A stretch of 32,475 bases of DNA from a virus. Every line of letters begins with the position of its first letter. Position 1 is the stretch's first letter. This document shows, in pieces, positions 1 to 32,475 of the stretch. The stretch covers positions 1 through 32,475 of the IMG/VR virus record IMGVR_UViG_3300042868_009001. One strand, 5' to 3'. Position numbers and translations under genes: made by a program. The notes under the pieces were generated by a model. That model had not been told where the DNA came from. It searched no databases and was given only the letters and a program-made list of their open reading frames with translations.

Positions 1-13
1 AGGGGTATTGCTT

Positions 14-1426
14 ATGAGTAACTTTCATATTATCGGATCTGGTGGATGTGGATTTCTTCGGGCCAATTATCTTCTAAGAGATCACACTCCAATCAAATAT
101 AAAGGTGGAGGTCCTAAGTATCAAAATAGTTTTGAGACTTGGAGTGAAGGTAATGGATTGATCTGGGATGCAGAAAGTCTTTCAAAGGAAGAAAGAATTC
201 GTAGAGTATCCTTTCATTTTGATCATGATCAAGATGGGTGGGTGATTTCAAACATCACACATTCATATTTAAAGTATGTTCCTGAGTTTCTGGAATTTTA
301 TCCGGACATGAAATTCTTGTGTCTGCGTGGTAGAAGAGAGCACTCAATTAAATCTTTAGCTACGTCTTGGGGATATCGCAATCCTTGCTACGTAAAGGAT
401 AGATCGATTGGATTTGGTCATAACCGATATGCTGTAAGTCAGTTTCCAAATTACAGCGATTCAAGAGATGAGTTTCATGCAACGGAAAGATATTGGGATG
501 AATATTATCGTATTGCAAATGAGTTGCAAGAGCAATACCCAAATAACTTTTTGATTGTAGATGCTCCAGAGTTTTTTGGTAATACTCAATATCAACTGTG
601 TTGTTTAGGGTGGTTGGGAATTGATGTTCATATTGACAGTTCTCCAAAAGCAAAACATCTTCCAGTAGATTTTAACAATTGGACTATTAGTACAACACTG
701 CACGGTGGACTTGGTAATAACTTATTTCAGATGGCAGAAGTTATTTCATTCTGCAAGAAGTTTAATCTGCCAGAGCCAAAGTTTGGTACATGGGATCTAT
801 GGAATGGTGGCAACTTATATCCACCATCATACAACTCTGACAAACTTCTTGGTGGACATGATGGAACTCATGCGGACATGAAAAAATATTTTCCAAATCT
901 AAATTGGCAAGGCAATCTTTCCACAACATTTGATACTAAGTTTGTTATCAATGACATGTTTAGATTTGGCTCTGTAGAAAATCTTGATGATGTTAGAGAT
1001 GTTCTTGGTACTAATACCAGCAATGTATCTGGAACAGTTTCATTACATCTAAGATTCTGCACTCGTCCTGCGGATGATCATGTCAATGGTTATGTTGATG
1101 ATGAATTTTATATAAAAGTATTTGAAAAAATTCCTGCAAAGAGTAAAGTTTATATCTTTGCTGACGATAATAATAAAGCACGATATAAGTTATCTTGGTT
1201 TAGGGATAACTTTGATATGCATTTCGAAATATTTGGTGGGAATGCTTTTCAATCACTACAAAAGATGGTAGAATGTGAGTATCATATTTTGCATGTATCA
1301 ACGTTTAGTTTTTGGTCCGCTTTCTTAGACTCAAATCAACCAAACACAAAAGTATTTTATCCTCAATCTTTTATTGGTACGCATAGCCCAAACATGATAC
1401 CCTATAAAGAGTGGCAAATGTTATGA
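14..1426 (+). CDS. Sulfotransferase-like / GT11 (fucosyltransferase-like) fusion protein
   Basis: About 470 residues in two parts. The N-terminal ~220 residues look like a sulfotransferase P-loop fold: a glycine-rich start (IIGSGGCGF) and, near residue 103, a segment like the PAPS-binding strand/helix (KFLCLRGRREHSIKS). The C-terminal half carries three hallmarks of glycosyltransferase family 11, the alpha-1,2-fucosyltransferases: GGLGNNLFQMA near residue 231, an HLR segment near 343 in place of HxRRGDY, and STFSFW near 429. It probably transfers a GDP-sugar to a glycan; sulfation is a weaker inference. The ATG at 14 is chosen because AGGGG at 1-5 sits just upstream; an in-frame TTG at 8 is the alternative and the frame stays open to the window edge. 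The stop overlaps the next start. Confidence 0.68.
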   Translation: MSNFHIIGSGGCGFLRANYLLRDHTPIKYKGGGPKYQNSFETWSEGNGLIWDAESLSKEERIRRVSFHFDHDQDGWVISNITHSYLKYVPEFLEFYPDMKFLCLRGRREHSIKSLATSWGYRNPCYVKDRSIGFGHNRYAVSQFPNYSDSRDEFHATERYWDEYYRIANELQEQYPNNFLIVDAPEFFGNTQYQLCCLGWLGIDVHIDSSPKAKHLPVDFNNWTISTTLHGGLGNNLFQMAEVISFCKKFNLPEPKFGTWDLWNGGNLYPPSYNSDKLLGGHDGTHADMKKYFPNLNWQGNLSTTFDTKFVINDMFRFGSVENLDDVRDVLGTNTSNVSGTVSLHLRFCTRPADDHVNGYVDDEFYIKVFEKIPAKSKVYIFADDNNKARYKLSWFRDNFDMHFEIFGGNAFQSLQKMVECEYHILHVSTFSFWSAFLDSNQPNTKVFYPQSFIGTHSPNMIPYKEWQML

Positions 1427-2205
1427 ACTGTATAATCTATCTTGTCAGATCTTCTGATGAAGATGTTGAAATGTTCAATAAGTCTCTTGCACTTCTTGAA
1501 GAGAATGTACTTAAGTTTACTTCTGCAGATGTAATTGTTTTTGTAGAAGATTCATTTTTTCCGTATGTGGAAAAGGTTAAAACAAATTTAAACCTTAAGT
1601 ACAATCTAGTTCAATTTGATGTGCCAGAATATTCCAATGAAATTGCACGTCACATACCAGAATTTTTTCCACACCCAACTCATGGAAATGGTCCTGTTGC
1701 CTGGGGGCATCCAGGATTTTCCATGGGGTATCGCCACATGTGTAGATTTTTCTCCGGCGAAATGTATAATCAAAGTATTATAAGAAATTATAATTATTAC
1801 TTGAGATTAGACACAGATTCTTTTATACATACTCCATTGAATTATGATATTTTTGATTGGGCTGAAAGTAATCATTGTTATTATGGTTTTATTGCTCCTG
1901 CTGTTCAAACTGATAATCCAAAAGTAATTGAAGGATTGTGGGAATTTACAAACGACCTATACCCAAATCATATACCTGAGGGTATGATGTTCTATACTAA
2001 TTTTGAATTGGGTAAAGTGGACTGGTTCTTGACAAGTCCCTACATGGAATTTTATAATAAGATTGGCGAACATGGTGGAATCTATACTAAGAGATGGGGT
2101 GATGCTCCTATTAAATTCTTAGGGGTCAATCTGTTCATGCCACAAGAAAACATTCAACCCGTCACGGGGTTTACTTATCAACACGGAGCCGTATATCAAG
2201 TCTAA
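1423..2205 (+). CDS. GT15-like glycosyltransferase (Kre2/Mnt1 mannosyltransferase type)
   Basis: 260 residues if started at the ATG that overlaps the preceding stop; an in-frame GTG lies 12 nt upstream. The order of motifs follows fungal alpha-1,2-mannosyltransferases of family GT15: YYLRLDTDSF near residue 130 (metal/nucleotide-sugar site), TNFELGKVDWF near 190, a GGIYTKRWGDAP block near 220 and a C-terminal YQHG. Fungal members use GDP-mannose; the phage acceptor is unknown and could be host lipopolysaccharide, a virion protein or a phage-made glycan. There is no signal peptide or membrane anchor, so it would act in the cytoplasm. It is translationally coupled on both sides to other glycosyltransferase genes. 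Confidence 0.7.
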   Translation: MNCIIYLVRSSDEDVEMFNKSLALLEENVLKFTSADVIVFVEDSFFPYVEKVKTNLNLKYNLVQFDVPEYSNEIARHIPEFFPHPTHGNGPVAWGHPGFSMGYRHMCRFFSGEMYNQSIIRNYNYYLRLDTDSFIHTPLNYDIFDWAESNHCYYGFIAPAVQTDNPKVIEGLWEFTNDLYPNHIPEGMMFYTNFELGKVDWFLTSPYMEFYNKIGEHGGIYTKRWGDAPIKFLGVNLFMPQENIQPVTGFTYQHGAVYQV

Positions 2206-2999
2206 TGGATAGAAATAAATCGACTTTTAAATTAAAAAATATTGGTCCAATCTATTGCATCAATCTTGATGGGCAACCAGATAGATGGCAATACATGGAA
2301 GATCAGTTCAAGTATTGGGAGATTGAAAACTATACTCGAATCTCCGCATATGATGGTAGAGAAGATGATCTGAGTGATATTATTTCTGGTCGCTATCCAG
2401 AGATGATGACTTCAGGTGAAATTGGATGTACCACATCACACCTAAAAGCAATCAAACATTGGCTCGAAACGTCCGATAGTCCCTATGCTATCATGATGGA
2501 AGATGATTGCAATTTAGATCTTGTAAGGTTCTGGAATTTTACTTGGAATGATTTCTATGGTCGCATTCCTTATGATTGGGATGTAGTGCAGATTGCAATT
2601 ATTTGCACTGGAGATCTTCATGTCAAATTGCACAAGCGTTTCGTGAATGATTTTTCTACTGCTTGTTATATGATCACTCGTCATCATGCTGAAAAATTAA
2701 TGAAGCATCATGTTCGAGGAGAAAAGTATAAACTCGATAATGGATGCAAGCCACGTCCTGTTGCGGACGATCTTATCTATAATTCGGGTAATACTTATAG
2801 TATTCCTCTTCTTCTTTATAAAATTGAACTTGGATCATCAATTCATCCAGATCATATTGATGCGTTCCACAAGGGTAATCATGATGGTCTTCTTAATTTC
2901 TGGAGTCAGCGTGGAGCTGAATTGAAGATTGAGGAACTTATGGATTATGATCCTTATCTTGGAAGAGTTGTGGAAAACTCAGCCGTTGCTCAGGGTTGA
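2205..2999 (+). CDS. GT25-family glycosyltransferase (LPS-biosynthesis type)
   Basis: 264 residues. The start (IYCINLDGQPDRW), the RISAYDG segment, GEIGCTTSHLKAI and the acidic MMEDDC motif around residue 105 are characteristic of family GT25 (LgtB/LpsA lipooligosaccharide galactosyltransferases and collagen-type galactosyltransferases). EDD is the expected metal/UDP-sugar site. The ATG shares one base with the preceding TAA (TAATG), so the three glycosyltransferases form one unit whose 5' end is outside the window. Its stop codon overlaps the -35 box of the next promoter. Donor and acceptor sugars cannot be read from the sequence. Confidence 0.8.
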   Translation: MDRNKSTFKLKNIGPIYCINLDGQPDRWQYMEDQFKYWEIENYTRISAYDGREDDLSDIISGRYPEMMTSGEIGCTTSHLKAIKHWLETSDSPYAIMMEDDCNLDLVRFWNFTWNDFYGRIPYDWDVVQIAIICTGDLHVKLHKRFVNDFSTACYMITRHHAEKLMKHHVRGEKYKLDNGCKPRPVADDLIYNSGNTYSIPLLLYKIELGSSIHPDHIDAFHKGNHDGLLNFWSQRGAELKIEELMDYDPYLGRVVENSAVAQG

Positions 3000-3024
3000 C
3001 AATCTTAAAAATTCGTGTTAGATT
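2996..3024 (+). promoter_or_regulatory. Sigma70-type promoter
   Basis: TTGACA at 2996-3001 and TAGATT at 3019-3024 with a 17-nt spacer. The -35 box overlaps the stop codon of the GT25 gene. Transcription should start near 3031 and give a leader of about 50 nt for the exported-protein gene at 3082. Confidence 0.65.
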
Positions 3025-3081
3025 GGATACCAATCTTAAGAATGTCTTAGGATTTACCGTAGTTTATTAAAAACATTTAAT

Positions 3082-3537
3082 ATGAAGTATACACTTTTTG
3101 CTGCATGTGCTCCTTTCCTGATTAGCCCCGCTTTTGCTGGTGGACTGACTGGTAACTATGCTGCAGCTGGTGCTGCGATTGGAACCAATTCAAATAGAAC
3201 TGCAGGTTCCGTGAGTGGTCGTTTAGATTCTCGTACTCTTGGATCTACGATTCCCGTTTCTCTTCGTCCTCAACTTACCATTGGCAGCGCAACTGGTGGT
3301 AACGTTAATGTAACTTATGATGTTCCTGTTGCTAACAACGTAAATGCCTATGTCGGCGGCGGCGCTGGATTTGGAGCAGGTACTGCCATCAACACTAATA
3401 ATCAAGTTGCAGGCATTGCTGTGCTTGGCGTAGAAGGTGAAGTGGCAAAAAATGTAGTCCTGTTCACCGATCTTAAGTTTGGGTTTGGTTCTTCTACGAC
3501 CTACACCCCAACTGTTGGTGTTGGATACAAGTTCTGA
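3082..3537 (+). CDS. Exported beta-barrel-like protein
   Basis: 151 residues. A clear Sec signal peptide (short basic start, hydrophobic core, cleavage expected after SPAFA near residue 19) precedes a Gly/Ala/Thr/Val-rich chain of alternating short strands. The protein ends ...TVGVGYKF; a C-terminal aromatic residue after alternating hydrophobics is the usual signature of bacterial outer-membrane barrels. It is short for a porin, comparable to 8-stranded barrels. I do not recognise a named family. It is monocistronic: its own sigma70-like promoter lies upstream and a strong terminator directly downstream, which suggests expression from host RNA polymerase early in infection. Placement in the host outer membrane or periplasm is inference. 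Confidence 0.7.
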   Translation: MKYTLFAACAPFLISPAFAGGLTGNYAAAGAAIGTNSNRTAGSVSGRLDSRTLGSTIPVSLRPQLTIGSATGGNVNVTYDVPVANNVNAYVGGGAGFGAGTAINTNNQVAGIAVLGVEGEVAKNVVLFTDLKFGFGSSTTYTPTVGVGYKF

Positions 3538-3556
3538 TTTGCTAATAAAATCACGA

Positions 3557-3585
3557 GGGGGAGCTTGACTCCCCTTTATTTTTGC
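3557..3585 (+). terminator. Rho-independent terminator after exported-protein gene
   Basis: Stem GGGGAG (3558-3563) / CTCCCC (3569-3574), five-base loop, then TTTATTTTT. It closes the gene ending at 3537. The loop and 3' arm also carry the -35 box of the hli promoter. Confidence 0.85.
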
Positions 3586-3593
3586 TATATAAT
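3565..3593 (+). promoter_or_regulatory. Sigma70-type promoter nested in a terminator (hli operon)
   Basis: TTGACT at 3565-3570 and a perfect TATAAT at 3588-3593, spacer 17 nt. The -35 box lies in the loop and first bases of the 3' arm of the upstream terminator. The predicted start near 3600 leaves about 20 nt before the hli ATG at 3621. Confidence 0.8.
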
Positions 3594-3620
3594 TGTGTAA
3601 CAATTCGTAATAAAACGAAA

Positions 3621-3815
3621 ATGACTGTAACAACTAATGAGCGTGGTCAGCAAAATATGTTTGCTAAAGAACCCACCATGTATTATGAGAACTACGGACA
3701 ACTGACTCCCAACCAAGTAAAGGAGAGAACCAATGGGCGCTGGGCAATGGTCGGTTTTGTTGCTGGTCTCGTATCTTATATTAGCACTGGCAACTTCTTC
3801 TTCGGTATCTTCTGA
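3621..3815 (+). CDS. hli: High-light-inducible protein (Hli), long form
   Basis: 64 residues if started at 3621, which lies just after the strong promoter. The C-terminal part holds the chlorophyll a/b-binding-like motif of cyanobacterial Hli proteins, ERTNGRWAMVGFVAG, followed by a short tail that completes one transmembrane helix; E and N/R are the pigment-ligand positions. Hli proteins sit in the thylakoid membrane, bind chlorophyll and carotenoid, and protect photosystem assembly under light stress. Phage copies are thought to keep photosynthesis running during infection. It is first in an operon with a 28-aa membrane peptide, a second Hli and a peroxiredoxin. A later ATG at 3657 is a possible alternative start. 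Confidence 0.9.
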   Translation: MTVTTNERGQQNMFAKEPTMYYENYGQLTPNQVKERTNGRWAMVGFVAGLVSYISTGNFFFGIF

Positions 3816-3901
3816 TGACTGAAGCAATCTTTACAATTACTTCTGTCGCTTTCTTTGTATTGTTGGCAGTATCTGTAGAACAACTTTCCGAAACTTACTA
3901 A
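3815..3901 (+). CDS. 28-aa single-helix membrane peptide
   Basis: Starts in the TGATG that ends the first hli gene and stops 11 nt before the second. It is essentially one transmembrane helix (residues about 4-21: IFTITSVAFFVLLAVSV) with a short polar C-terminus. Its size resembles the small single-helix subunits of photosystem II and cytochrome b6f (PsbM, PsbN, PetN classes), but I do not recognise it as any of them. The tight coupling between two Hli genes suggests a thylakoid role. It could also be a membrane adaptor for the Hli proteins. Confidence 0.55.
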   Translation: MTEAIFTITSVAFFVLLAVSVEQLSETY

Positions 3902-3912
3902 GGAGAAACACA

Positions 3913-4032
3913 ATGAACAAAATTTTTACCGAATTCGCTGAGCGTTGGAATGGACGCCTGGCAATGCTTGGATTTCTGGCCGCTGCCGGTTCATATCTTA
4001 CTACTGGTCAAATTATTCCCGGCGTATTTTGA
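3913..4032 (+). CDS. hli: High-light-inducible protein (Hli), short form
   Basis: 39 residues, with an AAGGAG-type ribosome site at 3900-3905. It is almost pure Hli motif: EFAERWNGRLAMLGFLAA, then SYLTTGQ and a short tail. ERxNGR and the following hydrophobic helix match the chlorophyll-binding helix of the family. At 39 residues it is near the minimum for an Hli and must work as a dimer or with partners, as is known for host Hli proteins. Its stop TGA overlaps the start of the peroxiredoxin gene (TGATG). Confidence 0.9.
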   Translation: MNKIFTEFAERWNGRLAMLGFLAAAGSYLTTGQIIPGVF

Positions 4033-4571
4033 TGGAAGTGAACATGCGTAAAGAGAATTATCAAATTCCTCAAGTTGAATTTACATTCCGCGAGAACGGT
4101 GAATTTGTAACTCGTACATCTTCGGAACTTTTCGATGGTAAGCGTGTGGTTATTTTCAGTCTGCCTGGTGCATTCACTCCTACTTGCTCTGCTTATCAAC
4201 TCCCTGGATTTGAAGAGAAGTATGAAGAATTCATTGGACTTGGTATTGATGACATTTATTGTGTTTCTGTTAATGATGGGTTTGTCATGAATGCCTGGGC
4301 TAAGGACCAGAACATTGAGAAAGTCAAACTCATTCCAGACGGCAATGCTTACTTCACACGTTCTATGGGATATCTTGTCAACAAGTCTAACCTTGGTTTC
4401 GGTGATCGCTCTTGGCGTTATGCTGCTGTCGTGGATAACGGAGTCATCGAGAAACTATTCGTGGAAGTGGGGCAACGGGACAATGCCGACTCCGACCCTT
4501 ATGAGCAGACTACTCCTGAAGTTGTTCTAGAGTATGTGTCAGCAAATGTAAAAGTTGGCACTACAGTTTAA
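4032..4571 (+). CDS. Peroxiredoxin (Prx5-like, AhpC/TSA superfamily)
   Basis: 179 residues from the ATG that overlaps the hli stop. The peroxidatic site PGAFTPTC (Cys52, with Thr49 and Pro45) and the downstream segments IYCVSVNDGFVMNAW, LIPDGNAYFTRSMG and GDRSWRYAAVVDNG are those of the Prx5/PMP20 type, which reduces H2O2 and alkyl hydroperoxides using thiol donors, often glutaredoxin/glutathione. A second Cys near residue 80 may act in resolution. Cotranscription with two Hli genes points to protection of photosystems from reactive oxygen during infection. The phage glutaredoxin at 16055 is a possible electron donor. A terminator follows. Confidence 0.9.
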   Translation: MEVNMRKENYQIPQVEFTFRENGEFVTRTSSELFDGKRVVIFSLPGAFTPTCSAYQLPGFEEKYEEFIGLGIDDIYCVSVNDGFVMNAWAKDQNIEKVKLIPDGNAYFTRSMGYLVNKSNLGFGDRSWRYAAVVDNGVIEKLFVEVGQRDNADSDPYEQTTPEVVLEYVSANVKVGTTV

Positions 4572-4580
4572 ATAATCAAG

Positions 4581-4603
4581 GCGTCCGAAAGGGCGCTTTT
4601 TTT
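4581..4603 (+). terminator. Rho-independent terminator after peroxiredoxin
   Basis: GCGTCC (4581-4586), GAAA tetraloop (4587-4590), GGGCGC (4591-4596) with one G-T pair, then seven T. It ends the hli-peroxiredoxin operon. The last T also begins the late-promoter octamer. Confidence 0.9.
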
Positions 4604-4610
4604 ATAAATA
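4603..4610 (+). promoter_or_regulatory. T4-type late promoter (TATAAATA)
   Basis: Exact TATAAATA, the T4 gp55-dependent late consensus, ending 24 nt before the ATG of the peptidase gene and fused to the T-tract of the preceding terminator. It would switch on the peptidase-lysozyme block late in infection. gp33, the late co-activator, is encoded in this window at 22737. Confidence 0.8.
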
Positions 4611-4634
4611 CTCCAGTGTTTAGATTAATATCCA

Positions 4635-5306
4635 ATGACATTAGATCTTCATAACTTTTTCAAATTTTATGATGATGGTAATGCAAATCATGTAGCAGCA
4701 GTTCAATGGTTGGAAGACAACCTACCTGCTAACTTCATGGATGACGCAGAAACCGAGTGGATCGGAATTTTTAGAACTAAACCCCCTACACCAGAAGTTC
4801 TTGCAGTTCCATACTTCAACCAAGTAGATAACTACAGAGATGCACATAGAACTTGCAACAGTTCATCGTGTGCTATGTGCCTTGCTTTCCTTAAGCCAGG
4901 ATCGATTAAGGGTGATGATGAGTATGTTAAGAAAGTATTTGCGATTGGCGACACGACTGACCATTCGGTACAGACAAAGGTTCTGGCAGGTTATGGAGTT
5001 AAGTCACACTTTAGTTACAATCTTTCTTTTGCTGATATTGATAAAAGTCTTGACGCTGGGAAGCCTGTCGTTATTGGTATCCTGCATAGGGGTTCTCTTT
5101 CTGCACCTACTGGTGGGCATATGTGTGTTGTAATCGGTAAGACTCCAGACGGCAAAGGATATTATGTTAATGACCCATATGGTTCTCTGAATGACAACTA
5201 TACAGGCCCTGTGACAAATGGTAAGAAGACCATTTATACCAAAGCAGTTCTTAAGCATCGTTGGTGTCCAGGTGGCAACGATGGCTGGGGCAGAATTTTC
5301 GACTGA
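4635..5306 (+). CDS. C39-like cysteine peptidase with lysozyme-shared N-terminal module
   Basis: 223 residues. Residues 1-32 (DLHNFFKFYDD..., QWLEDNLP) are nearly the same as the start of the lysozyme encoded next. The rest fits a papain-fold C39_2-type peptidase: FNQVDNYRDA with Gln63 as oxyanion residue, TCNSSSCAM with Cys74 as likely nucleophile, GGHMCVVIG with His162, and VNDPYGS with Asp180. Phage proteins with this fold can cleave peptidoglycan cross-bridges or process virion proteins; the pairing with a muramidase favours cell-wall degradation. There is no signal peptide, so release or virion packaging would be needed. It is preceded by an exact late promoter and followed at 15 nt by the lysozyme. 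Confidence 0.72.
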   Translation: MTLDLHNFFKFYDDGNANHVAAVQWLEDNLPANFMDDAETEWIGIFRTKPPTPEVLAVPYFNQVDNYRDAHRTCNSSSCAMCLAFLKPGSIKGDDEYVKKVFAIGDTTDHSVQTKVLAGYGVKSHFSYNLSFADIDKSLDAGKPVVIGILHRGSLSAPTGGHMCVVIGKTPDGKGYYVNDPYGSLNDNYTGPVTNGKKTIYTKAVLKHRWCPGGNDGWGRIFD

Positions 5307-5320
5307 TAGGAGAACAAACA

Positions 5321-5992
5321 ATGGCACGTATCGATTTACACAACTTTTTCAAGTTCTATGACGAGAAGAACCCCAATCACGTCAAGGCAGTTCAGTGGTT
5401 AGAAGATAATCTCCCTGTTAAGTTCCTTGAGGACAACGTAGATTGGGCAGAAATCTATCGCGGAAAAAAGTCGAACGCTGCAGCACCGGCAGCTGCAGCA
5501 ACTGCTCCTGTGACTAGCGGTGGTGATGATGTTCCAATGATGGGCATCAAGTTAATCAAAGAGTTTGAAGGATGTCATTTATCTGCATATCCAGATCCTT
5601 TATCTGGCGGACTTCCAATCACGATTGGTTGGGGATCTACTCGCAAGAAAGATGGATCACCTTTCAAACTTGGCGATAAAATTACCCAGCAAGAAGCCGA
5701 TGAATTGCTGATCAGTCAGTGCAAGAATCAGTTTCTTCCTGCCCTTCGTAAGATCCCTCATTGGAATGAAATGTCAGATGGAAAAAGAGGCGCTCTGCTC
5801 AGCTTTGCTTATAATCTTGGTGCCGGCTTTTACGGTGGTGATAACTTTAATACTATTACTAAACGCCTGAAGAATAAGGAGTGGGACATGGTTCCCGATG
5901 CTCTTTATATGTATCGCAATCCTGGTTCAAATGTAGAAGCAGGTCTTGCACGTAGAAGAAAGGCAGAAGGCGAAGCCTGGAAAAAAAGTTAA
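5321..5992 (+). CDS. Phage lysozyme, GH24 family, with N-terminal shared module
   Basis: 223 residues, started at the ATG preceded by TAGGAGAA. Residues 1-48 are a module shared with the upstream peptidase. An Ala/Pro-rich linker covers about 50-66, and the GH24 (T4 lysozyme type) muramidase domain runs from about 73 to the end. The catalytic triad of T4 lysozyme (Glu11, Asp20, Thr26) is matched by Glu83 (FEG), Asp92 (YPDP) and Thr101 (ITIGWG). FAYNLGAG and YMYRNPGS...GLARRR are family signatures. It cleaves the beta-1,4 bond between MurNAc and GlcNAc. Without a signal sequence it depends on a holin, or it acts on the virion as a tail lysozyme. The late promoter at 4603 should drive it. Confidence 0.9.
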   Translation: MARIDLHNFFKFYDEKNPNHVKAVQWLEDNLPVKFLEDNVDWAEIYRGKKSNAAAPAAAATAPVTSGGDDVPMMGIKLIKEFEGCHLSAYPDPLSGGLPITIGWGSTRKKDGSPFKLGDKITQQEADELLISQCKNQFLPALRKIPHWNEMSDGKRGALLSFAYNLGAGFYGGDNFNTITKRLKNKEWDMVPDALYMYRNPGSNVEAGLARRRKAEGEAWKKS

Positions 5993-6034
5993 CCTACCAC
6001 ACTAACTAAGATGGATAAGAAAAAGGAAAATGCT

Positions 6035-6358
6035 ATGGGACAAATTATTCGTATTGCTATCTTGAGTTGGTCTGCTGCTCTTCTTACTGCCAGTTATGCA
6101 GGTATGCTGTCAAAGATGGATCCAACATTCATTGCGACAGTATTTACCGCTTCAGCCGCTACCTTTGGTATCAACACCATGAAGAAAGGTGGTGAAGATG
6201 ATGAAAAAAAAGAAGAGCCACGTAGAGAGGAGTTTGTTGTTGCTCCCCCAGAACCTCCAGTTGAAGAACTGTCTGTAACTTTAGAAGAGAGAGTTGAAGC
6301 TCTTGAAACTAAAGTAGATGAAGGTGAGGGTTTTGTTCAACCACGTACAGGAGTCTAA
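6035..6358 (+). CDS. Small two-helix membrane protein, holin candidate
   Basis: 107 residues from the ATG at 6035, which has AAGGA 7 nt upstream; an in-frame ATG at 6011 would add eight residues, mostly charged. Two hydrophobic segments (about 4-22 and 30-48) separated by a short KMDP turn form a helical hairpin. A highly charged tail follows with Lys/Glu runs and Pro/Val-rich repeats, ending in a predicted coiled-coil-like stretch (LEERVEALETKVDEG). Hairpin topology, small size and position directly after a lysozyme gene fit a holin, but no family signature is recognised. A membrane anchor for another late protein is the alternative. Confidence 0.6.
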   Translation: MGQIIRIAILSWSAALLTASYAGMLSKMDPTFIATVFTASAATFGINTMKKGGEDDEKKEEPRREEFVVAPPEPPVEELSVTLEERVEALETKVDEGEGFVQPRTGV

Positions 6359-6375
6359 TAAAAACATGAGGTATT

Positions 6376-6576
6376 ATGCCAAGAGAATGGAACACGCCAG
6401 TTCGGGAGCCCTGGAACCCGGTAATTAAAAAGTGTCTCGATGCTGTAGATGAGCATATGAGATTGCACCTGAAAACGGGTGACGACTGGCACCTTTCACA
6501 AGCAGAAACCTTAAGAAATTATGTAAAAGAATTGAAAGTTTGGATTCATAAACAAGAGGGTTGGTGGAATGAATGA
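6376..6576 (+). CDS. Small conserved-type protein, function unknown
   Basis: 66 residues, soluble and rich in Trp (six), Glu and Lys: WNTPVREPWNPVIKKCLDAVDEHM, then a helical WHLSQAETLRNYVKELKVWIHK. The pattern suggests a short helical bundle. No motif indicates a function. It has a GAGG ribosome site seven bases before the ATG and its end overlaps the next gene by eight bases, so it belongs to the transcription unit after the lysozyme. Confidence 0.65.
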   Translation: MPREWNTPVREPWNPVIKKCLDAVDEHMRLHLKTGDDWHLSQAETLRNYVKELKVWIHKQEGWWNE

Positions 6577-6721
6577 GTTTCCGTGGGGAGTTCTTGTAAT
6601 ATTATGTTGTGGTCTTACGATGACTGCGTATATCATTTACTACATATTACGGTTAGCTCATATGGAGATGGACGATGAAACATCTAGCGATCATTCTATC
6701 CGCGACAAGTCTGACAATTAG
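6569..6721 (+). CDS. 50-aa membrane protein (spanin-like position)
   Basis: Reading starts at ATG 6569, preceded by AGAGGG, inside the end of the previous gene, and runs into the next one, which it overlaps by 47 nt in another frame. Residues 6-29 form one hydrophobic helix (WGVLVILCCGLTMTAYIIYY), and the tail is acidic (MEMDDETSSDHS). Overlap with another small membrane gene directly behind a lysozyme recalls nested spanin gene pairs, but there is no lipobox. The call rests on the ribosome site, gap-filling position and coherent topology. Confidence 0.55.
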   Translation: MNEFPWGVLVILCCGLTMTAYIIYYILRLAHMEMDDETSSDHSIRDKSDN

Positions 6722-6887
6722 TGCGGGACTTTGTTATGGTGCTTATGTAACTTACCAAAAAGCACAGAAGATTCTTGAAAACCCAGAAGAGTTTGTTGGT
6801 ATGGTTGTAGAGAAACAGGTACAAAAAGCAATTGATGCTCTGCCACTTCCCAAACTAAATACCAAAGAGTTTAAATTGCCATTCTAA
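6675..6887 (+). CDS. 70-aa protein with N-terminal membrane helix
   Basis: An N-terminal hydrophobic helix (residues about 4-24, LAIILSATSLTISAGLCYGAY) is followed by a charged helical region (YQKAQKILENPEEFVGMVVEKQV) and a short tail ending in LPF. It could be a membrane-anchored periplasmic protein or an uncleaved signal anchor. It overlaps the 50-aa gene upstream in another frame, and its TAA shares a base with the nuclease start (TAATG). The role is unknown; its position suggests the late lysis block. Confidence 0.65.
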   Translation: MKHLAIILSATSLTISAGLCYGAYVTYQKAQKILENPEEFVGMVVEKQVQKAIDALPLPKLNTKEFKLPF

Positions 6888-7300
6888 TGGATAATAAAGA
6901 TCCTTATATCTACAGAATCCGTGAGATTCATAAAGTTGTTGATGGAGATACAATAGATGCTGACATTGATTTGGGCTTTGATATTTCTCTCACTAAGCGA
7001 ATTCGCCTTGCTGGGATTGATACTCCTGAGTCACGCACTGCAGATGCGAATGAAAAGAAATACGGACTTGAATCAAAAGAATGGTTGAAGAAGCGTTGTG
7101 AGAACGCAAAGGATATTCTTATCAAGACCGAACTTCCAGACTCTACAGAGAAGTATGGTCGTATCATCGGTCATCTGTTTATCAATGGTGAAGAGACTTC
7201 ATTGAATAACCAAATGATCGCTGAGGGTTATGCTTGGACTTATGATGGTGGAACTAAGGTTAAGAACTTTGCTGAACTGGATGCGAAGCGTAAAAAGTAA
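6887..7300 (+). CDS. Staphylococcal-nuclease-family (thermonuclease) endonuclease
   Basis: 137 residues, no signal peptide. Family signatures in order: VVDGDTIDADI (Asp19/Asp21, metal), KRIRLAGIDTPES (Arg40, Asp45, Glu48, matching Arg35/Asp40/Glu43 of SNase), EKYGRIIGHL (the second catalytic Arg, near residue 95) and EGYAWTYDG. It should hydrolyse DNA or RNA with Ca2+. Cyanophages commonly carry such a gene. A role in host DNA breakdown and nucleotide recycling is inferred; a virion role is possible. Its stop abuts the stop of the convergent minus-strand gene with no gap. Confidence 0.9.
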   Translation: MDNKDPYIYRIREIHKVVDGDTIDADIDLGFDISLTKRIRLAGIDTPESRTADANEKKYGLESKEWLKKRCENAKDILIKTELPDSTEKYGRIIGHLFINGEETSLNNQMIAEGYAWTYDGGTKVKNFAELDAKRKK

Positions 7301-7972
7301 TTACTTTGAGTGAAACTTTTTGTATTGTTCTTTCTTTTGATTCTTCTGTTCTTTCTTGAGTAACTTATTGACTTTCTTGAGAGACTGACTTTTCTCAAAT
7401 GCAAAATAAACTTGAAGTTCATATGGGGTAAGGTCTCTGCTTAAGAGTTTCTTACCCCTTACAAATATCTGTTGAACAATAGGTTTCATCTTACCTACCA
7501 TCCATTCCACCAAAGATTTCCCAACAAGAGCCGCAGCAACAGAAGCAGTAGCAGTGGTGCCAGCAAGAATAACCTGCTCTTTAGGTGGGATGGGAACTTC
7601 CCCGATAATTGGTACTTCAATGACGGGAACTCCTAGATTGGTTTTGGGGGCATCATCGGAAATAACCCGATTATCCTGGGGGGTTTGAACAGATGGAGGC
7701 AGTTGAGGGGTAGGGGTAGCATCAGGAAGTCCTCTGGTTTTTTCTTCCTTCTCTTCTTGTTGTTTCTTCTGTTCCGCTCTTACTGCAGCATCAAACTCTT
7801 CTTGAGTAGGAACATCAATCACTGGATACTTGATAGTCGTATCGGGCATATTTACGATGGGCATATCAATTTGAGGTATCACGGAACGTTCTGTTCTGCG
7901 AGTTACAGGAGGCTCTATCGTTGGAATAATAGGTGGGGGTTCACTTCTTATTTGGATTGGTTTGATTTCCAT
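7301..7972 (-). CDS. Proline-rich protein with one membrane segment
   Basis: 223 residues. The N-terminal ~130 residues are Pro/Ile/Val-rich with repeated short motifs (IDMPIV, VIDVPT, VIEVPI, GEVPIPP), interrupted by a charged stretch (EEFDAAVRAEQKKQQEEKEEK). A hydrophobic segment follows near 137-160 (VILAGTTATASVAAALVGKSL), then a basic, coiled C-terminus. The sequence suggests an extended Pro-rich arm anchored in a membrane, reminiscent of TonB-like periplasm-spanning proteins, but no TonB motif is visible. It is the last gene of the minus-strand operon and overlaps the gene before it by 32 nt. Confidence 0.7.
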   Translation of the reverse strand: MEIKPIQIRSEPPPIIPTIEPPVTRRTERSVIPQIDMPIVNMPDTTIKYPVIDVPTQEEFDAAVRAEQKKQQEEKEEKTRGLPDATPTPQLPPSVQTPQDNRVISDDAPKTNLGVPVIEVPIIGEVPIPPKEQVILAGTTATASVAAALVGKSLVEWMVGKMKPIVQQIFVRGKKLLSRDLTPYELQVYFAFEKSQSLKKVNKLLKKEQKNQKKEQYKKFHSK

Positions 7973-8528
7973 TTGCTACATCCTGTACTCGTGGATACTT
8001 CACAACGACATCGGCACAGATTTTTGCATAAGGGCTTTGAGGGTGAAACGAAATTCCATTTTTCATTGCTTCACCACACTTCAGTAACCTGACTAACTCA
8101 AAGTCAAGACGTGCCTTATCTGCTTCTGCCTGCTGTCTACTGATTTCTGTACGAACTCTTGCCTTACAAAGTTCTTGAAATGAACCATCAAGCGGAACGG
8201 AAAAACCTGCGGATAAACCAGCGTTCAGAGAATTTTGTTGATAAGTTGTTGGATCATTATTATTGGATAAACTATTGTATCCAAAGGTCTGTAAGTTCAG
8301 TGTAGGTCCTTGACAAGAAACACCCCCACCATAAGTATTCATAGCAAAAGGACCCTGAAGCACCTGTACTGCCTGGTTGGTTACATTACCAGTCGCAGAT
8401 GCTGAGGGCCCTGCAATATTCGTATTAGATGGTGCTTCTGCAAATGCAGGAGATGCTAAACCGATTATTGCGTAAAGACCGATAATGTATTTGTAGTAGA
8501 TTCTTCTACCGTTTTGCGATCTATCCAT
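7941..8528 (-). CDS. Exported protein with four cysteines
   Basis: 195 residues. A signal peptide is clear (basic NGRRIYYKY, hydrophobic IIGLYAIIGLA, cleavage expected after SPAFA near residue 30). The mature protein starts with a Ser/Asn/Thr-rich segment and continues with a helical, charged region (RVRTEISRQQAEADKARLDF). Four Cys (VSCQ, ELCK, LKCG, KICA) could form disulfides in the periplasm. No named family is recognised. The start lies 64 nt inside the preceding gene in another frame; no later ATG exists before the signal core. It is the third of four genes in the minus-strand operon. Confidence 0.72.
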   Translation of the reverse strand: MDRSQNGRRIYYKYIIGLYAIIGLASPAFAEAPSNTNIAGPSASATGNVTNQAVQVLQGPFAMNTYGGGVSCQGPTLNLQTFGYNSLSNNNDPTTYQQNSLNAGLSAGFSVPLDGSFQELCKARVRTEISRQQAEADKARLDFELVRLLKCGEAMKNGISFHPQSPYAKICADVVVKYPRVQDVANGNQTNPNKK

Positions 8529-8827
8529 GTTTCTTTCGCAATTCCAGGAGTCAAGTGAGTTTCACTAAACTGGAACGGAGCACCTTGCGTTTGAATTGTG
8601 TAGTTCGCTCCTGGAGCCGGTGTCCCAGGGATATTGATATTAGTACCAGTAACAGTATAAGATGTCCCAGTAGTATATTCTATTTGTTTGATAACTTCAA
8701 CCACTTCAGTACGAGTCTTAGTCTCAGAAGTAATTGTGCCACTCGTAAAATTAGGAGTGACTGGTGCTGCATAGCAAGGAGAAATAAGTCCCGCTGCTAG
8801 CAGCAAAGCGGGAGTTATGTGTCTCAC
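8465..8827 (-). CDS. Exported beta-rich protein, paralogue of the next-upstream gene product
   Basis: 120 residues with a GTG start that overlaps the preceding stop (GTGA). Signal peptide: HITPALLLAAGLISPCYA, cleavage expected near residue 20. The mature part is Thr-rich and contains YTVTGTNINIPG and FQFSET, which closely match YTVSGTNINV and FTFSES in the 153-aa protein encoded just upstream, so the two are paralogues. The shared spacing suggests a repeated beta-strand unit. The function is unknown; secretion to the host periplasm or surface is the strongest inference. Confidence 0.72.
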   Translation of the reverse strand: MRHITPALLLAAGLISPCYAAPVTPNFTSGTITSETKTRTEVVEVIKQIEYTTGTSYTVTGTNINIPGTPAPGANYTIQTQGAPFQFSETHLTPGIAKETWIDRKTVEESTTNTLSVFTQ

Positions 8828-9285
8828 TTGAATACGCTTAACTCAACGGTTCTTTGAGCAGTACCAGTGCTTCCAGGACCACCAGCGGTGATGGTAGGAA
8901 CACCAGCAGCATTGATAGTTCCAGCAAGAGAACCTGCCGAACCACCTAACTGAGTAGTAGAGTCGCTATAAAGGTTGGGAGCAGCAATTGTTCCAGAAGC
9001 TGCCGACTGACTGGTGACATTAGTATCAGCAGTAATTGAAGATTCACTGAAAGTAAATGCCCCACCATTCGTGTTGATCGCATAAGAACCAGCACCACCA
9101 ACTCCACCAAGAGTTGTGACGTTAATGTTTGTGCCTGAGACGGTGTATTGAGCACCGACTCTATTTGATTGTACCGCAGCACCCTGAACGCTTAGTTGTA
9201 CGGAATCAACGATTTTAGATGTAATTTCAGCAGCAAAAGCAGGAGTAGTGAAGAATAACGAAAAGGCTAAAATGAGTCTTTTCAT
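8824..9285 (-). CDS. Exported Gly/Ser/Thr-rich protein
   Basis: 153 residues, first gene of the minus-strand operon. Signal peptide MKRLILAFSLFFTTPAFA is followed by a mature chain with very low charge: Gly, Ser, Thr, Ala and Asn dominate, as in amyloid-like, adhesin or fibre proteins. It shares YTVSGTNINV and FTFSES with the 120-aa protein downstream. A CATAAATA late-type box lies 23 nt upstream on the same strand. The neighbouring, divergently transcribed gene is the tail fibre, so a late surface or virion-related role is possible. A curli-like fold cannot be proven from the sequence. Confidence 0.75.
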   Translation of the reverse strand: MKRLILAFSLFFTTPAFAAEITSKIVDSVQLSVQGAAVQSNRVGAQYTVSGTNINVTTLGGVGGAGSYAINTNGGAFTFSESSITADTNVTSQSAASGTIAAPNLYSDSTTQLGGSAGSLAGTINAAGVPTITAGGPGSTGTAQRTVELSVFK

Positions 9286-9308
9286 TGTTCGAGTGTAAAC
9301 ACTGCAAG

Positions 9309-9316
9309 TATTTATG
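9309..9316 (-). promoter_or_regulatory. Late promoter box for the minus-strand exported-protein operon
   Basis: Reads CATAAATA on the minus strand, one base from the TATAAATA consensus, and lies 23 nt upstream of the ATG at 9285. It forms the left arm of an inverted repeat with the box at 9327-9334. Confidence 0.65.
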
Positions 9317-9326
9317 TTTCTGCTTT

Positions 9327-9334
9327 CATAAATA
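9327..9334 (+). promoter_or_regulatory. Late promoter box for the tail fibre
   Basis: CATAAATA, 15 nt upstream of the tail-fibre ATG. The same octamer occurs in inverted orientation 10 bp to the left, giving two divergent late promoters. Confidence 0.65.
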
Positions 9335-9349
9335 TCTAAAAAACTATAA

Positions 9350-12300
9350 ATGGCTATTAATAGAGAACTTAGTCAGTTTGGAAGACTTGTACAAATTATT
9401 GATAACGTAAGCATTGGTATCGGAACAACTTCCAATGTGAGCATTGGTTTTGGTACAATTTCAGCAACAACATTTAGTGGAAGTAATATACTTGTAGGAA
9501 CAGCAACATCAACAGGAACCGCATCACAAAGACTTCAAGTTACTGGTGGTGCTTATGTTTCTGGTTCTGTCGGTATAGGAACCACAAATCCAGGTTCTAC
9601 TTTGGATGTTCGTGCTACTGGTGCAACAATAAGAGTTCAAAATCCAGCAGCAGCAAATTATAGCGTATTACTCGATCCTTCTGCTGTTGGACCAAGAGTA
9701 TCATTTGGTGTTAATGCCGATAGTTCCTTTATGGAATTTGGTGCTTATAATCTTTTTAATAACTTAGATACCAAAAACAGAGACCTAAAAATCTTCTCAA
9801 CTGCCGCACCTGATGCATTCATATTAAGACAGGCAACTGGTAATATCGGTATAGGAACCACAAATCCATCAGACAAACTCCATGTTCTTGGTAGTAATAT
9901 TAGAATTGATAGTGCATCTGGATCTCTAAACTTCTGGAGTGGTGCTGGTTTTTATGGTGGAATTGGAGTTCTAAATGCTTTTGGTGGAAGTGGAACAGAT
10001 ATTGTTCTTCGTGCAGATTCGGGCAGAAGTCTTATATTCCAGACAGGTGGTGCGAATGATAGAGGAAGAATAGATGCTAATGGAACATTCCTAGTTGGTT
10101 CTGCAACTTCTACAGGAACCGCATCACAAAGACTTCAAGTTACTGGTGGTGCTTATGTTTCTGGTAATCTTGGAGTTGGTAGAACAAATCCATCAGCACT
10201 ATTTCATCTAACTGGTGGTTCTGCAATTGGAGCTATTATAGAAAGAAATAGCACAGGTGAAAGTTATATTAGATATCAAAATAGTTCAGGAACAATGCAC
10301 GCTGGTATATCAACAGGTGCTACTTTCTGGGGTATTGGTGATAGTACTAATTTCACAAATTCACCATATTTTGTTGTAAGAAATACAACTGGTTCTGTTG
10401 GAATCGGAACTAATAATCCAACGGTTGCACTACAACTTTCTCCAAATGCTTCTATTTCCAATGTTGGTTCTGGAATAACTTTACCAGGAACTGTTGGTTC
10501 GGCACTTACCGTTGCACAATTTTTACACGTTAATACAAATACATCATACTTAAGAATTAAAGCAACAAGAAATGCTACTGGAAGTGATTGGTTTAGTGCA
10601 TCCACAAAATTAGTTAATGTAACTGATGTAACTGAACAAGGTTATATTGAGTATAATCCAAATGGTTCTCTTTATGGAATGGCATTTGGGCAAGGCGGAA
10701 CTGAATGGGCAAGATTCTTACAGTCTGGTAATCTTGGTATAGGAACCACAACTCCAACATCGAGATTATCTGTCGTTGGTGATGGAAAATTTAGTGGTGT
10801 GGTTACAGCCACAAAGTTTGTTGGTGATGGATCATTATTGACAAATTTACCAAGTGGTGGTAGCAGCGGAGGAGGAACTTCTTCTCAATGGACCACAGGA
10901 GCAACAGGTATTACTACAACATCAAATGTTGGTATAGGCACAACAAATGCGTCATATAAACTTCATGTTGTTGGTTCTGGAACAACAACACTAATTATTG
11001 ATAATGGTAGTGCTAAAATTGTTGGCAATTTAAATGTAACTGGAACTGTTTATGCTACCGATTTTGATATGGTTCCGGGCGGTGGAGGTTATCAAAGTTT
11101 ACCTGGCATTGTTACTAGTATCATAGCGGGAAGTGGTATCACCATAAGCCCAACAAATGGTACTGGTGCAGTTACAATTTATTCTACTAATACATCTCAA
11201 TGGACCAGTTCTGTATCAGGAATTAGTACCACATCAAATGTTGGTATTAATTCTAGTATACCAACATCAGCACTTGATGTTTTGGGAAATGCTAAGATTT
11301 CTGGTGTTACTACGGCATCATCATTTGTTAAGTCTGGAGGAACTTCATCTCAATTCTTAAAGGCAGATGGCAGTGTTGATTCTTCAACGTATCTAACTTC
11401 TTATACCGAGACTGATACTTTAAATAGTGTAACTGGTAGAGGAAATTCTACATCTAATGGAATTTCTGTTGGAGTTTTAACTGCTACTTCCATAGTTAAA
11501 TCTGGAGGAACTTCATCCCAATTCTTAAAGGCAGATGGTTCTGTAGATTCTTCAACTTATCTTACATCGTATACGGAGACTGATACTTTAAATAGTGTAA
11601 CTTCAAGAGGAAATTCTACATCTAATGGAATTTCAGTTGGAGTTTTAACTGCAACTAGAGGAAACTTTACTGGAATTATTACTTCTACTGGAGCTAATAT
11701 CTTTGGTAATCTTGGAATAGGAACAACAAATCCAGGAGAAAGACTTCAAGTTGATGGTAATTTAAGACTCGGAGGTTCGACAACTTCAAACTATATTGCT
11801 TTTTATGGAACCAATGGTGATCAACCTGGTTCTTATAGTCACACTTATATTGGTGAAAGAGTTTGGAGCACTGGAACAGAAAGATCGGAGCTTCTTCTAT
11901 TCAAAGGAAATGATGCTGAGGTAAGCAATGGATGGGATAGAATAAGACTTGCTGCATCTCAAGTTAGAATTGACACTTATACAACTGCAACTGGTGGTAA
12001 TACCTTTGAAAATATTGCTACATCCGCAAACTTAATCAATAGAGTTGTAGTTCATTCTACTGGAGAAGTTGGAATTGGAACTGATGCCTCAACAGGAACA
12101 GCATCACAACCACTTCAAGTGACTGGTGGTGCTTATGTTTCTACAAGACTTGGAATAGGACAAACTAATCCAAATACTGCATTGCATATTGGACCTTATA
12201 ATGGTAATACTTTACCTCATTTATATCTTGCTTCTGGTAATAATCTTTATGGGTGGAGGATTGATACACAAGATTTTGGTGGTGGTTCTGTTCCATTAAG

Positions 12301-13555
12301 AATTTGGAGAAGAGTTAATGGAACTGATACTGAATCAATTACTGTTTTAAATCAAAATGGTAATGTTGGTATTGGAACCACAAATCCGACATCAGCACTT
12401 GATATTGTAGGAGATGCAAAGGTTTCTGGTGTTACTACGGCATCATCATTTGTTAAATCTGGTGGAACTTCATCACAATTCTTGAAGGCAGATGGTTCTG
12501 TAGATTCTTCAACGTATCTAACTTCTTATACCGAGACTGATACTTTAAACTCAGTAACTTCAAGAGGAAATTCTACATCTAATGGAATTTCAGTTGGAGT
12601 TTTAACTGCAACTAGAGGAAACTTTACTGGAATTATTACTTCTACTGGAGCTAATATTTCTGGTGTAACTACTGCAACATCATTCAGTGGATCTGGATCT
12701 GGAATTACTGGTCTTACAAATAGTAATCTGAGTGGCTCTGCCGGAATTACCAATGCAAATCTTGCAAACTCTACAATTTCTGGTGTTTCTCTTGGATCTA
12801 ATTTAAATACATTAACTCTCAATACATCTGGAACAGGCCTTTCTGGTTCAACAACTTACAATGGTTCTGGTGCATCTACATTTACTGTCACAAGTAATGC
12901 TACAAGTGCTAATACTGCTTCAACCATTGTTGCTCGTGATTCTTCAGGAAACTTTAGTGCTGGAACTATTACTGCTAGTTTATCTGGTAATGCTACCAGT
13001 GCGACAACTGCCACTAATGCACAAGGACTGACAGGAACACCAAATATTTCGGTAGGGACTATTAATTCTGGTACACTTACAGTTAGTGGAGATATTAATT
13101 ATACTGGTACAATTAAACAATCTGGATCAACTGTAATTCAATGGGTAGAAATAACACCTGTTGTTTTTGAATTTTCTTGGAGTGGTACTCAAACGTTTTC
13201 GGTTACACCAACCAATTCAATTCCACCATCTACACGTTATATTCTCGCTGATGTTTTTATTACTGCAAATAGTGGTGATCATCAAAATATTGTTCTTGGT
13301 CGTTCTTCAGTTTCTAGTCAAAAAAACTGGGTAGATAGTAGAGGGGCACAACCATCGGGACAATTTGGAACATTAACTCGTCATGCAGTAACGCTCACAT
13401 ATAATGGTGAAGCTGATGGATATTCTCCAAATTATGGATTATGGTTTTCAAGTCAGCATATCCCTAGTGATGGTAGAACCATTTATTTTAATAACTATGG
13501 AAATAGTGGAAGTGGTGGATGGGTATATATTGTTATAAAAGGATATTCATTATAA
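9350..13555 (+). CDS. Long repetitive tail fibre protein
   Basis: 1401 residues, far larger than the neighbouring genes. The body holds at least eight copies of a short fibre repeat of the form GIGTTNPTSALDIVG, each usually followed by a beta-rich stretch. Three copies of a 54-residue block (KSGGTSSQFLKADGSVDSST...) start near residues 660, 716 and 1035, and three copies of TGTASQ[RP]LQVTGGAYVS near 56, 256 and 916. After about residue 1245 the repeats end, and a non-repeated domain (VEFSW-type, Trp/Tyr/Asn-rich, ending IVIKGYSL) is the likely receptor-binding tip. No S74 chaperone domain is visible. Repeats of this kind are typical of cyanophage fibres and make the gene prone to recombination. 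Confidence 0.88.
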   Translation: MAINRELSQFGRLVQIIDNVSIGIGTTSNVSIGFGTISATTFSGSNILVGTATSTGTASQRLQVTGGAYVSGSVGIGTTNPGSTLDVRATGATIRVQNPAAANYSVLLDPSAVGPRVSFGVNADSSFMEFGAYNLFNNLDTKNRDLKIFSTAAPDAFILRQATGNIGIGTTNPSDKLHVLGSNIRIDSASGSLNFWSGAGFYGGIGVLNAFGGSGTDIVLRADSGRSLIFQTGGANDRGRIDANGTFLVGSATSTGTASQRLQVTGGAYVSGNLGVGRTNPSALFHLTGGSAIGAIIERNSTGESYIRYQNSSGTMHAGISTGATFWGIGDSTNFTNSPYFVVRNTTGSVGIGTNNPTVALQLSPNASISNVGSGITLPGTVGSALTVAQFLHVNTNTSYLRIKATRNATGSDWFSASTKLVNVTDVTEQGYIEYNPNGSLYGMAFGQGGTEWARFLQSGNLGIGTTTPTSRLSVVGDGKFSGVVTATKFVGDGSLLTNLPSGGSSGGGTSSQWTTGATGITTTSNVGIGTTNASYKLHVVGSGTTTLIIDNGSAKIVGNLNVTGTVYATDFDMVPGGGGYQSLPGIVTSIIAGSGITISPTNGTGAVTIYSTNTSQWTSSVSGISTTSNVGINSSIPTSALDVLGNAKISGVTTASSFVKSGGTSSQFLKADGSVDSSTYLTSYTETDTLNSVTGRGNSTSNGISVGVLTATSIVKSGGTSSQFLKADGSVDSSTYLTSYTETDTLNSVTSRGNSTSNGISVGVLTATRGNFTGIITSTGANIFGNLGIGTTNPGERLQVDGNLRLGGSTTSNYIAFYGTNGDQPGSYSHTYIGERVWSTGTERSELLLFKGNDAEVSNGWDRIRLAASQVRIDTYTTATGGNTFENIATSANLINRVVVHSTGEVGIGTDASTGTASQPLQVTGGAYVSTRLGIGQTNPNTALHIGPYNGNTLPHLYLASGNNLYGWRIDTQDFGGGSVPLRIWRRVNGTDTESITVLNQNGNVGIGTTNPTSALDIVGDAKVSGVTTASSFVKSGGTSSQFLKADGSVDSSTYLTSYTETDTLNSVTSRGNSTSNGISVGVLTATRGNFTGIITSTGANISGVTTATSFSGSGSGITGLTNSNLSGSAGITNANLANSTISGVSLGSNLNTLTLNTSGTGLSGSTTYNGSGASTFTVTSNATSANTASTIVARDSSGNFSAGTITASLSGNATSATTATNAQGLTGTPNISVGTINSGTLTVSGDINYTGTIKQSGSTVIQWVEITPVVFEFSWSGTQTFSVTPTNSIPPSTRYILADVFITANSGDHQNIVLGRSSVSSQKNWVDSRGAQPSGQFGTLTRHAVTLTYNGEADGYSPNYGLWFSSQHIPSDGRTIYFNNYGNSGSGGWVYIVIKGYSL
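9512..9565 (+). repeat. Tail-fibre direct repeat A, copy 1
   Basis: 54 bp identical to 10112-10165; a diverged third copy lies at 12092-12142. Encodes TGTASQRLQVTGGAYVSG. The 600-bp offset is a multiple of three. Confidence 0.9.
10112..10165 (+). repeat. Tail-fibre direct repeat A, copy 2
   Basis: 54 bp, identical base for base to 9512-9565. Recombination between the two would remove 600 bp and stay in frame. Confidence 0.9.
11327..11488 (+). repeat. Tail-fibre direct repeat B, copy 1
   Basis: 162-bp unit encoding 54 residues that begin VKSGGTSSQFLKADG. It is followed almost in tandem (168-bp period) by copy 2 and repeated again at 12452. Differences from the other copies are mainly synonymous. 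Confidence 0.85.
11495..11700 (+). repeat. Tail-fibre direct repeat B, copy 2 with extension
   Basis: Same 162-bp unit, continuing to 11700. Positions 11597-11700 (104 bp) are identical to 12554-12657. Confidence 0.88.
12452..12657 (+). repeat. Tail-fibre direct repeat B, copy 3 with extension
   Basis: Third copy, 957 bp after copy 2 (319 codons). The last 104 bp are exactly those of copy 2; the first half has several synonymous changes. Confidence 0.88.
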
Positions 13556-13591
13556 TAAATCTCTAAAAAATAACGCATACAATCTGAGTGG

Positions 13592-13620
13592 TTGACGAAC
13601 CCAGGAAACCGTGCTATGAT
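13592..13620 (+). promoter_or_regulatory. Sigma70-type promoter of psbA
   Basis: TTGACG at 13592-13597 and TATGAT at 13615-13620 with a 17-nt spacer. The -10 box runs into GATAAATA (13618-13625), one base from the late consensus, so the same site might be used both early and late. It would give a leader of about 160 nt before psbA. Confidence 0.78.
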
Positions 13621-13696
13621 AAATAGGTAAACAAATGTTACGGATTTCTAACAATCCTTAACATTGTCAACACCCGTTAACCGAGACCTATGGGTG

Positions 13697-13704
13697 TATA
13701 AATT
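13697..13704 (+). promoter_or_regulatory. Possible late promoter inside the psbA leader
   Basis: TATAAATT, seven of eight bases of the T4 late consensus, 86 nt before the psbA ATG. It would allow psbA to stay expressed late, with a shorter leader that still contains the 13718-13736 hairpin. Confidence 0.4.
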
Positions 13705-13709
13705 ACGTC

Positions 13710-13789
13710 TCTCATATCCCCGCTAAGGGTGCGGGGAGCATAGTATCTCCACCATTTCCCTGATGGTCTTACTATCCTTTTAAAAACAA
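13710..13789 (+). promoter_or_regulatory. Structured psbA 5' leader
   Basis: Three potential hairpins stand in a row: CCCCGC/GCGGGG (13718-13723 with 13731-13736, loop TAAGGGT), GGAG/CTCC directly after, and ACCAT/ATGGT (13751-13755 with 13763-13767). The last ends 22 nt before the ATG. The first is not followed by a T-tract, so it is not a plain terminator. Conserved leader RNAs (PhotoRC class) are known upstream of psbA in cyanobacteria and cyanophages; this may be one, but I cannot confirm the match. Confidence 0.5.
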
Positions 13790-14869
13790 ATGACTGCTTC
13801 AATCGCTCAACAACGACAATCAAATACTTGGGAACAGTTTTGCCAGTGGGTCACCAGCACCGACAACCGCCTCTATGTGGGTTGGTTCGGCGTTCTGATG
13901 ATTCCTTGCCTGCTTGCTGCTACCATCTGCTTCATCGTTGCCTTCATCGCTGCACCTCCTGTAGACATTGATGGCATTCGTGAACCCGTTGCTGGTTCAC
14001 TCATGTACGGAAACAACATCATCTCTGGTGCTGTGATTCCGTCGTCCAATGCTATTGGACTGCATTTTTATCCCATCTGGGAAGCTGCTTCCCTAGATGA
14101 GTGGCTGTACAACGGTGGACCTTTCCAACTGGTTGTCTTCCACTTCCTCATCGGCATCTATGCTTATATGGGTCGTGAGTGGGAACTTTCCTACCGTCTG
14201 GGTATGCGTCCTTGGATCTGTGTTGCTTACTCTGCACCTGTTGCCGCTGCGAGTGCGGTATTCCTGGTGTATCCTTTTGGTCAAGGTTCTTTCTCTGATG
14301 CAATGCCTCTGGGTATCAGTGGCACCTTCAACTACATGCTTGTGTTCCAGGCAGAGCACAACATCCTGATGCACCCCTTCCATATGCTTGGAGTTGCTGG
14401 TGTGTTCGGTGGTTCTCTGTTCAGTGCTATGCACGGTTCTCTGGTTACTTCCTCACTGGTTCGTGAAACCACTGAGAACGAGTCGCAGAACTATGGTTAC
14501 AAGTTTGGTCAAGAAGAAGAGACCTATAACATCGTTGCTGCTCACGGTTATTTCGGACGCCTTATTTTCCAATATGCTTCCTTCAATAACTCACGTTCAC
14601 TTCACTTCTTCCTCGCCGCATGGCCTGTTGTAGGCATCTGGTTCACCGCTCTTGGTGTATCCACGATGGCATTCAACCTGAACGGTTTCAACTTCAACCA
14701 GTCCATCATTGATTCTCAGGGTCGTGTGCTCAATACTTGGGCAGATGTTCTGAACCGTGCTGGTCTTGGGATGGAAGTAATGCACGAAAGAAACGCGCAT
14801 AATTTCCCTCTTGACCTTGCTGCTGCTGAGTCAACTCCTGTTGCTCTCACTGCTCCAGCAATCGGTTGA
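13790..14869 (+). CDS. psbA: Photosystem II reaction-centre protein D1
   Basis: 359 residues, full length and uninterrupted (no intron). D1 binds the P680 chlorophylls, pheophytin, QB, non-haem iron and the Mn4CaO5 cluster in the thylakoid membrane. All key residues are present: Tyr161, His190, His198, His215, Ser264, His272, and the Mn ligands Asp170, His332, Glu333, His337, Asp342 and Ala344, the expected CtpA cleavage point before a 15-residue tail. Residue 130 is Glu, as in host high-light D1 forms. Base composition is visibly more GC-rich than neighbouring phage genes (about half GC in sampled lines), fitting host origin. It should replace photodamaged host D1 during infection. It has its own promoter, structured leader and terminator. 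Confidence 0.98.
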
Positions 14870-14889
14870 TATAACAACCAATATTCACT

Positions 14890-14912
14890 GGGGATCTTCG
14901 GATCCCCTTTTT
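14890..14912 (+). terminator. Rho-independent terminator after psbA
   Basis: Perfect 7-bp stem GGGGATC (14890-14896) / GATCCCC (14901-14907) closed by a TTCG tetraloop, followed by TTTTT. It separates psbA from psbD and could allow partial read-through into psbD, which has no evident sigma70 promoter. Confidence 0.93.
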
Positions 14913-14928
14913 ATTTCGGAGGACATAA

Positions 14929-15990
14929 ATGGTTTCATCTACACTTTCACAACCAATTCAACAAAGAGGATGGTTCGATGTACTCGATGACTGGCTTAAA
15001 AGAGATCGTTTCGTTTTTGTTGGCTGGTCTGGACTTCTTCTTTTTCCCACTGCTTACCTTGCTCTTGGTGGTTGGCTTACTGGGACAACTTTCGTTACGA
15101 GTTGGTATACTCACGGGTTGGCAAGTTCCTATCTTGAGGGTGCAAACTTTCTTACTGCGGCAGTTAGTACTCCAGCAGATTCTATGGGTCATTCTCTTCT
15201 TCTTCTCTGGGGTCCTGAGGCTCAAGGGGATATCGTCAGGTGGTTCCAACTTGGGGGACTCTGGCCTTTTGTGGCACTCCACGGGGCCTTTAGTCTGATT
15301 GGTTTTATGCTTCGCCAGTTTGAGATTGCTCGTCTGGTGGGTATCAGACCTTATAATGCAATTGCATTCTCTGGTCCTATTGCAGTATTTGTTTCTGTGT
15401 TTCTAATGTATCCACTGGGTCAATCCAGTTGGTTCTTTGCACCTTCATTTGGTGTTGCTGCAATTTTCAGGTTCCTTCTGTTCCTTCAGGGTTTCCACAA
15501 CTGGACCCTCAACCCCTTCCATATGATGGGAGTTGCTGGTATACTGGGAGGAGCACTGCTCTGTGCGATTCATGGAGCAACAGTAGAAAACACATTATTT
15601 GAAGACAGTGAACAGGCAAACACTTTCAAAGCATTTGAACCGACTCAAGAGGAAGAGACGTATTCTATGGTTACGGCTAACAGATTCTGGTCTCAGATCT
15701 TTGGTATTGCTTTTAGCAATAAACGTTGGTTGCATTTCTTTATGCTTTTTGTTCCAGTTATGGGCCTCTGGACTTCCTCTATTGGCATCATCGGTCTTGC
15801 TCTCAACCTTCGTGCATACGACTTTGTATCTCAGGAGATTAGAGCGGCAGAAGATCCGGAGTTTGAAACGTTCTATACAAAGAACATCCTCCTTAATGAG
15901 GGACTTCGAGCGTGGATGGCGCCGGTAGATCAACCTCATGAAAATTTTGTATTCCCAGAAGAAGTATTGCCCAGAGGCAATGCCCTGTGA
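14929..15990 (+). CDS. psbD: Photosystem II reaction-centre protein D2
   Basis: 353 residues, one more than the usual 352. A GGAGG ribosome site lies at 14918-14922, seven bases before the ATG. D2 pairs with D1 to form the photosystem II core. The redox tyrosine YD is Tyr161 here (MYPLGQSS), its partner His190, and the P680 ligand His198 (NPFHMMG), all shifted by one from host numbering. The C-terminal region ([24 protein letters not shown]) is intact. It follows psbA at 59 nt, the usual phage arrangement, and is closed by its own terminator. It is more AT-rich than psbA. Confidence 0.98.
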
Positions 15991-15996
15991 TATACT

Positions 15997-16022
15997 GGGA
16001 GGGGATAACCCTCCTTTTATTT
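15997..16022 (+). terminator. Rho-independent terminator after psbD
   Basis: GGAGGG (15998-16003) / CCCTCC (16009-16014), loop GATAA, followed by TTTTATTTT. Confidence 0.9.
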
Positions 16023-16024
16023 TC

Positions 16025-16032
16025 TCTAAATA
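16025..16032 (+). promoter_or_regulatory. Possible late promoter before glutaredoxin
   Basis: TCTAAATA, one base off the late consensus, 22 nt before the glutaredoxin ATG and immediately after the psbD terminator, the same layout as at 4581-4610. Confidence 0.5.
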
Positions 16033-16054
16033 TTTTTTCAGTTTATAGACAGAT

Positions 16055-16291
16055 ATGAAGTTTACAATTTACTCAAAAGATGGATGTCCATATTGCACAA
16101 AAGTGCAGCAGGTGTTACAATTGGCTGAGTTGCAATATGTCATATACAAACTGAATACTGATTTCACTCGTGAAGAATTCTATGCAGAATTTGGAGAAGG
16201 ATCAACTTTCCCTCAAGTAGTTGTTGGTGATCAGCATATTGGTGGTTGCACTGATACGGTTCAATATCTGAAGGAGCAGAATCTAGTTTGA
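16055..16291 (+). CDS. Glutaredoxin
   Basis: 78 residues, the full length of a small dithiol glutaredoxin. The active site is CPYC (Cys11 and Cys14) and the glutathione-binding features follow: TFPQVVVGD with the cis-proline near residue 53, then GGCTDT. It reduces disulfides with glutathione. In T4-like phages glutaredoxins serve ribonucleotide reductase; here it could also recharge the phage peroxiredoxin at 4032. The stop codon overlaps the start of the carbamoyltransferase gene (TGATG), so the two are likely cotranslated. Confidence 0.95.
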   Translation: MKFTIYSKDGCPYCTKVQQVLQLAELQYVIYKLNTDFTREEFYAEFGEGSTFPQVVVGDQHIGGCTDTVQYLKEQNLV

Positions 16292-17907
16292 TGAATATAC
16301 TTTCTATAGCATTCAATAATCATGAAAGTAGTTTGACTTTTCTGAAAAATGGAAAAATTAAACATCATATTCTTGCAGAAAGAATAACAAAAAGAAAGCA
16401 TGAATGCAAAATTGATTCAACATTTATGTTTTTTGTTGAAGATTTGCAAGAAGAATATGATCTATTGTCGATCAACATTTATAATTGTAGACATGTATTT
16501 GATAAGTATTCTGATGTTTTAAAAAATCTTTTTTTTACTTTAGATTATAAAAAACAAGCAATTTCTAAAAATGACGATTTTAGAATCACTTTAGGTAAAC
16601 ATCATTTATGTCATGCATATAGTGGATTTTATTCCTCTAAATTTAAAGATGCTTTGTGTTTTGTTTTTGATGGAGATGGATCTAGATTTTTCCCGACAGA
16701 AGATCAAACTTTAATTGAAAGTGAATCCATCTTTTTATTTAAAGATGAAATTTGTGACAATAGTCCATTATACAAAAAATATAAATTATTGCCAGCAAAT
16801 GGAGATGTTTGTATAAAAAATCCTTCATTAGATTATGATCATGAGATTTCTTCTGAAATAAGTATAGGAAATCAATTTGAATATTTATCTATTGACATGG
16901 GGTTTTCTTGGTTTGGTGCTGGAAAATTAACTGGATTAGCTCCCTATAAAAACTATAAAAATCTTCTTCCGGAAGAATATAATACAAAATATTGGAGAAA
17001 TCAAGTTGATAGATCGTATGATCTTCATTCAGATTCGACAAAAAAAATTATAGAGTTAATAGAAAAATATACAAAAAAAACTGAAATTAAGAATGTAGTA
17101 ATCAGTGGCGGTGTAGCACTCAATTGCTTGATTAATTATTCCCTGGTAAAACATTTTCCAGATTTAAATTTTCATATTGATCCTATTTGTAGTGATGGTG
17201 GTATTAGTTTAGGAAACGCTTTGTTGCAATATGTCCAAGAAACAAATAAAATTCCCGATAGAATTCATAATACATATTTTGGACATAAAGAAGAATCTTA
17301 TGATTTGCAAAAATTTGAAAATTCTTCCTTTGCAAATTTATTATCTCAGCAAAAAACAACATATACTGAAATAGCAGATTTAATTGCTCAAGGCAATGTA
17401 ATAGGTTTATTTCAAGGAAGGTCTGAAGTTGGATGCAGAGCATTGGGAAATCGTTCCCTACTTTTTGATCCCAGAGTAACTAATGGAAAAACCATAGTTA
17501 ATAGAATTAAAAAAAGAGAAAATTTTAGACCATTTGCGGCTTCAATTTTATTTGAAGAGGTGAATAATTGGTTTGATTTAAAAACATTGAATGAAAGTCC
17601 ATACATGTCTTTTGCTGTGGATGCTTTTGCCCACACATCAAAAATAGTTCCAGCAGTTATTCATGTTGATGGAACATCTAGAATTCAAACAGTTACTAAG
17701 GATCAAAACTATCATTTTTATAATTTAATTAAAACATTTTATTCAAAAACAAACGTTCCCATGCTTCTAAATACTTCATTCAATCTCGCTGGACGCCCTT
17801 TAGTAGAAACTCTAGATGATGCAATTTATACAATGTTAAATAGCGAAATTGAATATTTGTATCTACCGGAAATTGAAATTCTCATCACTTTAAAAAATGA
17901 AAACTAA
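16291..17907 (+). CDS. Carbamoyltransferase, NodU/CmcH/TobZ family
   Basis: 538 residues from the ATG overlapping the glutaredoxin stop; an in-frame TTG one codon earlier is the alternative. The N-terminal Kae1-like half has the metal/carbamoyl-adenylate site (KHHLCHAYSGF near residue 103, then FDGDGSRFF) and ISGGVALNCL near 270. The C-terminal half has GRSEVGCRALGNRSLLFDPR, ENFRPFAASI and PMLLNTSFNLAGRPLV. The family transfers carbamoyl groups from carbamoyl phosphate, with ATP, onto hydroxyls of sugars or antibiotics. The phage substrate is unknown; glycans made by the cluster at 1-3 kb or modified nucleotides are options. It is strikingly AT-rich (sampled lines 15-20% GC) next to psbA/psbD, suggesting a separate origin. 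Confidence 0.9.
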   Translation: MNILSIAFNNHESSLTFLKNGKIKHHILAERITKRKHECKIDSTFMFFVEDLQEEYDLLSINIYNCRHVFDKYSDVLKNLFFTLDYKKQAISKNDDFRITLGKHHLCHAYSGFYSSKFKDALCFVFDGDGSRFFPTEDQTLIESESIFLFKDEICDNSPLYKKYKLLPANGDVCIKNPSLDYDHEISSEISIGNQFEYLSIDMGFSWFGAGKLTGLAPYKNYKNLLPEEYNTKYWRNQVDRSYDLHSDSTKKIIELIEKYTKKTEIKNVVISGGVALNCLINYSLVKHFPDLNFHIDPICSDGGISLGNALLQYVQETNKIPDRIHNTYFGHKEESYDLQKFENSSFANLLSQQKTTYTEIADLIAQGNVIGLFQGRSEVGCRALGNRSLLFDPRVTNGKTIVNRIKKRENFRPFAASILFEEVNNWFDLKTLNESPYMSFAVDAFAHTSKIVPAVIHVDGTSRIQTVTKDQNYHFYNLIKTFYSKTNVPMLLNTSFNLAGRPLVETLDDAIYTMLNSEIEYLYLPEIEILITLKNEN

Positions 17908-18256
17908 TTCTAACGAAATTTATTCTGACGTAGAAAAAGCAATTGATTATGCATTTAATGGTCAATTTGTAATGAAGTTCTATGACTATCTTAAAATTCG
18001 TGGAACTAAAAAAGTAGAAGTTGAAGAATTCATTGAGAGTTCAACAGCACATGAAATCAACAATCTTGTAATAGAACTTGAGGAATATCTTGAAGGTGGG
18101 TCTGATGGTGTGCATAAGCAACTTCGTGAAGCCTATGGTCACATTCCAAAACCAATGGCAAGAAAAATCAAAGAATATTTGTATGGCATCTTAGAAGATG
18201 CTTGGAAGTATAATCATGACAAGAGACGCGGGCGACGCAAAAAGCAAACTAAATAG
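17897..18256 (+). CDS. Conserved-type cyanophage protein, unknown function
   Basis: 119 residues, starting 11 nt inside the end of the carbamoyltransferase gene. Mostly helical and acidic (EKAIDYAFNGQFVMKFYDYL; VEVEEFIESSTAHEINNLVIELEEYL), with a strongly basic C-terminus (KRRGRRKKQTK) that could bind nucleic acid. No catalytic motif is visible. Its end overlaps the next small gene by 41 nt in another frame. Confidence 0.65.
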   Translation: MKTNSNEIYSDVEKAIDYAFNGQFVMKFYDYLKIRGTKKVEVEEFIESSTAHEINNLVIELEEYLEGGSDGVHKQLREAYGHIPKPMARKIKEYLYGILEDAWKYNHDKRRGRRKKQTK

Positions 18257-18422
18257 AAACGAACCCCAAATTAATCGGGGCATTGAGTTACTACTACGAA
18301 ATAGGAGGAAGAGATCATCAAATCCAAAAACTTTTCAAGTGAAATTTGGTAAAATGATTTCTCTTTTCCGCAGAGAGTATCATTTCTACATTGAGTTTCA
18401 CTTTGATGTAAGAAACAAATAA
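18216..18422 (+). CDS. Small basic protein, unknown function
   Basis: 68 residues from ATG 18216; an upstream ATG at 18198 in the same frame is also possible. It is Arg/Lys/Asn-rich (INRGIELLLRNRRKRSSNPKTF), then has a beta-like FGKMISLFRREYHFYIEFHFDVR, which suggests a small nucleic-acid- or protein-binding fold. It is the only sizeable frame covering 18257-18422, and the next gene's ribosome site lies just after its stop. The overlap with the previous gene lowers certainty. Confidence 0.5.
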   Translation: MTRDAGDAKSKLNRNEPQINRGIELLLRNRRKRSSNPKTFQVKFGKMISLFRREYHFYIEFHFDVRNK

Positions 18423-18439
18423 CTCTCTGGAGAAAAAAA

Positions 18440-18661
18440 ATGTTAGCAGTAGCACTTACCATCGGCACATTAGTTTCAATCATGTTCTTTTTTGTTGGTG
18501 GTGTAATAGGATGGATGGCAAAGGAACATTTTTATCAAACTTCGCCAGTGTATACGCACCCAGAGATGTTTGACTCGAATGGAAACATCATTCCCGATGA
18601 AATTTTAGCTGTGAGATTTGAAAACGATTATGACTACGACGAAGACGAGGAAGACGACTGA
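18440..18661 (+). CDS. Small membrane protein with acidic tail
   Basis: 73 residues. An N-terminal transmembrane helix (about 2-26, LAVALTIGTLVSIMFFFVGGVIGWMA) is followed by a polar domain (THPEMFDSNGNIIPDEILAVRFEN) and a run of Asp/Glu/Tyr at the C-terminus. CTGGAG lies upstream of the ATG. No family function is known to me. Its last 32 nt overlap the next gene in another frame. Confidence 0.7.
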   Translation: MLAVALTIGTLVSIMFFFVGGVIGWMAKEHFYQTSPVYTHPEMFDSNGNIIPDEILAVRFENDYDYDEDEEDD

Positions 18662-19115
18662 AACTGAAGTTAAACTTCCACCCAATCCATTTATGAATGA
18701 GATCTTAGATCTCGTTTCAAAACAAAAAACGAATGCAAAAAAAGTTGAAGTTCTGAAAGAGCATGAGAACGATGCGTTGAAATCGCTGCTCATTTGGAAC
18801 TTTGACGAATCAATTATTTCTGTTCTCCCACAAGGAGAAGTTCCTTTTAAACCAAACGAAAGTCCATTAGGAACTGATCACTCATCACTGAGACGAGAGT
18901 TCAAGCACTTTTACAATTTTGTAAAGGGTGGTAATGATACTCTGCCAAGTATCCGTAGAGAAACTATTTTCATTCAAATTCTTGAAGGTCTTCATCCCGA
19001 TGAAGCAGAAGTTCTTTGTCTGGTAAAAGATAAGCAACTTCAAACAAAGTATAAGATCACCAAGGATCTTGTGTCAGAAGCATACCCCGACATTCAGTGG
19101 GGAGGCCGTTCCTGA
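18630..19115 (+). CDS. Conserved T4-like cyanophage protein (DUF6433-like), unknown function
   Basis: 161 residues from ATG 18630; a TTG at 18618 in the same frame is less likely. Basic Thr/Lys-rich start, then a helical protein: NPFMNEILDLVSKQKTNAKKVEVLKEHENDALKSLLIWNFDESI, LRREFKHFYNFVKGG, IFIQILEGLHPDEAEVLCLVKDKQL and a C-terminal YPDIQWGGRS. This order resembles a family widespread in T4-like phages that I remember as DUF6433; that name is from memory. It is transcribed in a run of small overlapping genes leading to speD. Confidence 0.7.
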   Translation: MTTTKTRKTTETEVKLPPNPFMNEILDLVSKQKTNAKKVEVLKEHENDALKSLLIWNFDESIISVLPQGEVPFKPNESPLGTDHSSLRREFKHFYNFVKGGNDTLPSIRRETIFIQILEGLHPDEAEVLCLVKDKQLQTKYKITKDLVSEAYPDIQWGGRS

Positions 19116-19366
19116 TGTGCTTGGTTCTTCATCAGAAATGTGAAAAGTCGGCAGCGAAAGATAAATCGTTGCCTTTAAACTCATATCTTGTTACATATAT
19201 TTCTGAAGAGGAAACTTTTTATGATATTGTAATTTGTAACAAACAGGTCGATATCTTCGATATGTATTGGGATAAATATCGTGAAGGATTACAAGACATA
19301 CGATGGACTGATGGGAGAGTGAATCCCAAATTGTGGCAATCTAGAACGGAGAAAACAAAAAAATGA
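19115..19366 (+). CDS. Small protein, unknown function
   Basis: 83 residues. The start ATG overlaps the preceding stop (TGATG) and GGGAGG lies upstream. The protein starts MCLVLHQKCEKSAAKDK and contains YLVTYISEEETFYDIVICNKQVDIFDMYWDKYREGLQDIRWTDGRVNPKLW, a compact alpha/beta arrangement rich in Trp and Tyr. No motif points to a function. Its stop overlaps the next start (ATGA). Confidence 0.65.
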   Translation: MCLVLHQKCEKSAAKDKSLPLNSYLVTYISEEETFYDIVICNKQVDIFDMYWDKYREGLQDIRWTDGRVNPKLWQSRTEKTKK

Positions 19367-19548
19367 GTTCAGGTTTTAGTGAAGAGAAAATTGAAGTATC
19401 GATTGATAAAGATAAACTCCAAGAAGTTTTGAAAGTTTATAAAAGAATTAAGCGATATCAAAGATCTAGTTTATTTGAAATTAAAACTATGGATGGAACA
19501 GAAACTCTTGTGAGTGATTTACTTAAGGAATTGGACGAAAATGGGTAA
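19363..19548 (+). CDS. Small charged protein, unknown function
   Basis: 61 residues, over 40% charged (KIEVSIDKDKLQEVLKVYKRIKRYQRSS...TLVSDLLKELDENG), probably two helices. It overlaps both the previous stop and the speD start, so it is part of the same translationally coupled run. No function can be assigned. Confidence 0.6.
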   Translation: MSSGFSEEKIEVSIDKDKLQEVLKVYKRIKRYQRSSLFEIKTMDGTETLVSDLLKELDENG

Positions 19549-19867
19549 GCATTATCTTTTAAATTTGTACGGGTGTTCATTTGTTCTATTGGACGATGAA
19601 CAATGCCTTATAGATCTACTAGAAAATGCTGCAGTAGCAAGTGGTGCCACGGTGGTTCAAACGATTTCAAAAAAGTTTGAACCACAAGGGGTCACTGTCA
19701 TCTGTTTATTATCGGAAAGTCATATCAGTATTCACACATGGCCTGAGGAAGGTAAAGCGGCAGTGGATGTTTATACCTGTGGAGATTGTAATCCAAAGAT
19801 AGGATGTGATATAATTATTCAACAACTTTATGCTCAGAATCATACTCTGAGTTACATAGAACGGTAA
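19541..19867 (+). CDS. speD: S-adenosylmethionine decarboxylase proenzyme
   Basis: 108 residues from ATG 19541, close to the class 1B (Thermotoga/Bacillus) length. The self-cleavage motif is SESHISIHTWPEEG: chain scission between Glu59 and Ser60 would leave a pyruvoyl cofactor on Ser60. His65 and Cys80 (VYTCGDC) match the proton-donor residues of the family. It makes decarboxylated AdoMet, the aminopropyl donor for spermidine. A speD gene is common in cyanophages; polyamines may aid DNA packaging or support host photosystems. It ends a run of overlapping small genes and is followed by a riboswitch unit. Confidence 0.93.
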   Translation: MGKHYLLNLYGCSFVLLDDEQCLIDLLENAAVASGATVVQTISKKFEPQGVTVICLLSESHISIHTWPEEGKAAVDVYTCGDCNPKIGCDIIIQQLYAQNHTLSYIER

Positions 19868-19886
19868 CAAAAGTTACAAAAAAACT

Positions 19887-19900
19887 ATCTAATATATTAT
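19887..19900 (+). promoter_or_regulatory. Probable promoter -10 region for the riboswitch unit
   Basis: AT-rich TCTAATATATTAT contains TAATAT (19890-19895) and TATTAT (19895-19900). A start near 19901 would begin exactly at the first riboswitch helix. The -35 match is weak (GTTACA at 19873-19878), so an activator or another sigma factor may be involved. Confidence 0.4.
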
Positions 19901-19946
19901 ACGTTCATCCCAATAGGGACGGAAGTAGGGAAACTGAAGGAACGCA
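19901..19946 (+). promoter_or_regulatory. Glutamine riboswitch (downstream-peptide / glnA class)
   Basis: Helix P1 pairs CGTTC (19902-19906) with GAACG (19940-19944). P2 pairs TCCC (19908-19911) with GGGA (19916-19919). The conserved core GACGGAAGTAGG (19918-19929) and the 3' CTGAAGGAACGC (19934-19945) follow in the order of the cyanobacterial glnA and downstream-peptide RNAs, which bind L-glutamine. The location also fits the downstream-peptide class: a short peptide gene starts 30 nt after it. The match is by eye to remembered consensus. Phage and metagenomic members of this class are known, so the class is not new, but it shows nitrogen sensing in this phage. Confidence 0.85.
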
Positions 19947-19975
19947 AATTTACCACCAAGTAAAGGAGCAAACCT

Positions 19976-20107
19976 ATGACAACTGCAACATATCGTGGAG
20001 TAAAATACAATGTTGAAGATCGTAAACTTAACGTTCTTCAACTTTTAAAAGATCAAATTGAAAAGGCAGAGCGTATCAAACAAGCTCAGATGCAAATGAA
20101 AGGATAA
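19976..20107 (+). CDS. 43-aa peptide controlled by the glutamine riboswitch
   Basis: Starts at ATG 19976 after AAAGGAG. The N-terminus TTATYRGVKYNV resembles the TYRGxxY motif at the start of the small cyanobacterial DUF4278 proteins; the rest is one charged amphipathic helix (KLNVLQLLKDQIEKAERIKQAQMQMKG). In host cyanobacteria, glutamine riboswitches of this class control short proteins, including inhibitors of glutamine synthetase. This peptide may likewise adjust nitrogen assimilation in the infected cell, which is inference. It is a single-gene unit with its own riboswitch and terminator. Confidence 0.82.
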   Translation: MTTATYRGVKYNVEDRKLNVLQLLKDQIEKAERIKQAQMQMKG

Positions 20108-20114
20108 TTTAAAT

Positions 20115-20139
20115 GGAGGGTTTACACCCTCCTTTTTTT
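20115..20139 (+). terminator. Rho-independent terminator after the 43-aa peptide gene
   Basis: GGAGGGT (20115-20121) / ACCCTCC (20126-20132) with a TTAC loop and seven T. Its loop contributes to the next promoter's -35 box. Confidence 0.93.
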
Positions 20140-20149
20140 ATGTTAAAAT
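20121..20149 (+). promoter_or_regulatory. Sigma70-type promoter nested in a terminator
   Basis: TTTACA at 20121-20126 covers the terminator loop; TAAAAT follows at 20144-20149 after exactly 17 nt. It would start transcription near 20156, 15 nt before the 56-aa gene. Same architecture as 3557-3593. Confidence 0.68.
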
Positions 20150-20170
20150 AGAACGAGAGAATATCATTTT

Positions 20171-20341
20171 ATGGACCGAGACAAACTTAAATTGATTGTT
20201 CGCAATCTTGAATTGCTCGTAGATTCTTTGAAGTCCGAAGTTTATTCGGACACTCAAAGTTACCTAGAGTATGATAAAATTACAGCAGCTCTCAGTGACT
20301 ATGATGAGGTGTTTGAAGACGATGATGGTTACCCCGATTAA
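20171..20341 (+). CDS. 56-aa acidic protein, unknown function
   Basis: A helical N-terminus (DRDKLKLIVRNLELLVDSLKSEVY) is followed by a second helix (SYLEYDKITAALSDYDEVF) and an acidic tail EDDDGYPD. The frame fills the space between the promoter at 20121 and thyX and stops five bases before the thyX ATG. Acidic mini-proteins in this position are typical of T4-like phage early regions, where some bind host proteins; no specific function is indicated. Confidence 0.68.
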   Translation: MDRDKLKLIVRNLELLVDSLKSEVYSDTQSYLEYDKITAALSDYDEVFEDDDGYPD

Positions 20342-20345
20342 TTAA

Positions 20346-20981
20346 ATGTCAGTAAAACTTATTTCTATTACTCCAGATGCCGAAAAAACAATGGCATACA
20401 TTGCAAGAGTCTCTAATCCTGCTAATCAGGACAACGAGAACTATGCCAAGTTGCTTGCTTATTGTATTAAGCATAATCATTGGTCTGTGTTTGAGCAGTC
20501 TTCTATGACGCTTGAGATTGAAACAACTCGTGGTATTGCAGCCCAGATACTTCGTCACCGTTCTTTTACATTTCAAGAATTTTCTCAGCGTTATGCGGAC
20601 ACAAATCTTTTGTCTGAACATATTCCAACTCCAGAACTTCGTCGTCAAGACACCAAGAATCGTCAAAATTCCATTGATGATTTTGATGGTTATTTAAAAC
20701 TTACTCTTCAAGGTGAAATTGCAAAGCATTTTGAAGATGCAAATAAACTCTATAAGAAACTTCTTAATCATGGAGTAGCAAAGGAATGTGCTCGCTTTGT
20801 ACTACCCTTAGCGACGCCCACACGCATCTATATGACGGGATCTTGCCGTTCCTGGATTCATTATATCAATCTCCGTTCGGCAAATGGAACTCAGAAAGAG
20901 CATATGGATATTGCGCTCGAATGTAAAAAAGCATTTACGGAACAGTTTCCTTCAGTGTCCGAAGCTTTGGCATGGATCTAA
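20346..20981 (+). CDS. thyX: Flavin-dependent thymidylate synthase ThyX
   Basis: 211 residues, the usual length. The ThyX signature RHRSFTFQEFSQRY runs from Arg70 to Tyr83 (RHR...S...RY, binding FAD and dUMP). A second conserved region is CARFVLPLATPTRIYMTGSCRSWIHYINLR. The enzyme methylates dUMP to dTMP using methylene-tetrahydrofolate and NADPH, supplying thymidine for phage DNA synthesis independently of ThyA. It is probably expressed with the 56-aa gene from the promoter at 20121. PhoH and an exonuclease gene follow in the same direction. Confidence 0.96.
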   Translation: MSVKLISITPDAEKTMAYIARVSNPANQDNENYAKLLAYCIKHNHWSVFEQSSMTLEIETTRGIAAQILRHRSFTFQEFSQRYADTNLLSEHIPTPELRRQDTKNRQNSIDDFDGYLKLTLQGEIAKHFEDANKLYKKLLNHGVAKECARFVLPLATPTRIYMTGSCRSWIHYINLRSANGTQKEHMDIALECKKAFTEQFPSVSEALAWI

Positions 20982-21006
20982 ATAATATTACGCACTATTA
21001 CACATT

Positions 21007-21252
21007 ATGGCAATTTATCCGATTATTCACGTAGAGACGGGAGAAAAACGAGTAATCGAAATGAGTGTTCATGACATTACTCAATGGTATAAAGACAATC
21101 CTGAATGGAAAAGGGATTGGTCTGAAGGGTGTGCATCTGCGGGGGAAGTTGGAGAATGGGCTGACAAACTCATTCAAAAAAACCCAGGGTGGAATGACGT
21201 GTTAAGAAAAGCTTCTAAAGCTCCAGGATCAAAAGTTAGACCTTTTAATTAG
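21007..21252 (+). CDS. Small conserved-type protein, unknown function
   Basis: 81 residues. It begins with a beta-rich segment containing ETGEKRVIEMSV, continues ITQWYKDNPEWKRDWSEGCASAGEVGEW and ends with a basic AGGSK-like tail (KAPGSKVRPFN). The layout (metal-free, ribbon-like start then a Trp-rich helix) recalls small proteins near phoH in other T4-like cyanophages, but no function is known to me. It is one base from the phoH start, implying coupled translation. Confidence 0.68.
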   Translation: MAIYPIIHVETGEKRVIEMSVHDITQWYKDNPEWKRDWSEGCASAGEVGEWADKLIQKNPGWNDVLRKASKAPGSKVRPFN

Positions 21253-21253
21253 T

Positions 21254-22015
21254 ATGCCAAGAAAAAAATCAGCAGGGATCGGCACCAGCCCAGTTCCCTT
21301 TGGAATGAGCAACAAACAAATGAAGAGGAAGAAACCAATCAATCTCGATTACATGAGAGCTATTGATCCTCTTACAGATAATCAAGAGCGTTTATTTGAT
21401 GCATATGATGATGGTAAAAACGTTGTTGCATATGGAGCTGCAGGCACGGGTAAAACATTTATTACCCTTTACAATGCACTTCAAGATGTTTTAAACGAAA
21501 AATCTCCATACGAAAAAATTTACATCGTTAGGTCTCTTGTTGCCACTCGTGAGATTGGTTTCCTTCCAGGCGATCACGAAGATAAATCGTCTCTTTATCA
21601 AATTCCATATAAGAATATGGTAAAGTATATGTTTGAGATGCCAACAGATAATGATTTTGAAATGCTGTATGGCAACTTAAAGAATCAGGGAACGATTAGT
21701 TTCTGGAGCACATCATTCATTCGTGGTACAACTCTTGATAATGCAGTGATTATTGTTGATGAGTTTCAAAACCTTAATTTTCACGAATTAGATAGTATTA
21801 TCACTCGTGTTGGTGAGAATACAAAAATTATGTTCTGTGGAGATGCAACTCAAAGTGATTTAGTGAAGACGAATGAGAAGAATGGAATCATTGATTTCAT
21901 GCGTATTCTTCATCAAATGCCGTCTATGGAACTGATTGAATTTGGACTCGAAGATATTGTAAGATCTGGTCTCTGTAAAGAATACTTAGTTGCTAAAGCT
22001 GAATTGGGAATGTGA
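21254..22015 (+). CDS. phoH: PhoH-like P-loop ATPase
   Basis: 253 residues. Walker A is GAAGTGKT (residues 61-68), Walker B is VIIVDEFQN (around 165-173), and the sensor segment MFCGDATQSD lies downstream, all characteristic of PhoH, the RecD-like core ATPase. The N-terminus is basic (PRKKSAGIGTS...KQMKRKKP). PhoH genes occur in most T4-like cyanophages; in E. coli the gene belongs to the phosphate regulon, but the molecular role in phages is unsettled, with RNA or DNA unwinding as the main ideas. The stop overlaps the next start (TGATG). Confidence 0.95.
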   Translation: MPRKKSAGIGTSPVPFGMSNKQMKRKKPINLDYMRAIDPLTDNQERLFDAYDDGKNVVAYGAAGTGKTFITLYNALQDVLNEKSPYEKIYIVRSLVATREIGFLPGDHEDKSSLYQIPYKNMVKYMFEMPTDNDFEMLYGNLKNQGTISFWSTSFIRGTTLDNAVIIVDEFQNLNFHELDSIITRVGENTKIMFCGDATQSDLVKTNEKNGIIDFMRILHQMPSMELIEFGLEDIVRSGLCKEYLVAKAELGM

Positions 22016-22698
22016 TGACATTTAATCATGTAGATATTGACCTTCCTAATTTGGAAAGGGAAACAATTGATGGCGTAAGATACTATAAAGTTCCTAATGA
22101 AGAGGAACTTATACGTCTTGTTTCGATTACTTCTGTTATTAGTCATTTCAATAAAGACTTTTTTGCTTCTTGGAGAAAAAAGGTTGGTGACGCAGAGGCA
22201 GATCGAATCACACGTAAAGCTACATCAAGAGGAACTGATACTCATACTTTGATTGAACAGTATCTTCGCAATATGGATCTCAACTCAGATATTCTTCCAA
22301 TTTCTGAGATGTTGTTTCAAGTTGCAGTTCCAGAGTTAAAACGTATAAATAATATCTATGCACTAGAAGGTTCTCTCTACAGCAAATATTTGGGAATTGC
22401 TGGAACTGTAGATTGTATTGCAGAATATGATGGAGAACTTTCTATTATTGACTTTAAGACCTCCAAAAAGCCAAAACCAAAGGAGTGGATCGAACATTAC
22501 TTCGTACAATGCTGTGCATATGCGTGTATGCTTCATGAATTGACTGGATTGTCTGTTAAAAAATTCGTGATCATCATGACTTGCGAAACTGGAGAATGTG
22601 TAGTATATGAAGAAAGAGACAAGGAAAAATATCTTCGTTTGTTGACTCAATATATCAAAAAATTTGTTACAGATAAATTGTCAAGCATTGACAAATAA
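22015..22698 (+). CDS. PD-(D/E)XK exonuclease, RecB/MGME1-like
   Basis: 227 residues from the ATG overlapping the phoH stop; a GTG one codon earlier is possible. The nuclease core is visible: GTDTHTLIEQYL (upstream helix with His), GTVDCIAEYDGELSIIDFKTSKKPKPKEW (Asp, then D-F-K as the D-(x)-E/D-x-K catalytic pair) and YFVQCCAYACM (the QxxxY motif). This matches RecB-family nucleases close to mitochondrial MGME1, which trim single-stranded ends. It likely acts in phage recombination or host DNA degradation. The end of the gene contains the -35 box of the next promoter. Confidence 0.85.
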   Translation: MTFNHVDIDLPNLERETIDGVRYYKVPNEEELIRLVSITSVISHFNKDFFASWRKKVGDAEADRITRKATSRGTDTHTLIEQYLRNMDLNSDILPISEMLFQVAVPELKRINNIYALEGSLYSKYLGIAGTVDCIAEYDGELSIIDFKTSKKPKPKEWIEHYFVQCCAYACMLHELTGLSVKKFVIIMTCETGECVVYEERDKEKYLRLLTQYIKKFVTDKLSSIDK

Positions 22699-22716
22699 TA
22701 AGTTATGTATTATGAT
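22688..22716 (+). promoter_or_regulatory. Sigma70-type promoter of the 33-59-32 block
   Basis: Perfect TTGACA at 22688-22693, TATGAT at 22711-22716, spacer 17 nt. The -35 box lies in the last codons of the exonuclease gene. The start near 22723 gives only a 14-nt leader for gene 33. Confidence 0.8.
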
Positions 22717-22736
22717 GATCAAAAGTTTTATTATAA

Positions 22737-23018
22737 ATGTACGTTACTGTTTTAGGTCAAATGCAGAATGAGCTCGAAAAAGTATTCGAAGACAAGTTTT
22801 TCTGCCCAGCAAAATTTGCTCAGGAAATCGAGGGTTTAGTGCATAGCGATTTAAGCATGAACTACATTGATGCCATCGTTTATTTTTGCGAAAAAAATAG
22901 TATTGATTTGGAAAGCGTTCCTAAGTTGATTTCAAAACCACTTAAGGAAAAGATTAAGTATGAGGCAATGCAATTAAACTTTCTTAAGCGTAGTTCAAGA
23001 GCTAGACTCGTATTCTAA
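22737..23018 (+). CDS. 33: Late-promoter transcription accessory protein gp33
   Basis: 93 residues. It aligns by eye with the C-terminal two thirds of T4 gp33: an acidic helix, then SMNYIDAIVYFCEKNSIDLES...PKLISKPLKEKIKYEAMQLNFLKR (T4: GMSYLEATTAFLEENSI...IIEKIQSEAIDENLLR), ending in a hydrophobic SRARLVF in place of T4's DFLL, which contacts the sliding clamp gp45. gp33 bridges RNA polymerase and the clamp to activate late promoters. Gene order 33-59-x-32 is that of T4. A second ATG at 22761 is a possible start. The TATAAATA boxes in this window are its expected targets. Confidence 0.85.
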   Translation: MYVTVLGQMQNELEKVFEDKFFCPAKFAQEIEGLVHSDLSMNYIDAIVYFCEKNSIDLESVPKLISKPLKEKIKYEAMQLNFLKRSSRARLVF

Positions 23019-23088
23019 AATTAGCTTTTAATTCCATTTTTGGGCGCAAAAAACCCCGGCAAAAATTTTCGCGTATTACTTTTTTAGA
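23019..23088. other. Intergenic segment with GC blocks and AT dyad
   Basis: 70 bp between genes 33 and 59. GGGCGC, CCCCGGC and CGCG blocks stand out against the AT-rich surroundings, with a near-palindrome at 23059-23072 (GC, five A, four T, CGC). No standard terminator, promoter or frame explains it. It could be a translational operator for gp59 or a replication-related site; both are speculation. Confidence 0.4.
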
Positions 23089-23685
23089 ATGATGCCCTTT
23101 GATACCTATAAAACCTATATTGCGCTGAAAAATCACTTTACACAACCTAATTATGATTACCAAAAGTATTGTGGAAAAATTAAAGCGAGTGTCCAGTCTT
23201 TTTACAAAAGAAAGGACCGATTCTGGTTCGAAAAAATGTCCCGTAATAAAACTGACAAAGAAATTGAGGACTTTTTTATCAGCAATTTTGTTATGGCCTC
23301 TGATCCTACTAATTTGTGGGTCGGAAGCATTATTCGTGAAGGTGAAAGAAATTATACAGACTGGCAAAGAAAGATTCAATCGCTGAGTTATATTTTTAAG
23401 GAAGAATCAGATAAACTTTTCTCAGAAAATAAATTTGAGGATGTTTTTGATTGTAAAAATGGACATCCTCCAGTTTTGAAAAGTTTCCTGAGCGGGAAAA
23501 TTAGCCTTGAAACACTGGTAATCTATGATAGAATATTCCTGTTCGGGAAATCTTTTGACAAGAAATTAAAAGATCCGATTTGGGAGATCGTCAGTCTGAA
23601 AATGAAAAAGTATTCTCCCTTTCTAAATATCGATGTATTCCGTTATAAAAAAATCTTGAAAGAAATCGTGGTAGGTGCTCAATGA
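23089..23685 (+). CDS. 59: DNA helicase loader gp59
   Basis: 198 residues (an adjacent second ATG at 23092 is equally possible). It shows the T4 gp59 pattern: an N-terminal YKTYIALKNHF...DYQKYCGKI segment, then RKDRFWFEKMSRNKTDKEIEDFFISNFV (T4: RRDKYFFQKLSEKY...LALIFISNLV), WVGSII, and a C-terminal helical half with LKSFLSGKISLETLVIYDRI and YSPFLNID. gp59 binds fork DNA and gp32 and loads the gp41 helicase during recombination-dependent replication. It lies between genes 33 and 32 as in T4. Its stop overlaps the next start (ATGA). Confidence 0.88.
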   Translation: MMPFDTYKTYIALKNHFTQPNYDYQKYCGKIKASVQSFYKRKDRFWFEKMSRNKTDKEIEDFFISNFVMASDPTNLWVGSIIREGERNYTDWQRKIQSLSYIFKEESDKLFSENKFEDVFDCKNGHPPVLKSFLSGKISLETLVIYDRIFLFGKSFDKKLKDPIWEIVSLKMKKYSPFLNIDVFRYKKILKEIVVGAQ

Positions 23686-24026
23686 GTTTTTTTGAATCCG
23701 AAGTCGTCCGTTCTGAGATGACAGAAATTTCCGAGATGCAAGAAGAAATATACCATAACGTATTTCGCTTCTTTAAAATGTCTCGGGAAGATAAAATCAA
23801 ACATGTTGACTTGCTTCAAAAATTACTGAACAAGCAGCAGGTTCTTTATACTCGTTTGAGTCTTTCTGATGATCCTGAAGCTAAAGCAATGAAGCAAAAG
23901 ATCTCAGAATCTGCAACGATGATGGGTCTTGACGAAAATGTGGATATGAACGTCATTTTTGGTAACATGTCAAAACTGATTGACGTGATGCGTGACCAGA
24001 TTGACAAAAACGACCTGAAGGATTAG
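23682..24026 (+). CDS. DUF1825-like protein (cyanobacterial family) between 59 and 32
   Basis: 114 residues. The start MSFFESEVVRSEMTEI, the helical middle (FKMSREDKIKHVDLLQKLLNKQQVLYTRLSLSDD) and the following Met/Gln-rich helix match the layout of the small cyanobacterial DUF1825 proteins (MSFFESEIV..., RE...F...ME.LM.R.....RF.LSDD). The family has no known function. It replaces nothing obvious in T4 at this place and may be a host-derived gene. It overlaps gp59 by four bases, and its last codons contain the gp32 promoter -35 box. Confidence 0.7.
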   Translation: MSFFESEVVRSEMTEISEMQEEIYHNVFRFFKMSREDKIKHVDLLQKLLNKQQVLYTRLSLSDDPEAKAMKQKISESATMMGLDENVDMNVIFGNMSKLIDVMRDQIDKNDLKD

Positions 24027-24029
24027 AAT
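24001..24029 (+). promoter_or_regulatory. Sigma70-type promoter of gene 32
   Basis: Perfect TTGACA at 24001-24006 and TAGAAT at 24024-24029, spacer 17 nt, overlapping the end of the DUF1825-like gene. Start near 24036; the gp32 leader is about 37 nt. Confidence 0.8.
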
Positions 24030-24032
24030 AAC

Positions 24033-24072
24033 GGAGTACACAAAGGCCAAATCCAATTTACACGAGGTACAC
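24033..24072 (+). promoter_or_regulatory. gp32 leader with duplicated ribosome-site-like element
   Basis: GGAGTACAC (24033-24041) and GAGGTACAC (24064-24072) flank an A/C-rich unstructured stretch; only the second is followed by the ATG. In T4, gp32 represses its own translation by binding an unstructured leader; this may be a comparable operator. Confidence 0.4.
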
Positions 24073-25014
24073 ATGTCTTTTGCTAATCTTAAAAAGCAAT
24101 CTAAACTTGGTTCTCTCACCGAAAAACTGGTGAAAGAAGTTGAGAAAATGAGCACTGGTTCTGGTGGTGCAGATGAACGTTTCTGGAAACCAGAGATGGA
24201 TAAAACCGGTGTTGGTTCTGCAGTGATTCGTTTCCTGCCTGCCCCTGAGGGTGAAGATCTTCCTTGGGTGAAGATGTATTCCCATGCATTCCAGGGCCCT
24301 GGCGGTTGGTATATTGAGAACTCTCTGACTACTCTGGGTCAAAAAGATCCTGTGTCGGAGCACAATCGTGAACTGTGGAACAGCGGTAGCGAGAACGATA
24401 AAGAAACTGTGCGTAAGCAGAAGCGCAAACTGAACTACTATAGCAATATCTACGTTGTGAAGGATCCTGCTAATCCTCAGAACGAAGGTAAAGTGTTCCT
24501 GTTCAAGTTCGGTAAAAAGATTTTCGACAAGATTCTGAATGCTATGCAACCAGAATTTGAAGATGAAGAGCCGATCAATCCTTTTGACTTTTGGGGTGGT
24601 GCTAACTTCCGTCTGAAGATTCGTAAGGTTGAAGGTTATTGGAACTATGATAAGTCTGAGTTTGACTCTGCTGCTCCTTTGATGGATGATGACGATGCTC
24701 TGGAAACTCTTTGGAAGAAAGAGTATTCCCTGTCAGCAATCGTTGCTCCCGATCAGTTCAAGTCCTATGAGGATCTTGAAAAGCGTCTGAAGTATGTGCT
24801 GGGTCAAAAGAATCCTGCTCGTGCTGTCGTTGAGCAAGAAGACGAGTATGAATCCTATGTTCAAACTCCTTCGAAAGAAGATAAAGTGATGGAAGAACTG
24901 GAAGCATCCTATCAGAAGAGCAAATCTTCTCCTTCTCTTCCCAATCTGTCAGTCTCTGACGATGAGGATGAAGATGATGCGATGAAGTATTTCCAGAAAC
25001 TGGTTGACGAGTGA
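24073..25014 (+). CDS. 32: Single-stranded DNA-binding protein gp32
   Basis: 313 residues, close to T4's 301. N-terminal basic cooperativity segment ([20 protein letters not shown]), OB-fold core ([57 protein letters not shown] matches T4 [57 protein letters not shown]), and a C-terminal Ser-rich, acidic tail ([12 protein letters not shown]...KLVDE) for contacts with gp59 and polymerase. The T4 zinc-binding cysteines are missing; the protein contains no Cys at all. Codon use is regular and GC-rich, as expected for a highly expressed gene. It has its own promoter and terminator. Confidence 0.95.
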   Translation: [313 protein letters not shown]

Positions 25015-25689
25015 TTACTCAAATAATCTGATATTATCACCCTTCTTCAAGGTGGAGTTCACATACTGATCTCCACCTTTTTTGTATGGCATAATATTGT
25101 CGAGATCATTGAATAGTACATTCAGATATCGTGGTTTAAGTAAGAAAATATTTCTTTTATCTTCTTGAATACGATTCTCATATTCGTAGTTGGTTATGGG
25201 TTGGCCAACATTGGATTTAGTAACTTCCGCTTGGAGACCATAATCAAAATAGGTGACAGAATAACCAGCGGGAACTTCAAGTCCTTTGGGAATGATTGTA
25301 ATACCTTGTGTTGTAAGAATTGCCTCCGCTTCATAATGATGAATGCCGCTATATAAGGTGCTTTCGTCACCATACTTTTTCATCAAATATTTGTCAAAGG
25401 TATATTGAGTCATTGGCCATTCTGTTTGAATATTCAGAATATTATTTGAGAGCAGAACTACCCAGTCTAAAGTGGACTCTTTATAAAACTTGTATGCAAC
25501 GTTGTCGGGTCTTTCATCACCATTGATTTGATATTTGGTAAAGAATGACAAATCTCCAAAGATGTCCTCACGAATCTTTCCTCTTTTAAAAAGATTTTTT
25601 ACATTATCGTAGTTCGAGATGTATTTCTCGTCTTTGTTACGACTAATGTATTCGAAGTTTGGAACTTGTCTAAAGTAAGGTTTTGACAT
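25015..25689 (-). CDS. 53: Baseplate wedge subunit gp53
   Basis: 224 residues. The conserved gp53 features are present: an N-terminal YFRQVPNFEYISRN, then a RREDIFGDLSFF-like FTKYQINGDERPDNVAYKFYKESTLDWVVLLSNNILN, the signature of this family, and a C-terminal beta-rich part ending KPRYLNVLFNDLDNIMPYKK. gp53 clamps the wedges together around the hub. Convergent with gene 32: the stops are adjacent. Last of four minus-strand genes, separated from gp48 by one base. Confidence 0.9.
   Translation of the reverse strand: MSKPYFRQVPNFEYISRNKDEKYISNYDNVKNLFKRGKIREDIFGDLSFFTKYQINGDERPDNVAYKFYKESTLDWVVLLSNNILNIQTEWPMTQYTFDKYLMKKYGDESTLYSGIHHYEAEAILTTQGITIIPKGLEVPAGYSVTYFDYGLQAEVTKSNVGQPITNYEYENRIQEDKRNIFLLKPRYLNVLFNDLDNIMPYKKGGDQYVNSTLKKGDNIRLFE
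25049..25083 (+). terminator. Rho-independent terminator of gene 32, inside gp53 coding sequence
   Basis: AAGGTGGAG (25049-25057) / CTCCACCTT (25071-25079), 13-nt loop, followed by T-run to 25083. It lies within the 3' end of the minus-strand gp53 gene, so the bases serve both purposes. On the minus strand no T-tract follows, so it works only for gp32 transcripts. Confidence 0.85.
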
Positions 25690-25690
25690 T

Positions 25691-27031
25691 TTAGTATCCG
25701 ATTATTGATGGTTTGCTTCCTGGTTCACCATAATCTTCATTGAAGATTGGCTCAAGTTCATTAAACTGAAGAGTTAATCCATATTGAGTCATGGTTGCTT
25801 CGGGATCAGCAAAGGTCGCATAAGAACCATCTGGAGTATAATCAACGCCGCATTGAGTCAATGAACAAATTTTGATGCTATTGATTGACGTATGTTCCTT
25901 ATTGCCAGCATTTCCATTTCTGTAGATAATCTTAAAAACATTTGGTGCTTTTAGAAATAAACCTTCTGCTCCAGCGGAACTTTTTCTAACTGCCATTCCC
26001 TGCTTGAAAAATCGAATGATACCTTTGACTTGTTTTGCCTCCTCATCGCTTCTTGGTGATAATCTAAAATTAAAGTTAAATGGTCTTAATTGTGGACCAT
26101 TGAACAGAAGTTCTAAGTTTGGATTGACAACATCACCCGAAAATCTTGATAAAATATTGATTCCAACTGCCTTGCCCGCAGCCCATTGTTGCAAATATTT
26201 TAGCACTGCATCGTTACCGGCAAACTGGGTTTTAAGTGCAGAAAAATCTGCTTCTTTCATTGTTCCAGTTATTGCACCTAAAGATGTTTTGGCACCCAAT
26301 AATTGTAGTGGGTTAATATCACCATTTTGCCAGTCAACTGTATTGATATCTGAGATAGTTGGTTGAATTGGCAGAAAAACTCGTCCTAAAATTTTTAATG
26401 TACCATTTGGATTTGTACCAAACTGACGATCCTCTAAACCAAAACTTGTTGTTCGGATTGCATTTCCTTTAAGACCGCCATATTCAATCATCTGAAATTC
26501 AATGAAGTCCTGTTTATTTTGCGACAAACCAGTTGGATATACCCAATTTTTATAACTTCCTTCTTTTTGTTCAGTTCCTGCAATAGATGTTAGAATGGGC
26601 CCACCATCTTGCGGGCCAGTTGGTTTTGGTGCTCCTTGTAAAGGGTCGCTAGAACCTTGACTTGATACATTATTTGCCTTTGGCATACCAGCAAATAATT
26701 GTTGTCTTTGTGTAGCAGTGTAATTTTTGTTGACAAATGCAGCTCTCTGATTATTTGCTTGTGGTCCTAATTGGTTTAATAAAAAATTTTTATCTGTTTC
26801 AGATAAATTTAAATATGTTGATGTATAAGAATCAACGATTGTTTGAATATATGTTGGATTTCCACCTACCACTGCAGGATCAGATTGGAGTATTGGTGTT
26901 TTTTGTCCAATATTCGTAATATCATACGTTATTGATGCACCAGTTCTTTTATTTACATCAGTTTGATACCTCCTTATAATTCCTGGTAAAGGAGACATTT
27001 GGTATTGTAAAGTTTGAATGGGATCTGCCAT
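25691..27031 (-). CDS. 48: Baseplate tail-tube cap gp48
   Basis: 446 residues, longer than T4 gp48 (364) because of an insert-rich N-terminal third (QGSSDPLQGAPKPTGPQDGGP). The C-terminal half is characteristic: VNPNLELLFNGPQLRPFNFNFRLSPRSDEEAKQVKGIIRFFKQGM, APNVFKIIYRNG, CGVDYTPDGSYATF and YGLTLQFNELEPIFNEDYG. The protein has the tail-tube fold and caps the central hub, starting tube assembly together with gp54. It lies in the gp4-x-48-53 operon under the late promoter at 27869. Confidence 0.9.
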   Translation of the reverse strand: MADPIQTLQYQMSPLPGIIRRYQTDVNKRTGASITYDITNIGQKTPILQSDPAVVGGNPTYIQTIVDSYTSTYLNLSETDKNFLLNQLGPQANNQRAAFVNKNYTATQRQQLFAGMPKANNVSSQGSSDPLQGAPKPTGPQDGGPILTSIAGTEQKEGSYKNWVYPTGLSQNKQDFIEFQMIEYGGLKGNAIRTTSFGLEDRQFGTNPNGTLKILGRVFLPIQPTISDINTVDWQNGDINPLQLLGAKTSLGAITGTMKEADFSALKTQFAGNDAVLKYLQQWAAGKAVGINILSRFSGDVVNPNLELLFNGPQLRPFNFNFRLSPRSDEEAKQVKGIIRFFKQGMAVRKSSAGAEGLFLKAPNVFKIIYRNGNAGNKEHTSINSIKICSLTQCGVDYTPDGSYATFADPEATMTQYGLTLQFNELEPIFNEDYGEPGSKPSIIGY

Positions 27032-27045
27032 TAGATGGTTTTTAC

Positions 27046-27396
27046 CTATTTAGTGATGATTTTGGCATAAGGCAATGAACGAAGATACTCAATCTCATTA
27101 TTTCGAATTACATGCATCTTTCCTGCGACTTCCTGCCAGGTATATTGTCTTGCCATTTCCCAATGAAAGTTAATTCCTTTGAATCCCCATCGTTCTACAG
27201 CAGTTACTGCAACCAAAGGATGCTCATCGTATGTAATTTCTTTTGTTTTTGGTATGTATATAAAGGTATAATATTTGCCAACGTCAGGAATAAATTCAGA
27301 TTCTGTAAAAACTTCAAGAATATTCATCATAATAAGTTCTGCATCTTCAGAACCATCTAGTTTTCTTTTTAATTTTTCGACTCTTGAAGATGCCAT
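27046..27396 (-). CDS. Virion-assembly-type protein, unknown function
   Basis: 116 residues. A basic N-terminus (SSRVEKLKRKLDG) precedes an alpha/beta core: YYTFIYIPKTKEITYDEHPLVAVTAVERWGFKGINFHWEMARQYTWQEVAGKMHVI, rich in aromatic residues. I do not recognise a T4 counterpart. It lies between gp4 and gp48 in a four-gene late operon (its ATG overlaps the gp4 stop), so a role in head or baseplate assembly is likely but inferred. Confidence 0.7.
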   Translation of the reverse strand: MASSRVEKLKRKLDGSEDAELIMMNILEVFTESEFIPDVGKYYTFIYIPKTKEITYDEHPLVAVTAVERWGFKGINFHWEMARQYTWQEVAGKMHVIRNNEIEYLRSLPYAKIITK

Positions 27397-27839
27397 TACT
27401 TGATTCCGAGTTCGTCTTCTGTGATGATCTTGAACTCAATCATATGATCCTTACAAAACTCTTCTGCAGCCTTCCACTTTGCTTCATTGGTTGCATAAGT
27501 ATAAATTTCATTAATATATGACTTAGTTGCTCTTGCCTGTGGTTTAGGTGGGCGAGTTTGTTTTTTGGGTTTAATTTCTATAATATATTTTTTAATTTGT
27601 CCATTATTTTCTTTGACTTTGATGATAAAATCTGGAAAATAAGTTCTAACTTTTTTTCTCACAGGATCATAATATTTGATACGAATTTCTTCGGATCCCC
27701 ATGCTATAATATTCTCATTCAAATCACACCAGCGACAAAACACCCGTTCCCAACTACTCCTGCAAACAATATTGTTTGGATCACCTTGGTACTTATTGGG
27801 ATATGATGGTTGATAGCGACTCTTAATACTTTCTGCCAT
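27396..27839 (-). CDS. 4: Head completion protein gp4
   Basis: 147 residues. It matches T4 gp4 (also called gp50/65): YPNKYQGDPNNIVCRSSWERVFCRWCDLNENIIAWGSEEIRIKY (T4: KYRGDPNNIIYRSLWELKFMRYCD...WSSEE), then a RYFVDF-like RTYFPDFIIKV and YIIEIKPKKQTRPPK. The E...D...E-x-K layout is that of TnsA/PD-(D/E)XK nucleases. gp4 completes DNA-filled heads so tails can attach. First gene of the minus-strand operon, 29 nt after an exact late promoter. Confidence 0.92.
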   Translation of the reverse strand: MAESIKSRYQPSYPNKYQGDPNNIVCRSSWERVFCRWCDLNENIIAWGSEEIRIKYYDPVRKKVRTYFPDFIIKVKENNGQIKKYIIEIKPKKQTRPPKPQARATKSYINEIYTYATNEAKWKAAEEFCKDHMIEFKIITEDELGIK

Positions 27840-27868
27840 TACCCATATACATAATATATAAGTAAATC

Positions 27869-27876
27869 TATTTATA
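27869..27876 (-). promoter_or_regulatory. T4-type late promoter (TATAAATA) of the gp4-gp53 operon
   Basis: Exact TATAAATA on the minus strand, 29 nt before the gp4 ATG. It ends one base before the start codon of the divergent tube-protein gene at 27878, so the two genes share a 38-bp gap. Confidence 0.8.
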
Positions 27877-27877
27877 G

Positions 27878-28615
27878 ATGCCAGTACAACCTACAAAGGT
27901 AACCGTAAGTCAATTAAAGGCTAAACTACTTCGTCCTGCTCTAACTTCACATTTTCTTTGTGAATTTGGAATACCTGGAGGATTTGAAGGAAAACTTGGA
28001 ATTACTTTAGATGATTGGTTAAAGCAAAAACAATCTGCCGGGTTAGCTGGGATAAGTTATAATTCAGTAAACGAAACTTTGCAGTTGTCTTGTTCTGAAG
28101 CATCTTTACCTGGGTCTTCATTACTCACAAATGAAATCAATAATGATTATACTGGCGTAACCGAAAGACATGCATATCGTCGATCATATGATGATCGAGC
28201 AGATTTTACTTTTTACGTTGGGCATGATTATTCAGTAATTAATTTTTTTGAGGGTTGGATATCATATATTTCGGATGAGCAAGTTGCAGGAAATTTTAAA
28301 TCCGCAGCATATAACTATAGAATGAGATTTCCAAAAGATTATCAAACGGATTCTCTTTACATTACAAAATTTGAAAGATCGGTTGGAAGTGTAGAAAGTT
28401 CATCAACATTAAGATATCAATTTTTTAAAGCTTTTCCAATAAGCATTAATTCAATGCCAGTTTCTTATGATTCTTCCACTTTACTTAAATGCACAGTATC
28501 TTTTGCTTACACCAAATATTTGATCGAAAATAATTATGCTTACTCTGAAAACGAAGTTACTGCTGGGTTGAACGATTTGCCAGGAAGTATTACTTCGACT
28601 GCTCCAATCGCATAA
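27878..28615 (+). CDS. Tail-tube-fold baseplate protein (gp19/gp54-like)
   Basis: 245 residues. The pattern LRPALTSHFLCEFGIP...LQLSCSEASLPGSSLLTNEINNDYTGVTERHAYRRSYDDRADFTFYVGHDYSVINFFEGWISYIS, followed by beta strands, is that of T4-type tail-tube proteins. Those begin with a pair of strands, then LPG..., then a Y/F...F.W.... region. It is longer than a plain tube subunit (gp19, 163 aa) and shorter than T4 gp54 (320), and it lies next to gp48, gp53 and gp26, so the tube initiator gp54 is the best guess. Divergent from gp4. A gp19 paralogue of other function is possible. Confidence 0.72.
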   Translation: MPVQPTKVTVSQLKAKLLRPALTSHFLCEFGIPGGFEGKLGITLDDWLKQKQSAGLAGISYNSVNETLQLSCSEASLPGSSLLTNEINNDYTGVTERHAYRRSYDDRADFTFYVGHDYSVINFFEGWISYISDEQVAGNFKSAAYNYRMRFPKDYQTDSLYITKFERSVGSVESSSTLRYQFFKAFPISINSMPVSYDSSTLLKCTVSFAYTKYLIENNYAYSENEVTAGLNDLPGSITSTAPIA

Positions 28616-28621
28616 TAAATA
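28614..28621 (+). promoter_or_regulatory. Late promoter box before gp26
   Basis: AATAAATA, one base from consensus, overlapping the stop of the tube-protein gene and ending 22 nt before the gp26 ATG. Confidence 0.55.
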
Positions 28622-28643
28622 CTCACATACATCATAATACATC

Positions 28644-29363
28644 ATGCCTTTACCTAAGATTTCTACGCCAACGTATGAGTTGGATTTGCCTTCAACTGGA
28701 GAAACAATTCAATACAGACCATTTTTAGTCAGAGAAGAAAAACTTCTTGTTCTCGCACTGGAATCGGAGAACATGAAAGAAATTTCGACAGCAATCAAAA
28801 CTGTCATCAAAAACTGCATTTTATCAAAAGGAGTGAAGATTGAATCACTTCCAACTTTTGATATCGAATATCTTTTCCTTAATATTCGTGGCAAATCTGT
28901 AGGAGAAGAGATTGAAGTTAACGTCATTTGCCCCGACGATGAAGATATTACTGTTCCTGTGACAATTTCTGTAGATGACATTAAGGTTGTCAAGAACAAA
29001 GATCATAACAAACAAATTGAAGTTGATGACTCGATCATGATGGAAATGAAGTATCCATCATTGGAACAATTCATTAAAAATAATTTTGATTTCTCTGGTT
29101 CAAATTTAATGGATCAATCATTTGATCTTGTTGCTTCGTGTATCGATAAGATCTATCAAGGAGATGAAGTTTGGAGTTCTTCTGATGTAACTCAGAAAGA
29201 ATTAATAGATTTTCTTGATCAAATGAATGCAGCACAGTTCCAGCAGATTGAAAAGTTCTTTGAGACAATGCCCAAATTGTCTCATACAGTAAAGATTAAA
29301 AATCCAAAGAGTGGTGTAGAGAGCGAAGTGGTTCTGGAGGGTCTTTCCAATTTTTTCGCATAG
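28644..29363 (+). CDS. 26: Baseplate hub subunit gp26-like
   Basis: 239 residues, close to T4 gp26 (208). It shows the T4-type baseplate protein pattern: PTYELDLPSTGETIQYRPFLVREEKLLVLALESENMKEISTAIKTVI, the EYLFLNIRGKSVGEEIEV segment, and a C-terminal ...QKELIDFLDQMNAAQFQQIEKFFETMPKLSH followed by a charged beta pair. gp26 is needed for hub assembly. Followed 11 nt later by a 54-aa gene. Confidence 0.88.
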   Translation: MPLPKISTPTYELDLPSTGETIQYRPFLVREEKLLVLALESENMKEISTAIKTVIKNCILSKGVKIESLPTFDIEYLFLNIRGKSVGEEIEVNVICPDDEDITVPVTISVDDIKVVKNKDHNKQIEVDDSIMMEMKYPSLEQFIKNNFDFSGSNLMDQSFDLVASCIDKIYQGDEVWSSSDVTQKELIDFLDQMNAAQFQQIEKFFETMPKLSHTVKIKNPKSGVESEVVLEGLSNFFA

Positions 29364-29374
29364 GCCTGGTCCAC

Positions 29375-29539
29375 ATGGATCTAGCCTCATACTATAAACT
29401 TAATTTTTCTCTTATTCAGTACCATAAATATTCATTAACTGAAATAGAAAACATGATGCCTTGGGAACGAGACATCTACGTTGGTTTGCTACAACAGCAC
29501 TTAGAAGAAGAGAGACTTAAGCAACAACAAAATGCGTGA
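29375..29539 (+). CDS. 54-aa hub-associated small protein
   Basis: Starts at ATG 29375 and overlaps the next gene by eight bases. SYYKLNFSLIQYHKYSLTEIENMMPWERDIYVGLLQQHLEEERLKQQQNA resembles the C-terminal EIE.MMPWER.IY...L...L segment of small tail-assembly proteins encoded after gp26 in many T4-like phages. It is probably an assembly partner or chaperone of the hub; the exact T4 homologue is not clear. A CATAAATA box lies within it (29423-29430). Confidence 0.65.
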   Translation: MDLASYYKLNFSLIQYHKYSLTEIENMMPWERDIYVGLLQQHLEEERLKQQQNA

Positions 29540-31373
29540 CCAATTAGTTACAGAAACTATTGATGCTAGAATTCTAAGACTAATTGGTCTTGAGGAGGCT
29601 TTTGACCTCGATTATGATACGTATTTAATCCTTTTAAAAGAAGCGCAAGTTAAAGGGAAAAATACTTTACCTGCGGAAGAACAAGCAATTCTTGCAAACG
29701 AACGAAAAAGAATTCGTGGAAAAGTTGGTCGTTTTAAAACAAAAGCAATCAACGTCAATAATATAACATCTGTTGGAAGAATAGGACAGAAACTTCTTCC
29801 CACTGCAAGGGGAGTTGGATATGCCCCAATCGTAAAATCTTTAGAGAGCATCAGTAAAACTGTTGAATCAATCTCAGACAATCTGAGTGATCAGAGTAAA
29901 GATGATACGAAAGAAGCAGAGGAAAATAGAAAGGACGAAGAAAATAAGAGAAGAAGAAAAAGAGAAGAATCTTTAGAAGCAAGTGCAAAAAAAGTTGTAT
30001 CTGCAGCTAAAAAATTATTTGCTCCAGTTCGAGGAATACTCGATTCAATCTACAATTATCTATTTTACACTTTTCTCGGTAGAGGAATTAATGAATCACT
30101 GAATTGGTTAGCGAACCCGGAGAATAAAAATAAAGTCGCTGCTTTAGGTCAGTTTGTTAAAGATTTTTGGCCTGCTTTACTTGGTACAGCAGTAGCATTT
30201 TTTACTCCACTAGGAAATTTTATAAGAACTGTTCTTGGTGAAATTGCAAAACTTGCATTTAGATTTCCATTAGTTGCAGCTGCTGCGGGAGTAACTGCTC
30301 TTGGTGAACTTGGTGCTGCAAAGATGCGGGAGGTAACTGGAAAAGAATATAGATTAACTGGATATGAAGGAACTGTACCTGGAGTTGCACCTGGACGTGT
30401 ACCAGAAGTTAATTCTAAGAAAAAATCCGCACAGGAAGTAAAAGAGAATCAAGAAGCTCCATATGGAAGAAATCCTGATGGATCTCCAAGACTATTTCCT
30501 AAATTATTTGAATCTGGAGGATTTATCGATAAGAATACTGGTTTGAAAATTTCTGGTGCGGGCCCTGATACCCAATTAACTGCATTGCAACCAGGCGAAG
30601 TTGTAATGAATCGTGCTGCTGTAAGAGCAATTGGTGCTGGTAATCTTCTTAATTTGAATAGAATGTTTGGTGGTCCAAACGCAAACAAACCAAAATTTGC
30701 AAATAATATTCAATTGGCTCAGAACGGTGGTATGGTTGGACAATTAATGAATTGGTGGAACAAAGGTAGAGATGTTAGAGTGCCAAATGAAAATCAAGCA
30801 AAATTTGGTGGAATAAAGCAATACTTTATGAAAAATCCAGACCCAACAACTTTACTTGGGGATGACGCTAAACAAATTACTAGAAGCGATAAAGCATTTA
30901 AATCTGGTGCTACTGGATATCGTGGGTGGAATCCATTCAAAGCATTTACTCCAAATATGGTGAAGACTGGACCAACACCAGCGATTCGTCAGGCTGTAGA
31001 AAGACCTTTAAGATCGTTTGCGACGACAATTCCAACAATGGGAAGATCTGCATCAAGATCTTTTAGAACATTTACAACCGCTGCTGTAAAATCAAATATT
31101 AGATTAGCAGTCATGCCCGTAGTTGGCGATATGTTGAGTCCAAAACCAGTTGGTGGAGATCTTCAAAGTGCCATTCAAAGAGGTGATTATAAAGGTCCTA
31201 TGCCAACTCCACCATCAAGAAGTAAAACAAATATGATTACTCTTCCACCAGTAGTACAAAATGCTTCAATGCCAACTCCAAGAGCAGGAGGATCTGAAGT
31301 TCCTTCATTCTCTGCAGTTGCTCCTGGAAATCGTAGAATGGAAAATGCTCAGATCTACGGAATAGTACCATAA
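29532..31373 (+). CDS. Large virion structural protein with tape-measure-like motif
   Basis: 613 residues. Helical, charged N-terminal region (residues 30-150; AEENRKDEENKRRRKREESLEASAKK is a strongly basic/acidic coil), then a hydrophobic section (about 160-270: ILDSIYNYLFYTFLG; WPALLGTAVAFFTPLGNFI; FPLVAAAAGVTALG), then a Gly/Pro/Asn-rich region with FESGGFIDKNTG...LQPGEVVMNRAAVRAIGAG. The GG...PGE-VMN motif recurs in phage tail proteins, including tape measures. T4's tape measure gp29 has 590 residues, so this may correspond to it, but no clear alignment is seen. A paralogue follows. Confidence 0.7.
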   Translation: MRDQLVTETIDARILRLIGLEEAFDLDYDTYLILLKEAQVKGKNTLPAEEQAILANERKRIRGKVGRFKTKAINVNNITSVGRIGQKLLPTARGVGYAPIVKSLESISKTVESISDNLSDQSKDDTKEAEENRKDEENKRRRKREESLEASAKKVVSAAKKLFAPVRGILDSIYNYLFYTFLGRGINESLNWLANPENKNKVAALGQFVKDFWPALLGTAVAFFTPLGNFIRTVLGEIAKLAFRFPLVAAAAGVTALGELGAAKMREVTGKEYRLTGYEGTVPGVAPGRVPEVNSKKKSAQEVKENQEAPYGRNPDGSPRLFPKLFESGGFIDKNTGLKISGAGPDTQLTALQPGEVVMNRAAVRAIGAGNLLNLNRMFGGPNANKPKFANNIQLAQNGGMVGQLMNWWNKGRDVRVPNENQAKFGGIKQYFMKNPDPTTLLGDDAKQITRSDKAFKSGATGYRGWNPFKAFTPNMVKTGPTPAIRQAVERPLRSFATTIPTMGRSASRSFRTFTTAAVKSNIRLAVMPVVGDMLSPKPVGGDLQSAIQRGDYKGPMPTPPSRSKTNMITLPPVVQNASMPTPRAGGSEVPSFSAVAPGNRRMENAQIYGIVP

Positions 31374-31377
31374 AATC

Positions 31378-32475
31378 ATGGCAATAAATCCTCAGAAGTT
31401 ATTACCACCAGCAAAACTTTCCACAGGTGAAAGAATGGCGGCCTCCTATGATAAGAAAATCGATGATCTTCTAAACTTTCAAATTAAAAAGAAACTTATT
31501 AATGTAGATAAACTGGTAAACAATACTAAAAAAGTAAAAGAAAAAACTAAAAAGCAAAAGAAAACAAGAAAAGAAAACGAAGAAAGAGAAAAGAAAGAAG
31601 GAAGATTGGAGCAAAAACAACCAAAAGAAGCATCAAAACTAAATCTTCCTGGTTTACCAAAAACTGGTTTTCTTGATAGTGTACAAAACTTTATTGGATA
31701 TACTTTCTTAGGATATCTCTTTACAAATTATTCTAACAATTTTCCTGCATTAATAGGAGTCGTGAAGCAACTTCCCGCTGCAATGGATACTTTTGGTAAT
31801 ATCATTAGAGGAACTGTAGATCTTGCTGCTGGCATAATTGAAGGTGGGTACAAATTCAAAAATGATCTTCGTCAAAAAGTAGATGAACTGGGCGGTAAAG
31901 ATGCCCAAAAAACATTTGATAAATTCACAGTCGGTTTCAAAGACATGATCAATTCGATCATGACTTTAGGTTTATATAAACCACCCAAAGAAAAAACTCC
32001 AGTTCCACGACAGGCATCTGGTGGTTATGTTCGAAAAATGGTCCCTGGTGGAAATGTTCCAAGAGCAGGAAGACCTGTAAGTGGACCAGTCAGTAGACAA
32101 ATTCAAAAAGTAGAAACTAAAAAAATTCCAATCGTTTATAGGCAGATTAGTAATCCCGGTAAAGACATTGGTGGCAGAGAAAAAATTGAAACTATATTCC
32201 CATCATCAAAAGATCCAAAAACACCAGGACCATTAAACACTTTGGTGTTAACTTCATCAACATTGAGTAAAGTTCCTCTTATTGGTCCTTTGATGGGTGC
32301 TGCCGTTGATATTGCAATGGGACAAAAACCAGATAAAAGAATTTATCGAACCTTTGGTGATTCTTTGGCATATATGTTATCCCCAAGCATTAATGCACAA
32401 GCAAATACATCTGTTGAAAATATTGCTAGCACAATTGCTGCAATGGCTGAAGGTGGGACAGTTACCAGAGGGATT
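31378..32475 (+). CDS. Large structural protein, paralogue of the upstream gene (3' end outside window)
   Basis: Open from ATG 31378 to the window edge, at least 366 residues. It repeats the architecture of the 613-aa protein: a very basic coiled segment (residues 40-85, Lys/Glu/Arg-rich), a hydrophobic part with FLDSVQNFIGYTFLGYLF (compare ILDSIYNYLFYTFLG upstream), and Gly/Pro-rich sections (GGYVRKMVPGGNVPRAGRPV). It ends at the edge in SINAQANTSVENIASTIAAMAEGGTVTRGI, beginning another GG-type motif. Probably a tail or baseplate component cotranscribed with its paralogue; the four-base gap supports coupling. Confidence 0.7.
   Translation, partial: MAINPQKLLPPAKLSTGERMAASYDKKIDDLLNFQIKKKLINVDKLVNNTKKVKEKTKKQKKTRKENEEREKKEGRLEQKQPKEASKLNLPGLPKTGFLDSVQNFIGYTFLGYLFTNYSNNFPALIGVVKQLPAAMDTFGNIIRGTVDLAAGIIEGGYKFKNDLRQKVDELGGKDAQKTFDKFTVGFKDMINSIMTLGLYKPPKEKTPVPRQASGGYVRKMVPGGNVPRAGRPVSGPVSRQIQKVETKKIPIVYRQISNPGKDIGGREKIETIFPSSKDPKTPGPLNTLVLTSSTLSKVPLIGPLMGAAVDIAMGQKPDKRIYRTFGDSLAYMLSPSINAQANTSVENIASTIAAMAEGGTVTRGI

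Follow-up and report, generated by a model that had tools for sequence, protein, structure and literature searches.

A glutamine riboswitch and a putative NtcA box precede the gene for a DUF4278-like micro-protein in a cyanophage

We report that a type-1 glutamine riboswitch aptamer stands before a conserved gene for a 43-residue protein in a cyanophage sequence of 32,475 nucleotides (IMG/VR virus record IMGVR_UViG_3300042868_009001), the whole of which is called the window here. Our preferred reading, to which we give a probability of roughly 55%, is that this unit is a stand-alone cassette under dual control by NtcA and glutamine, from which a DUF4278-like micro-protein is made only when the cell is replete with nitrogen. 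The observations behind this reading are the aptamer itself, the position of an NtcA box, the potential for a hairpin over the Shine-Dalgarno site, the conservation of the protein and the conservation of the riboswitch-protein pairing in relatives.

The gene content of the window matches that of T4-like cyanophages, and its DNA matches include S-SKS1, P-TIM68, S-SSM7 and S-PM2. Elsewhere the window carries a PhotoRC-II RNA (13659-13751, 83 bits), a motif known from cyanophages, and a carbamoyltransferase-type gene (16288-17907; Carbam_trans_C, 199 bits). The features of the unit and of its immediate neighbors are as follows.

19541-19867, plus strand: speD, S-adenosylmethionine decarboxylase (Pfam AdoMet_dc, 122 bits), the 5' neighbor, outside the unit.
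19864-19877, no strand assigned: predicted NtcA box GTAACAAAAGTTAC, an exact GTA-N8-TAC that overlaps the speD stop codon.
19889-19896, plus strand: promoter element CTAATATA, a poor match to the family consensus TATAnATA.
19900-19948, plus strand: type-1 glutamine riboswitch aptamer (Rfam RF01739), with the core GGAAGTAGG and a GAAA loop on P3.
19902-19906 with 19940-19944, plus strand: aptamer stem P1, part of the RF01739 match.
19908-19911 with 19916-19919, plus strand: aptamer stem P2, part of the RF01739 match.
19944-19969, plus strand: expression platform hairpin, from folds and comparative hairpins.
19962-19968, plus strand: Shine-Dalgarno site AAAGGAG, from the sequence.
19976-20107, plus strand: gene for the 43-residue YRG micro-protein (MTTATYRGVKYNVEDRKLNVLQLLKDQIEKAERIKQAQMQMKG), from dN/dS, PHROG matches and AlphaFold2.
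20115-20139, plus strand: intrinsic terminator GGAGGGTTTACACCCTCC (stem 20115-20132) followed by seven T.
20171-20341, plus strand: 56-residue open reading frame (ORF) without a Pfam match, the next gene 3' of the unit and outside it.
20346-20981: thyX (169 bits in the Pfam search), after the 56-residue ORF and outside the unit.

The RF01739 covariance model, whose gathering score is 35, recovered the aptamer with 56.4 bits (E = 4.7e-10 for the whole window). A preliminary description of this DNA had proposed a single-gene unit composed of a glutamine-class riboswitch, an AAAGGAG site, a 43-residue peptide gene and a perfect terminator; each of these elements was found, with P1 and the core at the positions claimed, and the 5' edge of the unit had to be revised, as the unit begins upstream at the NtcA box. 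Terminator-like sites number two in the window against 0.3 in shuffles, and both are the two strands of the stem at 20115-20132. Among 63 distinct phage YRG aptamers, 27 different paired stems were seen at P2, which therefore covaries; P2 alone is informative in this respect because the search pattern had partly fixed P1 and the core. None of the 43-residue relatives retrieved has lost P1 or the core while keeping the peptide, a weak check on the riboswitch because these relatives were retrieved by the riboswitch pattern. In hosts, glutamine raises expression through riboswitches of both types (PMC6316151).

Directly 3' of P1, UUUAC (19949-19953) can pair with GUAAA (19960-19964) in a hairpin that is extended by GC (19944-19945) with GC (19968-19969), that has G19944 in common with P1 and that covers part of the Shine-Dalgarno site. 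A hairpin covering this site is possible at the same place in most leaders, and its sequence differs between lineages: CUUUUAC/GUAAAGG, CUCUUUAA/UUAAGGAG and CAUCUC/GGAGGUG occur in phage leaders, and GCCUC/GAGGC in host gifB leaders. The arrangement would fit a control of translation that glutamine turns on. Thermodynamic folding of the window left the Shine-Dalgarno site approximately half open whether P1 was forced or free and reproduced no switch, and the ligand-dependent step is therefore put forward only as a probable one.

The 43-residue gene is real and under purifying selection, since pairwise dN/dS values among ten ORFs of this length (that of the window and nine IMG/VR relatives) mostly lie between 0.03 and 0.25. 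In the AlphaFold2 prediction (mean pLDDT, 90.7), the YRG part at residues 3-12 forms a beta-hairpin and residues 13-42 form one helix. Two PHROG profiles matched the peptide, phrog_5049 over residues 1-25 (E = 4.1e-6) and phrog_545 over residues 18-42 (E = 7.2e-8), and its two parts stand in swapped order relative to phrog_545. The YRG part precedes the helix in the window and in S-CREM1, and the order in marine phages is helix-YRG-YRG (for example, at locus L252 after position 2184). A separate helix reading frame lies directly 3' of the YRG gene in DSL-LC02.

The resemblance of the N-terminal TYRGVKY to DUF4278 proteins, to which the preliminary description had drawn attention, was borne out at the level of the motif. 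YRG is invariant in the phage family alignment, and a comparison with hhalign matched that alignment to the N termini of host DUF4278/IF17 proteins with a probability of 70.6% over 10 columns, restricted to the YRGVxY stretch. The resemblance did not extend to the Pfam score: the window peptide reached 13.9 bits with DUF4278 (PF14105), under the gathering threshold of 25.3. The best DUF4278 match within the phage family had an E value of 0.039, and another phage YRG protein passes the threshold with 33 bits. The name "DUF4278 domain-containing protein" is already attached to some cyanophage proteins in BFVD/UniProt. Two other Pfam candidates were discarded as chance matches to the helix, ATP-grasp_6, which fell below the Pfam cutoff and matched 3-4 of 11 members, and MXRA7_helical, which likewise matched only 3-4 of 11. 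A fold search of the PDB and BFVD with the peptide returned nothing significant (a PII-NAGK entry had an E value of 9.8), and a sequence search found no solved structure of it.

The preliminary description had further connected the peptide with inhibition of glutamine synthetase, and this connection was lost on closer comparison. An IF7-like C-terminal module was sought in the phage family with hhalign, which gave a probability of 0.5%. The host inactivating-factor module has three arginines (R6, R19 and R26) that do not vary among the aligned sequences, and inspection of the phage alignment showed no counterpart to any of the three in the phage helix; loss of one such arginine abolishes binding by Synechocystis IF7 (PMC6316151). 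On the profile and arginine tests we reject a glutamine synthetase inhibitor by homology, and the claim is unsupported because the IF7-like module and the three arginines are missing and the DUF4278 score is below threshold. Judged by these tests, the peptide resembles DUF4278 proteins in its motif and does not qualify as an inactivating factor. It is very improbable, given this lack of profile similarity to the glutamine synthetase-binding module and of the arginines, that the peptide is a minimal inactivating factor that inhibits host glutamine synthetase at high glutamine in the manner of IF7 and IF17, even though its control is of the same kind as that of gifB (PMC6316151) and a 62-residue host mini-IF17 (L247) is also predicted, with lower confidence, to have the hairpin-plus-helix layout. 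In a second alternative, the peptide would serve as a decoy or antagonist, an IF17 N terminus without the inhibitory arm, which would displace host DUF4278/IF proteins or redirect their turnover and so keep glutamine synthetase working during infection. The IF7 arm is generally absent from phage YRG proteins and the N terminus of IF17 controls the stability of that factor (PMC6316151), but the target of such a decoy is hypothetical and classical control by inactivating factors is thought to be missing from many marine picocyanobacteria (PMC6316151), and we consider this alternative quite unlikely.

The pairing of riboswitch and peptide exceeds chance, as it recurs in S-CREM1 and in many IMG/VR contigs. 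S-CREM1 encodes a 48-residue homolog (SCREM1_206; 46.7% identity, E = 2e-4) directly 3' of a glnA riboswitch annotated by the depositors, and this pairing is independent of our riboswitch pattern because it was found by a protein search. In IMG/VR, the pattern of an aptamer followed by a YRG protein matched at least 119 stretches, and the YRG proteins among the matches listed have 17-62 residues and one to three YRG copies. The riboswitch pattern by itself also matched at least 119 stretches; among the matches listed with a readable next ORF, nearly all such ORFs are short and belong to several unrelated families, and approximately one-fifth of the next ORFs start with a YRG motif like that of the window. 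In GTDB genomes, the aptamer-then-YRG pattern was found at 35 loci, which are mostly gifB-like, with YRG repeats and then an IF7-like arm.

Other peptides stand behind this riboswitch class in phage contigs. At several loci (L078, L109 from position 4228, L062, L092 and others) a PqqA peptide (43.9 bits in Pfam; cutoff, 21.1) stands behind a glutamine riboswitch, between capsid-like and tail-fiber-like genes; viral PqqA is known from Lake Baikal, in a report whose accessible portions do not mention a riboswitch (PMC7678222). Further families of short ORFs behind phage glutamine riboswitches (L003, L006, L007, L013 and many others) include one of 31 residues (MSWTDYCRK...RQRKHYVD), one of 64-65 residues (...NGGGTSGYIVKHG...NNW) and one of 76-78 residues (...YRNRAWILQWLPPRW).

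This diversity bears on an alternative in which the riboswitch and NtcA box merely time a gene unrelated to nitrogen metabolism, the cargo being interchangeable and glutamine reporting the state of the host or the stage of infection. Such a view would accommodate the unrelated small ORFs behind the same riboswitch class in IMG/VR, including the PqqA-like ones in capsid-tail regions, and the shuffled order of helix and YRG parts between phages. We nevertheless think it unlikely, as YRG is the usual cargo at this locus in cyanophages and the YRG motif is common to host proteins under nitrogen control (PMC6316151).

The second control element was recognized by comparison of leaders. Within the window alone, GTA-N8-TAC occurs six times against 4.1 expected, which is not significant. 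However, of the 54 distinct leaders in the ATYRG/VVYRG families, 47 have a box that starts 38 or 39 nt 5' of P1, and none of the 24 leaders of other YRG families has one there. For this contrast the families were divided by eye after the data had been seen, and relatedness inflates the count. The boxes of the ATYRG/VVYRG leaders comprise 22 different 14-mers, and the GTA and TAC columns stand out amid variable neighbors in the aligned leaders; mononucleotide shuffles place a box at that spot in approximately 0.2% of cases. None of the aptamers preceding non-YRG genes has an NtcA box there. The named isolates S-CREM1 and DSL-LC02 also carry the box, whereas the marine relatives examined mostly do not, and several have -35/-10-like promoters instead. 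The link to host nitrogen status that had been proposed for this unit is strengthened by the conserved putative NtcA box.

A -10-like element had also been proposed, and a conserved promoter-like element does exist at 19889-19896, its A.ATA columns being nearly invariant in 47 aligned leaders, but it is not a clear sigma-70 -10. The element appears to be closer to the T4 late TATAAATA, although it could also be a weak -10, and its class is uncertain. From its position, transcription is predicted to start at 19900-19902, the first bases of the aptamer, so that the RNA would begin at the aptamer 5' end and the NtcA box would be centered at approximately -30. In gifA and gifB, NtcA sites occupy the core-promoter positions -30.5 and -7.5 and are associated with repression (PMC6316151). 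Because the center of the box matches a repressing gif site, we favor repression over activation, and we infer from box position alone that the window box may be a repressing site.

If NtcA instead activated the unit, the two inputs would be opposed, and the gene would be transcribed in nitrogen stress and translated once glutamine rises. Activating NtcA arrangements have approximately 22-23 nt between the box and the promoter element, and here only approximately 11 nt separate the end of the box from that element. Sullivan et al. found NtcA sites in 16 of 16 cyanophages compared and took them to promote expression (PMC3037559), which speaks for activation, whereas the center near -30 coincides with the repressing gif position (PMC6316151); overall, we regard activation as somewhat improbable.

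In the preferred reading, that of a cassette expressed in nitrogen-replete cells, host NtcA would sit on the box at approximately -30 and block transcription when 2-oxoglutarate is high, that is, under nitrogen stress. When nitrogen is plentiful, NtcA would leave, and a message would be made whose 5' end is the glutamine aptamer. Glutamine would then close P1, which would compete with the hairpin covering the Shine-Dalgarno site, and translation would start. The product, a YRG beta-hairpin with a long helix, would most likely regulate nitrogen assimilation as a small protein that binds other proteins, a role modeled on the identically controlled DUF4278 proteins of hosts; glutamine riboswitches occur in host DUF4278 genes, and PMM1846, a DUF4278 protein gene, has an NtcA motif (PMC6316151). 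The phage would in this way keep the regulator running once host gene expression fails. The ligand response, the sign of NtcA action and the target and effect of the protein are inferred.

A related arrangement is widespread in marine T4-like cyanophages. A tblastn search with the GC_937 protein found a YRG/helix protein in 372 phage records, and in sampled marine isolates glutamine aptamers precede this protein. A common place for it is between nrdB and talC; in S-RIM44 the cassette is flanked by speD and thyX, like the unit of the window. Most sampled marine isolates have a second ORF, T4-GC_430, which separates the 5' half of a second aptamer from its 3' half, in the arrangement CGTTCATCC/ATG...GGGACGCAAACGACTGAAGGAACGG. 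This ORF has 50-64 residues and mostly ends in WDAND (L252-L256, L276-L287 and L288 onwards; for example, L256 at 1999-2262), and its stop codon falls inside the aptamer core in 106 of 107 sequences. Across 107 distinct sequences, the four stem pairs that flank it remain paired in 427 of 428 cells, double changes included, although the covariation rests on few changes because most stem columns barely vary. S-CREM1 and ACG-2014f are without the nested ORF, the stem being closed by a short loop, and the closed stretch of ACG-2014f scores 32.1 bits with the Glutamine-II model, just below the cutoff of 33. T4-GC_430 thus appears to sit within the loop of this second aptamer, which resembles Glutamine-II. 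A broader proposal, which we offer tentatively and consider possible rather than probable, is that a portable two-input nitrogen gate, composed of an NtcA box and one or two glutamine aptamers, drives stripped-down IF17-type micro-proteins that retune host nitrogen assimilation, and that in the marine versions the riboswitch folds around one small gene inside the loop of the second aptamer.

Nitrogen can set a limit on phage yield, both in sunlit ocean water and in lakes. If the preferred reading is true, T4-like cyanophages would read the host 2-oxoglutarate and glutamine signals and answer with a micro-protein, and the signal-reading parts of the phage would match the host's own gif control. 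S-CREM1 with Synechococcus CB0101 would offer a ready test system for the role of small picocyanobacterial DUF4278 proteins, and the same pair suits the question of whether phages manipulate glutamine synthetase regulation.

The preliminary description regarded the sensing of host nitrogen by a phage as a notable auxiliary strategy. The nitrogen link stands, but the riboswitch in itself is not novel, and the claim must be tempered because glutamine riboswitches of T4-like cyanophages are already on record (PMC9964418, PMC9602691). The S-CREM1 paper lists the riboswitch without discussing the gene behind it and considers only PII, glutamine synthetase, transporters and glutamate synthase as what it might control. 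In the open-licence PMC literature we found no description, for phages, of the YRG cargo, of an NtcA box at this fixed position or of a gate that combines the two inputs, and a literature search on phage DUF4278 proteins found none. Phage glutamine riboswitches are thus known, and the YRG cargo and its coupling to NtcA appear to be undescribed.

Among known systems, the methylophage Melnitz and the pelagiphage Mosig also have a phage-borne glutamine riboswitch, but their hosts differ, and the riboswitch is tied to the tmRNA region (PMC9004378) and not to a YRG peptide. The T4-GC_430/GC_937 cassette (phrog_545) places YRG and a related helix behind glutamine aptamers, at nrdB-talC or speD-thyX; unlike in the window, the helix precedes YRG, an extra ORF lies inside the second aptamer and an NtcA box is usually lacking at this place. 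The S-CREM1 glnA riboswitch and SCREM1_206 are closer, with an annotated riboswitch before the homologous 48-residue protein and an NtcA box at -38, although in S-CREM1 there are two aptamers, which stand in tandem and overlap. The small DUF4278 proteins that marine picocyanobacteria encode (for example, PMM1846) are likewise short and DUF4278-type, with a glutamine riboswitch and an NtcA motif (PMC6316151), but theirs are host genes, usually with a type-2 riboswitch, and the likeness to the phage unit is one of description only. Although the phage protein has 43 residues and one YRG copy and is without the IF7-like arm and the conserved arginines, the phage unit shares with the gifB/IF17 unit a type-1 riboswitch, an NtcA box at a core-promoter position, a Shine-Dalgarno hairpin next to the aptamer and a protein that starts with YRG.
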